This document shows, piece after piece, positions 1-64,000 of a DNA stretch of 64,000 nucleotides. Position 1 is the first letter of the stretch. Each line of letters begins with the position of its first letter. The position numbers and the translations under genes are program-made. The stretch covers positions 434,001-498,000 of the forward strand of contig CAJNOJ010000004.1 in assembly GCA_905250025.1 (NCBI GenBank), in the 5' to 3' direction. The DNA is from Adineta ricciae (lineage: Eukaryota > Rotifera > Eurotatoria > Adinetida > Adinetidae). Under the pieces are notes generated by a model. That model did not search any database and was not told the origin of the DNA. It saw only the letters and a list, made by a program, of their open reading frames with translations.

Positions 1-402
1 AGATTGATTATGACTAATCTATGAAAAAGCTTTGCAAATGTGTTGTCTTTGATCTTGGATTTTTAATAATGTCAATTCAGTTAACTATGGTTTTTTCCAA
101 CTTGCTTTATTCGGTGTGGAAAATGTTGAAACCATACTACAACGTGTTTTTCTTTTATTCTTCATGCAATGACACGTTAAAAGGAAGAAAGCTTCTCCGT
201 TCTGTGTTAACTATCAACAAAAGATGAATCATCACTGTGATGTTTCTGACGTTGGAAAAGGTAAAAACCACGTTGTGATTCGATAACGTGATCGCTTGTA
301 GCACATTCTGACTTGTATTATTCATTTATACATTCTCTGGTGAGTCGACAACGAAATGATTATAAGACGTAGTTGTGTTTCTTTGTACAGTTGAAATTTG
401 AA
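1..402. other. Left-edge region without a gene; contains a 5' UTR intron
   Basis: I see no convincing coding region here. A probable 5' UTR intron of the following F-box gene runs 340-390 (starts gtgagt, ends ctttgtacag); the first in-frame ATG follows 12 bases later. Confidence 0.4.
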
Positions 403-2367
403 ATGAATGTGCTTAAACGTTCGTTCGACTTTCATCAACCGAATAGTGCTGAAACAAAAAAGTTGCGAAGTAAGTCACATGATACAAACAAGATTTCCAT
501 ATTTTCAATTCTGCTTATTATTTCAGTCGAACCTGTAGCCGATACGCGACAGTGAGTGAACAGAAATGTATGTCACAAAGTTTAATTGTTTGTACTTGTT
601 GTATTTCATAGTAATTCAGTTGCTCTTCGGTTTGAACAGTTGCCCAATGAACTTCTAATGGAGATCTTTGAGTATCTCGATGCCTATGACATCCATTGTG
701 GATTTGCCAATTTAAATCTTCGCTTTCAAAATCTTCTGGTTAACTCGTCGTTGCTATTAAAAACCGTTTTCGCAGAGAAATCTTTGTCAACTATTGAATA
801 TCGTTGTCGACATGTCATTCTCCCAAATACACCTCGTCTTCTTTCTCTTCATCTTTATGGTGAACAGATAATTTGTAGATTTCTTGATCAATACAATTTC
901 GATTCATCACTTACACGGTTAGAATCCGTTCTTCTTAACGACGTGAGTAGCCATAAGCTTGTAATGATTTTATCATACATGCACTCATTACCTCGACTTC
1001 TCTCATTGACAATTCAATTGAACCATGAGTATGATGATCCTGTGAGTGATATATTTCGATTAGTGTTTCGATTGCCGGTATTAAAACATTTTAAAATATC
1101 AATATCTTATGACGAAGAGGATGACAGGATTAATATTGTAATGCCTATGTTAATTAATGAAAAATTCAGCACGATCGAACGTTTAAATCTTGACTTGAGT
1201 CTTAATGCTAATGAACTTGCATCGATTCTTCAACGTACACCTCAGCTTCGATATCTAAAATGCGAAACTTTGGTTGAATCGGAAGTAGCAGGTACAAGTC
1301 CAATATTAAATTTACCGAATCTAATTCATGTCTCCTTGTCAATCAAACATGTATCGTTTGATGTATTCGAGAAATTTTTTATACCAGTCTGTCGCCCGTT
1401 ACAATATTTGGCACTTACAATATCCGATTATGATGTTAATTATCGTAATGGAAATCGATGGCAAAGATTTATTGAGAAGCATATACCTCATTTACGTACA
1501 TTTCATTTAAAATACAGCGAGTATCAAATGGAAGACATTCTCTCCGACCAAGAAGTGATACACCAATTTACCTCCACATTTTGGAGGGAGCGACAATGGT
1601 TTTTTTCATTTGAAGAAGAAGACGATCCATATGACAATGGACAGTATGTTTTTTCAGTACATCCATTCCGGTACATAATTACAATAAATATGCAATAATT
1701 CTAGTGATTTTCTTTCGTTTTTAGAAAAACTTGGTACAATTCCTCAAAATCTGAATTAATTGATAATCAAACTCATCCGATTTCGTTGACTGTTACCGAA
1801 AATGCATTGTACACTTTTGGTACATCATATGTAGAATGTATGGAAACGTGTTTTCGAACGGTGTTATTTACGCATTTAAATATCAAATGTGACAAAATTC
1901 CATATGGTTTATTTATTGAATTAATACATTCATTACCTAATCTAACTTCATTAGAAGTAGCGGCCGTACCAAAGGTTGAATCAAACTCTCTCTCGTTTGA
2001 AGAAAGTGAAACAGCACTATTAATATCAATTAAGAATAAAATTATGAAAATAAAAATCGGTCAAATCCGTTGTATGGAAGATATTAACTTTCTAATCAAT
2101 CTTTGTCCTCGTGTCAAATATCTCGAAGTACAATATACAACTGACGAAAATTTGGAACATCTTCTTGGTTTCATCTCGGTGAATATCCGAACATGTACAG
2201 TGTATTTAGACTGTTTAGCAGTGTGTACGAGTGCAGCGAAGGAAAAGATCATCAACAAGATTCATGGAATCATCGAATTTGAGAGACTTTTCAACACTGA
2301 AGGTGCCTTTCGTGATTATGTAATTCAATCCACAGATGAAAGGATTTTATTGAAATGGAATCTTTGA
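403..2367 (+). CDS. F-box protein with LRR-like tail (597 aa, 4 exons)
   Basis: Coding exons 403-469, 527-551, 612-1670 and 1725-2367; introns are 57, 60 and 54 bp, all GT-AG, and the phases close to exactly 598 codons. The start is the first ATG after the 340-390 UTR intron. An F-box lies at about residues 37-80 (FEQLPNELLMEIFEYLDAYD), followed by a long region of leucine-spaced segments (LPRLLSLTIQL, TPQLRYLKC, LPNLIHVSLS) like the degenerate LRRs of the expanded bdelloid F-box family. F-box proteins recruit substrates to SCF (Skp1-Cul1) ubiquitin ligases; the substrate is unknown. Three other loci in this window (31939-33378 with 39518-40261, 42549-43478, 50910-51986) share the architecture, so this is a local multigene family. 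The domain call is firm; any specific function would be a guess. Confidence 0.88.
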
Positions 2368-3761
2368 AAAAGACTGGATTTATTCACTTCCGTGGTTAAA
2401 AACTGCTATTGAATCTTTTAGATGTCATGTGGAAAATTTCCAACAATGAGTCATTTTTTTGACATGATGAATAATAGCGAGGAAAAAAACCCATTGATGC
2501 TTCTGTGGAAATGAAATGAATTATTGTCATCATGCTAATAAACAAGATCAATTGACTCGGTTTCTTCTTGAAATTTGCCTCTTTCTGTTATTTTAGTACT
2601 TTCTATGGTATTTCCTATGATTGTTCGAAGCTGAGTAATGTTTATTAAGATATTCTTTGCTAATTTATTAGATCTGTTTATTGATAATTGTCATTTCAGT
2701 GAGAATATTGCACATCTTCATTGATTGTGTTGCTCTCTTCATTCATTTTCATATTGTCATTCTTTCCGAATGTTGGTATCAAAGTGTAAGATTTGAGGTG
2801 TACTTGTTAAACAAAAGGACAAATAACAGATATATATATATCTATCTTTAAAAAGACATTTATTTGTCACGAGTACGCATTATTATGAAAGATACCAATG
2901 AATCATATATTTTCGTAGGAAGTCTAGTTTTGCAGAAAAATTTCTTTACCTCTATTAATGTCCGATACTATCTTCTTCCCTATGAAGTCATTAATCAAAA
3001 TTCATTGATATTTATCTCGTTATTCTTTCGATGCGAGAATATTCTCGATGAAAATGAGTAATAGGGAGAGAAAATCAGCTTCGTCCGTATCGATATTTCA
3101 AAATACGATTTATAATTGACGTTTGTCGTTGTATTGTCTTATCGAATAGAACAAAAAATCATATGATCAATCGTTGTGTCAATAGATCAAAACATATGAT
3201 TCGTCTCATTAATCTTTTATTACAAGCTTTCTGTTCTCGTTCTATACAACGTAATTATCTATTCGTTTCACTCAACACTATCTATCAATGCATCATCACA
3301 CATATGCGTTTTGTCTGAGCTAATCAAATCAGCAGTCGACTATTGTGAATTGATGTGCGGTTGTAATAATGGTAACCAGTGTGGTTACATAACAAAGAAA
3401 AAAAAATTTGAAATGTAGCGTGGTGTGGTAGAAGGTGCGGCAAGAAATTAAAATTTGATTTCTCTTTACAAAATGTACTGATAAGATCAAGAATGTTTTC
3501 TTTCGTATCATACGATGGTTGATCTTTCGATGACTCATTTCATAGTGTATTCGTCTTTCGTAGGATTTGAAGTTCATGATGGCGAGTAAATGAAAGATGA
3601 TCGTTATGGTTGGTTTTTGATTATTTATTAGGAAAATAAGTTGGAGAGAAGGACCAGGAAACAAGAGAGGTTTTAGTCACGTTTGTGAGGGAGAAATACA
3701 CTCAGATTCCCGTAAGTTTCCCGTGGAGGAAACATACAGAACACACTAATGTCTATCATTT
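2368..3761. other. Intergenic, about 1.4 kb
   Basis: 3' flank of the F-box gene. It has a short AT dinucleotide run near 2830-2845 and poly-A-signal-like AATAAA-type words, but no open frame with recognisable protein features. Short open frames at 2864-3061 (+) and 3329-3664 (-) look like chance. Confidence 0.4.
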
Positions 3762-3997
3762 TTAAAAGTAGCCTGGGTAGTAGACCGATGGTGGATAGGA
3801 TCCTGGTCGCGATACCATTGACGCTTGAGCATATGGGCAGCTTGCGCAGTTAGATGTCGAAGCAGCCAACGATGAGTAGTAGTTTAATTGGTAAACCTAA
3901 AATCGAGTGAGTTTAAAATAGTCGTTCATCGATGCAATCATAAAATTTACCATGATGATAGGAGAAGCTGGAGTAAGGTAGTCGGAGAGAGACGGAG
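3762..3997 (-). CDS. Possible small gene, last two exons only
   Basis: Reverse-strand exon 3762-3896 encodes 44 residues plus stop, with a Ser/Tyr/Pro-rich end (SRPGSYPPSVYYPGYF). It is preceded by a 54-bp GT-AG intron (3897-3950) and an upstream coding stretch (SLSDYLTPASPIIM) ending exactly at the donor. An acceptor-like AG precedes 3997. A candidate first exon, 4051-4101, begins with ATG after a TATA-like motif, but its phase does not join cleanly, so the start is unresolved. I do not recognise the family. The intron size and clean C-terminal reading argue for a real, very small gene; the phase problem argues against my N-terminus. Confidence 0.3.
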
Positions 3998-4850
3998 CTT
4001 TGAAATCAAAAGGCAATATAGATAGAGCGAAGAAGAAACGTTTCACTTACTTCGGTTTGGATTGATGGGAAGATGAGTGTAATTTTACCGCAGAAATCCA
4101 TCGCTTTATATACAGTGAGCTTAGGTAGGAGTAAACAAATTCAAGGTGCATAATTGACAATGAATAATTGCTCTCGAAAAGTCAGAGATATAAAAGAGCA
4201 CGCGTGCAAGGGATGTTTATTATGTATGGAAGACAATGACTACCCCTCGAATGTTTGAAAAAATAGAAGAATAAAAAAATACGTGTCAGGGCTTCAACGA
4301 TAATACTTGATATCTAAGGACAAAATATATTATTTATCTCTTCATCGATCTTGAACTTTTCTAACGATGTTTCCCTTTTTTTCTTTAGAGTGCAAGTTCT
4401 GCTTGCAATGATCACTCATCAATCTCATTACTCATGTAGTGATTTGCATCAGACACATTATGACATCCTGACATGATAATAGTCCCCTCCCCTCAGTGAT
4501 TAAAAACTCGTTGTTTTTATGTGATTTCGATAGTGGATGCCTTGCGTTAATGAACAAATGCTTCAACACGTGTGATAGGATTCTCTTTTTCGTAGTTTAT
4601 TTTCAATAAAGAACAATCTTTTTGCAAAACAAAAGTTCATTTCGTTTTTGGAATTAAACATTAAATAATATTTAATAAGTGAGGTAAAGCTATTATTATT
4701 GATCATAAATACGCGTGTTTTGAAAGAATACAATACAAGAAAAGGATTAGTATGGTTTTATTGTTTGTTTCGAAAGTGCATATTAGATGCGGCTTTTTCT
4801 TCGTAAACAAATTTAGCTCATTTTTTTTTGAATAATATTTCTCGGAAATC
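3998..4850. other. Intergenic
   Basis: Upstream region of the possible small gene (TATA-like tatataaag on the reverse strand near 4105-4112) and 3' flank of the NHL-EGF gene. Nothing else is recognisable. Confidence 0.35.
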
Positions 4851-7656
4851 TTATATGGCTGTTGCTGATGGTGGATTGACATAAACAAAACGCTGAATGA
4901 CCGGTTGACGTTTTCTCGCTCGTTTTTCTCGTCGATAACGTATTAGTTCTTCTCGTGTTGGATCAATTCCAAAACAATATTTCAATACATCCATGATGAC
5001 CACGAAGAGAACTACACTTACGATAGCAATAATACCGACATAACCAAAAGATTTTGAAACTATTTTATAAACTTTCACTTTTGTAGATGGGAACTCGCAA
5101 TGAGTACCCGAATAATAATTTCCAACACATTCACATTTATAACCGTTAAGTAATGGTCGGCAGATACCATTGTTCTGACATTTTTCACAATGGTTTATCT
5201 TGATTTCGCAGTGATCCCCTTGCCATCCTCTTTGACACGTACAACGAAATGTTTGATTCGAACTTATCGAACATGAACCTAAAGAATAAAGAGTGAAGCT
5301 TGCCCTGATGTTTGAAATCTTGTACAGTACCGTGATTTAGACAAGTATTTGTCTTGCACGGTTGATGATCATTTTCACATTGAGAACCGTTGAAATAAAT
5401 TGGGCATGTACAAGTATATCCCAGTACACTGCTGCTATTATCAGTACAGTTACCCTTGTTTCGACAAGGTTCTTTCATATGACATGGAGACTTGAGTTTA
5501 TTACAGGAAAAGTTGTTCGATGTTGTATTAACACACGCTGATGGGACGAACGGAGGTGGAAATGTAGTGACTTGAAATAAAATGAGTATTGATGAACTAT
5601 CATCAAACAATGTTCTGAAAGGTTAACTTACGAGCGGTGATAGATGTTCTTGATACAGTGCTTGTAGTATTGGTCGTCGACGCAGTTTTTTCGGTTCTTG
5701 AATTTGTCGTTGTAGTCAAGGCATCATTTTGATCTAATCATACGAAGTTATGAGAATCTTATATTAGTTTGCAGATGGAAATCGTAGTTACCAGTAGAAA
5801 AGCGACCTGAATAGTCTCGGACAGCTGTTGCTGTAATATATGGTCCTATAAATATTAACTGAAGTAATTACAAGATTAAAATAGGTTACTTTGTTTATTG
5901 ATGGTGGTTGTAGAATGATGTAATGATTTGTTGCTGGTTTGAGTTACATGAATTGTCTCACCTACACGAAAGTACGATATGGTCGTACATAATCTAATGT
6001 TCAGCAAGGTACAATACCGATTTGACTCGTCATTGTAGGCGTGGTCATTGCTGTTTTTGTGTCTAAAATCAATATATATTTCGATTTCATTATCCACGAA
6101 TTCTGAGTACAGAATACATTCATAGATTCATATCTTAATGTAAAACTGGGCAAAGAAAGTATAACCAAACAGCTAACGATATTGGTTTGCTAATTATTTT
6201 TGAATTTCAAGCTTACACTTACCACAAGAATTTGTTGTTAAGTGAAATTTTTCAATTCGAGAATTTCCCATGTCGACAACAAACATGTTACCATAACTGT
6301 CAAAACTCATTGAAATTGGATGAGCTAGTTGATCTAGTTGCGAACCACTTCTGTTGCCACATCCAACTAAGCATTGAAAACTGTTCGAACTTTTTCGTAT
6401 AATTCTGTGGTTGCCACTATCAACAATGTATAAATTTTCATCAGCATCAAGCGTAACTCCAGTAGGCGCGGACAGTAATATAGTTCCTAATGCGCTACTT
6501 CCTACCACTGTTTCTCCATTGTTGTTGCCTAATGTAAATCGTTGAATCCTATCATTGCCGGAATCAGCTATATACAGATGGCTGTTATTATGAATGAAAA
6601 TACCCCAAGGAAAATTAAGCATATTGGCTGCCGATCCATTCTGACCGTTACCTGCGACCACTCCCGATTGCTCACTGCGCGCACATAACGATATATTCAC
6701 TACCTTGTGCTCAGTCCACGCCGAACAATATACGATTGTATCTGAAATGACGAAGAGTGAAACACACGTTTCGTTGACCTTTCTAACAGATTTGCTGATG
6801 TTTCTTTTTAAGGACCAGTTATACAGCATTCCGAAGTTACGTTGTTGATTGAAAGCTAAATTAGTACCATTATCATTACCATTATTCCCTGAATTGTGGG
6901 ATGATGGACACAAAAGCCAGAAACATGTTACATGATTGATCGTATCTATGAAAAAGTTTACTAGAAAACGTTTCTGCCGAAGACTGCGTTTATATTTTTT
7001 AGTGTCGGTCTGCTGAGCAACGCCATTGTCATAATTTTGCGCGATATATTGCTAGTAAATATAGATATGATCGTCATTTATGGCAAAGACACTCACAGGA
7101 TATAATGAGTGGTTAGTCGTAATGTTGATCTGTGTAAAATTTCCGTTTATCCATCGATGAAGTATTGATTGTGATAAAGATGGTATATAAATAGTGTTCT
7201 TGGTGTTAATGAAAATACTATATCCAACCTCGATATCTGTACTGTTGTCCACAAATACGGTTGCATTAGAATTCCATGACACCGTCGGACAAAATTTTGG
7301 CAAATTATACGACACACTTAGGTGATAGTTGAACTTATCAATAAACAACGGACAAACGTCCAAGAGCAATGTCGAGAGCAGATTATGAAACTGTACTGTC
7401 TTGAGAATAGAGATGTTGAGCGATCAAATTGTTTATTATCTGTTGCAAGTCAGAAAGTGTGGGGATGCAATTTTGATCCTGTCAATCGTCTACGCAAACA
7501 CTACTCATCTGAATTATATCAACTTAATGAAGTGAATATAAAACAACTCTGACTAATTTCAGACTAAATCTGTTACGAATACTTACTTAAACCTTGTCCA
7601 ATGATTAGCAGAAGAGTATACAGCACACTACTGGTGTACATTGATAATATCTCCAT
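4851..7656 (-). CDS. Secreted/single-pass NHL-repeat and EGF-domain receptor
   Basis: Read right to left: a signal-peptide exon (about 7587-7656, LYTLLLIIGQG); a large propeller exon (about 7400 down to 6223) with NHL-type blades (NLYIVDSGNHRIIRKSSN, NMFVVDMGNSRIEKF); four Thr/Ser-rich linker exons (6018-6062, 5890-5961, 5792-5845, 5632-5733); then exons 5331-5570 and 4851-5278 with three EGF modules, a transmembrane helix (GYVGIIAIVSVVLFVVIM) and a basic cytoplasmic tail. All exons from 6223 downward join in phase 1; one intron is only 44 bp. The layout fits a cell-surface receptor or adhesion protein of a family common in bdelloids; the ligand is unknown. Two points are open: the acceptor after the signal-peptide exon (about 7400), and an in-frame TAG at 7052-7054 that must either be a disabling mutation or be spliced out with a 45-nt intron (see findings). 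Confidence 0.75.
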
Positions 7657-8684
7657 TGAAAAATATGTTTTGACTTCTGTATTCAGATAAAAAGTAAAAT
7701 AATTCAAGAGTGATAGTTTTCTATATAAGATTCCTCACTTTATATTTGTTCAATGGTACAAAAAATAATATAGTGCATCAACCAGACAAAATTTTATTAT
7801 TTATTAAAAGTGATCAGAACAAATCAACGTGTTATTTCTTTGGGCGACATCACGTAATAGTAATAAGAAAATAAATCCTCCGATATCAATGTTAATTGAC
7901 TAGACGAACACGGTCGAAAATCACGTATCCAACTCAATATATCAGTATATTATTTTACCTGATTTCAGCATCTGCATCGTATATCTAAACATATATTTAT
8001 CTAAGTTATATGTTATTCAATATAACTCGAAAAAGTCATGATTCAGTCTATAGAAAGATAAGAGTTGTCGGAACATTATCCAATCTTTATAATCACAGTA
8101 AATGATAAACATCAAGATGATCGTATAGATATGATAACTGAATATCCGTAAATTCCTAGTACAGTCAAGCGTCTCATTGCTTAAAAACAATTAAATCGTT
8201 CGATGCATATTGATTATTCGTTGACAATTGTACTTGAAATTTGTCACCTACGCCGTCTGTTGTTTACTTCCTTCGTACATCCAGTTAGTCACAAAAAAAA
8301 GGAAATGAACTTGGAAATACGGCAGATCAGATGCGTATTTTCGTAGGTCGGAAGTAATAATTTCATGAATACTATGTTAGCAGAACACAGTTTCGTTTAA
8401 CGTAAATTTCCAACAATGTTGCATACAGAGTACATGATGATTCATCATTTGTATAGTAGGAAGAATCCAAGTCAAGCAAGCTTTTTTTCCTTTTCTGCAT
8501 ATGACGTTACAAAGAAAACAAATAATATTTGTTCTCTGGGAAGGTTTTTTCGATTCGAAATTAACTGCTGAAACCAAAAATTTCCATTTAACAGTCATCA
8601 CGTCTATTATACATATATATATATATACAATATATCAATGTGTAAACGTTATTATTACCAAAACAGCTTCTACATTTCATAATT
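7657..8684. promoter_or_regulatory. Divergent intergenic region between NHL-EGF and IAP genes
   Basis: The region separates two head-to-head genes, so it must hold both promoters. It is AT-rich, with an AT dinucleotide tract near 8610-8632 just upstream of the IAP start. I could not identify specific sites. Confidence 0.35.
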
Positions 8685-9815
8685 ATGACAAATTCGATAT
8701 CATCCAGTGAATTCGTCGAATCTTTCTCTTCATCTGCAGATCCCATAGAATCAACCGTAAGACCAAATCAAGCTGTAAGAAAGCGTGAGTATTCTTTACT
8801 CGAAGCAGACTCTCTTCGTGAAGTCCGTACTCGGACTTTGTCTCACTGGCCACATGTCATACCGTGTGCTGAATCTATGGCAAATGCGGGATGGTTTTCT
8901 TGTAATATATCTGATCGAGTAATATGCATTTATTGCAATACAATTTGTCATCAATGGACGCAAGCTGACGATCCAATCAAAGTTCATACTGAATTCGCTC
9001 CTCAGTGTCCATTCGTACTTTCTCTGCGCGACATAAAATCACCACTAAAGATTGTCAATACTTCATTAAACCAACTATTTGAACCTCTGCATCCAAATAT
9101 GGCGAATATTATTCGTCGTCAAGAAACATTCGTTAATCCTATGTGGACAAGTACATCACCGAGTATTGACGATTTCGTCCGCGCAGGGTTCTTTTTCGCT
9201 GGTGTATCGAATACAGTAACATGTTTTTATTGCAACGGTTCATTGCACAAATGGGGAACAGATGATAATCCCTTGGTTGAACACGCACGATGGTTTCCAA
9301 CTTGTATCTATGCTCGACACGCTTGTGGGGAACAGTTATACCAGAGAATTTCAATGGCTAAAAAGCGACTATTGACAGAAAATAAACTAACCCAGGATGA
9401 GTTGAATCGGCTAGTCGCAGCAAGAATGGATTTACCTATTGTTCAATGTCTTCGTTCTCAATATAAACTGGGAATTATCAAACGTTGTTTCGAAGAACAA
9501 TTGAGAATGAAAAATGACGATTTCGCGTCCGATTTAGATTTAGTCATGGCTTGTTATATTGTTCAAGCACAAATTGATAATATCCAAGGTTTCAAAGACA
9601 GAATTATTGTTCCATCGAAATATCGACAATCAGAAAACTCGATACAGGAATCGAATGAGTTACGAGGTGAATGTTTGGTGTGTCTGACTGAAGAAAAACA
9701 AGTAGCTTGTATTCCCTGTGGACATATTTGTGCTTGTGTTCCTTGTGGATATGCCCTGAAATCTTGCCCTGTGTGTCGAGAGAAAATCCAATGCTTTTTG
9801 AGAATCAATACATAG
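8685..9815 (+). CDS. Inhibitor-of-apoptosis protein, BIR-BIR-RING (376 aa)
   Basis: A single-exon gene. BIR1 spans about residues 46-111 with zinc ligands C81, C84, H101 and C108; BIR2 spans about 145-212 with C180, C183, H200 and C207 (RAGFFFAGVSNTVTCFYC). A UBA-like helical stretch lies near 265-298. A C-terminal RING (330-367) has C330, C333, C345, H347, C351, C354, C361 and C364 (CGHICACVPCGYALKSCPVC). This is the cIAP/XIAP arrangement minus one BIR and minus a CARD. IAPs bind caspases or IAP-binding-motif proteins through BIRs and ubiquitinate partners through the RING, mostly in the cytosol. The start is the ATG giving the usual unstructured N-terminus. Lack of introns is unusual beside its neighbours. 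Zinc ligands are complete, so I expect a working E3. Confidence 0.93.
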   Translation: MTNSISSSEFVESFSSSADPIESTVRPNQAVRKREYSLLEADSLREVRTRTLSHWPHVIPCAESMANAGWFSCNISDRVICIYCNTICHQWTQADDPIKVHTEFAPQCPFVLSLRDIKSPLKIVNTSLNQLFEPLHPNMANIIRRQETFVNPMWTSTSPSIDDFVRAGFFFAGVSNTVTCFYCNGSLHKWGTDDNPLVEHARWFPTCIYARHACGEQLYQRISMAKKRLLTENKLTQDELNRLVAARMDLPIVQCLRSQYKLGIIKRCFEEQLRMKNDDFASDLDLVMACYIVQAQIDNIQGFKDRIIVPSKYRQSENSIQESNELRGECLVCLTEEKQVACIPCGHICACVPCGYALKSCPVCREKIQCFLRINT

Positions 9816-9966
9816 ATTTTCGTATTTATTGAGATAAACATGTTGTTTGCTCAGTTTTCAGAGTAAACTCAAAATTGTTACTGATAATTGTTTGTTTTAT
9901 AATATCAAGATTATATATAAAATATAAAAAAAACTAACTACAGTCAAATTATCGTTTATCTTCTGG

Positions 9967-12363
9967 TCAAAAATTCGCATTAGTGTCTTCTGATCGTTTT
10001 GGAATAATATTCAATTTTCTTGGCGCATCAATAATAGGCTTTCTTGTCGGGTCAACAATACATTTTGATATTTCTGCTGACATTTCAGCTGTTTTGCGTT
10101 TCAACTCTTCTAGATCCTTGATGTTTCTCACTTTCTTAAGATATTCTTGAATGATGTAAATTTCAGCCCGACAGTCATAACAATGATCCAATCCTTCATT
10201 AGGTACGCTGTCCATATCGTGTTTATAATACGCTACTCGCATTACGTTCTGGAAATAGTATTGTGCACTTTCGAATTCTTGATGATCATAATGAATTTTT
10301 TTAGCATCTTTCTTCACCAGTAATCGACATTCCATAGCTTTTCTTGATGCCCATGGTTCGATGATTGGACAGCCATCGAGATATTCAGTCGATCCAGACT
10401 CACGTGGAAGTCGGAAATTCAATAAGGCTGCAAACGGCTTCATTATAGTATACCATTGCAGCTGATCAGACATATCACTGTTAGGCGCCGCGTTGTTTCC
10501 ATATAATGCCGGAGTGTAGGTACGAACATTACAAATAAATAACAATTTTTTTCTCAATTTGTTAACACTTCCCGCAATCTCATTGGTAAATTTCTCTTTG
10601 TGAACTTTCATATTCCCACGCGAATATATTGCGAAGTCTTTATCATCGAATAGTAGAAACTCCATTCTTGAAAAAAGCGAAGCTAAATAGACTATATGAA
10701 TACCAGGAGCAGCTCCAGCGTAGATAACCACATAGTCGGGATCATTGCCATATTTGGTAAGAAACTCAATCTCCGGTAAGAGCAGTTTTCTTTGTCCCCA
10801 ATGTTCAGTAGTGGTGATCTTATTTGAATTATTCACACTGATTTTCACGAATGGAGGTAGTTTTGCCAATAATCGACGATCAGCTTTATTAAACTCTTCC
10901 TCATTGTGTTGCAATAGATCATTGTTTATAAAAAGTTCACGCAAATGTGGATTCTCATCGTATGTTTCTTGAAATTTTGTATCAAGTTTTAGACGTCTCA
11001 CGTCATAGTTTTTCTCATGGTTCAGACGCTCCACAAGTCGCCTTTCGTCTGCATACAATTCCGAGTTACCCATTACACTTTGATTGATTTGTGGCAGTTT
11101 CATAGTGTTTGTACTATATAGTTCAGAACCACCATGTTGAAAAGCTGGTCGATGATTGTTGTGGTGTGAGCCTTGGTGTTTATTTTTTCCATTCCTAAAC
11201 AAACGTATGAATACAATCTTTTCTGTTACAAAATGTAAACAATGCAATAAATTTTGTTCGATAGAACTCCATGTAGTATTCAAGTCGAGTTTTCGCTCTG
11301 ATTGTGGAATGGCTCTATTCGTATTTCAGACAGTATCTTACCGTAACGGCTGTTGATCAAAGACTGTACGTAATTCTCTCATAAACGAGATTGACCATTC
11401 AATGTCATCCATAGCTCGATGATGAACATTCACTGGTCCTTTACGAGCTAACCGTGCTTTGATTTTCTTTTCCATCCAAGGTGTCCATCTTCTCATAATC
11501 GCTTGAAATGAGCTCACGTCGATGATGCGATAATGTATGTAGCTGTGCACTTTTGGCATTTCTTGTTCTAGTACACGTTTGTCAATGTGAATCGAACTTC
11601 CAGCCAACGAACACATTTTCTCCGGACAGTGACGTTTTATTACAGTCAGTAACTCTTCTTCTACTTGTTCTCTAGTCAGCTTAGATTTGAGACAATCAGC
11701 GAACAAATCATTGCCGCCATCCTTTACATCTTTAAATGTGTCTTGATGCCATTGACCGAGCCCACTCAAGACTGATTGGTCGAAATGAATAACCCAGTTC
11801 CCTTCATATGTCAAAATCGATTATTTCGTTCGTGAAAATCTGCAAAAGGAGAAGTATACAATACCTGTTTCTAACGGGTTCAAATTAGGGTCAGTGATGA
11901 TAACAGCACATTCCATAATTTCCGGAGCTTCGAGAGATGTCATTTCAAGGTCAAGCCATATGATATTCATTGAATTTAACTTTTCATCATCTGATCGCCA
12001 TGTGGATGATCCTTCTGCTCGAGCAACCGTTGCTCCTAATTCGACCAGCAAATCGCATATTTCTCCTTTCTCACTTTTGGCCGCGAGCTCGCACGGTGTC
12101 AACCAATCTGACACGCGCTTAATGTTAATATTAAATTTATAATCTGTGACTACCAAACGGATAGCATCTGTCATTTCGTATTCAACAAGCTCATGAAGCA
12201 ATGAATTTTTCTTTGGCGTCTTGTTATCATACCATTTTTCAAGAGTGGCTCTACCAAATTCGCGGAGAATTTCAGTGAGCATTCTGACGAATTTATCTTG
12301 ATCACGATGGTTGGCAGCCAGAAAAAGTCTTCCAAGTGCTACATTAACGTCATGCATCGACAT
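9967..12363 (-). CDS. Ankyrin / oligoribonuclease / VP39-type 2'-O-methyltransferase fusion (728 aa)
   Basis: Exons 11865-12363, 11342-11801 and 9967-11194 (introns 63 and 147 bp) join in phase to exactly 729 codons; a 5' UTR intron (12408-12477) precedes the ATG. Residues about 45-115 contain ankyrin-like repeats. Residues about 133-315 are a DEDDh 3'-5' exonuclease of the oligoribonuclease/REXO2 family with the full set D138, E140 (WLDLEMTSL), D240 (SIHIDKRVL), H294 and D299 (HRAMDDI); this family degrades 2-5 nt RNA. After a polar linker, residues about 450-670 match the poxvirus/giant-virus VP39 cap 2'-O-methyltransferase family (Pfam PARP_regulatory): AdoMet loop AGAAPGIH (479-486), K456, E608 and GLDHCYDC (655-662). 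Two of the expected K-D-K-E catalytic positions read Asn (N542, N579), so the methyltransferase half may be a cap binder or inactive. I know of no described protein with this fusion. Viral ancestry of the third domain is inferred from family distribution. Confidence 0.85.
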
Positions 12364-13287
12364 GTTGCTGTTACTATTCAAAACTGTTGGACGAATTCTG
12401 ACAAATACTGCAAGTATGAAAGTTTTCTTACCTTAGTGTAATGAAGAAATGAAAATGGTGTGCAGAATAAAACTCACCTTGCAACGTCTATCTCGTTGTA
12501 ATCGAGTAGGAAGAAGAAGAAGAAGAAAAAGAAGAAAAGAAAAAGAAAAGCTTTAAGCACGCGACATTTATTATATTCCCACTGCCGTAAAAAAACAACG
12601 TTCGTCGAAAAGCAGAAAACAACCATATGTTGCACACACTATCCTTAAAAAGATTCTATTGTGATTATAACCCAAAAAAAAGTGTTGAGCTGACGCGTGC
12701 GCGCCGTGTCGTTTTTTTCTAAAGCGTCAGTATGATGTTTTTGTCAATAAAAAGTAACATCGACATTGAGATAATGATTGATAACTAAACATTTAAATCG
12801 TACTGTCATACTATCCCATTGAAAATGAAATTTATGTAATCAGTCAGTATACAATACTCAATAAGTGTCAGATTGAATGTTATATGATTGACAAATGTAA
12901 TCTCGGGGAAAAATCGTTGTGAAACAAATGAATTATATCATCCTGATAACATTTTGTAAGACAATTAAATCTGATAAGCGTCGTCATACGCATTTCATTA
13001 TACAATGTATGACATTCATTATTCTTAAGGTAAAGACGACAATTCTCCTAACGATGTTAATCTCATTTGCCGAAGAATTATAAGTGTGCAGTTTATCGTG
13101 CGAATTCGCCTGTCGTAAATCATTAGCATACCTTGATGAATTTATTTCTTGAAATAACTTTACATTTATATCATTAAACCATTCATGCGCATTCTATTTT
13201 ATATCTTTTCTCCTACTCACACTTTTCCACTTCTTTTTTTCTGATGAGTTCATCCCACTGCAAATCTATTCTCGTTCATACACTATT
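12364..13287. promoter_or_regulatory. Divergent intergenic region upstream of the fusion gene and a GPCR
   Basis: Contains the 5' UTR intron of the fusion gene (12408-12477, donor gtgagt and acceptor ttgcag on the reverse strand) and a purine-rich AAGAAG tract at about 12510-12553. No further gene seen; promoters of two head-to-head genes are expected here. Confidence 0.4.
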
Positions 13288-14369
13288 ATGTCATCTTCGA
13301 CGGTGCCCAATCTTGTATTACAAGCTAATAACCTAAATTACGCTGCCATGATGTTTATTCGATGTTACTGTTATATCGTCATACCAACGGGAACCATCGG
13401 TCATCTATTGAGTGTTTATGTGTTCACACGACCATCACTATGTTCAAATTCTTGCAGTCGATATTTTCTAGCAGCAAGTATCGTCGGATTAGCTCATACT
13501 GTATATGTTCTACCCATGAGAATGATACAATCAGCTTTTGTCGACACAGATCCAGGTGCATATTCGGTCATTTTCTGCAAAATAACATGGTTATGCTTGA
13601 ATTCGTTGAGGTATGTAAATTGTCTTAGGTTGAAACCTATGTTCTATCGTATACTTTCTCATCTAGAGGTTCAGGATTCTGGTTGATTGTGGTAACTTCA
13701 ATCGATCGATACTTATGTAGTTCCTCTTCAACAAATACAAGAGCATGGAGTAATATACGTGTAGCTAATCGTGTCATTCCTTTAATTATCATCGTTCTCT
13801 TCACTGCATATGTTCATGTTCCTGTCTTCTTCAGAATTGATATTATACCAGCTACACAAAAGCCAATATGTTATCCACCTGGTCCTCCGGGAACTTATCG
13901 CATCATTTTATCATATTTTAACCTTGTTGTTCTTGGTCTGTCACCTTCATTATTAATGTTAATATTTGGTCTTCTGACACTACGCAATGTTGAACGATCA
14001 AAACAGCTCATAGTTGCGCCTACAACAAATGCGCCGAATGCCATTCATCGAAAGACCAATACTCATATGATTCGAATGTTAATCGTTCAAGTATTTGTGT
14101 ATTGTATAACAGGATTAACCTTTTCTGTTGCATTGATTTATACAGCTATCAACGCTAGTAGACCGAAAACGATCTTCGAAGTAGCTCAAGAAAATATGAT
14201 CAATGCAACAGTTGGCATGATGTCTACTGTTGGTCCATGCTTGAGCTTTTATTTATTCACCCTTTCAAGTGGCTTATTTCGAAAAGAATTGAAAAATCTC
14301 TTTTCTGGCATTCACAACTTTGTTGATCATTCTTCAGCTGTCGCAAACACAACAAATACCAATCGATGA
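13288..14369 (+). CDS. Rhodopsin-like G-protein-coupled receptor (341 aa)
   Basis: Two exons, 13288-13610 and 13667-14369, with a 56-bp intron splitting the Arg codon before the DRY region. Seven hydrophobic segments are visible: TM1 near residues 25-45, TM2 (YFLAASIVGLAHTVYVL), TM3 ending in the DRY-type box SIDRYL, TM4 (VIPLIIIVLFTAYV), TM5 (LVVLGLSPSLLMLIFGLL), TM6 (MLIVQVFVYCITGLTF) and TM7 followed by a short tail. The Cys in extracellular loop 2 (KPICYPPG) can pair with the Cys at the top of TM3. It has the look of the lineage-expanded bdelloid peptide-receptor-like GPCRs; the ligand cannot be read. Unlike the GPCR-like copies at 30.9-41.5 kb it is intact. Confidence 0.88.
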
Positions 14370-14813
14370 AAAAGCGAATATTGAGTGTAATGAATAAATA
14401 TCCATTTTCTATTTAACTTCTTTCCTTTTTTATCTTGTATTCATTGCGCATAAAAGTTTTTTGTATGAAAGCTATCGAGGTCAAGTGCAAGATGCATTTT
14501 CTAATTATCCTCAGTGGGGCATGACATAATTCATTATAAATTTGTTTCACTGTTTAAAAAGATCCTAAATGACAGAAATACCTAAGTGGTTCTTTCAGAG
14601 AGTGTTTATTTGTTTCCAAGCAAAGTTTGTATTGACATACAGTCTCTCGTAAACGAGAGTCACTATACATTCTTCTGACTAGTTATACAAAAAAAAAATT
14701 CGTCCGTTCTGCACCGAAATAGAGATAAACATAAAGCCATGTGTCTTCAACAGAAGATAAGAAATAAGCATCGTTACACCTTTTGTTCGCGTTTTACTTT
14801 CTATTTTGACGAC
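14370..14813. other. Intergenic upstream of the first SDR gene
   Basis: Short AT-rich spacer. An in-frame ATG at 14739 precedes the chosen SDR start, but paralogue alignment supports the later ATG at 14814. Confidence 0.35.
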
Positions 14814-15791
14814 ATGGCTTTGTTAATTCTTTTTGCACTGACTCTCGATTTAATCTATCGAGCATATCGGTATTTCTTTCCACATCCAGACATAGATCCT
14901 AAAGGAAAATATGTTTTAATATCTGGCTGTGATACGGGTTTCGGTCGTCAATTAGCTCTCGAACTTGATAAACAAGGTTTTCATGTTTTTGCTGGTGTGT
15001 TGAATTCAAATAGCGAAACATCATTTCGTGAAATACTTTCCCAACGTGCAACAGTCTTTCATTTGGATGTTACTAAACAAGAAGATATCGATGCAGCATT
15101 CGCATTAGTGGAAAAGGAAACGAATACACTTCATGCACTTGTCAATAACGCTGGTATCAGTACAAGTGGTTACATCGATTGGATGACAATGGAATCGATG
15201 CGGCGAATAATGGAGGTGAATTATTTTGGGCATGTGAACATGACAAAAACGTTTTTACCACTACTCATCTCGCGGCGTTATTCACGTGTTATTAACATTT
15301 GCTCTGTAGCTGGAATTGTTTCAGCACCGATGAAATCAGCTTATTCAGCATCGAAATATGCGTTAGAAGCGTTTTCCGATTGTCTCCGACGAGAAATGGC
15401 GTCATGGAATTTATATGTGAGTATTATTGAACCGGGTCCAATGCGAACGCCGATTATTGAAGGGCATGATGAATATATGACTAAATTTTGGAGTCAACTG
15501 CCGAATAACGTTCAACAACGGTGGGGCGAAGATTTTCTGAAGGTTCAAATGAAAAAAATATCAGACAACTTTCTCTATCGTCATGCCGAAGATCCAGCTA
15601 AAGTTGTTCGAGAGCTCCAACATGCTATTATTAACTCAAAGCCTGATACTCGCTATAGACCGGGTTGGCAAGCAAAATTCTTCTTCTTTCCACTATCAAT
15701 GGCTCCTACTTGGCTCTCAGACTGGATTTTGGTACGCGCAGTGAATTCGGACACAGTTCCTGCTGATGTACGCAAACAGCACACAGAATAA
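14814..15791 (+). CDS. Membrane-anchored short-chain dehydrogenase, RDH/HSD17B6-like (SDR copy 1)
   Basis: 325 aa, no intron. It has an N-terminal hydrophobic anchor (ALLILFALTLDLIYRAY), the NAD(P) motif SGCDTGFG, NNAG, and the catalytic pair in AYSASKYALEAFSD, then EPGPMRTPI. This is the classical SDR layout of the SDR9C group (retinol, 17-beta-hydroxysteroid or 3-hydroxybutyrate dehydrogenases), which oxidise or reduce secondary alcohols or ketones at a membrane. I chose ATG 14814 over 14739 because the five paralogues begin directly with the hydrophobic anchor. It is the only forward-strand copy and converges tail-to-tail with copy 2. The substrate is unknown. Confidence 0.9.
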   Translation: MALLILFALTLDLIYRAYRYFFPHPDIDPKGKYVLISGCDTGFGRQLALELDKQGFHVFAGVLNSNSETSFREILSQRATVFHLDVTKQEDIDAAFALVEKETNTLHALVNNAGISTSGYIDWMTMESMRRIMEVNYFGHVNMTKTFLPLLISRRYSRVINICSVAGIVSAPMKSAYSASKYALEAFSDCLRREMASWNLYVSIIEPGPMRTPIIEGHDEYMTKFWSQLPNNVQQRWGEDFLKVQMKKISDNFLYRHAEDPAKVVRELQHAIINSKPDTRYRPGWQAKFFFFPLSMAPTWLSDWILVRAVNSDTVPADVRKQHTE

Positions 15792-15898
15792 AATTCTTTT
15801 TTTTTTGTGTAAGGAAATAAGATGATTAAGTCGTAAACGTTTATTGAATAGAATAAAAAAAGATATAGGGATTGTTCATACATTTTTATAAATCGAAT

Positions 15899-16882
15899 TT
15901 AATCTCGAATTTGACTTTGAACACTTGCCGGAATAATATCACTTGAACGCATATTGCCTAAAAGATAATCGACGAATGCAGCAGGCAACATTGATAAAGG
16001 AAAGAAGATTAGACTGGACTGAATTCCCGGTCGATAACGAATTTCAGGAGCAGTATTCATCACTGCATGTTGAAGTGCTTGGACGACTTTGATTGGATCT
16101 TCAGCTCTTTTCGTTAGTTCTTTATTATCTAATTTCGTATGATATGATTTTATATATGGTTCTCCCCATCGTTGTTGAGCATCATTTGAAAGCGCGCCTA
16201 AAAATTCGGGAAATGGTTTGACCAGATTTTCAATGATAGGTGTTCGCATAAATCCAGGCTCGATGATGCTAACACGTAGATTCCATGGTATCATCTCTCG
16301 ACGAAGACAATCCGAAAATGCTTCGAATGCATATTTTGATGCACAGTATGATGCCATTCCGGGTCCAGCTAGGTAACCAGCTACCGAACAGATATTCACA
16401 ACACGTGAATCACGTTTCGCAATCAATAAGGGTAAGAACGCTTTCGTCATGGCCACGTGTCCGAAAAAGTTCACATCCATCACTCGACGCATAGTTTCCA
16501 CAGTTGTCCAATCGATAAGATAACCACTACTGATACCTGCATTATTGACCAATGCGTGTAAAACTTTTGTTTTACTTTGCACCAATTCTAGTGCTGCATC
16601 GATATCCTCTTGTTTAGTAATATCAAGACGAAATACAGTTGCTCTGGATGAGAGTTTATCTTTGAGTGAGGTGACATTGTCTGTAGAATAAACACCAGCA
16701 AGCACGTTGAAACCGTGTTTATCAAGTTCAAGAGCTAATCGATTACCGAAGCCAGTATCACATCCAGAGATGAGAACATATTTGCCTTTTGGATCGATGT
16801 TGGGTGTTGGAACAAAGTGTCGATACAATCGATATCCCACATAAAGTATGATCGCAGTAGAAAGTAAAAAACACGCTACCAT
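15899..16882 (-). CDS. Membrane-anchored short-chain dehydrogenase (SDR copy 2)
   Basis: 327 aa, single exon. N-terminal anchor (FLLSTAIILYVGYRLY), cofactor motif SGCDTGFGNR from residue 39, LVNNAGIS, catalytic SYCASKYAFEAFSD, and EPGFMRTPI. The active-site residues are complete. The cofactor-binding half is almost identical at DNA level to copy 5 (19671-20654), with only a handful of differences over about 270 bp near 16540-16810 versus 20320-20590, while the C-terminal substrate region differs strongly. That pattern suggests gene conversion or a recent partial duplication. Likely the same reaction class as copy 1, with different substrate preference. Confidence 0.9.
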   Translation of the reverse strand: MVACFLLSTAIILYVGYRLYRHFVPTPNIDPKGKYVLISGCDTGFGNRLALELDKHGFNVLAGVYSTDNVTSLKDKLSSRATVFRLDITKQEDIDAALELVQSKTKVLHALVNNAGISSGYLIDWTTVETMRRVMDVNFFGHVAMTKAFLPLLIAKRDSRVVNICSVAGYLAGPGMASYCASKYAFEAFSDCLRREMIPWNLRVSIIEPGFMRTPIIENLVKPFPEFLGALSNDAQQRWGEPYIKSYHTKLDNKELTKRAEDPIKVVQALQHAVMNTAPEIRYRPGIQSSLIFFPLSMLPAAFVDYLLGNMRSSDIIPASVQSQIRD

Positions 16883-17284
16883 ATTGACTTCGCAAATCTA
16901 GAATGAAGTTTATGTTATTTTTTGAATCGCGAGAAAGAAATGTGACTCGAGAAGAAGAATATTTGCGAACGGTGGCCAACCTTTATATAGAGTATCGACA
17001 TTGCATTTTTCTTTCTTTTCTTTATCTTTTCATTAGTTCTGCTGTGTACGCATGAATCATTAGTATAACAAATTCTGTCCTCTTTTCATTCTATTTTTAC
17101 GAATCTATATGTGCTCTGCAGGAATGGACAAAATACTGGAAGTACGTATACGCAGAAAAGGTTCGTCCGAAGCATACGTGTCAAAAGTAGTGAATATATT
17201 TTCTTGTCACGCAATTATACTTACGATTTACCTAAAATCTTTTTATCAATTCAATCAAAAGAAATTACATAAATGGTATATTAT
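16883..17284. other. Spacer between SDR copies 2 and 3
   Basis: Contains the promoter side of copy 2. No gene seen. Confidence 0.3.
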
Positions 17285-18262
17285 CTAGTTCGACTGTTGC
17301 TTTCGTAGTTCAGCTGGAATGAAATGTAATACTTTCGCTAAGAGTTTGTCAATTAACCAAACTGGAGGAAGATAGAATACAACAAAAATCATTTTCGCTT
17401 GCCATCCCGGTCGATAACGAATACACGGTTTTGTGCTCATCACCGCATGTTGAATGGCTTTGACAACAGTTAATGGACTATCTGCATATTTAATAAACGG
17501 ACTGCTTAACGATTGTTGAATGATATTATTCAAAAATTCGATGCCCCATCGTTGTTGAGTGTCAGCGGAAAGTCCATTCCAAAGAGCGCGTAAATTTTTT
17601 TCATAATTTTCAGTCATCAGTGTTCGTAAGGTACCAGGTTCGATGATACTCACATGCAGACCCCACGGTCTCATTTCTCTTCGGAGACAATCTGAAAATG
17701 CTTCCAGTGCAGATTTTGATGAAGAGTAGGCACACGTATTTGGAAAGGCGAAGAAACCGGTTGCTGAACACATATTCACCACACGCGAATAAGGTTTCGT
17801 TAAAAGCAGAGGTAAAAACGTTTTCGTCATAGCAACGTGTCCAAAATAGTTCACATCCATAATTTGACGCATTAGATTCATGGATGTCCAATCAATGCAT
17901 CCGTGTGTAATGATCCCGGCATTGTTGATGAGTGCATAGAGAGTGTTCGTTTTCTTTTGTACTAACTGTAGTGCAGCATCGATGTCATCTTGTTTGGTAA
18001 TATCCAAATGAAAGACAGTGGCTCTGGATGAAAGTTGATTTGTTAATGATGTAATATTCTCGTGAAGATATACTCCAGCAAGTATATTAAAACCTTGCTG
18101 ATCAAGTTGCAGAGCTAGGGAATAGCCTACACCAGTGTCACATCCTGATATCAGTACATATTTGTCATTTGAGTTGACATTCAACGTTGGATAGAAATGA
18201 TTGTAAAGACGATAGATGCTATAAATTATGATGATGACTAGAGCAATACTAAAGAATAACAT
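17285..18262 (-). CDS. Membrane-anchored short-chain dehydrogenase (SDR copy 3)
   Basis: 325 aa, single exon. Very hydrophobic N-terminus (FFSIALVIIIIYSIYRLY), SGCDTGVG, INNAG, catalytic AYSSSKSALEAFSD and EPGTLRT. Catalytic Tyr and Lys are present. The C-terminal half (substrate side) differs from the other copies, and the protein lacks the Pro in the RTPI segment found in copies 1, 2 and 5. It lies in the same orientation as copies 2, 4, 5 and 6, with its own spacer, so it is probably transcribed separately. Confidence 0.88.
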   Translation of the reverse strand: MLFFSIALVIIIIYSIYRLYNHFYPTLNVNSNDKYVLISGCDTGVGYSLALQLDQQGFNILAGVYLHENITSLTNQLSSRATVFHLDITKQDDIDAALQLVQKKTNTLYALINNAGIITHGCIDWTSMNLMRQIMDVNYFGHVAMTKTFLPLLLTKPYSRVVNMCSATGFFAFPNTCAYSSSKSALEAFSDCLRREMRPWGLHVSIIEPGTLRTLMTENYEKNLRALWNGLSADTQQRWGIEFLNNIIQQSLSSPFIKYADSPLTVVKAIQHAVMSTKPCIRYRPGWQAKMIFVVFYLPPVWLIDKLLAKVLHFIPAELRKQQSN

Positions 18263-18454
18263 GGTATGCTATACAACAAGAGTTGAAGAAAAAAAACAAC
18301 GCGGTTATTCTTATATGATGGTTAACAAATATTTCTCTTTGCACGTGGTCGGTGATGTTAGAAGTGCAGGAAAGAAAAAAAAAACAACGAGACATGAAGA
18401 AAAAGTATTTGCGCTATTCTATTTGATTTGTACTCTTACAGCATTCAAGAAGTT

Positions 18455-19429
18455 CTATTCGGAGAGTTGATGCTGAACACCAGCAGGAATTGATGTTTCT
18501 CCCAGATTTAAAAGAAAATCCATTATTTGAGTCGGACAAATGCATGAAAGCAGAAAGAACGAATTTGATTGCCATCCTGGACGGTATCGAATTGCAGGAC
18601 TGCTGTTCGATATTGCGTGTTGTATTGCTAGTACTACTTTATTTGGATTCTCAGCACCGACTATAACCGAACTATTCTTCACTTGTAATACTGTATTATG
18701 GAAGAAAATATCTCCATAACGATCTTGAACAATTTTAGTGAGTTGTCTCCACAAATTTTCGATACGATAGTCTAAATTCTCGATAAAAGCTGTTCGCATC
18801 GCTCCAGGTTCAATGATACTAACATGAAGATCCCACTGTGTCATCTCGCGACGAAGACAGTCAGAAAACGCTTCGAGAGCATGATTTGAAGCTGATAACG
18901 CAGAAGTTCCAGCAAAAGATACATAACCAGATATTGAGGAGACATTCACAACTCGAGAAGAACGTTTAGCAATCAATAATGGTAAACACGTCTTCGTCAT
19001 GGCGACGGCTCCAAAGTAATTCACATCCATTACTCGACGTATAGTTTCAACAGATGTCCAATCGATTAAGTAACCATCAGCTATGCCTGCATTATTGACA
19101 AGTGCGTGTAGAGCATTTGTCTTACTCCGTATAATTTGAAAAACTGCATCAATTTCATCTTGTTTTGTGACATCCAGACGAAACACTGTTGCTCGTGATG
19201 AGAGTTTGTCGCTTAGCGCACTGAAGTTATCGAGATTGTGTATACCAGCTAAAACATGAAAACCTTGTTTATCGAGCTCGATGGCTAGTAGATGGCCAAC
19301 GCCGGTATCACATCCGGATATTAAAACATATTTTCCAGTTGGATCGATGTTTGGAGATGGAAGAAAATACCGATGATATATTCGGTAACTACAATAATAT
19401 ATTACTCCGAGAATGATAAGTAGAAACAT
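18455..19429 (-). CDS. Short-chain dehydrogenase paralogue lacking catalytic Tyr and Lys (SDR copy 4)
   Basis: 324 aa, single intact exon with N-terminal anchor, SGCDTGVG (residues 39-46) and VNNAGIADG. At the place where every neighbour has Y-x3-K, this copy reads SALSASNHALEAFSD: Leu at 178 and Asn at 182. The frame is otherwise unbroken and the fold motifs are kept, so this is not obvious decay. Known SDR chemistry requires this Tyr as general acid/base and this Lys for cofactor binding and pKa lowering, so the protein should be catalytically inactive; it could be a scaffold or partner of the active copies. A sequencing error is unlikely to explain two separated non-synonymous changes. Confidence 0.85.
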   Translation of the reverse strand: MFLLIILGVIYYCSYRIYHRYFLPSPNIDPTGKYVLISGCDTGVGHLLAIELDKQGFHVLAGIHNLDNFSALSDKLSSRATVFRLDVTKQDEIDAVFQIIRSKTNALHALVNNAGIADGYLIDWTSVETIRRVMDVNYFGAVAMTKTCLPLLIAKRSSRVVNVSSISGYVSFAGTSALSASNHALEAFSDCLRREMTQWDLHVSIIEPGAMRTAFIENLDYRIENLWRQLTKIVQDRYGDIFFHNTVLQVKNSSVIVGAENPNKVVLAIQHAISNSSPAIRYRPGWQSNSFFLLSCICPTQIMDFLLNLGETSIPAGVQHQLSE

Positions 19430-19670
19430 ACTAACAATTATTTATATATCTATACCGCGCAGGAATATGACTGTGTAAAGGTAACTATCATCGAACAACG
19501 TTGTTTGATTTTTGTTCTTTCGAATCACGTGTACGTGTATTGCGTCTATATATGCAATCACCCTTGACTAGATTTTTCTCCATTATTTCAGTGAAAGGAC
19601 AATGTATTAATTTATTATTGTCTCTGAAGATATTGTAGACTTAGAAAATATCGACAATAAACTCAACGTT

Positions 19671-20654
19671 TTAGCCTTTCAATTGATTATGAACACCAGC
19701 CGGTTGAATGGGTGTAGAAAGCATCTTTATCATTAGGAAATCCACTAACCAACTTGGAAACATTGATAAGGGTTGAAACAAAAATTTGCCCTGCAAGTCC
19801 GGTCGATATCGAATGTACGGTTTACTATTCATAACCGCATGTTCAAGTGCACGTACTACTTTCATTGGATCTTCAGCATTCTTTATACATAAATTCTGTC
19901 GCACTGATTTATCAACTAAATCATTGAAAAACTCTTCTCCCCAATTTTCACGTTTCTTCGGTTCTAATTTATTCCATAAATCTTGTAGTAAACGATCATG
20001 TCCTTCGATAATCGGTGTTCTCAGCCAACCAGGTTCAATAATACTAACACGTAGATTCCATGGTATCATCTCTCGACGAAGACAATCCGAAAATGCTTCG
20101 AATGCATGTTTCGATGCACAGTATGCTGCCATGCCTGGCGGACTAGTAAAACCCATTACTGAACAGATATTCATAACACGTGAATCACGTTTGACAATCA
20201 ATAAGGGTAAGAACGCTTTCGTCATGGCCACGTGTCCAAAATGGTTTACATCCATTATTCGACGCACAGTCTCCATTGAAATCCAGTCGATGTATCCACC
20301 ACTACCGATACCTGCATTATTGACCAATGCGTGTAAAACTTTTGTTTTACTTTGCACCAATTCTAGTGCTGCATCGATATCCTCTTGTTTAGTAATATCA
20401 AGACGAAATACAGTTGCTCTGGATGAGAGTTTATCCTTGAGTGAAGTGACACTGTCTGGAGAATAAACACCAGCAAGCACGTTGAAACCGTGTTTATCAA
20501 GTTCAATAGCTAATCGATTACCGAAACCAGTATCACATCCAGAGATGAGAACATATTTGCCTTTTGGATCGATGTTGGGTGTTGGATAAAAGTATTGGTA
20601 TAATAAATATATTACATAGAGAATGATCAAGCATCCTATAACTAAGCATATCAT
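19671..20654 (-). CDS. Membrane-anchored short-chain dehydrogenase (SDR copy 5)
   Basis: 327 aa, single exon. Anchor (ICLVIGCLIILYVIYLLY), SGCDTGFGNR, VNNAGIGSGG, catalytic AYCASKHAFEAFSD, EPGWLRTPI. I start at ATG 20654, in register with the paralogues; an in-frame ATG-less extension upstream to 20729 is not supported by them. Shares a near-identical N-terminal half with copy 2. Expected to be an active NAD(P)-dependent membrane oxidoreductase. Confidence 0.9.
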   Translation of the reverse strand: MICLVIGCLIILYVIYLLYQYFYPTPNIDPKGKYVLISGCDTGFGNRLAIELDKHGFNVLAGVYSPDSVTSLKDKLSSRATVFRLDITKQEDIDAALELVQSKTKVLHALVNNAGIGSGGYIDWISMETVRRIMDVNHFGHVAMTKAFLPLLIVKRDSRVMNICSVMGFTSPPGMAAYCASKHAFEAFSDCLRREMIPWNLRVSIIEPGWLRTPIIEGHDRLLQDLWNKLEPKKRENWGEEFFNDLVDKSVRQNLCIKNAEDPMKVVRALEHAVMNSKPYIRYRPDLQGKFLFQPLSMFPSWLVDFLMIKMLSTPIQPAGVHNQLKG

Positions 20655-20763
20655 TTTCCGAAGGTATCTACAAAAATTTAATAGAAATAGTTCATTATGT
20701 TTTGGAAAGAAAAACGCATGGCATGGCACTTAAATTCGAACAAGAAAGAGTATATACTTCGAC

Positions 20764-21732
20764 TCAATCGCTTTGATGTATTATTCCCGCAGGACGACCA
20801 CGGAATCCCAGGGCTATTAGTTTATCGAGAAGAAAAGTTGGTAAGAGCGATAATGGGAAAAAGACAAGATTTGACTGCCATCCTGGTCGATAACGAATTC
20901 GAGGTTTACTACTAACTATACCATGATTGATTACTCGAACTACTTTGTTTGCAGATTCGGCATATTTAATGAACGGGCTGTTGATGACCATTTTGAGCGT
21001 ACGATCGAAATATTCTTTACCCCATCGTTGCTGAACGTCGCTAGGTAATCGAAGCCAAACATTTCTTAAATTATCTTCCAATCCTTCCATGATTGTCGTT
21101 CTCATCGTACCTGGCTCGACGATGCTAACATGTAAATTCCATGGAATCATCTCACGACGAAGACAATCTGAGAATGCTTCCAATGCATATTTTGATGAAC
21201 AATATCCCGAAGAACCTGGAAGAGCGATATAACCGCACATAGAAGATATGTTGATTACGCGTGAGTTACGTTTTGCAATCAGTAATGGTAAAAACGTTTT
21301 GGTCATAGTCACATGCCCAAAATAATTCACATCCATTACTCGACGCATAGTTTCCACAGTTGTCCAATCCACATGGCCGGCTATTGCAATACCAGCATTA
21401 TTAACTAATGCATGTAAAACTTTCGTCTTATTTTGCACCAGTTCAAAAGCGGCATTTATATCGTCCTGCTTGGTAATGTCAAGAGGAAATACAGTTGCTT
21501 GGGATGAGAGTTTATTCTTTAATGAATTCACACTATCTGGAAGGTAGACACCAGCGAGAACGTTGAAGCCTTGTTTATCAAGTTCAAGAGCTACCTGATG
21601 GCCAAAGCCAGTGTCACATCCAGATATGAGAACATATTTGCCTTTAGGATTGATATTAGGTGATGGAAGGAAATGTTGGTATAATCGATAAATCAAATAT
21701 GAGAATATTAAGAAGCCGAAAAATGAAATCAT
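20764..21732 (-). CDS. Membrane-anchored short-chain dehydrogenase (SDR copy 6)
   Basis: 322 aa, single exon. Anchor (SFFGFLIFSYLIYRLY), SGCDTGFGHQVAL, VNNAGIAIAG, catalytic GYCSSKYALEAFSD and EPGTMRT. Active-site residues are complete. Most upstream of the reverse-strand array; its promoter lies in 21733-22552, shared with the divergent LIM-RBR gene. Confidence 0.9.
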   Translation of the reverse strand: MISFFGFLIFSYLIYRLYQHFLPSPNINPKGKYVLISGCDTGFGHQVALELDKQGFNVLAGVYLPDSVNSLKNKLSSQATVFPLDITKQDDINAAFELVQNKTKVLHALVNNAGIAIAGHVDWTTVETMRRVMDVNYFGHVTMTKTFLPLLIAKRNSRVINISSMCGYIALPGSSGYCSSKYALEAFSDCLRREMIPWNLHVSIVEPGTMRTTIMEGLEDNLRNVWLRLPSDVQQRWGKEYFDRTLKMVINSPFIKYAESANKVVRVINHGIVSSKPRIRYRPGWQSNLVFFPLSLLPTFLLDKLIALGFRGRPAGIIHQSD

Positions 21733-22552
21733 CGCGTTGCGTTTTTGGACACGCGCAAAAGTGAAACACCACCGATATTTTTCTTCGTTGTTTTATTGAA
21801 GCGAGGCTTCAAACACGTGCGTAAGCGAAGTACCTGAGAGAATAATATTTATCTTTCGTTTGGTTTCTCGAGTAATTCAATGTGTTGAGGTATTTTCAAG
21901 AGTAGAAAAGATAATTGCAACTATGATACAATTTCGAATGAACGATGACGAATATTCTATTACAACAATCAACTGTTGAATTCTTAATCACATATAGGAG
22001 TATTTTTATGTTGAGTTTACGATATACCTGAATGGTTAGTAATTGTAGTATTTCGATTAACTCAAGTGGTGACTGGGTGCTTGGTATACCTCAGAGAACT
22101 TCGACAGATATCAGCTGATAATTAGAAATTTTTATATAGATCTATACAGAATGCAATACCACCGATCGGTGATTCAATTTTTGTTACTCCGACGATGTGT
22201 CAGTAGCGATATGTGGTCTTTGTATTTTACACAGTTGAAGTACTGTTTAATCATGAAAACAAGTTTTTATAAATTACTTTTTCTGCGTTCTGAATAGGTT
22301 GTTTTTAAGACGTACAGAATATGACATAATGTGCTCTTGAGGAGAAAATGACTCGCTTTCTGTTAGATGATGAAATAATCATTCTTTTGTCATGTTCTGT
22401 TTTGAAGAAAAAAAGCAATTGTTCTGTCAGTATATCGTGAATAAAATTTGGAAAAAACCAACAGTTGCTTATACAGTATATAGTCGATACGCATTGCTTC
22501 GTAAAACAGATGTTCATATTTAGAGTAACAACGTTTATCAAAAACATCGCAA
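21733..22552. promoter_or_regulatory. Divergent region between SDR copy 6 and the LIM-RBR gene
   Basis: Head-to-head spacer of about 0.8 kb. No additional gene or clear motif seen. Confidence 0.35.
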
Positions 22553-24977
22553 ATGTCGAAAATCTGCTTCTCGTGCTCGATCAGTCTTATCGGAAGTAAA
22601 TATTACACGAAGAACGATCATCCTTACTGTATCAGTTGCTATGAGGAACAGTTTAGTAAGACATGTGCAAAATGTAATCAAAAGATTCGCATTGGACAAC
22701 AGGTCAACATTACATTTCAAGTGATTCTATATTAGACCTTGCCTAATTTTAGAGTTCCACATGGGCTAATAAGTCTTGGCATAACAGTTGCTTCAGTTGC
22801 ACTGATTGTGACGTCTCATTAATGGGATTCTCATCAATACTAAACAGGAACAAGCAACCGTATTGTGCAAATTGTTATAATCTTAGATTTTCACCCAGGT
22901 GTGAGAAATGTGGTAGAATTATTGAATCAGGTACAATCTAACAAATCGAATTGAATCGACTGATAATTTTCAACTGTAGGAACATCTTGGATAGATGTCA
23001 AAGGAAACAAACTCCATCCCCATTGTTTCACTTGTACTCAATGTCGTGTGTCTCTGAATAATCAATTGTATTACGAACACAATCAAAGTCCTTATTGTGC
23101 TACTTGTGATGCTGAATATTTTTGTCACAAATGCGCCAAATGTGGACAAACCATTAGCCGAGGTATGAAAGTTTGTTTTTGTATTTCTATGGATTTTTCA
23201 ACTATAATCACATATCCCAATGCAGTACATCTACGCTAAAATTTTCGTTTTGAGTACAAAAATTTATGAACTAAAAAGTTTTTGTCTTGATTTTGAAGGT
23301 TCGATCTATTCGAAACACAATGGTCTCACGATTCATAATACTTGCTTCACTTGCCATCACTGTGGACAAATGATAAAAGGATCATACAGGGAAAGAAACA
23401 GCCAGTACTATCATCCGAGTTGTCTTGATGGCGTTCCTCTACTCGAAAGACGACGTTCATTCGTTGTAAGTCTGGGATTTATATGAGATCTTCTGAATTT
23501 CTTCGGTATATTGAAGGAATCCAATTACAACGACCCAACCGAGCAGGATCAAACAAAGTATATTAATCTATTGATAATGAATCACGATATTTACAAATAC
23601 ATTTTAATGACTTGATAGGTACGGTTCCTTTGCAACTAAAAGTACTCAACGGAGAACCTTTCAAGAATTCAGCACCATCACTGCGCTCAATTTGACAGCT
23701 CCGCGAGCAAAAACGAGTCGTACGCGTCGTTCATTCAATGATACACCCAATACACCCCGTGAGATAAATCAAAAAACCAGTGAAAGCTTATCTCAACTTA
23801 ATCGAATACTGTCATCCTTCCCAAGAAATCAAAATGCACCGAATGCCACGACACAGCATCACCTCACGGGTGTGTATAAACTTTTGTTCGATCGCTTGAT
23901 TTGGACTAAAAATATTTTTTATGTCATCCCATACTATCTTCATAAGCTTACTACTGTCAATAGATGAACTATATTCAATATTTTTTATCTGTTGTAGTTA
24001 AATCAACACAAACTGATCTCACACACTCGATTAGACCAGAAAAACAAATTCAAAGCCAACAGCTATCTCTCCCAGCTGCATTTCCTTTACGTAGGTGATA
24101 ATTGTTGTATATCTGCTCTAAATTATTATGTATATTATACTTTAGCTGTGAGACAAGACATATCCTTGAATCCAACGAACCATTCTGATATGTAAGTAAC
24201 TTATACGAACATCTGATTATCATTTTGGCCCTTTCTGTGTTCCACTGTAATACTTCTTGTAGAATACCACCGAGAATAGCTGTGCGTAAAACGAAAACAT
24301 GCCAAGTGTGCTCTGAAACTAAGCCGATATCATCGTACAGCAATCGAATCAGTAGACAATGTAAACATTCTGAATGTAAAATCTGTAACGAATGTATCTA
24401 CCAACACGTTGCCCATGCATCTCAGACAATGTGTAGAGCTGATGTGCGCTGTCCTGAACTGGATTGTCCGATTATTTTAGATTATGAAGCGCTCAAAAAG
24501 ATACTACAGCGCGCGCAAGATTTCATCCTCCTAGAGCGGTATGATCGGTTCTATGTAGAACATCAATTAGAGAAGAATCCTGAGTTCATTTGGTGTACAC
24601 ATGGATGTGGCTCGGGTCAACTTGCTGAAAATGGCGACCAGAATAACATCATTACGTGTATCAAATGTGGGAAGAAATCCTGTTTTATTCACCGAGTTAA
24701 GTGGCATGAAGGTGTCACGTGTGCGGATTATGATAGACAGATCGATGGCAATAGACAAGCTACTCATCGATGGCTGTCACTGAATACCAAGCAATGTCCT
24801 AGCTGTCAATCGGCAATCGAAAAAAGATCTGGCTGTGATCATATGACATGTGCGCGATGTCATTTTGAATTTTGTTGGGGATGTCTAGCCAACTATGCCA
24901 ATATCCGAAATGACGGCAATCATCGACATCATCCACACTGCAGGCACTATCGTGCATTACCCAATAATCAGAATTAA
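22553..24977 (+). CDS. LIM-domain / RBR (RING-IBR-RING) E3 ubiquitin ligase fusion (607 aa, 9 exons)
   Basis: Exons 22553-22702, 22753-22930, 22980-23162, 23299-23465, 23517-23557, 23619-23869, 23998-24090, 24146-24191 and 24263-24977; every junction is GT-AG and phases close to exactly 608 codons. The first 250 residues hold half a LIM module (CFSC...YCISC) and three LIM domains (for example HPHCFTCTQC, PYCATC). A disordered Ser/Thr/Gln-rich linker follows. From C383 there is RING1 (CQVC), then an IBR, then RING2 (CPSCQSAIEKRSGCDHMTC) with the expected catalytic Cys at C561 and FCWGC. RBR ligases pass ubiquitin through a Cys thioester, like HHARI and parkin. LIM domains bind proteins, often of the actin or adhesion machinery, so the fusion may target cytoskeletal partners (inference). 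I know of no well-described LIM-RBR protein. An upstream exon completing the first half-LIM could be missing. Confidence 0.85.
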
Positions 24978-26207
24978 GGGTACAAAGTAGTCATCGGGAA
25001 TAAACCTTTGTCTAAAACATGACTCAAGAATTGGTTTTTATTAAATGAGTAACTAAATATACTAAACACTCAATTGAGACAAGTAAATCTACTAATGTCA
25101 ACAGAACTAATACTTACTACACGTCACTCAATAAACTTGTATTTGTTTTTTTCCAATGCGCAGAACAATTGATAATTTTCGCAATTTCTTTTACTGCTCG
25201 AAGTCAACATGAGATTACTTATCAATCGATGATGTGACATTCTTGTAGAGTAGATAAGATGAAACGTCAACTGTGAGCGACATCCTATATCATTTCTCTG
25301 TGACTGGTTCGTTAGCAGAACGAGTCATTCAAACGGAGTAAGTTAATCATATGGCATGGCACATCTACTCTACTATTTGACATCCGATAAGGATTTCGAG
25401 GCATAGTAAATACGCATGAGACAGTTAACATATTCACATTAATAAAAACATTCTTTTCAAACCAATCGAAATATTGAGTAGTTTTCGCGGAATCCATTTT
25501 ATAACGTGCATTTAATTTATTCTTTTATGTATTCTCCACACCTGTATGCATCAAGATATAATTGACATTTACTGCCGCATCGAAAACAATACTTCTCTTT
25601 TTTTAGTATTCTTCATACATAGATAAAAATTCGATGCAGAACAGCACCCATTACATCAGTCAGTCGTCAGTCATTTAATATGTATGTAAATTAACTTCCA
25701 AATTTTTCTTTCCTTTTACTCTCGCCGTCTATACTTGTCAGTATGCAAGAACGTGCATTTGTATGGAGATTTACCGATCGGTAGTCAATTGCCGATCTCT
25801 CTCGTGTTTTTTTTTCTCTTTTCATTTCTTTTTCTCTCTATTCACAAGTAAGCTAAAATAACTAAAACGCCTGGGTCAAATGTCTTACAATCGATCTTCG
25901 TTCGATTTCGTCAATAATTCAAGGTCAATATTTGGACAAGAAACGATGACGCCATCATTCATTCAGCTTCTCCACTAGAGAAGAGCGAGCTCATAGTTTT
26001 TTTCCTTCCTTGCTTCTATCGGAGGGTCTATTAGTACTACGACAAAGAATTGCCCACACAGCCATTAAGAATTCTCTCCAACCAGAATGATAGAGAATAT
26101 GAGTCATATATAGAAGTATTGTAGTAACATGAATAACGATGTTATTGAAGCAAGTATAAGTATATATATATGTATAGCTGCATATATTTTGTTTTTCAGA
26201 GTATTCA
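24978..26207. other. Intergenic, about 1.2 kb
   Basis: 3' flank of LIM-RBR and 5' region of the F-BAR gene. AT dinucleotide run near 26159-26171. A reverse open frame at 25991-26359 overlaps the first F-BAR exons and is rejected. Confidence 0.35.
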
Positions 26208-29200
26208 ATGAGTGACAAATTCCGCGACAATTTCGTAGTAAGTGAATTAGAAAAAAATATTGTAAAGAACTCTATGTCGTATATTTGAGGGTGAAAAAGG
26301 TTATGAAGCCCTGAAGACATTGATGAGAGGTGGCAATGAATTGAGCAAAGATATTGCAAAATGTTTACAAGAAAGGTAACAAAGCACTTGACATCTAACA
26401 GGAAAACATGGCTTATTTTTGTTTAGAAACGAAGCGGAAATTGCCTACGTCAGAGCGCTTCGGAAAAACAGCGACTTATTACAAAAACTGGCAGGTCGAG
26501 CTAAAGGGTAAAACATGAAAATCTTTCACATCGGTCAATATTTCTTCATGTTTTTAAGGTCAATTTCGTTGGCATTGAGAACACTTTCTAGTCAAACGAG
26601 TAAACAAAGTGATGCACACAGTATGATTGCCGATGTGTTATTACAAGATATTTCTATGCCTATAAGGAATTTTGCTGAGGCACAATCAAAAGAAATCAAA
26701 TCGGTATAAATGCATAAAGAAAAGGAATTCAATTCTATTGTTTTCATTTAGATTGAGGAAACACTCAATTCAAAATTCAAAGAATTGAATGCTCAAAAAG
26801 ATAATGATAATAAAGTATGCGAAGAAAATATTTCTTCTCGATTTTTCATTTGATTTCATTTTTAGTACCGTTCACGTCAATTTGACAAATCGAAAGAAAT
26901 TGAAGCACTCAATAATAAAATCAGCGAAATATCAAAACAAGGCAGAGTATCATCGAAAGACACTTCAAAGGTGAGAGACATCTGATATTTCTTCAAAGAA
27001 ACATTTTCATCCATAGCAGAGTAATTTGTCTACAACATTGGTCACAGGTTGTGTGAGACCTACTGGACGTCACGCGGAAAAGGTGTGAGAATAAAAACCA
27101 ACGAAGCTCTCCCTCTGCTTTGTTTAAAAATCTTGCTTTATCTAACTATCAAGTAGTTTATTTGGCTCGTATGATTAATTTTAGTCAACTGATATCTTTT
27201 TCTTTCTCTGTTTTTCCTTTTCGGACATGGGATTTCTTTCTTTATTTACTGGGGAAGATACTTATCTTCACGAAGTCGTTTTAAACTTAACTTTTTCATA
27301 TTAGGCAAATACAACCTCCGACATCAAACAGCAGGCATATGTAAGAACTATCTAGTCTATCCACATGATTATTACCACTAACTGCTTAGTTCTAACTGAT
27401 TAGCCATCGAATATCTTTCTATGCAATGCTCAATATTGTTTGTTTTGTTTTCTTAGTTGGATTCATCTGTTCGAAAAGCAGAAGAAGATTTGAAATCGAT
27501 CGAAAAGAAATATCATATTTCAACGCGAGATGTCGAAATTGCACGGCAAGCATGCGATGCTGAGATGTGTCGAGTAAATACTTCAATTAATCTTCTCGTT
27601 AAACGAAAATAAACAAGTTTATTCTAGAGCTGCGATCAATTCGAAAAAATAGAATTGAATCGAATCGGTGAAATGGGAAATTTCATTGGTAAATTTGCCG
27701 ACACGATGAAAGTTGTCAGTGAAACGATGCAACAAGTTCGTTAATCGACTTTTATCGTATGATTCATTTCATGTATATTTGACTTTTTATCAGGTTTCAC
27801 AAGATTTACGAGCCATTCATATCGAACCCGAAAATGATATTGTCACAGAAGGTCGAGCAAATGATCAACAACCAGAAACTGAAATCTTGTTGTATGATGT
27901 TTATGTAAGTTGAAAAGCTTCGCATTTTCATTTCGAATTCCTTGAATCTAGGCGGAAAATATGGATAATACGATGAGCGAACAACGTCGAAAGTTAAGTC
28001 TGTTGAATTGGATAGAAATCTTAAAGCGCGACATCGATATTCAAAAACAAACAAGTGCTCGTAAGTTTGTAGGGAATAAGAAGTAAAAGAGTGCTTTTTC
28101 TTTCTATTCTAGCAAGTTTTTCATCGTTGGCATCTGCACCGGCAAGTCGAGCGCTGAAAGTTGAATCACCAGATGATGACCTAGGCATGACTGGTGACGG
28201 GGCGATGTGTTCTATGCGTTCGAAGAAGAGTATGATGATTTGTTTTCAATTCGTTTCAGTTAAGAATTCTTTTGTTTTTCAGGTGCTCCTGAAGATGCAA
28301 AAAACGACTCCTCATCTTCGAATGACGATGATGGGGGCATGGGTCATCGAAAATGCAAGAAACAAGAGAAAAATGGTACGGAAGGTAAATGAGTTTGTCT
28401 AAACAGCGTTTGATTTATCTATCGGAACCGTATAGTTACGCAAAAATTCTCCAGTGAAAAGTTTATTGATCGACGAAGTGTAAGAGCAAATCGCAGTTTA
28501 TATCGGCATCATTCAATTTCTATGTAATTTGCCATTTAGGTTGAACTATTATTATGCCTTTACGAAGCCAGTTTGTATAAAATCGAATGTGTTTATAATC
28601 GACTGATGAAATTACCTGAGCCACCGCGGTATGAGTACTCATCTCGGATTACTAGAACGTTTAATGAGAAAGTTTGTTATAGCTGAGTAGTTTTTCTTTT
28701 TCTAATCTCGATCTTCGAACACTTTCAGGGAACTCCAACGACATTAATTCGTATTCCATTTCAACCAACTGCGCATACACCTCCGTCGGCTCCAACTGCA
28801 ATGTTATATTTCGCTCGGGCCATGCCCATGCAACCTGAATCGATGGTACAGTCAGCATCACATCCAATGACTCGTTCTGTACAAGGACAATCGTCAAATT
28901 TTGGTTGGGCATTACCTTCTCCTGCTCAAGCTGAACAGGCAGTACCAGGTAAATAACGAAGAAATTCCGACAAAACAAACACTTGATGTTACTCGACTGT
29001 TCACTGTTTCGTTCGTTGTTCTTATCAAAGTATTCATTATAGCGACAGATCATGTTCGTCGAAATAGACCTCCTCGAGAAAGACCCATTGTGTGTAAGTC
29101 TCTATCAGGATATGGGAGAGTGACTTCACTAATGCAAAGACTTCGCTTTCAAGAATATATGTTAACCTTCTTCTTCTTCTTTTATACATGATCAGAATAT

Positions 29201-29803
29201 GTGCAAACGAGGTAGATCAATTTGCTCTGCAAAGAAAAAGAAAAAATTCTACACACATACACTGATAATCGATTTCATTGATAACTATTCTAACACACGC
29301 TTGCTTTTTTTTCTCTAATTGGCACCATCAGGTTCTTATTCAATATGTAAGTCCGATTGAAAGATCAATCTGATGTGGTTTTATATATTTCTGCATGTTC
29401 AAGGCTTTTGAAAAGAAACCAAAAACCTACATAATTCAATGCATGAACTAGTGGAAGTGTCAAACACAATGTTTAGCTCTTCTTTTATGCTTTTATAGAT
29501 ACGCAATTGCTGACATCTCAACCACCTTATTCAGTCTCTACTGCCCCCACAGCACCAGTAATGCCTCGATCAAATCCAGTTGCACATGTGCGAGCGTTAT
29601 ATTCATACAAAGCCAAACGTAAAGATGAATTGGATCTTAAGAAAGGTATGGCAAACTTCACGAAAAAAAAACAGAATATTCTACTCTTTTCTCTAGGTGA
29701 TGTTATTTTGTTGCTCGAAACACGAAACGATGGTTGGTGTAAAGGAAATCTACATAATGCCGTTGGTTTATTTCCTGGCAATTATGTGGAACATATATCA
29801 TGA
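26208..29803 (+). CDS. F-BAR and SH3 domain membrane-curvature adaptor (663 aa, 21 exons)
   Basis: Exons: 26208-26237, 26290-26375, 26427-26507, 26559-26703, 26752-26814, 26866-26970, 27017-27082, 27305-27340, 27457-27573, 27628-27735, 27794-27904, 27952-28060, 28113-28229, 28283-28384, 28436-28479, 28540-28671, 28729-28948, 29043-29093, 29332-29346, 29499-29645, 29697-29803; total 1992 nt, in phase. The N-terminus (MSDKFRDNFV then GEKGYEALKTLMRGG) is an FCH/F-BAR start, followed by long charged helices. The C-terminus is an SH3 domain (ALYSYKAKRKDELDLKKGD...GWCKGN...GLFPGNYVEHI). Layout resembles nostrin, PACSIN and CIP4-type proteins, which bend membranes and recruit dynamin or N-WASP in endocytosis; I cannot pick one. 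A central acidic linker and a Pro-rich segment lie between. Includes a 15-nt microexon (29332-29346), the least certain exon. Confidence 0.85.
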
Positions 29804-30939
29804 TCAGTATCTTCGATCCGTGTGATCTCACATTTCATTTCTCTTTCGAGACACAGTATAGTGCTGTGACATCGAAAATTTTCTGTATAGAATAGTGTGC
29901 TTACATGTTGATGGTGTGAATAAGAATCAAATGAACAGTTACTCTTTTCTATATTTATGTATGTATTTATTCATTTATGTTTACATGTTTTCCTCATATT
30001 TTTTTTGTTGTACTTGACCGATTTTACTGTACTGGCGCATAATATTTGTTTTTGAAAAATAAACTTCGGGAGAAGAAATAATCTATCATTTATATATATC
30101 TGCAATTTAGACAACTGTTTGGTTCTTTTGCATATGATCAATCAAGTTCTTCTCAGTTATAACTGAAAATACCTTCTGAGCTTTCTTTAGAGATGATTAT
30201 GATCAATTTCAAGAGCATCCTTATTCATTTGTTTATTTGTGCTCGACGCAAATTCATCGATGAATCCACTTGCGAGGTTTCTCTTTACTAGTTTGATAAA
30301 AACAAGAAGATAAATGTTCACATGAAATTACAATTGACACAGTTATTAAAAACTCGTTTGTGTTAAATTATAAAATTATATTGGAGTAGTTGGTGTTGAA
30401 GCTAAGTGGTCAATGCTACTTTTGTCATTCACCGGAAATAATGATCTTTTTGACGGATTTTTTGAGAAATCAATCGAACCATTTGCACCTTTATACATGT
30501 CACCTTTTTTGGGTCAATCATTCATGCTGAAGGCACGAGTGATGTGAGGAGTAGTGCACATGTGATCTTCTACTGTTATTGGCTTCAAACTTCTTGGAGT
30601 GCGAAGTCGACATTTTGTTTGATGACCTGATAATATCTTTAGAATAGATTAATAGCTATTCCCAGAAAATCGGGTGCTGTGACAATCCGCCATCTACTTT
30701 TTTAAAAACATTTTTACATAACGCATTCTAAGATCCTTATCTTTTTAAAAACTTTTTTGATGTATTAATCTAAAAGTTTATCGAATTATTTTTAATTTAG
30801 AGCTTGTTTTTCAAAAATATAAATCAGATGTTTTTTTAAGTCTCTTACACTTGTACTAACGGCACCTTTCTGCAAACTCATTTATATTCTTCTTCACTCG
30901 ATCACTGTATTTCAAATTTTCACAAACAATCAAACAGAC
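29804..30939. other. Intergenic, about 1.1 kb
   Basis: 3' flank of the F-BAR gene, with AATAAA-like signal near 30058-30064. No gene recognised. Confidence 0.35.
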
Positions 30940-31711
30940 AATTACACGGCACTGTTGTCTACACGATCAGTTACCCAAGTACTCACTGTTATTCAGCAGA
31001 AGTACATCGTTCAACTGCCACTCATCTTCATTATTCTTGGTCTCATTAGATACATTAGTACGGTATCCTCTTCACTTTTATTCAGTCAACTCTGCGCAAG
31101 AATTCATTCTGCATATATACACTGCCATCTTCATACATTGATATCATCACTCTCTTCCCAATATATCTATTGAATACACTCATAACCGACAGTTTAACAA
31201 GTAAAATCGAAATAATGGCAACCATAGCTTTGCTTCACCTATCATTGAATCGAATAATGATGTCTCCGTATGATCCACTTCAACAAATGCAACGTTGAAC
31301 GCGAATCTTTATATCGGACTTCATGGGCTATTGACACCATGTGTGATGCTCACCTATCGCAACGTTTCCAACAGTTGTAAACGAGTGGTGTGCACTGATG
31401 CGGATCTGATAGCTTTCGAACTACAGCTGAAACTGCGCATATCTCTTAATTGTAGGATGTTACAATGGACAGTCATGTACTGAAACTTTTCGGTCACATT
31501 GTATGACAACGGAACTGCTGAACAATGGTCAACGGTATATTTTTTACTATGTGGTGCGTGTGAAGTCATTTTATTTGTCAACGTTGACATCTCGATCGTT
31601 TCGAGAAACGCTGATTGGAGGTGTTGTCAAGTTGTTGCCTGGACATGTGTATCGACAAGAAAACAAAAACAATCTAACTGTCATCAACACGGTGGTTCGT
31701 AATACAAAATA
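30940..31711 (+). pseudogene. Degenerate GPCR-like copy A
   Basis: Reads in pieces as a bdelloid-type GPCR: a TM1-like piece (KYIVQLPLIFIILGLI), then TM5 (YIGLHGLLTPCVML) and TM6-7 remnants, with frame breaks between them and a 12-bp loss in TM5 relative to copies B and D (after VML). The same degenerate sequence recurs at 38500-39293 (copy C). It precedes the F-box fragment on the opposite strand. Not expected to make a receptor. Confidence 0.6.
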
Positions 31712-31938
31712 GACAGAGAGTGTCGTAAGTAAGATTGCCGAACGAATATGATGTTGTTATTGTTTTGTAAAACTGTTGTGGCACGTTATTTGTACTATGG
31801 TGAGCACTACATAAACATTAGTAGGTCTTGTGGAATTGAATGGTTTGAACTGTTTCAAACCACTGATGTACAATTAATTGAATCAAGCATAGAACGGATT
31901 CCAAAGGTATTTGTTTATTTCAGTTGAAAGAAAAAAAA

Positions 31939-33378
31939 CTACCACCAGAGAAAAAAATCATTTTCAATAGTTTTTATTGCAAAATTGTCAAGCAGTTGTT
32001 CGAGTTCTATGATCGCTTTTAGTTTGTCGCTAACTACTGCATTGACATCAGAAACTCTTATTGCTGATAGGCAACAAGTCGGTTTCTTCGTTTGTCCTAA
32101 TAAAAATCGAATTATTTGCTCCAAAGGCGTTTCCGTTGTGCCCATAGAAATGTACTGTAGTCTTGGACAAAGATTAACGAAGAGTTGAATAGTCCTGAAT
32201 GAATAAATAAACGAAACAGTCAACGCTTTAATCTTGTTTTGACTGGTCACTAATTGAAACTGCTTGGTTTGTTGTAAATCAGAATAATCTGTTGCAACGA
32301 TCGTGATAGATTTGAAGACTAATGTATGCACGTTGGGTGTGGACGACAAGAGCTCAATTACTTTACTAAACGGTCGATGAGAATAAGCAATCGTTAATTT
32401 AGTGAGTTGATCCAATGGAACGATATCAGCGATGCTGATTATAGCAGATCGCCGCGAACGGTCGATTCGTTGGTCAGAAATGGTCAACTCAGTAGCATTT
32501 GGAAAATATTTCGAGCAATACTCAATCTGTTTCTCATCATAAACCATTACACGTTCGACAGTGGGAAATAGAGTTTTCTCATTTTGGATGTTCTCGGTTG
32601 AATCTGACTCATCAGCTATTGTGAAACTCTTCCGTCTAAAAATATATAAATGACTGGTAGCCTATGTTAAGAAAACCACATTTCCACATACGTGTAAGGT
32701 TTGGTTGAATAGACGATTCCATGTGATGAACCTTCGTAGTTGATTTCATATGTGAAAAACCATTTTCGTTCAAACCAAAACTGTGATTCGAAACTGTTCA
32801 ACAAGTGTTGTTTCAAACATGCACGTTTCCGTATAGTATAAGCTGCATACTTATATTGAATATCGAAAATTTGCAAAGAAGACATGTGATTTTCGATTAG
32901 TTTTTGCCATCTGTCAGCGTCCAAATAAGTCGTGTCATCGTTTGATGTGAGACGCAAAACTTTGACTAGACCGAGACATGCTTTGGCAAAACTTTCGAAT
33001 TGATCAAATGTTACTCCAGTTAGATGAAGAGAAACATGAGTTAGACCACTTAATATCGACGTAAAAGGATATGTCAGAAATCTGCAGCGAGTAGACACAT
33101 GATTAATTGCCAAGCGACGAAGGCGAGGAAGGCACGATAAAACAGAATCGACATCAGAACAATCGATTTCACCATTGATGATCAGATGTTCGATAGAGCT
33201 TGTGATCGTTGCTGTCTTGAATGGTAAATAAAAATGAAATTTACCTTTAAAAGTCACCCTCAAATGTTTTAGAGCTGGTAATTTCATGACCGACATCCAT
33301 ACTGTATCTATATTAGTACTTCGCTGAATAGGAATAGCTAAAGATGAAAGGCAACATAGCGAAGCTGCTTGAATTAGA
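31939..33378 (-). CDS. F-box/LRR-like protein, 3' part (cut by assembly join at 33379)
   Basis: Exons 32692-33378 and 31939-32635, with a 56-bp intron 32636-32691 that joins in phase (KPYT then RKSFTIADES). Encodes the LRR-like middle and C-terminus (LPALKHLRVTF, LPRLRRLAINH, CPRLQYISMG). The 5' end stops at a single N. The missing N-terminus with the F-box is found at 39518-40261: the last 220 bp before the N (33159-33378) are repeated at 39518-39738, so removing 33379-39517 would give one intact F-box gene from 40261 to 31939. Function as for the other F-box genes. Confidence 0.75.
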
Positions 33379-33379
33379 N
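33379..33379. other. Assembly join (single N)
   Basis: One N inside the F-box gene. Sequence to the left repeats before 39517, and sequence to the right repeats after 40877, which marks an unresolved contig join rather than real biology. Confidence 0.9.
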
Positions 33380-33956
33380 TTGGATGCACTTCAACTAATG
33401 CAACATTGAATGCGATCGTTTACATCGGACTTCATGGAATATTGACACCCTGTGTGATGCTGATCTTGACACTGCTCACCTATCGCAACGTTTCCAAGAG
33501 TCGCGAACGAGTGGTGAGTACTGATACTGCTTTCATAGTTCCCGAAATACAGTTGAAACTGCGCACATCTCTTTGTAGGGTGTCATAACAACAAAAGTGA
33601 CAGTAAGAAATGGAAACCGTTTTCGAAATCAGTTCATTGCAACAGTGTTTGTTCAAGTATTTGTGAGCAGCTTCTTTGTGTTGCAATGGATAGTCATGTA
33701 CTGGTACTTTTCGGTCACATTGTATGACAACAGAACTGCTGAACAATGGTCAACGGTATATTTTTTACTGAGTTTAACAAATAGTTTGTACTATGTGGTG
33801 AATGTGAAGTCGTTTTATTTGTCAACGTTGACATCTCGATTGTTTCGAGAAACGCTAATTGGAGGTGTTGTCAAGTTGTTGCCTGGACATGTGTATCGAC
33901 GTTGGAACAGAAATAATCTGACTGTCACCAATACAGTGGTTCGTTTCACAAAATAA
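33380..33956 (+). pseudogene. GPCR-like fragment B (TM5-TM7), 5' truncated
   Basis: Starts at the N with TM5 (IGLHGILTPCVMLILTLL), then a frame change near 33570-33600, then TM6-TM7 (FIATVFVQVFVSSFFVLQW, FLLSLTNSLYYVVNV) and a basic tail to a stop at 33956. Nearly identical to copy D. The same frame break occurs in both copies, so it is inherited or hides a tiny intron. TM1-TM4 are absent. Confidence 0.55.
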
Positions 33957-35548
33957 ATAGAAAAACTTTAGCAGAGGACATTTGAATATGGTGCCAATTG
34001 TCATTGCATAATTGTTGTTTGTTTCTTTTATCGCATGTTCTGCTGTGAAGCCAAGTTTCTGAAACGATCAGGAATGTATAAATATTGGCGGAGTTTTATG
34101 CGTAGAAAAAAGAACATATATTCCTCTAAGAGTGTGTAAAATTCTTGGTTTAGAAGAAGGAGAAACTTAAATAAATATCGTGTGGTCTTGTGGATGTTGG
34201 AGTTTAGTACATGTATCGGTGTTAGAAATTATGCAGCAACTCAATAAATACATCGTCTTCAATTCGGAAATTCTGAAAAACCTCTGCACGAACACTGAGA
34301 CAATTTGCTGCAGTTGGAGTATAGCTACTACTCAGATCGATCAATCCGACACTCGGATTCGATGAAATCCTGGTGACGGAATCGCATTGGATTCCGATGA
34401 CCTTGGATCTCATGTCGGATCCGAAACATGAATTTTCTTAGGGTCATCACAGAATATAGCTAAAAAGATCGCTCATAAAATTTGCAATAACCGACTGAAT
34501 TTTCCAGTCAGATTCCAATGCAATTCCGTTTCCAGAAACCCGATCGGACCCAGCCTCAGATTTGTTGACCTGGGTATCGACCAAGACAAGAATTCAATTC
34601 ATCATGATTAAAATCAAATTCACTCACAAAAGACAAGGCTGGATCGAAGTCGATTACACAAATCAGATAAAATACGATTTTCAAGTTCATATATTTGATC
34701 AGTGAATAATGAAACCAACTAACGTTATGCATACAATCGACATCAACTTTCAAAAACTCGACAATAATCATCCATACTGACGATCGTTCTAGATGAGCAT
34801 AATGTCAAATTTTGATAAGCAATGAATAAACTAACATCCTTCATTTTTCTTCTCTTCCACTTGTTGCATGATTTCTAGAAGAAGTCTGCTTACATCATAA
34901 TTATATAACATATGGATTGTTTAGGAAGTAATTGATTTTACTTAACAGTTTGTTGAAATAACACAATACTATCATCTTCAGCACTACAAGGTGTATCGTG
35001 AATATCATGAATTTCAACTAATCATCTTGTAACTAAAAATACAGGACCACCGCATGCTACTCGATATACTTGAATTGATCGTTCATTGACAGAGAATATA
35101 CATAGTGTCACACCTTACGCGTCAACTGATGCGGTTGTGTCTCTGTTCGTGTCCCAGTTCATCCAACATTTCTATGTTCTCGCTTTGGACAGTGATGAGA
35201 TTTGTGATGTTCTCTCTTCGATGAAAATAATTCAAGAACAAGAGAATACTTTGTTTTACCTCATTTGAAATCGATTGTTTGATTCAATACGTCATTGATT
35301 TTATGCAGAATCGTCAACAATTTTCGGTGGAAATATCATTAAGAGAAAACGCAACAATTCAATTTTACTTTTGACGAAATCAATGTTCTTTTTAATTATT
35401 TCTAAATAAAATGCTTAAGTGAAAACGACAACTTTGAGATACAAAAATGGTTTTATTCTTCATAAGTTTCAAATTTACAAAGTGCCTTTTTCTACGACTG
35501 TCTAGTAATAGAACATCCTTCATACGAATCGCAGGCTGCAACGATACA
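33957..35548. other. Intergenic, about 1.6 kb
   Basis: No gene recognised; several short open frames (for example 35086-35268 +) lack features. Confidence 0.3.
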
Positions 35549-36608
35549 TTAGTGTTTACCATCGCCAATGGCATTCTTAATTCTTTTCACCGGCTTACGT
35601 CGATTTTGATTCAATCTATTAGAAAACATACAGATATATTCGTTTTTTTTCTTTTGACTCACTTCTTTGTTATGGCAAAACGTTTATGTTCGTTCAAGAG
35701 AAAAACAAACTCATTTTGTTTATTTTCTTTTTCGATTACCAATTGTTTCAAATCATAATTCATTTGCTTCAACTGCACGATGGTTTTCTTAATTTTTGTT
35801 TGAAATTGATCTATTCTGTCATCGAACTGTTTCATTAATAAATCATTTTCTTTTCGTAATTTGGTTAAATAATGATCTGTGGGATCATCGTAATTCAAAC
35901 CATCCATCGATGTATTATTCGTTATTAAGTTATCTAATGGTGCAAGAACATTTGTCATAGTAAAATCATTCTTCAGCGGAGATTTATGATGAGCCATGGA
36001 TTGATTTGCTTCCAATGCTGGTGAGTTATTCTTCGATGGAGATTTATCATCACCTATTGATCGATTTACTGTCAATGGCGGTGAATCATTCGTAAGTATC
36101 ATTCTAAAAGTGAATCAATGTGTGAAGTTTTCGATATTTTATTAATATCAAAAATTACGTTTTTATTCCTTCATTTAATTCTTCACAAACGAATTCTTGA
36201 TCATTTAACTTTTGATCATTTAATAACTGATTATTTAATATTTCATCACTTGATTTTTGGTCGTAAAACTCGTCCAGATTGAATGACTTATTTTCACTTG
36301 CTTTTCGACGACGACTGCGTGAATTTTTTTGAATTGGAATATCTAAACGTAATAATAAATTATCTTGTGCAGAAAAAAGAATTCGATGTTCTTTCATTGC
36401 TACCTCCTTCCTCGAAAAAGAAAACAATGAGGAGTGGTTTGTTCGAATTTGTCGTAGTAGTTGTAGTGTTTGTGGTGGCATGTGTTGGTTCGTTCTCCAC
36501 TAAATGATGCAATTGTTTACGTAAACATGACTTCACTGGTGGCTTAGTACCATCCAACACAAGTTTACTCCATCGTTTATCTAATTTTTTGGAAATAGTC
36601 TCTTTCAT
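35549..36608 (-). CDS. Uncharacterised coiled-coil protein (278 aa, 4 exons)
   Basis: Exons 36521-36608, 36159-36399, 35663-36103 and 35549-35615; introns 121, 55 and 47 bp, phases close to 279 codons. The N-terminus is MKETISKKLDKRWSKLVLD; next come basic and Asn/Asp/Gln-rich stretches with small repeats (NNQLLNDQKLNDQ; KSPSKNNSP and KSPLKND), a helical coiled coil (about residues 185-250, LTKLRKENDLLMKQF) and a basic C-terminal exon (RRKPVKRIKNAIGDGKH). It could be a chromatin, centrosome or cytoskeleton protein, but I do not recognise the family. The long first intron is the weakest junction. Confidence 0.6.
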
Positions 36609-38499
36609 GTTGAAAAAATCACACAACGAATATTTAAGATTTAATCAATTTATAATGAAAAATTGAGACACGCTTTTATATATGTTCTTGACCTGAATGT
36701 TCTTCACTGATGGACGATTCTTCTCTCTTTCTTTGTTTCTCTCATTGATCACTCAGCCAATAGATGTACGAAGTGAAAAGAGAATAACTATGAAAGATGT
36801 CATAAGATGGATAATCAGTGTGAACAATCAGATCCTCTCTGTTTGTCTTATCTTATAATGTCAGATAATATTGATAGACGTCGCTTTAAACAAATGCAAC
36901 TAATCGATATGAAACCTTTGATTGATTTTGGAATATCATTTGAAAAAGAATTATCATTAGGAAAAATCTTTTTGCTCCTACCAATTCATAATCTTTTTAT
37001 GAATAAAAGAAAGACGAATCTGAACTAAATCGATTGACATTCATCACTTCTACAATTATATGGACTATTTGGAAGACAACGAGGACGATGATTAACACAA
37101 CATATTCTTTAAAAGCTCATTCATTTGATTCATGAAGGAAAGATTTGATGAGGAATATTTGAGAGGACTCAACAGAGAAATAATCGATTATTGGATTGAT
37201 AAAATGTTTCAACGATCGAGTAACTGAACTCATTGATTAAAGACAATTTTAAACGATGAATATTTTCATCTCGTGTTTGTTGATTTAGTTGACAAGTTAT
37301 TTCTTTTCCATTGCAACGATATTTCATGGAACGAGAAAAGTGATCCTTTTGATTCAGAACAGATTTTCTGAAGCAACAAAAAATACATATGCTTCTTTCC
37401 ACAGTTGAAATCGAGAGAGACATTTCAATATGAACAACAAGTCGAGCTTAATAAACATTTCTGTTTTATTAGAACAAAATTGATCTCTTATCTCATAGCA
37501 TTCAATATGCAGGTGACAAATATATCTTGGATTAGTGGGATGATTATATACTCTTGACACAGTACCAAATGTGAAATCAAACTTAAGAAAGAAAAAGCGA
37601 AAGCAGAAACTTAAACTAAATAATAAGACGTTTGAAGATATTCACATATCAGTACAAAGAATTTATAATGTTGTGCTGTTGACGAAACGATTAGCTTCCT
37701 TTTGTCTTATTATGAGCATATTTCTGATTAGATGGATGGACTTTTATTGTTTCTGGACAGTTATAACATTAATAGTGAGCTTCTATTCTGGACCGAGGTT
37801 TACACAGTAAAAAGAATTGTCATAAATATGACAGAATGTTGTTGATGTTGAACACAGATGTCTCTTTTAGGTAGAGTCATTCAACTCAGAAATTCTGAAA
37901 AACCAATGCAAGAAGGGTAATTATATTCAATCTTCCACCCTCAGGAAGATCTATCTATAATTCAGTTTGGTGTCCAATGTATTATCAACGCTGGCCCTTT
38001 CGTTTGGAAACTACTGTATTTGAACTTATCGTTCTATTTTAACACTCATTGATGATAATTAATATCTCCACCCACACTGTTAAGGAATATCAATTATGTG
38101 ACACTAATGTTAATCTAACGAAAATCTCTACTTCGCATATTCACTTAAAAGTTTTACAACAAAAGATTTCGAAGTTACATGAGTACGTACAATCTCACTG
38201 CTTCCATAGATTATACAATATTCCTAAAATATCCCCCACACGCGTTTTCCTCATATTAAACTTTGTAGCATTTCTTCGTCTGTGTTTTAATTGCTTACAA
38301 TATTTTGTATTTACTTCAGGATTTTTCCAACAAATTAAATATACATTCTGCTATATTACTTTTATGACCTGATAATCCACTTACAAAGCTGTGCCAACGT
38401 TTCCGCCCACCGTGTTCCTACCAACAGTACGCCTCAACTAACTACCCTGTACTATCTTCTGCCACTGAGTATATCACAACTGCTTGTCGATAACCAATC
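36609..38499. other. Intergenic, about 1.9 kb
   Basis: No recognisable gene. Short hydrophobic open frames (37571-37810 and 38049-38372, +) may be remnants of membrane-protein genes, but show no family motif. Confidence 0.3.
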
Positions 38500-39293
38500 A
38501 TCTAATTACAGTTCAACATTGTCTTTACGATCAGTTACCGAAGTACCTACCGTTATTCAACAGAAGTACATCGTTCAACTGCCACTCATCTTCATTATTC
38601 TCGGGCTCATTAGATTCATCAGTACGGTATCCTCTTCACTTTTATTCAGTCAACTCTGCGCAAGAATTCATTCTGCATATATACACTGCTATCTTCATAC
38701 ATTGATATCATCACTCTCGCCGCTAATCTCTTCCCAATATATCTATTGAATACACTCATAATCGACAGTTTAACAAGTAAAATCGAAATAATGGCAGCAG
38801 CAGCTTTGCTTCACCTATCATTGAATCGAATAATGATGTCTCCGTATGATCCATTTCAACAAATGCAACGTTGAACGCGAATATTTATATCGGACTTCAT
38901 GGGATATTGACACCATGTGTGATGCTCACCTATCGCAACGTTTCCAAGAGTCGTAAACGAGTGGTGTGCACTGATGCGGATTTGATAGCTTTCGAACTAC
39001 AGCTGAAACTGCGCATATCTCTTAATTGTAGGATGTTACAATGGACAGTCATGTACTGAAACTTTTCGGTCACATTGTATGACAAGAGAACTGCTGAATA
39101 ATGGTCAACGGTATATTTTTTACTATGTGGTGAATGTGAAGTCATTTTATTTGTCAACGTTGACATCTCGATCGTTTCGAGAAACGCTGAGTGGAGGTGT
39201 TGTCAAGTTGTTGCGTGGACGTGTGCATCGACAAGGGAACAAAAATAATCTGACTGACATCAACACGGTGGTTCGTAATACAGAATCGACATC
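38500..39293 (+). pseudogene. Degenerate GPCR-like copy C
   Basis: Closely matches copy A (30940-31711) over its whole length, including the TM1-like piece, the TM5 12-bp loss and the frame breaks. It runs without a gap into an F-box fragment at about 39288, through the shared word acagaatcgacatca, where copy A instead continues into its own 3' flank. That makes this either a recombination breakpoint or a chimeric read join. Confidence 0.6.
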
Positions 39294-39516
39294 ATAACAA
39301 TCGATTTCACCATTGATGATCAGATGTTCGATAGAGCTTGTGATCGTTGCTGTCTTGAATGGTAAATAAAAATGAAATTTACCTTTAAAAGTCACCCTCA
39401 AATGTTTTAGAGCTGGTAATTTCATGACCGACATCCATACTGTATCTATATTAGTACTTCGCTGAATAGGAATAGCTAAAGATGAAAGGCAACATAGCGA
39501 AGCTGCTTGAATTAGA
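39294..39516 (-). repeat. Extra copy of an F-box gene fragment
   Basis: Essentially identical to 33160-33378 and to 39518-39738 (protein LPALKHLRVTFKGKFHFYLP). It is flanked by pseudogene C and an N, and is probably an uncollapsed overlap between contigs or an allelic copy. Confidence 0.8.
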
Positions 39517-39517
39517 N
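39517..39517. other. Assembly join (single N)
   Basis: Separates two identical 220-bp F-box segments; an unmerged contig overlap. Confidence 0.9.
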
Positions 39518-40261
39518 AACAATCGATTTCACCATTGATGATCAGATGTTCGATAGAGCTTGTGATCGTTGCTGTCTTGAATGGTAAATAAAAATGAAAT
39601 TTACCTTTAAAAGTCACCCTCAAATGTTTTAGAGCTGGTAATTTCATGACCGACATCCATACTGTATCTATATTAGTACTTCGCTGAATAGGAATAGCTA
39701 AAGATGAAAGGCAACATAGCGAAGCTGCTTGAATTAGAAGATTGTCTAAATGAGATGGATCGATTTGATTTACAACGATCGTTTGTAATTGCGTGTAAGC
39801 AGCAAAGCCTTGTGTTGACGAACAAAAGTAGTCAATGATGAATGCATCGCATAGATGCAGAGATTGAATTCGATGTTTTTTGTGCATAATTAAATGCGTG
39901 TAACAAAGATCGAATCGTGTTTTGGATAAAAATGAACTATTGATTTTAATCGAAAGATTTGATTGAAGACAAAGATCGTGGAAGCGTAGATTAAGATCGA
40001 AGAAACATTCAAAAATGTCATTTATGCTTAGATGTTCAAAGATTTCATAGATAAGTTCATTTGAAAGATTTTCCAAGCAAGTCGTCGAACTATTTCAACG
40101 AATAATCATCTATTATTTCATACAATATCAAGCGTTATGTAGACTGACCTGAGTATGACTGATTTTGTTATTGTATCGAGAGAACTACATTCTAACTTTT
40201 TCTTTTTCGAAAGATCACGCTTCTCTTTCGACGCAACTCGTTGTCTTTTGTTTTGATTCAT
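39518..40261 (-). CDS. F-box/LRR-like protein, 5' part (partner of 31939-33378)
   Basis: Exon 40149-40261 (ATG; MNQNKRQRVASKEKRDLSKK, a basic leader), a 59-bp intron, then 40089 downward. It has an F-box (LENLSNELIYEIFEHLSIND) about 40 residues in, then LRR-like segments. The reading ends at the N at 39517; the rest of the gene is at 33160-31939. The exon layout (basic leader exon, then F-box) copies the gene at 403-2367. Confidence 0.75.
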
Positions 40262-40876
40262 AACTTCGATTGCCAAGAAGAGAACAACAGTATCACTCAC
40301 AAGATTTTAACTCGGTTTAATAGGATGATTTCATATGGTTGTGAAATGACATGTTATTCATTTTTATCGGCCGATTAGAACACAACAGATAAAGAGAAAA
40401 TATGTTACATCTGACTGACAAAAATACAAGTCAAGTATAATCGTTGGGATTGATAAGGCACTTCATTTCTACTTGAACGATGAAGTTTGCAAAGGTACTT
40501 TGTGAAAGATATGTGCGCTCTGCTTACCTATCATGGGCACAGGTGCTATTCTTAAGCTACATTATTGACTATTTCGAAGAGGACGAACTTTTGCTGAAAA
40601 GCAGTTTATATTTAAGTTAGTCTGTGATGAAAATTTTATGTATAATAACATAATTCAGAACTCATTCAACTTTATGTCATTTTTTTAGCTCGATTCATTC
40701 TAATAATGATGTTCATATCTACTAATACTTGAATAATGTTCTCAATGATAAGACTAGTTGAGCTAATGGTTAGATTTTTGTAGTCAACAACAGTAGTTTT
40801 GGAAAACGAAATTCAAAATTGATATCATGATCATCTACTGCTTTGAATAGTCGTATCGAATATTATGCTCTTCACT
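40262..40876. other. Upstream region of the split F-box gene
   Basis: About 0.6 kb of AT-rich sequence up to the N at 40877. Nothing else recognised. Confidence 0.3.
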
Positions 40877-40877
40877 N
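40877..40877. other. Assembly join (single N)
   Basis: The sequence following this N begins with the same bases as the sequence following the N at 33379. Confidence 0.9.
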
Positions 40878-41451
40878 TTGGATGCACTTCAACTAATGCA
40901 ACATTGAATGCGATCGTTTACATCGGACTTCATGGAATATTGACACCCTGTGTGATGCTGATCTTGACACTGCTCACCTATCGCAACGTTTCCAAGAGCC
41001 GCAAACGAGTGGTGAGTACTGATACTGCTTTCATAGTTCCCGAAATACAGTTGAAACTGCGCATATCTCTTTGTAGGGTGTCATAACAATGGTGACAACA
41101 GAAAGTGGAAACCGTTTTCGAAATCAGTTCATTGCAACAGTGTTTGTTCAAGTATTTGTGAGCAGCTTCTTTGTGTTGCAATGGATAGTCATGTACTGGT
41201 ACTTTTCGGTCACACTGTATGACAACAGAACTGCTGAACAATGGTCAACGGTATATTTTTTACTGAGTTTAACAAATAGTTTGTACTATGTAGTGAATGT
41301 GAAGTCGTTTTATTTGTCAACGTTGACATCTCGATTGTTTCGAGAAACGCTGATTGGAGGTGTTATCAAGTTGTTGCCTGGACGTGTGCATCGACAAGGG
41401 AACAAAAACAATCTCACTGTTATGAAAACGCTAGTTCGTTTTACAAAATAA
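40878..41451 (+). pseudogene. GPCR-like fragment D (TM5-TM7), 5' truncated
   Basis: Nearly identical to fragment B (33380-33956): TM5, a frame change near 41086, then TM6-TM7 and a basic tail ending in VRFTK. Small differences include the segment around 41089-41105. Either a pseudogene or a gene whose short intron I cannot see. Confidence 0.55.
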
Positions 41452-42548
41452 GTAGAGAGATTTTGCGACGGGGCCTTTAAATGAACATTGTGTCGTTTTT
41501 GTTGTATGATTATTGTTTATTTCTTTTATGATTTACTGTGCAATACGACTATTGTGTCTTTTGTGTTTTGATGGATTTTATAAAATAAAGTTTCTGTCGT
41601 GAAACAATTAGAAACGAATAATTACACGGATATTCTTATATACAGAACAATGAATTGCCACTTTATAAGTCATAAGCGGCCGACAACTTATTAATTTCTG
41701 ATTACTGCAGATCGGATAGTTGATGGCGTTTACGGTATGTTGTATGCACACTACGGATTTGAGACCACTCGATTCTTACATTGTCGCCTTTGCCATTGTG
41801 TATCAGCATAATTTTAGAGAAGCTTTTTATGCAAATAGTTATTTTCTAACCGTGACTCGTGGTAACTGATTCTAAATCATTTGTTATGAATTATGGAAAT
41901 TGCAGTAAACGAGGATAATTTACAAGTGATACTGTTTTGAAAGTTTAAAATCTCTCACATTTTTGCTGCTGGTCTAGATGAACCGGAAGTTTTCATGTCA
42001 AGCACGACAACCTTCATACCACCCGTCGCGCGATGAATTTCTATATATGAATGAATACAATGGTAGTAAACACACTCATATTAATATCGGTATTGATAAA
42101 CGCGTTCTATTTATCTTCATAAGCTGATTCTCATATGGACCACTAAGAGTACAAATATATGTTTCGTTCAGCATTGTTGCATTTACATTTAATATAGACA
42201 GTTTGATAAAAGGTCATTGGTTTTTCGATGTCTTGAACAGTTTTATCTTGAATTTAAACTCATTACTTCTGCCTGATAATGGGTTGTAAATTTATTAAAC
42301 TTATCAAAGAACATCGAGGTTTTACAATGTCTGGAAACGTGGCGTATAACATATTATATCATATAGATAATTATTTCAAAGTATGATCGATATTCAAGAA
42401 AACGGGACCGAGTGACACGTAAAAAAAGTACTTTAAAATAAATATATTCTTATTGAAGAATTCATCGTCCAATTGAAATGCTATTTTTTTGTTCTTTTTT
42501 TACGACAAACATGTGTATATTTACCAAAGGACAAAATCTGTTTCAAAG
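41452..42548. other. Intergenic, about 1.1 kb
   Basis: No gene recognised; AT-rich upstream of the next F-box gene. Confidence 0.3.
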
Positions 42549-43478
42549 ATGCTGACTTGTCTAGAACATTTTCCAAATGAATTGTTATTTCACGTTTTTC
42601 GATATACTGATACTCGTGATCTATTTCATGGATTCTATGGGTTAAATCAACGGTTCATTTCTCTTCTCAAATCGCTACAAAATCGATCGCTGATCATTGA
42701 AAAAAATGAATCAAAACTCATTTGTGTTTTTCACTGCCAAATACACAAATTAGTCGTTGATACTTGTCTTAATATTGATTTCACGAAATTTCCGCATTTG
42801 AAATCATTAATCCTATACGATTTAACTGAAAATCATCTATCTCAGATTCGAAGCAAACTCATGCCTAATCTTACTTATCTTTCGGTTGCATCAACAAATA
42901 CATCATGGTATCTGACAGACTTGCTTTCATGCATCTTTTCGGACGAATTACCATCATTAACTACTGTTCAACTGCAAAATCCCATTCCAGCATATTCGAA
43001 TATTTCCTTCAATATATCACTTTCACTTCGATCCATAGCTGTGTGTTGTCGGTCATCATATATAATCGTCAATATTCTTTCATGTTGCCCCAATCTTCGT
43101 AAACTTCAAATGATCGTCAATGAAAACCAACTCGTTCTATTTTATAATACAACAATCGTTTCCAACTATTCCGTAAAAACGTTTATTCTCTCGGATGTTT
43201 ACAGTATGATCGATTCGAATGATATTATCAAACTTCTCGAATATATGCCGAATATCGAACGGTTCCGGTTGAGTTTCACGTGTAGTGTTCCATTTATTGA
43301 TTTTGCTCGAATAGTCGTTGATCGATCACCGCATCTAGATGAATTCGATTGTCATATTGAGATGTCAACGGATGATGACATGACCTGTATTGAATCTCTA
43401 CATCAATTGCATCCTGCTTTGAAACGTATTACATTTACATCCGATGAAATTGGATATCGAACATATTCAACAGATTAA
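42549..43478 (+). CDS. F-box/LRR-like protein (309 aa)
   Basis: A single exon from ATG 42549 (MLTCLEHFPNELLFHVFRY). The F-box occupies about residues 4-45 and is followed by LRR-like repeats (FPHLKSLILYDL, MPNLTYLSVAS, CPNLRKLQMIV, MPNIERFRLSF). It is shorter than the 597-residue relative. It ends 80 bp before the B-box gene on the same strand. Predicted SCF substrate adaptor; target unknown. Confidence 0.85.
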   Translation: MLTCLEHFPNELLFHVFRYTDTRDLFHGFYGLNQRFISLLKSLQNRSLIIEKNESKLICVFHCQIHKLVVDTCLNIDFTKFPHLKSLILYDLTENHLSQIRSKLMPNLTYLSVASTNTSWYLTDLLSCIFSDELPSLTTVQLQNPIPAYSNISFNISLSLRSIAVCCRSSYIIVNILSCCPNLRKLQMIVNENQLVLFYNTTIVSNYSVKTFILSDVYSMIDSNDIIKLLEYMPNIERFRLSFTCSVPFIDFARIVVDRSPHLDEFDCHIEMSTDDDMTCIESLHQLHPALKRITFTSDEIGYRTYSTD

Positions 43479-43558
43479 CTTTGAAAACTTTGAGATTTCC
43501 TATATATTTTTTCGATATGTTCAATACTGATTGTTTTTCGTATTTTTCAGAGAGAGTA

Positions 43559-44690
43559 ATGACTTCGGCAGCACCAAAAGCGCCATGTGTAACATGCGGA
43601 AGAAGTGCCGGTCTGTTCAATTGTCAAGGATGTGGACAAACATTTTGTATGAAACATGTGATAGAACATCGGCAAACATTAAGTCATCAATTGGAAGAGA
43701 TTGTGATCGAACACGATACTCTCCAAGAGATACTTCTTAATGATAGAGATCAAGAACATTCACTATTCAAACATATCGATGAATGGGAACGAAAATCTAC
43801 TGAAAAGATCAAGCGTATCGCTCAAGATACTCGTCAGGAGCTGTTAGAATTTACAAATATGTGTAAAAGTCGGTTAACACTTCAAATTCTTTCTTATATG
43901 ATTAGTTAATTTTCTCGCCGTATAGAGACCATAGCACAAGAATTGAATAGTCTAGCTGAACGAATAAAATCTGCACGTAAAGAAGAGGATTATTTCGAAA
44001 CTGATCTTAGGCAGTGGATTTTAACATTAGATCGCTTGAAAAATCAACTACTAAATACTTCTTCGCAAAGTGATATAGAAGAAGATACGTCTAAGCCAAT
44101 AGTTTATCAAATAAAACGTTTGAACGTCGTCAATAGTCAAAACACATTACACAAGAAACATCCTTCACCAAGTATGATGATATGTCGAGATAGTTTCGAT
44201 TGGTGTCTTGATGGTGCTGAAATAGAAGATCACGGACGAGTAGTTACGCACAATAAAACGAATACCTCGGTTGCAATTCGTGGCAAAGGCACGTATTCAG
44301 CTGGAATACACCAATTTGATTTTCAAATCGAAAAAAATCCTTTGAATACATGGATTTTCTTTGGTATCATTTCCAAATCAGATTTACTGACGAAGAACTC
44401 GTATGAATCTTCTTCTGCGTATGGATGGGCTGATTTCGATGATTTTTTTCTCGCTGGCGACCGTCAAAACGAGAAAACGACTGGTCAGTTTACACACACA
44501 CATGAAAATGATGTTATTCTACTGATACTCGACTGTACCAATCGAAAAATTACTTATACAAATGAACGAAATTTAAATCATCAGGAACTATATGTCGATC
44601 TACATCATTGCCCATTCCCTTGGCAATTACATGTGAATTTTTTCGGAGAATGTGACCGAGTGCGGTTATTGAGTACAAAGAGTTTGTCTG
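43559..44690 (+). CDS. B-box zinc-finger, coiled-coil, SPRY-like protein (TRIM-like), 3' truncated
   Basis: Exons 43559-43868 and from 43926; the 57-bp intron splits a Lys codon. The N-terminal B-box is CVTCGRSAGLFNCQGCGQTF with following His residues; it is followed by a long coiled coil (HQLEEIVIEHDTLQEILL and on) and a C-terminal beta-rich region resembling a TRIM SPRY domain (WIFFGIISKS, YGWADFDDFFLAG, WQLHVNFFGECDRVRL). There is no RING. An acceptor-like tatttttcag ends 8 bases before the ATG, which suggests a 5' intron or a trans-splice site. At about 44690 the sequence switches without an N to GC-rich bacterial DNA, so the last few codons and the stop are missing. Confidence 0.7.
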
Positions 44691-44821
44691 GAGGGCGCGC
44701 CCCCCGCCCCCCGCAATCCGCAAAAGCATTACTGGATGCAGGCGCCGTAACAGACGGCATTCCTTTCCCAACGGGTTACGACGCCATCGATGCGTTGCTT
44801 GCACCGCATTGCGGGCGGTAG
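44691..44821 (+). CDS. C-terminal fragment of a bacterial protein
   Basis: Open to the left junction; ends in a GC-rich reading (ALLDAGAVTDGIPFPTGYDA) with stop at 44819-44821. Convergent with DoxX, one base apart. Family not recognised. Confidence 0.4.
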
Positions 44822-44822
44822 C

Positions 44823-45248
44823 TTATCTTTTACCGAAAAACTTTTGATCCAGGGAAAACTTGCCGGGGCCGGCAAAGAGCAGCAATAGTGCGATGCCGAA
44901 AAATACGAGCGGCAATTCGAATGAACCGCCCTGGCCTGTCATGTTCACAAACGGATCTTTGAACAATACGCTGTGGAAATATACGGCAACCGACATGGTG
45001 ATGCCGATGGCCAACGCCGCCAGCGGCGTGAACAAGCCCAGTACAAACAGGATGCCACCGCCGAATTCAGACAGCGCGGCCATCACCTGTAAAAAGGGCG
45101 ATAAGGCAACAGGGCCGCCGGGCGGCATCCAGTTTGCAGGTGCCTGTATCTTGCCCCAGCCGTGCAGGATGAAAGCGATTCCGACGATCAGGCGCAGCAC
45201 AAGCAGCGCAGTGGCAGTAGCGGTGGATTGAGCAGGTACTTTGAACAT
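44823..45248 (-). CDS. DoxX family membrane protein (141 aa)
   Basis: Four hydrophobic helices with the DoxX signature: first helix LRLIVGIAFILHGWGKIQAP, then ALSEFGGGILFVLGLFTP, and a C-terminal helix LPLVFFGIALLLLFAGPG. DoxX proteins are small bacterial inner-membrane proteins linked to quinone- or thiol-dependent redox. It lies 49 bp downstream of the sugar dehydrogenase gene on the same strand, a likely operon. Bacterial, no intron. Confidence 0.85.
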   Translation of the reverse strand: MFKVPAQSTATATALLVLRLIVGIAFILHGWGKIQAPANWMPPGGPVALSPFLQVMAALSEFGGGILFVLGLFTPLAALAIGITMSVAVYFHSVLFKDPFVNMTGQGGSFELPLVFFGIALLLLFAGPGKFSLDQKFFGKR

Positions 45249-45297
45249 GGTGCATCGGGTTTTAAAGGTCTTTTAAATTACGCTTTTTCCACCACTT

Positions 45298-47052
45298 TTA
45301 TTGCAACGACAAAATATACCGCGCTATCTTCTTCGTGTCCGTTAACGGGATATTGGCATGCGGGGCCATCGGTATCTGCCCCCAAACGCCGCTGCCGCCT
45401 TTAATGATCTTTTGGGCAATCAGGTTGACGTTTACCTCGGTGGGTCTGTATTTCCGGGCAATATCGAGGTACGACGGGCCGATGAGTTTTTCCGCTGGTT
45501 TGTGACACGTTTTACAATCGGATTTTGTGATCAGCAACCGTCCTTCTTCGATATCTTTTTTAGCGAACACCGCGGGTTTCAGCACCGGCGCATTGTCTGT
45601 AAGCAGGCGGTTAGCCGTGTAGCAGATGAGTTTGTTCTGCAACGCAACGCCGGTGGCAGTACGGATGTTTTCCAGTTTCAGCTCATATACATACCCGGCT
45701 TTTAGTTCATTGAGCACTAGCGAAACCCGCTTACGGTCCGGCGAAAGCAGCACCTGCTTAATGGCTACGCTGTCCAGGTTCATTTGATGCGAGCCGTATT
45801 TTTTGTGGTAGTTGTAATTGTAATGCCGCATGGAATAATTGCGCACGTTGCGGGCCGCGGCCGCGTCTACGGGTTGTGTGAACACCAGGTCGAAACCCTG
45901 TTTTGTCAGCTGCATTTTATAAATATCCAGCGGCGCCCTGCCGGTGTATATGATGCGTTGAATACCTTCGTCGCCCAGCCAGCCGTGGGCGTTTTGCCCT
46001 ACGTACAAACTACCGTCGGGAGCAAAGGCCAGCCGGTTATTACCTTTGCGCAGGCCCTGCCCGTCGAGGAACGGCACGCACGCGCCCTGCAGTTCGCCGC
46101 CCACTTTCTCGAGCATAACCCGTACAATGCGCCCCTGGTTCATTTCGCCGATCAGCAATTGCCCTGCAAAGGGGCCGAATTTGCCGCGCGTGTTATCGCA
46201 CAGGGGCTGCGTGGGCGAGTTGGCCATGATGCCGTGCGGAAATATCACGGCCGGTTTGGTGCGCATGCTGTCGAGCGTTGCCGCCGGCAACGAAAAAGGG
46301 TTGCCTTTGTTCCATCCCTTTTTCCAGACAAGGCTGGCGGGGTGCCCGTAGAACCGGCCTTCCTGCACATGCAGCAGCGGGCTGGTGCCGATCCAGTCGC
46401 CCTGGTTATCGGTGGCAAACAGGTTGCCGGCAAGGTCGAAACCGATCCCGTTCGGTGAGCGGAAACCCATCGCGTAGGGCAACAATTTACCGGCGGGTGT
46501 CAGTTTCATGATCCAGCCGCGATACGGTACTGCGGAGAACATTTGTTTCTGCCCGTCTGCACCGTCCCTTCCTTCCGGCTTAATGATACCCCGTACTTCC
46601 GGCCGCATGGAGCCGCCGGGAGAAGAAGCGTTGAGTGCGATGAACAGATTCCCGTATTTATCTTTCACAGGGCCGTAGTTGAACTCGTGGTAGTTGCCGG
46701 AGAGGCCGAAGGCATCCGTCACTTTTTCGTACACGTCCGCCACCCCGTCGCCGTCCGTATCTTTCAGGCGCGTAAGCTCGGGGCGGTGCATCACCAGCAC
46801 TTCCGAATTACTGATAACCAGCATGCCCAGCGGATCGTGAAAACCTTCCGCAAATAATTTCCATTCGCGGGTACGGGGGCTCCACGTCATGATCTCTCCT
46901 CTCGTAAAACCCGCTATCAGCCTGCCGTCCGGCAGAAATTCGATGGCGCCCACTTCAGCGGTGAGGCCTTCCGGCATAGGAATGGTTTCCACTTTCCACG
47001 ATTGTGCGGAAGCCGCCTGCGTTATCAGCAGCCATCCCATCAACATCAAACA
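45298..47052 (-). CDS. Bacterial PQQ/sorbosone-type sugar dehydrogenase with C-terminal cytochrome c (5' incomplete)
   Basis: About 582 residues from the first visible ATG (47046). There is a signal-peptide end (LLITQAASAQS) next to the N at 47053, so the true start is probably lost. Beta-propeller segments follow (EFLPDGRLIAGF, DTDGDGVADVYEKV, GFRSPNGIGFDLAGNLFATD), then an Ig-like region, and a class I cytochrome c with haem motif CKTCH and likely Met ligand in the GQIPMAPH loop. Such proteins oxidise sugars or related carbonyls in the periplasm and pass electrons to cytochrome c. Typical of Chitinophagaceae-like Bacteroidota. Confidence 0.8.
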   Translation of the reverse strand, partial: CLMLMGWLLITQAASAQSWKVETIPMPEGLTAEVGAIEFLPDGRLIAGFTRGEIMTWSPRTREWKLFAEGFHDPLGMLVISNSEVLVMHRPELTRLKDTDGDGVADVYEKVTDAFGLSGNYHEFNYGPVKDKYGNLFIALNASSPGGSMRPEVRGIIKPEGRDGADGQKQMFSAVPYRGWIMKLTPAGKLLPYAMGFRSPNGIGFDLAGNLFATDNQGDWIGTSPLLHVQEGRFYGHPASLVWKKGWNKGNPFSLPAATLDSMRTKPAVIFPHGIMANSPTQPLCDNTRGKFGPFAGQLLIGEMNQGRIVRVMLEKVGGELQGACVPFLDGQGLRKGNNRLAFAPDGSLYVGQNAHGWLGDEGIQRIIYTGRAPLDIYKMQLTKQGFDLVFTQPVDAAAARNVRNYSMRHYNYNYHKKYGSHQMNLDSVAIKQVLLSPDRKRVSLVLNELKAGYVYELKLENIRTATGVALQNKLICYTANRLLTDNAPVLKPAVFAKKDIEEGRLLITKSDCKTCHKPAEKLIGPSYLDIARKYRPTEVNVNLIAQKIIKGGSGVWGQIPMAPHANIPLTDTKKIARYILSLQ

Positions 47053-47053
47053 N
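47053..47053. other. Assembly join (single N)
   Basis: Separates bacterial sequence (left) from eukaryotic sequence (right). Confidence 0.9.
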
Positions 47054-47587
47054 ATACATAAATGATGGCTCTAGTCGATCTAGTCGTTTGCCAGATTGTA
47101 CAAAACTCATAGGAATAGCATTGAGTTCATATCGACGAATGAGTTTCTTTAATTGTTCACAAATATGTATAATATCAATGGAAACACTCTTCACTTTGCA
47201 CCAGTGTTTGGCCCATTGTTCGTGTCGATTTTGGTCATCACAGAAAATGAAGATCGAATCGATGTTTGAAATATCATGTACACAAGGTACAAGACGTTGT
47301 CCAACTGATCCTGAGGTGATCAAACAAACATCGGTGTCGGTGAGAGTGAGAATAAAATCGATACATTCATCATTATCAGTGAATGTATAAATATCATTGA
47401 CAATGTATTGAAGATGTGTGATGGCATTCTGATAATCTGGATTACTGCTGTGAATGTGGGTGTCCAGCCAAATGACAGAAATATCTTGCGTCTCTTTGGT
47501 TTTTATACGATTCAATTCATTTGCTTGTTGAAAGGTGGCTGGTGTCTGTTCGAACATATCCAAACTGCCTTGTTTCTGATTTGCCAT
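47054..47587 (-). CDS. N-terminal fragment of a bdelloid-type multidomain protein
   Basis: About 178 residues from ATG 47587 (MANQKQGSLDMFEQ) to the N. A Rossmann-like receiver pattern is visible: DISVIWLDTHIHSS, DVCLITSGSVGQRLV, IDSIFIFCDDQNRHEQW, VKSVSIDIIHICEQL. Similar N-terminal modules precede ADP-ribosyltransferase and/or TPR repeats in bdelloid proteins (recalled, not searched). The rest of the gene is lost at the join. Confidence 0.6.
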
Positions 47588-48498
47588 TGTTGTGGGTTTG
47601 AATTATTTATAAGGTAGTTGTTGTAAGATGTGAGAAATGGTTGTTTGGTAGAGAACGATAAAAGTAATGTGCTCCTTCACGTTTTATGAAACTTGGAAAA
47701 AACATTCCTTCTTCTTCCTAGACAAACATTATTACTCTCAAAACGAATCTCTGACGACAGCATACGACGAAAAAGAAAGATAACGACATTTTGATTCTCA
47801 AAAAATCGTGAATAGAGCGCAAAGCCGCCAAAACACTCTGGTTTCTTTATACAGCTTCATGGGTAAAGTCAAACAAAAATCGAACATCGTACAAAATCGT
47901 TGATTTACTCATTAAATAACTTTTCAATTTCACATCGAACAGAGAAGTTCTTAGCTGGATCAGCAGCTTCTCCAGTTTCAGTCAAAAATATAAATGCAGA
48001 TTTCAAACGCAAATCGAAGTATAAAATTATTTCTCGTGGAAAACATAATTCTATACATGTAATACATTTTCAAAGTACAATTCTCATCTTTCTAACTTAT
48101 TTCTGAAGTTAACAAAAACAGCCGAGCATTCATTTATATTCGAAGTTACATTGGGCAGGTCATGCTCTGATCACGAATTACTCGCACCAAGCTTCTGAAA
48201 CTTCTGAAATTCAATAGCAAACAACACGTAAACACAGTACTAATTATATATGAGGATGATGAAATTGAAAATGCCGTCAAAAACAATCATAATTTCAAGT
48301 TTGATAATCTAAATGTCTCGTTGTCATAATTGACTCATCACTCTAAATACGATTGTTGAGTTACGAAAAAGCATTGAAATACAATGTATTCTCAAACCGT
48401 GCTGTGATATTTTTGTCACGCAAATTGCTTTGCATTTCTTTTTCTAACAATACACGAAGCATAGTTGAATCCAACCGGTTCGAACTCCGGATAACACG
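47588..48498. other. Intergenic, about 0.9 kb
   Basis: Contains the promoter of the fragment above and the 3' flank of the pseudogene below. No gene recognised. Confidence 0.3.
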
Positions 48499-49170
48499 TC
48501 ACTTTGTAATAATGAAAGAGTCTTGTAGTATTATCATGTCTTTATTGAAACATCGTATTGACGTCCATAGATTACGTTCGAATAGATGCTTATCGTCTTC
48601 ATCCATTTTTACCTCGACTAACCACAGCGAGTGCAAATAAATAGATCGATCCGAAAATAAGTCTAATTGATACTTGTATTTCCACGAAAACCATCGCCGT
48701 TGAGATTGAGCTAACAATTCGCTCTTCGATGAATCGACAATATCTACTATCCACGGTGTTATAAGATAACTAATTATCGACAGATGACTGCCGTTCCATT
48801 CGATTGTATAGATAGTATGGAGCCATTGTGAATTTTCGATAATCTTTCCTTCGGCCCATTGATTCGACGTTGTATTATGAATAGAAAACGTCGCTTGATA
48901 TAATTTCTTCTTGGTTTTACCTCGAATTTTCGCTATGACTTTTTTCGATGGATAAACGACGAGTTTTAGTTTATCATATAGACCATAACTGGATTCGATT
49001 CGATAATGAAGAGTCTTCTCTGATTCATCATATATTCAATACTCGGGTGCTTTGAATCCACTGAAATAATCTCGAACTAACACATAGGTCGCATAGCTCT
49101 CATGCTTTATTTCAATCGATAAGATCAAAGCTGTTCAAACGAGAAGAATTGAACAAAGAAATCGAAACAT
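48499..49170 (-). pseudogene. Secreted LURP/scramblase-like gene with two in-frame TGA codons
   Basis: A 224-codon frame from ATG 49170 to TGA 48499 is open except for TGA at 49135-49137 (codon 12) and 49036-49038 (codon 45). The protein starts hydrophobic (MFRFLCSILLV) and reads as a beta-rich domain (ESSYGLYDKLKLVVYP, KKLYQATFSIHNTTSNQW, GSHLSIISYLI), reminiscent of LURP-one/scramblase/tubby-C folds; that assignment is weak. Both stops could be TGG-to-TGA changes. Full-length frame retention means recent inactivation, an allele, or sequencing error. Confidence 0.55.
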
Positions 49171-49653
49171 GATGACTTATGCGATGTGAAAAAATGAATG
49201 ATACTATCATTCAAACTTCTTTTCGCTGTTCTTATCGAATCTACGCATTCTTTGTTTTATACATCACGTATCATATTTCACTTTTTCATCTCTTTGTCGA
49301 TCATCACCTTCATCCTCAAGATTACCATTTCCATCACGCATATGTACACAACGAGTTTTGTGTGAAGACATTCTCTGACATTTTCGTGAGCGTTACGATG
49401 CTGGAGCCTCTAAAAGAAATGTCGACCATTTTGTAATCGGCGCCACTAACAATGTAAATGGAGAAAGCAGCCTAAATCTGGCCTAGATCTCCTCTAAATC
49501 GTAAAAACCCTACACAGCTTAATAGAGATTTTCACGCTCTTTCTAATGATGTATCTTGTTCATTTTTTCATTGGGACCATCATAAGTTATCACAACTCGC
49601 AACATTGTTTTGCGATTTTCTCGCCTTTCGTTTTATTGAAAAAAAATGAATAA
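49171..49653. other. Intergenic
   Basis: Upstream of the pseudogene. No gene recognised; leads into a fold-back repeat. Confidence 0.3.
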
Positions 49654-49962
49654 TAAAAATGGATCTCCTCCCACAATTTTTAACATGTCAAGCTCTGGAT
49701 GGTCTCAAACGATAGAGAAATGTTTGTTCTACATTTTGATCTAGGCGATTTTTGAATTTCAATTCCGTTATTTAGATATTGAATTTTTAAGTACCTCGGG
49801 TAAGGTCAGGAAAAAAATTCTGAATTGTTTTTCGTATTGTGAGGGTAAGAAACCAAAATTCAAAAATCGCCTACATCAAAATGTAGAGAAAACATTTCTC
49901 TATCGTTTGACACTACTCCGAACTCGATACGTCAAAAACTGTGGGAGGAGATCTATTTTTGG
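49654..49962. repeat. Fold-back element: about 108-bp inverted repeat
   Basis: The left arm (about 49654-49762) and the reverse complement of the right arm (about 49853-49962) share long blocks such as gatctcctcccaca, caaacgatagagaaatgt and aggcgatttttgaatttt, roughly 85 percent identical by eye, around a spacer of about 90 bp. The adjoining 49963-50140 is also non-coding and includes a GGGGGCCCCCC palindrome near 50122-50132. Looks like a MITE or hairpin-forming non-autonomous element. Confidence 0.7.
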
Positions 49963-50226
49963 TAGCACCTACTTTTTTGCAGTAAAATATTTTTATCTTT
50001 TTTTCTGGGAGCTTTGATTGGATGAAACTTTGATAGTTTTCAAGTTAGGCTAGTTGCTATAAACAAAAAAAATTTCAGCTCGATCGGTTCACGGAAAGCC
50101 GAGATCGATTTCTGTGTGTGGGGGCCCCCCTTAATTCATTCGAAAATAAAAGAAAAAAAGTGATAATCACGCTTCTCGATTGGTCACGTAGTTTCGATAG
50201 TGTTCTAGTGCGCTATCTATGAACTC

Positions 50227-50838
50227 TCAAATAATCATTCCCTTACACTGATAACTGACTTTATCAGCGCCGTCTCGTACAAAGATTCTCTTGAAAAACT
50301 TTAACTTGTGTTCGTCGAGTTCAGCAGCTCTCTCCTTGACGACTTGATCAAATTCGTTTTTATCAACATAACCATCACTACTATTGGCATCTAGATTCGT
50401 ACATAAACACAACGTATTCAACATTTTTCCTCCTGATCAAATCTTTTGAACAATTCTTTCGCGTCCAGTGGCTCCTATTTACTCATCAGAATTTCAAACT
50501 CATCGATTGTAACAGTATCGTCCTCTATAGAAAAAAAATTAAAATACGAGAATCCAGTGAAATTTCACATTTGCTATTGTGGCAATCAGTTGCATTACTT
50601 TTGCGATGCTTCACCTCTTTCTTATCTAATTTACCATCAGGGTCGTACACTACCATTGGAAATAACTAGTAATCGATTCGAAAATCTTCACGTGTAAGTA
50701 CTCCTCTTTATATACACATTCATTTACGGAGAAGCATGAGAAAAAAATACAATTATTTTTCTTGTTATTATAAAGTGAGTTTACCTGCAGAACATTGTTC
50801 TCAAATGTATTGATGTTTACAAAACTATTCATTCTCAA
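50227..50838 (-). pseudogene. Decayed EF-hand calcium-binding gene
   Basis: Pieces of several EF-hands are readable: DPDGKLDKKE, DDTVTIDEFEILMSK, KELFKRFDQEE and DANSSDGYVDKNEFDQVV (calcium loop with one extra residue). An in-frame TAG follows LMSK, and the fragments need inconsistent phases. A first exon (50791-50838, MNSFVNINTFENNVLQ) is followed by a good donor. A relative of calmodulin or sarcoplasmic calcium-binding proteins; probably no longer functional, though an unusual splice pattern could rescue part of it. Confidence 0.45.
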
Positions 50839-50909
50839 ATCATATTTTCAATTTACACAGAAGAAAAAAACAACACAAATGATTTGAATTATTATTCGTT
50901 CAACATACT

Positions 50910-51986
50910 TCAAACAAAAACTTTTGCCGAAGATTTACATATAGAAAGTTCAATGATTTTATATCCAACAAACACTTTCTCAGACCATCGAACCTTGACG
51001 GATCCGTGATAGTTTTCATTCATAGAAAGGAGAATCGCCTGGAATCGATCAAAGTTCATTTGCATAGCATCATCGATTGTTATTTGAGGTCGATGACAGT
51101 TGATGGTGATCTTGCTTTGTGCGATGCGTTCGATAACTGACCACCAATGACAGATGAGATTTTCGAAGAAATCTTCCGCAAGATAATTGTAAGTGATATT
51201 GAGTTCAAATCGCTGTAAATTAGGCATAATATGATGTAAACTTTCGAAAAACCTCGGATCGCAATACATCAACGACCAATTGAGTTTAATTACTCGTAAA
51301 TCCGGAAGCCGAAACAGTGGCATGGTGAAAGGTGATAATCGATTATCGAAATAAACTTCTGGACTATGGATTTCTAATCGTTGTAATTTTGGCATGTGGT
51401 TAAGAAATAGATTAATCAAAGAATTATGCTTATCATTCCGAAGTGTAATAGAAAATCGTTCAATATTACTTATTGCTTGAGTTTCTGGATCGAGTTCAGT
51501 CAATGCTTGAAGAAAGTCGACATGGCAAACGCGTATGGAAGGAGTGGAGAGAATTGCATTGATTAAGAGTTGATTTGGTACACAATTGATCGCAAGATGT
51601 TCGAGTGAAGCTAGATGTTGAAGTACAGAACACATTGCAGATGTTTCTCGACCGCGTAATTTGACTTTTAAAGACGTTAAACGAGTCAGTTTTGTACAAT
51701 GCCATCGCAGAAATTCTGGTATGTGAGATGTTTTGTGTAGATCAATTGATTGAAGACTAACGATACGATTGAGAACAGAGTCAGGCCAATATAATTGAGT
51801 AGAATAATTCAAAGGATTGGAGCTAATTTTACCTAATCGAACGTGAAATAGAATATAATCTGACGAGATAATCTGATCGAAATAATAATTGAGGTTGGAA
51901 AATGCTTGAAGAAGGTCATGTGCTTCGAGGTAAGCAAAAATTGATATCCATAATTCCACAGGAAGATCTTCGAGACATGCTACCAT
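50910..51986 (-). CDS. F-box/LRR-like protein (358 aa)
   Basis: A single exon from ATG 51986 (MVACLEDLPVELWISIFAYL). The F-box lies at about residues 5-45, then LRR-like segments (LTRLTSLKVKL, LASLEHLAINC, MPKLQRLEIHS, LPDLRVIKLNW, MPNLQRFELNI). It is head-to-head with the P450nor homologue, 382 bp apart. Same family as the other three F-box loci. Confidence 0.87.
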   Translation of the reverse strand: MVACLEDLPVELWISIFAYLEAHDLLQAFSNLNYYFDQIISSDYILFHVRLGKISSNPLNYSTQLYWPDSVLNRIVSLQSIDLHKTSHIPEFLRWHCTKLTRLTSLKVKLRGRETSAMCSVLQHLASLEHLAINCVPNQLLINAILSTPSIRVCHVDFLQALTELDPETQAISNIERFSITLRNDKHNSLINLFLNHMPKLQRLEIHSPEVYFDNRLSPFTMPLFRLPDLRVIKLNWSLMYCDPRFFESLHHIMPNLQRFELNITYNYLAEDFFENLICHWWSVIERIAQSKITINCHRPQITIDDAMQMNFDRFQAILLSMNENYHGSVKVRWSEKVFVGYKIIELSICKSSAKVFV

Positions 51987-52368
51987 CTTAATTTTTATTG
52001 TATGCAATTATACTTGATGATTTGCGTAAGTAATATGCATATCCATAATATACCACGATAAGATCAGTTAAGACGAATAAAAATCGATGCAGATGGCGAT
52101 AGATGACAGTATAGTTTATAATTTTCTAATACATTTGAACAAGAGACGCGATTTCAAAAGGTTGGTTATTTCCAAGGTCAAACATTTATATGTTCTTGAT
52201 AAAAAGTCCGACAAGAACAAATCCAATTTCTATAGTCGACACACCCACTTACTTTTCTCTTTCGTTTCGCCTATTTTCTTCGCCTGTGAAATCAAATCAT
52301 ACACGATATATACAGTGACTCTATCAGCGCAGAATCGAAGTGACAAAAAACGATCGGCGAAGTAAGTC
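51987..52368. promoter_or_regulatory. Short divergent promoter region (F-box / P450nor)
   Basis: 382 bp between two divergent start codons, so both promoters must lie here or overlap. No specific motif identified. Confidence 0.4.
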
Positions 52369-53776
52369 ATGTCTTTGACGCAAATAAACCGCTTGCTTGT
52401 ACTTAATCGACAAACCTATACTTCAATTCCCAACTCGATTCGAACCTTATCAACAACGAAAGATGGTAATTATCATTTCAGATACGACTTCTAAATCATC
52501 ATACTTGAATAACTTACATATGTTTCTAGTTCCATCATTCCCTATGCAACGCAAATCTCCTCTTCGTCCTCCGCCGGAATACACTCGTTTACGCAAAGAA
52601 GCACCTGTGAGTAAGGCAAAAATCTGGGACGGTAGCTCAGTTTGGCTGGTATCACGGCACAAGGATGTAGTGAAAGTACTTACTGATTCATCATTCAGTA
52701 AAGTACGTACACATCCAGGATTTCCCGAAACTGGACCTGGTGGTAAAGCAGCAGCTACTGCAACTAAACCGACTTTTGTCGATATGGATCCACCTGAACA
52801 TACACAACATCGGTCAATGGTTGAAAACGATTTTTCAGCAAAAAATGTGGAATCCTTACGGCCAAAACTTGAAAAAATTGCGAATGACTTAATTGATGAT
52901 ATGAAAAAGAAAAAACAACCGGTTGATTTACATGTGGCATACTCGCTTCCTGTTCCAACATTAATGATTTATGATATGTTAGGAATTCCTTACGAAGACC
53001 ATGAATTTCTCGAACGGTGTAATGCGATTCGTACAAATGGAAGCGCTACATCTGCTGAATCATCAGCTGCCAGTCAAGATCTAATGAATTATCTTTCACG
53101 TTTAGTAATTATCCAAACATCTATTCTCCTATTCAGGAACTCTATCATACTATATACTTTTTAGGCAGAAAAGAAGAAGATAAAAGGTGGTAATGACATG
53201 ATCACTCGTCTTTTGAAACAAGTTCATCAAGGAAAATTGACGAATGATGAGCTTGTTGCGATGACGTTTCTTCTTTTGGTAGCTGGAAATGCAACAACAG
53301 CAAATATGATCACACTTGGTGTTTTAACACTCGTTCAACATCCAGATCAATTGAACGAACTGAAAAAGAATCCATCATTAATTAAAAGTGCTGTCGAAGA
53401 AATCCTTCGTTACTTAACAGGATCACAATTTGCTACGCGACGAGTTGCTGTGAAAAAGGTTAAAATTGGTAATCAAACTATCGAGAAAAATCAAGGCGTT
53501 TGGGCGTTGAATGCATCAGCTAATGAAGATGAAGATGTCTTCCCGAATCCAACTACATTTAACATCCATCGTCAACCAAATCCACATATCGCCTTTGGCG
53601 AAGGCATTCACAAATGTGTAGCTGAACATTTAGCACGTGCTGAAATCGAAATCGCTATCAATACTCTACTTCAGCGTTTACCCAATCTTCAACTTGCTGT
53701 ACCATTAGAGAAAATCCAGTACGTTAACGATTCCTCACGAGATTTCGGTGTTGATGCTTTACCCATCAAATGGTAA
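52369..53776 (+). CDS. P450nor-like nitric-oxide reductase (CYP55 family), 427 aa, predicted mitochondrial
   Basis: Exons 52369-52465, 52530-53104 and 53165-53776 join in phase to 428 codons. Residues 1-32 are a basic, Ser/Thr-rich mitochondrial-type presequence (MSLTQINRLLVLNRQTYT, then RTLSTTK). The body matches fungal CYP55/P450nor motif by motif: SKVRTHPGFPE, FVDMDPPEHTQHRSMVE, NAIRTNGSATSAE, I-helix LLVAGNATT (T268/T269), K-helix EILR (303-306), haem loop AFGEGIHKC with C375. The Ser (S311) and Asp (D417) that correspond by eye to P450nor's proton-delivery residues are kept. P450nor reduces 2 NO to N2O directly with NAD(P)H and needs no reductase partner. The family is essentially fungal, so horizontal transfer is the likely origin; both introns have the host's size. 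Retention of intron 1 leaves an open frame from ATG 52463, giving a possible non-mitochondrial form. Confidence 0.9.
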
Positions 53777-53957
53777 ATGCCAAACCACAAGTGTCGTGCT
53801 AACGTTTAATCTTTATATTGACTAAATTCTAAGACTAGATGTTTATTTTCTTAATCAAACTTCACACAAGATTCGACTTTCATTTTCTATTGAAAAACAA
53901 TAAAAAAAAAAGATCATATATGATCGAATCACCAATCTAAGTTCATATAAAATTCGA

Positions 53958-54407
53958 TTAATTTTGTGGTAAATTAGGTAATGGAGGAAAATTGATTTTA
54001 TTTCTAAAACACAGAAAACATACACAATTCCTAGCGATCGCCAAAAATAACTTCTCTACATACAACTGAGATTGAGTGTTTCCAAATCGTTCACCACTAT
54101 CCATGCCTAATGCACCAGCTCCAATTCCAAAACCGACACCGCGAATACCGAATTTTCTTGTGTAACATTGTTTACAAAAGATATCTCCGTCATGTTCAGC
54201 AACATTCGTCACTTCTAACATTTTCTTACAAAGTCCTAGAAAATAAAACGAGATTTACGTGTTGATCAGATCAGCAACGAGGATTGTCTCACCACATCGA
54301 AAGCAAATTTTGTGCCACATTTTTCCTGCGACTGGAATCGATTCCGCATGGAAAGCTGCATGATCGCAACGAGGACAGTGGGGTGTTTCCACATTTTTGA
54401 ATGACAT
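53958..54407 (-). CDS. Cysteine-rich protein, single LIM domain (CRP/CSRP-type, 110 aa)
   Basis: Exons 54293-54407, 54064-54235 and 53958-54003; introns 57 and 60 bp, in phase to 111 codons. One LIM domain (CPRCDHAAFHAE...WHKICFRCGLCKK...IFCKQCYTRKFG), followed by the Gly-rich segment typical of CRP/MLP proteins (GVGFGIGAGALGMDSGE), then a short Pro-rich tail. CRPs bind alpha-actinin, zyxin or actin in muscle and cytoskeleton. Single-LIM forms are usual in invertebrates. Confidence 0.9.
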
Positions 54408-55135
54408 CTTCTCGAACAATTATGAATGATAACAAAACTATTGTCAACTAACGGAAACTTTCCAGATATATATACATACGCACGAACGTGTCTAACCGAA
54501 CAACTGATATTTGCGTCGTTTCTTTTTTCTTGTTAGATAGAAAAGTTAGTTGCGTTGTATCAAATCTGGTGTAACCAACAAAATAGAACACGTACAAAGA
54601 AGATAAGAAAAGCGAAATCCATCAACAAATGGCTTATTTATACGCAGCGTAGGTTGTTGTCTACTGGAACACATTCCAACAACGAATGTCAATCATTAAT
54701 GAGACAAGATTTGATTCCTTCGAAGAAGATAGTTTTATATATAGAAGACGTGGCTACACTCCTAATTTGATAGTGAAGGTTGCCTGATAATACTGTTGAT
54801 ATTTCCCGAATTAGTTTCTCGGATGATTGATAGATAAAAACGCATACATTATCAAATTTCGTTCTTCTTTCGCGAACAAGGTCATCAATTTGAATGAAAA
54901 CGAAAAACGCCGCTTCTCGTTTTAGAATATTCTGCACTGGTTTAGCGTGAGAGCATGTGATGTTCGTTCTCATGGCATTTCGATAAATTAGCACTACAGC
55001 CAAGAAAAATAACACGAAAAAGAATACATTCTTTTCGTATTGACAACTATTTGATATCGTATAAAAGCGAGCAAAGGTTAAATTCTATGAAAAGATCTGT
55101 TTGTACTTACAAGTACAGTTTGTTTTTTTCTGTAA
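54408..55135. promoter_or_regulatory. Divergent region between CRP and the small membrane protein
   Basis: A reverse open frame at 54689-55015 lacks an ATG for its hydrophobic start and shows no family motif, so I do not call it. Otherwise nothing recognised. Confidence 0.3.
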
Positions 55136-55570
55136 ATGGCTGCATCGAATCTTGAATCTCTTCGTAAATATACCGTAGATGTCACAACCAATGAAGCGAT
55201 CGATGAATTAAATAATCAATTGCGTCGATTACTTGATGATACTCACATAAATTTCATTAAAAGAAAGAAAATGCTGTTACAACTGGAACGCAAGCACAAT
55301 CAACTTCGACGTTTGATTGCAGCAGGTGATTTCGTCAATCAACAACAAGTAACTCACAACACTGATCTTATTCGACGTATCAAAAAGAAAATCATTGCAG
55401 ACGATCGTCAACAACGACAACGAAGACACGAGGAACAAGAGCAAGCAGCTAATTTGAATTGGTCCGCTGGTTATATGACAATTGTCGTCGGCGGAGCGTT
55501 TGCTGGAGTTCTATGCGCCGCAACTTTCATTATTATGATACTATACAATTCAAAAGAGAAATATATTTAA
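55136..55570 (+). CDS. Small tail-anchored coiled-coil protein (144 aa)
   Basis: A single exon. Charged helices (about residues 10-100, LNNQLRRLLDDTHINFIKRK, RRIKKKIIADDRQQRQRRHE) are followed by one hydrophobic C-terminal segment (YMTIVVGGAFAGVLCAATFI) and a short basic end: the layout of a tail-anchored or SNARE-like protein facing the cytosol. No family recognised. Confidence 0.6.
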   Translation: MAASNLESLRKYTVDVTTNEAIDELNNQLRRLLDDTHINFIKRKKMLLQLERKHNQLRRLIAAGDFVNQQQVTHNTDLIRRIKKKIIADDRQQRQRRHEEQEQAANLNWSAGYMTIVVGGAFAGVLCAATFIIMILYNSKEKYI

Positions 55571-55683
55571 TCTTTCATTTATGCCTTCTGTTATATAATT
55601 CACTTTGAAATACAATCTACGAAATGTTATGTTTTGCATCTGTTGATTATGCAAGAGAAATTGTACCGTTTTAGGAAAGAACA

Positions 55684-55766
55684 GCTGTGATGGCCGAGCG
55701 GTCTAAGGCGTCTGATTGCTACTCAGATGGGGTTCCCCCGCGTAGGTTCAAATCCTACTCGCAGCG
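55684..55766 (+). tRNA. tRNA-Ser (anticodon GCT)
   Basis: 83 nt, no intron. Acceptor GCTGTGA pairs with TCGCAGC (one G-U), discriminator G. A box tggccgagcgg and B box ggttcaaatcc are canonical. Anticodon stem TCTGA/TCAGA encloses TTGCTAC. A long variable arm (tggggttccccc) confirms a class II serine tRNA. A pol III terminator, T6, lies at 55771-55776. CCA is not encoded, as expected. Confidence 0.97.
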
Positions 55767-56088
55767 TTACTTTTTTGCTAGAATGTACCATGGAAAAGCG
55801 AACAAATTCACTGATGCAAGTGCATCTTCGATTGCGTTTTACATCTGAGTAGTATTGCATCAGCAAACTTTTCTCTGTCCTGTTCTTGCGATAGCGTACA
55901 CGGCAGAATTGAAAGAGGTGTGGTGTTTTGAATCCATATGAAAACAACACTCAATTCTGATCAGTGACGAAACTTTATTTTTCATCACTTTTATTAGACA
56001 GCAATACAGTGATTATGGAAAAAAAAGAAACAGTGAACTTTCAAGTCGAAAATGAGAAAAACAGTTTGTATCGATGTCTGCGAGATTT
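55767..56088. other. Spacer between tRNA and YeeE gene
   Basis: Contains the pol III T-run terminator and the 3' flank of the YeeE gene. Nothing else. Confidence 0.4.
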
Positions 56089-57771
56089 TTAATAGAACCA
56101 TTCAGTTTTGGTCCATGAAAAGCAAAAGCCAAACACAATTCCACTTCCAAAAATACATGCGGTTGTTATCAGTGAACCAATAATAAGATGTGTTGTGCCC
56201 GATATTCCTTGACCACTCGTGCATCCACCAGCACATCGTGCTCCGACGAATAAAAGAAATCCTCCAAGAATACTAGCAAGAATATTCGTTCCATTCTCTG
56301 CTCCTAATGGTATTGTTTCAGAGACGGTTGACGATAAAGCACTTCCAAGAACAGCCGATACACCGAAGAGAAAAGTGACATAATTTTCTAGTCCAAATGT
56401 GTAGGAGTTCAATGATGGTATGGCTCGACCGATCGACTTGATTCGACAGATTTGCGCAGCTAATACGGCAAAGGCTGACGATGCTCCCAATGTTCTACTT
56501 AAAAGAACGACGAAAAGTAATTGTAGAAGCCCAACACCTGCACCGCATAGAGCTGGTGGCCAAGCGGCCATATGGAAGACCGATGTGAACATATTGCCAC
56601 GATTCATGTAACTTCGTTCCTGGAAGTAATAGTCGATGTCTGATCGCCAAGGAACAAAGTATTCCAAACCAATAGCACCACCCAGAAAAGCAAGGCCGAA
56701 GAGTATATGAAGAACTGCACTTGGTGTGTGTAATATATCGGGGAGTCGACGAAAAACCAATGCATTTGATGGTAATCTTTCTTTTATACTACGATCATGA
56801 ATTACAATGAAATAGAAATAAGTACCCAAAAGTGCACCTAAACTTGTAAAGAGTGAATTGAAAATACCAGATCCGCTAGAAACAAAAAAGAACAATGAAA
56901 AATGAATCCATTCAAAATAATTATAATATTTACACTTGAACGAATATCGTTCCTGGACAACTGCCGCATATAACCATTCCTAAACCGATGAGAGAACCTC
57001 CAGCGACGTAGTGAAGAACTAGGAGACAAATCGAATTTAGAAAATCCGAGAGATACAACGATGACCTTCATTTACCTCCGCGACGGCAATTATCTTCAAT
57101 GTCATCGACGAGAACTTTTGTATAAAGATTCTTACGAACTAATTCCAATACAGCAGCGCTTAACATGGATACACCAACAGCAGCAAGAAACATTTTGAGC
57201 ATAACAAAACGTTGAAATAACATTTGTTTGCGAATCGTTGGTGTTATAAAAACTGTTGCTTTGTTCATTAAAAATCCGAACAAAAGTCCGAGAATAATCA
57301 CACTGACAATCGAACGAATGATTAATCCAATTTTTTTATTCTTCGATCGACCTTGAACACTAGCCGAACTCGTCTCTGGTTTTGCCGTGTCCTTTTTCCT
57401 ACGAATTTCATAAACAATATTAACATTCAAACAAAGCAAACTAGTCTAAAACTTACTCAACACTGGTCTTTCCACCTGATATCATTGCGTCACTTTCCAT
57501 TTGTAGCACACTTTCAAACACGATGTATCCTGACTGGTTATTTTCAATTTCACGTGTTGCCTACGTTCACGTCCGAAAATCGATAATGATTGAAAGAAAG
57601 AGAAAAGCACTCGTTTAAATCTAAAGCGATGTCTATACTTGTACAGGTATGAAGATGAAGGATAAAATAATAACAATAATCATAATAATATCATATTTGA
57701 AACTAATGGCTATTAGCCTTACCTGTATAGACAACGTTGACTGCAACCATTATCGTGTAGACTACTCGCAT
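56089..57771 (-). CDS. YeeE/YedE-family sulfur (thiosulfate) transporter, 438 aa, 5 exons
   Basis: Exons 57723-57771, 57457-57529, 57076-57398, 56934-57018 and 56089-56875; phases close to 439 codons. About ten hydrophobic segments. The two signature motifs of the family (PF04143) are present: CGSCPGT (C166, C169) and RCAGGCTSGQGISG (C391, C395). In bacteria these cysteines pass thiosulfate or other sulfur groups through the membrane protein. The N-terminus is assembled from two short exons encoding a first helix (VVYTIMVAVNVVYTGYIVF). The family is mainly prokaryotic, with scattered eukaryotes, so acquisition from bacteria or fungi followed by intron gain is plausible. It lies head-to-head with ETHE1 (59720), another sulfane-sulfur gene. 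Confidence 0.87.
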
Positions 57772-59719
57772 GTTGTCATGCATACAAAAAGAAGAATATG
57801 TCGTCTCTCTATGATAAAACTGACTTGATTATTCGACAAGACACCGCGCGTTTCCTGTTGAGGGGAACTACTGAATTCTATGTTCGTGTGCAACATGATG
57901 TTATTGCTACACAAGAAAACACTGAAAAAACTATCGATCGTTTCACATGAGTGCAAGGTGAATTTGATAACTTATCTGATGCAATGCTATTCATTGTAAA
58001 CACATATTAATAGATAGTTATCACACGTAGATATATTCTCTACTGGCAACGAATCAGTGAACTGCGTAGATACACTAATTATATCAATGAATTCTTCGTT
58101 TTTAATTGTGCCTCGTGTCATACAAAGACTATTTGTGTTTTACTCTTATGAAAATAAAAATCTGGAATGAGTATTCAATTAGGTAAAAAGTACATCGTAA
58201 ACATACAGACCACAAAAAAGTGCAAAATATTCATTTCAGTCCTTCGAATTGAATGAAAAGCATGCTTGTGAAATTTTTGACTAGAATAGTATTCAACACT
58301 CAAATATCTTTATCAACAACTAATATTGACGACGAAATGTCTATATAATATCAACCTTGATTATTAAGTTTCTCACTAATCGTTCTTATACAAATGAGCT
58401 TATTCCGCAGTCAAGCGATATTGGTACCTTCTTTCAATTAAGAATGAAAAACAGCGTTTAATCTTGCGTTCAAGTACGCAGAAACGATAAAAACAACATT
58501 CGATAATACTCAATGCCATTCGTATTCGTGTTTCTGCACTACATTTACGTTCTTACTGGTTCGGAAAGAAATCTAATGTCTATTTACTGCTTGTTCATGA
58601 TAACAAAGGATAAATTTTCTGATTACGTACAAAATCATAGTCATCGTGACTGAGCATTTCTTATAATTCAGCTAATGTGCCGTTATTTACTGTTAACAAA
58701 GACAAACGCACACTCAGCGTGTGTTTATGAGCTGAGTACATAACCTTATGACTCGCCGTGATGATGCATTTTTTGCCTGAATGGCAACATGCTTTGCTTC
58801 ACCAATGAGTACTTCATCCAAAAATGCGTCCTGCACATTTTTCAATACTATTTCACAGCAGATTGTAACCAACGTTCGCATAATCTTCTCGTTATACAAC
58901 CTGCTGTGTGAAAAAGAAACAGAAATACAATACCAGTCTTTGAGAACAACACGTGCACTTGATATTATCGGTAGAATACAAATCTGACGCATAGTTTTGA
59001 TAGCTGCATGATATCTGTTGATGAAATAGACGATTCATTTTTAGAGGTGGATGAAAAAGAAAAAGAATTAGTGCTTCACGGAGAACTTCTGATATTTTTA
59101 TGTAGAATAACAAAAATATCGGTACATTGAGGGTAAAGAATAAAAAAAGCAAACGGAGAGAAGAAAGAAAAAACAAGCGGTGACTCAAAATTTCGAGTTA
59201 ATGGATTTCTTTTTAAATGTTGCATTATATCGAATCGACGCTGTTATTTATTTTTTCTGAAGAAAATCTTTAATTTCGAGATTAAAATACGCGACAGATG
59301 TAGTACAATCATCGGAAAACTTTCGTTCTACTCATACTGAGATCTGTGCGTGTGTAGTGTTTTATTTTGATTGAAAAAACGAGAATGTAGCATTGCCGTT
59401 TAAAACAGCGTTGGAAAGTATGATAATGTTCCTTTCTGTACTATGCAAAAGGTACAGGCTACGACATTTGTCTTGAATTTTAGAAGTAATTCCATTCAGT
59501 TGAAAGATTTGCAGATCTCGTTCTAAGTGTCGAATAAATAGAAAATATCGGTAGACGAGAATATGACTCAAGTAAACAATGTAGGAGATAATTTGAAAAA
59601 AGGGCAAGTGAAGCGTAGCAATGCTCGGCATATAATATTTCGTCATTCGTTTTTTACTAGTTATTATTTATTACCACACCAGAATTTCATTTCAAGATAC
59701 TAGACTTTCGTCGAAAACA
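57772..59719. promoter_or_regulatory. Divergent intergenic region between YeeE and ETHE1
   Basis: 1.95 kb of AT-rich sequence between the two sulfur genes. A reverse open frame (58714-58992) with possible intron lacks recognisable features. It may hold shared regulatory sites, but none can be named by eye. Confidence 0.4.
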
Positions 59720-60721
59720 ATGGCAAAACATTTATTCAGACAGGTACAGTTCGAAGAAATGATGTATATCTTTATACAAGTTAGATACATTTTTGTACTG
59801 CAGTTCTTTGAACACGAATCGTCAACTTATACATACTTATTAGCTGATCTATCAACAAAAGAAGCGTTAATTATTGATCCAGTTATCGATACTGCAGAAC
59901 GCGATGCAAAAGTCATTCAACAACTTGGCTTAAAATTACGCTATGCAGGTATTGAAGTAATCCAAGGTCTTACGTTAGTTTTCTCCTCAACTTCCATCGT
60001 CTCTCTAGTGAATACCCATGTTCATGCTGATCATATAACTGGAAGCGGAAAATTGAAAACTCTACTGCCTGAGTGTAAAAGTGTGATATCCAGTGTGAGT
60101 GGAGCAAAGGCAGATATTTATGTTAGAGACGGCGAAGTCATCAAAATTGGCGAATCGGGTAAAACACCAATCAGCATCGAATGTCGTTCAACACCGGGCC
60201 ATACTAATGGTATGTAAGAATTGAAAACTTACTGAAATAAAAAGACATATTTTTCTCGCACTTAGGTTGCATGACTTTCGTTTGGCATGAAGGGGGTGCA
60301 GTGTTCACCGGCGATGCCCTTCTTGTCCGTGGTTGTGGTCGAACAGATTTTCAACAAGGAAGTTCGGATACACTCTACACTTCGATTCAAGAGAAAATCT
60401 TTACACTACCGGATCATTACGTTGTCTATCCTGCACACGATTATACAGGTATGTAACAAAATTCCGACGGAAAATTCTCTATGGCATGGATTTAGGACAA
60501 ACAAGCTCAACTATTCTCGAAGAAAAAACTTTCAATCCACGTCTGACAAAGTCACGAGAAGAATTTATGGATATAATGGCTAATCTTAAACTAAGTTATC
60601 CAAAACAGATCGGTAAAAAATACTCATTTGATCTGTTTTTTTTTCATTACTCATTCTACTTCAATATTTAGATAAAGCATTGCCAGCGAATCTAATCTGT
60701 GGCTTACAAGGCGATATATGA
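59720..60721 (+). CDS. ETHE1: Persulfide (sulfur) dioxygenase ETHE1 (239 aa, 6 exons)
   Basis: Exons 59720-59743, 59804-59948, 60009-60209, 60266-60448, 60496-60612 and 60672-60721, in phase to 240 codons. Metallo-beta-lactamase fold with iron ligands THVHADH (H60, H62, D64 and H65 region), PGHTNG, GDALL and PAHDY, plus the ETHE1-specific stretches [16 protein letters not shown] and [12 protein letters not shown]. The enzyme oxidises glutathione persulfide to sulfite in mitochondrial H2S catabolism. The protein starts close to the mature animal enzyme; only MAKHLFRQ could serve as a presequence, so a cytosolic location or an extra upstream exon is possible. Sequence looks animal-type, not bacterial. 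Confidence 0.95.
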
Positions 60722-61289
60722 ATATCGGTTTAAAACGAACTATTTATTAACAATATTGTTTATCATCCTTATCTTGTGACACACCTACTGCTATACCCCC
60801 TCACTTACCTTTTTTTTCCTCTCGTAAACATGTGACAATCAAATACGATGTATGAAAGAAAAAGAACACAACAGCTAATGCTAAACATGAAAACAAAGCT
60901 AAATAAACATTCAATATACGAACACTTTCTCAGCTTTGTTCGTCTGTTGTCACAAAGAGATAATTCCACACGATGTTAAATGCTTGTAGCAATGATTAAT
61001 GATGCATAGAGAAAAATCATCGATGAAATTGCTCGAAGACATGTGATGTACGACGTGTTGTTCTTTTATCTTAAAAACACAACAGTTACCTCATGTCTTT
61101 TGTGTCCGAATAATGTGTGAAGCGTTGAGAAAGTTCAAATTTCAATTGGAAAATTCTCACGTATGAGATACGGATATTGACCCTAACGATTATCTGACGT
61201 GCTGCTATCTTTGTTCGTAACAGCAAATGAAATGCTTGATATTCTCTTCTCGAATTCGTTAGTCATTTTCTTGTTTCGTTGGCACGGGC
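60722..61289. other. Intergenic
   Basis: Spacer between ETHE1 and the deoxynucleoside kinase gene; no gene seen. Confidence 0.35.
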
Positions 61290-62266
61290 ATGTCATCGGC
61301 AAATAAAAAGAAATTCACAGTAAGTTCGTTGAGATTTTCGTATTAAGCGCATTTTTATTGACGTCTTTTAGATTTCCGTTGAGGGTAATATAGGTTCTGG
61401 GTAAGATTGATAGTTTCCAATGATTGGCATTCATATGTATTGTTTGTATATCTATAGCAAAAGCACTGTTTTGTCACATTTAGCGAAATCATCATTATGC
61501 GATGTAAGTTCAATTTTGTTTTTAAGAGCGTCATGCATATTGCTTTCTACCAGATTATTCCAGAGCCTATTGAAAGTTGGACAAATCACAAAGGACATAA
61601 TGTTTTGGTATGGATAAAGAAAAACGTTTGAGATCGGTCAACTAAATAGATTTATGCTATTAGGCTATGTTTTACGACGATCCTCATCGATGGGCTTTTG
61701 TGTTTGAAACGAATGCTTTGATGTCGTTGACTAAATTGCATATGCAAGATGCCAAAGCACCTGTTAAAGTCATGGAACGATCGATTCATAGTGCACGATA
61801 CTGCTTTATCGAAAATCTTTATCAGAGGTGTTGCAGAGAAGACATTTCTTCTCATCTATCTCTTATCTTTATTTTTGTTTAGTAATGTTCTGAAAGATGT
61901 GGAATTTCAAATCTTAGGTGATTATTTTGACATGCTCACTGCTAATGAAACATGCAAATTGGATTTAATCAGTAAGGAAAGGCGTCTCTGTGCTTTCAAG
62001 TACGTCAATTTTTCATCTGTTTAGTTTATTTACGAGCAACGCCAAAAACGTGTCTCGAACGTATTCGAGCTCGTAATCGTCCTGAAGAGACAAACATCGA
62101 TTTGAATTATTTAACAACTCTTCATCGCCGACATGAAGAATGGCTCATTCCACATGCTTATGGTGATACACCATCACCACCCGTACTCATTGTCGATGCA
62201 AATCAAAACAAGGAACGTGTTTATACTGACACAAACAACCACGTTATCAATTTAATTTCTTGCTAA
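61290..62266 (+). CDS. Deoxynucleoside kinase (dNK/TK2-like), 217 aa, 7 exons
   Basis: Exons 61290-61319, 61372-61400, 61458-61503, 61554-61607, 61664-61827, 61883-61971 and 62025-62266; phases close to 218 codons. P-loop GNIGSGKST (15-23, split by an intron inside the Gly codon before Lys), the substrate-site EPIESW, the ERSIHSARYCF motif (family E-R-S), and the lid region with RATPKTCLERIRARNRPEE. These enzymes phosphorylate deoxynucleosides with ATP in the salvage pathway. The length fits the insect dNK/human TK2 group without a long presequence. Single-domain, complete. Confidence 0.93.
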
Positions 62267-62590
62267 AAGAAGACTGAAACGTCGCTTCGTGTAGATAGAA
62301 TCTGTGTAAATTTCATTGTTTTGTACAGAATAGAAATAAAAGATAGATGCCATTAGTTATTTCACACGATGACTTGATGCAGCTTTGATTGTTAGATTTG
62401 GATTTATTTGCGATTAGATAACAAATCTTTCATGTCAAAATGATGTATTATCAATCGATACGTGAGAACATGCGGCGACAGTACGTGTAACTATAGAACC
62501 CTAGACAACATTTTCTTTTTCGTTCTTCTCCTTTCTCTCCTCGTATCGAATGTATTGATCATTTGGGATTTTTGCGTTGTCATATAAGGT
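62267..62590. other. Intergenic
   Basis: Short spacer; AATAAA-type signal near 62331-62341, followed by the upstream region of the RING gene. Confidence 0.35.
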
Positions 62591-63721
62591 ATGGGTAGTA
62601 AAAAAATGTCTTTTTATGATGACAAAAACATCGACCGAGAACGTGTTATAACAAACGACGAAAAATATCTACCTGACGAACTCATTTGTCCAATCTGTTT
62701 GTGTCTTTTGTGGAAACCGGAATCATGTGCGAAATGTGAAAATCTTTTTTGCCGGCATTGCATTCAAACGTGGCTGGATGGTAATGCATTAACGTGTCCT
62801 TTATGTCGTTCGGAATATAAAACTAAAGTAATATCTGTATGGATTCAATCCTCGCTACTGTCACTCTCAATTTATTGCCGTAATCAATCTTTCGGCTGTA
62901 AAAGTATTGCCTCGTACGATAGATTAGAGCAACATGAGCAATTCGACTGTCAATATCGCTCCAAAACGTGTTGTTTATGTGACAAAACTATTCGGATACA
63001 AGAAATCGATCAACATACGAATAGTTGCAAATCAGTTGTAACTAAATGTGATTTTTGTGAATGTTTGATTCGAATTGACTCACGTGAATATCATCGAAAC
63101 GAATGTGTGAGAAATTATCAGTCATCCAACGAATATTCTACGGAACAGTTCGCAAATTTTGCTAATCGAACGATCTTATCATCGACTTCAGAAACGAATT
63201 TTCATGGATTAGAGCTATTCAATCAAACTCGTCGAAACAATTATGTGAAACGTCTTCTAGAAATGTTAAAATGGCTTTCAATTAATTTATCAATCATCCA
63301 CCTTATTCTCTTGAATCTCATCATATGGAGTGCGGGAAGTCTGATGAACACTTTCATTGAAATAGTAATCGACATGCAAACATGGATTCACCGGAGGAAA
63401 TATCAAGTATCCTTGTTGTTCATTCTGTCAAATATTCTCTTCTTTCAAACTCTGAATTTTCTCATGAAATCCATCGATGATTTGTGTATGATTTGTATTA
63501 TTCTATTGAGTTTGATTCTTTGGAGTTCAATGGATTCCGAACTGCACGTTGCTCAATTTCAAATGAATCTAAATTTCAAAGAATTTTCTCTAGTATCTAT
63601 TTTATTAATTTTGGCTTTGAAAATTTCCTTTTCGATCCTCCGACTATATTTTTTCTATGTACCAATTTCTATAGGAGCCCTGTGTTTTTCCTTTCTAATG
63701 ATTTGTTATCTGATACACTAA
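62591..63721 (+). CDS. RING / TRAF-type zinc-finger protein with C-terminal membrane segments (376 aa)
   Basis: A single exon. RING at about residues 33-72 (CPICLCLLWKPESCAKCENLF...CRHCIQTWLDG...CPLC), then two Cys/His TRAF-type finger repeats (CRNQSFGCKSIASYDRLEQH, CCLCDKTIRIQEIDQH, CDFCECLIRIDSREYH), a Ser/Asn-rich spacer, and from about residue 225 four to six hydrophobic helices (LSIIHLILLNLIIWSAGS, LLFILSNILFFQTLNFL, CMICIILLSLILWSSM). RING-TRAF E3s act in signalling; multi-pass membrane anchoring at the C-terminus is unusual. The active RING ligands are present. Confidence 0.85.
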   Translation: MGSKKMSFYDDKNIDRERVITNDEKYLPDELICPICLCLLWKPESCAKCENLFCRHCIQTWLDGNALTCPLCRSEYKTKVISVWIQSSLLSLSIYCRNQSFGCKSIASYDRLEQHEQFDCQYRSKTCCLCDKTIRIQEIDQHTNSCKSVVTKCDFCECLIRIDSREYHRNECVRNYQSSNEYSTEQFANFANRTILSSTSETNFHGLELFNQTRRNNYVKRLLEMLKWLSINLSIIHLILLNLIIWSAGSLMNTFIEIVIDMQTWIHRRKYQVSLLFILSNILFFQTLNFLMKSIDDLCMICIILLSLILWSSMDSELHVAQFQMNLNFKEFSLVSILLILALKISFSILRLYFFYVPISIGALCFSFLMICYLIH

Positions 63722-63849
63722 ATTGCTTTTAAATATAGATATCTCTTCCATCTGCTGCCGACGAACGATATTTCATTGTTAATGCATAACAAGTGTTCGT
63801 TTTCTTTTATTAGCAACTTCTTTGTTCACACAAAGAATAACAAAAATTC

Positions 63850-64000
63850 TTAGACAGCTCCTTTAAACATGTGATATTGTTTAAATTGCTGATGCAATTG
63901 TTTGAGTAATTCACGTTCACCAATCGACATCTGACCGCTGTACTGTTCGACACGTTCGCCACTTATGCGAAACAATTCGAAAGCAACGCCATTCAATGTT
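63850..64000 (-). CDS. Last exon of a gene running off the right edge
   Basis: About 49 C-terminal residues are readable to a TAA at 63850-63852 (FELFRISGERVEQYSG, SIGERELLKQLHQQFKQYHM). The reading is clean and helical with no intron signal in the visible part. Family not recognised; the gene continues beyond 64000. Confidence 0.55.
   Translation of the reverse strand, partial: TLNGVAFELFRISGERVEQYSGQMSIGERELLKQLHQQFKQYHMFKGAV

Follow-up and report, generated by a model that had tools for sequence, protein, structure and literature searches.

A bdelloid rotifer gene that joins an ankyrin-linked oligoribonuclease to a VP39-fold domain lacking conserved cap methyltransferase residues

A three-domain gene of Adineta ricciae

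Bdelloid rotifers are tiny asexual freshwater animals. The stretch of DNA that we analyzed from one of them, Adineta ricciae (64,000 nucleotides; hereafter the window), belongs to an assembly of 130 Mb in 1033 contigs and carries on its minus strand, between positions 9967 and 12363, a gene whose three exons are predicted to be spliced across two GT..AG introns into 728 codons of one mRNA. Exon 1 (11865..12363) encodes an ankyrin-type domain at the N-terminus (residues about 1-115) and, with D138 and E140, the first part of an exonuclease. It is followed by intron 1 (11802..11864; 63 bp, phase 1) and by exon 2 (11342..11801), which contributes the remainder of a DEDDh oligoribonuclease, including D240, H294 and D299 and the pocket residues S236, Y257, R258 and S263. 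Beyond intron 2 (11195..11341; 147 bp, phase 2), exon 3 (9967..11194) encodes a linker (residues about 320-375) that is partly of low confidence in the structure model, a helical part containing an NPHLR motif, and a VP39-fold domain (residues 441-697) with the AdoMet loop AGAAPG, K456, N542, N579, E608, R610 and a DHCYDC motif. The structure model, built on a 44-row alignment, has a pTM of 0.55, and the orientation of the domains in it is unsure.

An earlier note had read these exons as joining in phase into a single gene of 728 codons. The gene model bears this out, and its product is identical over its entire length (100% identity over 100%) to P0001, an annotated A. ricciae protein. Without splicing, the nuclease frame runs into a stop immediately past the donor of intron 2, so that the fusion requires the removal of this intron. 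A diverged paralogue in the same genome (P0021; C301) is split by two introns, of 68 and 53 bp, in the same phases, 1 and 2; the first lies at the homologous place, and the second, where the linker aligns without gaps, is displaced by about two residues. The fusion is also annotated in A. vaga, A. steineri, Rotaria sordida, R. magnacalcarata, R. sp. Silwood1 and R. sp. Silwood2, i.e., in seven species together with A. ricciae, these homologues being gene predictions themselves. Counted from 16 residues past an HRAM-type motif, 17 of the 21 full-length proteins have no Met within the first 60 residues, and 11 of the 21 have none ahead of the GQRK-type motif of the VP39 part. The same-phase introns of the paralogue, the annotation in seven species and the missing Met residues all favour a real fusion. 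That gene prediction merged two genes transcribed by read-through or as an operon, a reading to which the stop just past the nuclease and the trans-splicing reported in rotifers (PMC3795323, consulted as excerpts) lend some weight, is highly improbable in view of these intron phases and of the 11 homologues lacking a Met. The published 23-base rotifer leader has no exact match in the assembly, which shows little about this question, and a scan upstream of the gene for bacterial-type promoters and terminators, a type of scan that is uninformative for animal DNA, found none. The co-occurrence of nuclease and VP39 parts in this gene is confirmed, well beyond chance, and its N-terminus is probably ankyrin-like.

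The nuclease domain retains a diribonuclease-type active site

The earlier note had described a complete DEDDh exonuclease, and the alignments agree: all five catalytic residues (D138, E140, D240, H294 and D299) are present in the A. ricciae protein, and all five recur in each of the 21 fusions. In REXO2, S111, Y132, R133 and S138 close on the 5'-phosphate of the dinucleotide, and their counterparts in Orn do likewise (PMC6613908). All four have their counterparts in the A. ricciae protein (S236, Y257, R258 and S263, respectively); across the 21 fusions three of these positions are invariant, while the Tyr is replaced by His in one. The position of the wedge residue (REXO2 L21) is occupied by Leu in the A. 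ricciae protein and by Leu, Ile and Phe in 1, 11 and 9 of the 21 fusions, respectively. The middle domain is therefore supported, as far as residues can tell, as an oligoribonuclease/diribonuclease with a complete active site, and we infer that it would act on 5'-phosphorylated dinucleotides or very short RNAs. A structural study expects 5' termini of other kinds to be accommodated badly by such a pocket, or not at all (PMC6613908). Since the nuclease retains a pocket closing on a 5'-monophosphate, capped ends are unlikely substrates.

Oligoribonucleases of the Orn/REXO2 type (NCBIfam NF003765; PDB 6n6i, 6sty) are the closest match to this domain in kind, which is here fused to ankyrin and VP39 parts. 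Among 30 oligoribonuclease domains joined in a tree, all 13 with an ankyrin link cluster together (support 100/99), and inside this cluster the bdelloid domains form a group of their own (97/92); 16 stand-alone domains and a REXO2-like gene of this genome, the latter on a long branch, fall outside. The fusion is thereby set apart from the sampled stand-alone enzymes.

The fusion is not the only oligoribonuclease of its genome, a possibility we considered and rejected: gene pieces at C126 and C335 score above the oligoribonuclease cut-off, and those at C45 score more weakly. Read by eye, each of these three genes contains two copies of the domain. The first copy has DEDDh-type motifs with D or P at the position of the pocket Tyr (LDRSILD, HPSIVD), and the second lacks the start of the DEDD set and reads HYRSID. 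In Orn the pocket Tyr is contributed by the other subunit (PMC6613908, as excerpted), and hence these genes may encode single-chain pseudo-dimers. That they carry out the ordinary oligoribonuclease work of the cell is, given their odd build, an assumption. The genome also has FtsJ-type matches, so that ordinary cap methylation, too, may be the task of other genes.

The VP39 half has lost catalytic residues of cap methyltransferases

The assignment of the C-terminal domain to the VP39 family, for which the earlier note had named a failed PF01358 search as the refuting outcome, stands: the profile matches it with 47.1 bits against a curated cut-off of 25.4, and the domain has the VP39 fold.

To count residues we aligned 195 VP39 domains, 38 of them bdelloid or bdelloid-type and 157 from other sources. 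These were what remained of 198 proteins once P0040, with a domain of insufficient length, and P0027 and P0038, in which no VP39 domain could be located, had been dropped. P0038, an annotated A. vaga protein, combines part of a fusion-type oligoribonuclease with IBR-type domains and is devoid of ankyrin and VP39 parts. The 157 other domains are a top-ranked sample of the listed matches, including the best 120 of 1246 in one search, and seven of the eight rows of the profile used for the alignment are non-bdelloid. The 17 bdelloid-type proteins consist of exon 3 only and were classified by similarity (at least 45% identity to the domain of the A. ricciae fusion). For some of them the longest contig and the one carrying an ankyrin/nuclease piece are equally long (6761, 6552, 4892 and 67847 bases), which suggests that both pieces lie on one contig. 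The near-copies P0009-P0012, all from R. sordida, were counted individually.

Numbered by chain positions, the VP39 residues K41, D138, K175 and E207, and with them R209, correspond in the A. ricciae protein to K456, N542, N579, E608 and R610; an Asn thus stands opposite both the catalytic D138 and the catalytic K175. The Lys at the latter position is found in none of the 38 bdelloid or bdelloid-type domains, where T, N, Y, S or R takes its place, whereas 155 of the 157 other domains have it and the remaining two have R. A mutagenesis study of VP39 describes this Lys as a residue of PF01358 that is fully conserved and central to activity, and lists the K175C and D138E mutants as inactive in its assay (PMC7736282). 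The catalytic Asp is kept in 10/38 bdelloid or bdelloid-type domains as against 157/157 others, and an aromatic residue at the cap-stacking F180 position (R584 in the A. ricciae protein) in 0/38 as against 155/157. E207 has fared better (31/38 versus 156/157), yet the complete D138-K175-E207-R209 set occurs in none of the 38 domains, compared with 153 of the 157 others.

Other features persist. The AdoMet loop that the earlier note had pointed out is indeed present as a predicted site (AGAAPG, residues 479-484), and an xGAAPG sequence occurs in 34 of the 38 domains; it is broken in P0013, P0036, P0039 and the paralogue P0021, being gone altogether in the last. The equivalent of R209 is present in 38/38 domains and that of D95 in 37/38. 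E233, one of the named cap contacts of VP39 (PMC4402537, in part), is matched by an E in the A. ricciae protein and in 27/38 domains. A D-H-C-Y-D-C-type motif near the end is found in all 38, compared with 121 of the 157 others. P0021 and P0016 do not match PF01358 at E 0.05.

Compared with A. vaga, the VP39 core is 66% identical, the nuclease 74% and the ankyrin part 41%; compared with the paralogue, the VP39 core and nuclease are 37% and 54% identical. From the residues lost we infer that the VP39 half would be incapable of methyl transfer, that is, a pseudo-methyltransferase. Read from the sequences, the three-part architecture, the intact nuclease residues and the lost methyltransferase residues are conserved across the bdelloids.

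Relatives and origin of the fusion

All three domains are known singly; among the matches listed, their combination was found in bdelloids only, which are also the only animals named there (for the VP39 search, among the best 120 of 1246). Outside the bdelloids, four proteins have the same two N-terminal domains as the fusion and no PF01358 match. P0207, from the rotosphaerid Lithocolla globosa, is a complete transcript ORF with 38% identity over 92% of the N-terminal part of the A. ricciae protein; P0209 (EukProt) and the metagenomic P0210 and P0211 show 35-38% identity over 82-92% of it. The contigs of P0210 and P0211 (1.2-1.4 kb) are too short to exclude a further exon, and the ankyrin part of P0209 has no Pfam match at E 0.05. 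These proteins differ from the fusion in the 5'-phosphate pocket, with H at the Y132 position in four of four and Q at the R133 position in two of four. Because ankyrin-oligoribonucleases without VP39 exist elsewhere, the addition of VP39 may be specific to bdelloids.

Among the matches listed, VP39 domains occur in Capsaspora, Naegleria, EukProt entries, medusaviruses, many metagenome contigs and one archaeal metagenome-assembled genome, and some of them sit behind ankyrin repeats. The metagenomic ankyrin-VP39 proteins P0053, P0109 and P0176 have the ankyrin stretch N-terminal to VP39, as in the fusion, but no oligoribonuclease domain is listed for them and their D138-K175-E207-R209 set is intact. 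Among the matches listed that lie outside the bdelloid and bdelloid-type set, P0103 ranks first by identity (43%); it is named as coming from the archaeal genome, its longest contig has 4552 bases, and it may represent a misassigned contig of eukaryotic or viral origin. Two other metagenomic proteins, P0041 and P0042, contain tandem VP39 domains, with SNIK and LRFR in the second copy where the first has SDIR and LKFR/FKFR; the second copy is apparently a separate case of a degenerate VP39 domain.

Forty-nine VP39 domains (47 of the 195 and two viral ORFs) went into a quick tree, in which the 10 bdelloid rows form one clade (SH-aLRT 100). The backbone of this tree is not resolved and long branches meet there, so that the bdelloid clade has no placement and a cellular donor, a viral donor and inheritance with losses are all candidates. 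The two IMG/VR rows lie away from the bdelloid clade on long branches, and the viral collection contributed just these two loci. The viral capture proposed in the earlier note is one of these candidates, neither borne out nor contradicted by the tree.

A proposed regulated diribonuclease with a non-catalytic VP39 arm

We propose, with moderate confidence, that this single bdelloid gene encodes an ankyrin-diribonuclease-pseudo-methyltransferase protein whose VP39 half is a non-catalytic binding regulator. The middle domain would cut 5'-phosphorylated dinucleotides and very short RNAs to mononucleotides. The VP39 part, deprived of methyl transfer while retaining its fold and, mostly, its AdoMet loop, would serve as an arm whose binding to RNA, AdoMet/SAH or another protein places or tunes the nuclease, and the ankyrin part would dock the protein to a partner. 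The protein would then probably be a regulated shredder of RNA crumbs and not a cap-modifying enzyme. Several points run against this proposal. The catalytic Asp survives in ten of the domains, and the kept AdoMet loop, E608 and R610 make methyl transfer by another route conceivable. The wedge residue of the nuclease varies among the fusions, the orientation of the domains in the model is unsure, the AdoMet loop is broken in four of the 38 domains, and the faster divergence of the VP39 core is what decay would produce as well.

A more specific version, which we regard as rather doubtful, makes the dead VP39 half a sensor of RNA or nucleotides that switches or places the diribonuclease, possibly as a defence device. 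Its signal could be RNA 5' ends, poly(A), AdoMet/SAH, or the debris of short RNAs left when the animal has dried out or foreign RNA has entered. In the open-access literature we found no described counterpart of a nanoRNase regulated in this way.

Two poxvirus proteins set a precedent for the proposed regulator. The poxvirus D12 protein is a subunit of the capping enzyme and not part of a nuclease. By its description it is likewise an inactive 2'-O-methyltransferase homologue, and it serves us as a working analogy (PMC4402537, excerpts). The same source describes VP39 as also being a processivity partner of the poxvirus poly(A) polymerase, and reports that the Megavirus relative Mg18 gave its own poly(A) polymerase no help (PMC4402537); the processivity role is accordingly not general in the family. 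Mg18 and the trypanosome proteins TbMTr2/3 were set beside the fusion by description (PMC4402537 and PMC9479742, each in part). The trypanosome relatives modify the spliced-leader cap (PMC9479742); a spliced-leader link for the fusion was dropped, the published rotifer leader having no exact match in the assembly.

That the VP39 half is a decaying, inherited remnant without any role is unlikely. Its core diverges faster than the nuclease, so that slow decay is possible, and the paralogue P0021 without its AdoMet loop, together with the failure of P0021 and P0016 to match PF01358, fits such a course. Yet the open frame and the fold have been retained in both genera, the core is better conserved than the ankyrin part, and the DHCYDC-type motif is universal among the 38 domains.

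Methylation of another target through the kept AdoMet site, by means of a different catalytic residue or target atom, is distinctly unlikely. The persistence of the loop and of the D95 and R209 equivalents speaks for it; the variability of the former Lys position is unlike a re-purposed catalytic residue, and the loop is broken in four of the domains.

The earlier note had envisaged a working cap module whose recognition of caps is tied to the breakdown of RNA ends, possibly for RNA surveillance or against viruses. This mechanism is not supported, and we consider an active cap module, whether for recognition or for 2'-O-methylation, improbable. Family membership, fold, the AdoMet loop and the frequent E at the E233 position (PMC4402537, in part) agree with it. 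Against it stand the catalytic Lys and the cap-stacking aromatic residue, each missing from every bdelloid or bdelloid-type domain, and the Asn that replaces the catalytic Asp in the A. ricciae protein. Coupling to end degradation is further opposed by the retained 5'-phosphate pocket, where a capped end should find little room (PMC6613908).

The bdelloid protein thus departs from the cap 2'-O-methyltransferases of PF01358 both in these residues and in its fusion to a nuclease, and the UniRef name "Cap-specific mRNA (nucleoside-2'-O-)-methyltra...", which 12 of the 21 full-length proteins bear, is misleading. Our searches of the open-access literature found no description of a bdelloid VP39 protein, a bdelloid oligoribonuclease, a PF01358 pseudoenzyme or an ankyrin-oligoribonuclease fusion. 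The gene offers a test case for the conversion of a capping enzyme into a non-catalytic RNA module, and possibly for nanoRNase control in animals that survive drying.

Other genes in the window

The tail-to-tail neighbour of the fusion gene (8646-9815, plus strand) is of the inhibitor-of-apoptosis type; a RING finger accompanies its two BIR matches. Six tandem short-chain dehydrogenase-like ORFs lie at 14679-21792, the first of them, the one scanned with Pfam, on the other strand, and an IBR gene follows at 24189-24977. Between 44750 and 47070 the GC content is 0.48-0.61, compared with 0.36 for the window. This segment holds a bacterial-looking ORF with DUF7133 and cytochrome c matches that enters undetermined bases near 47 kb, and is either a foreign insert or an assembly join. 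A cytochrome P450-like gene at 52388-53776 (plus strand) consists of two open pieces, the first with a Pfam match just below the cut-off; it looks bacterial in type and is thus possibly a foreign gene.
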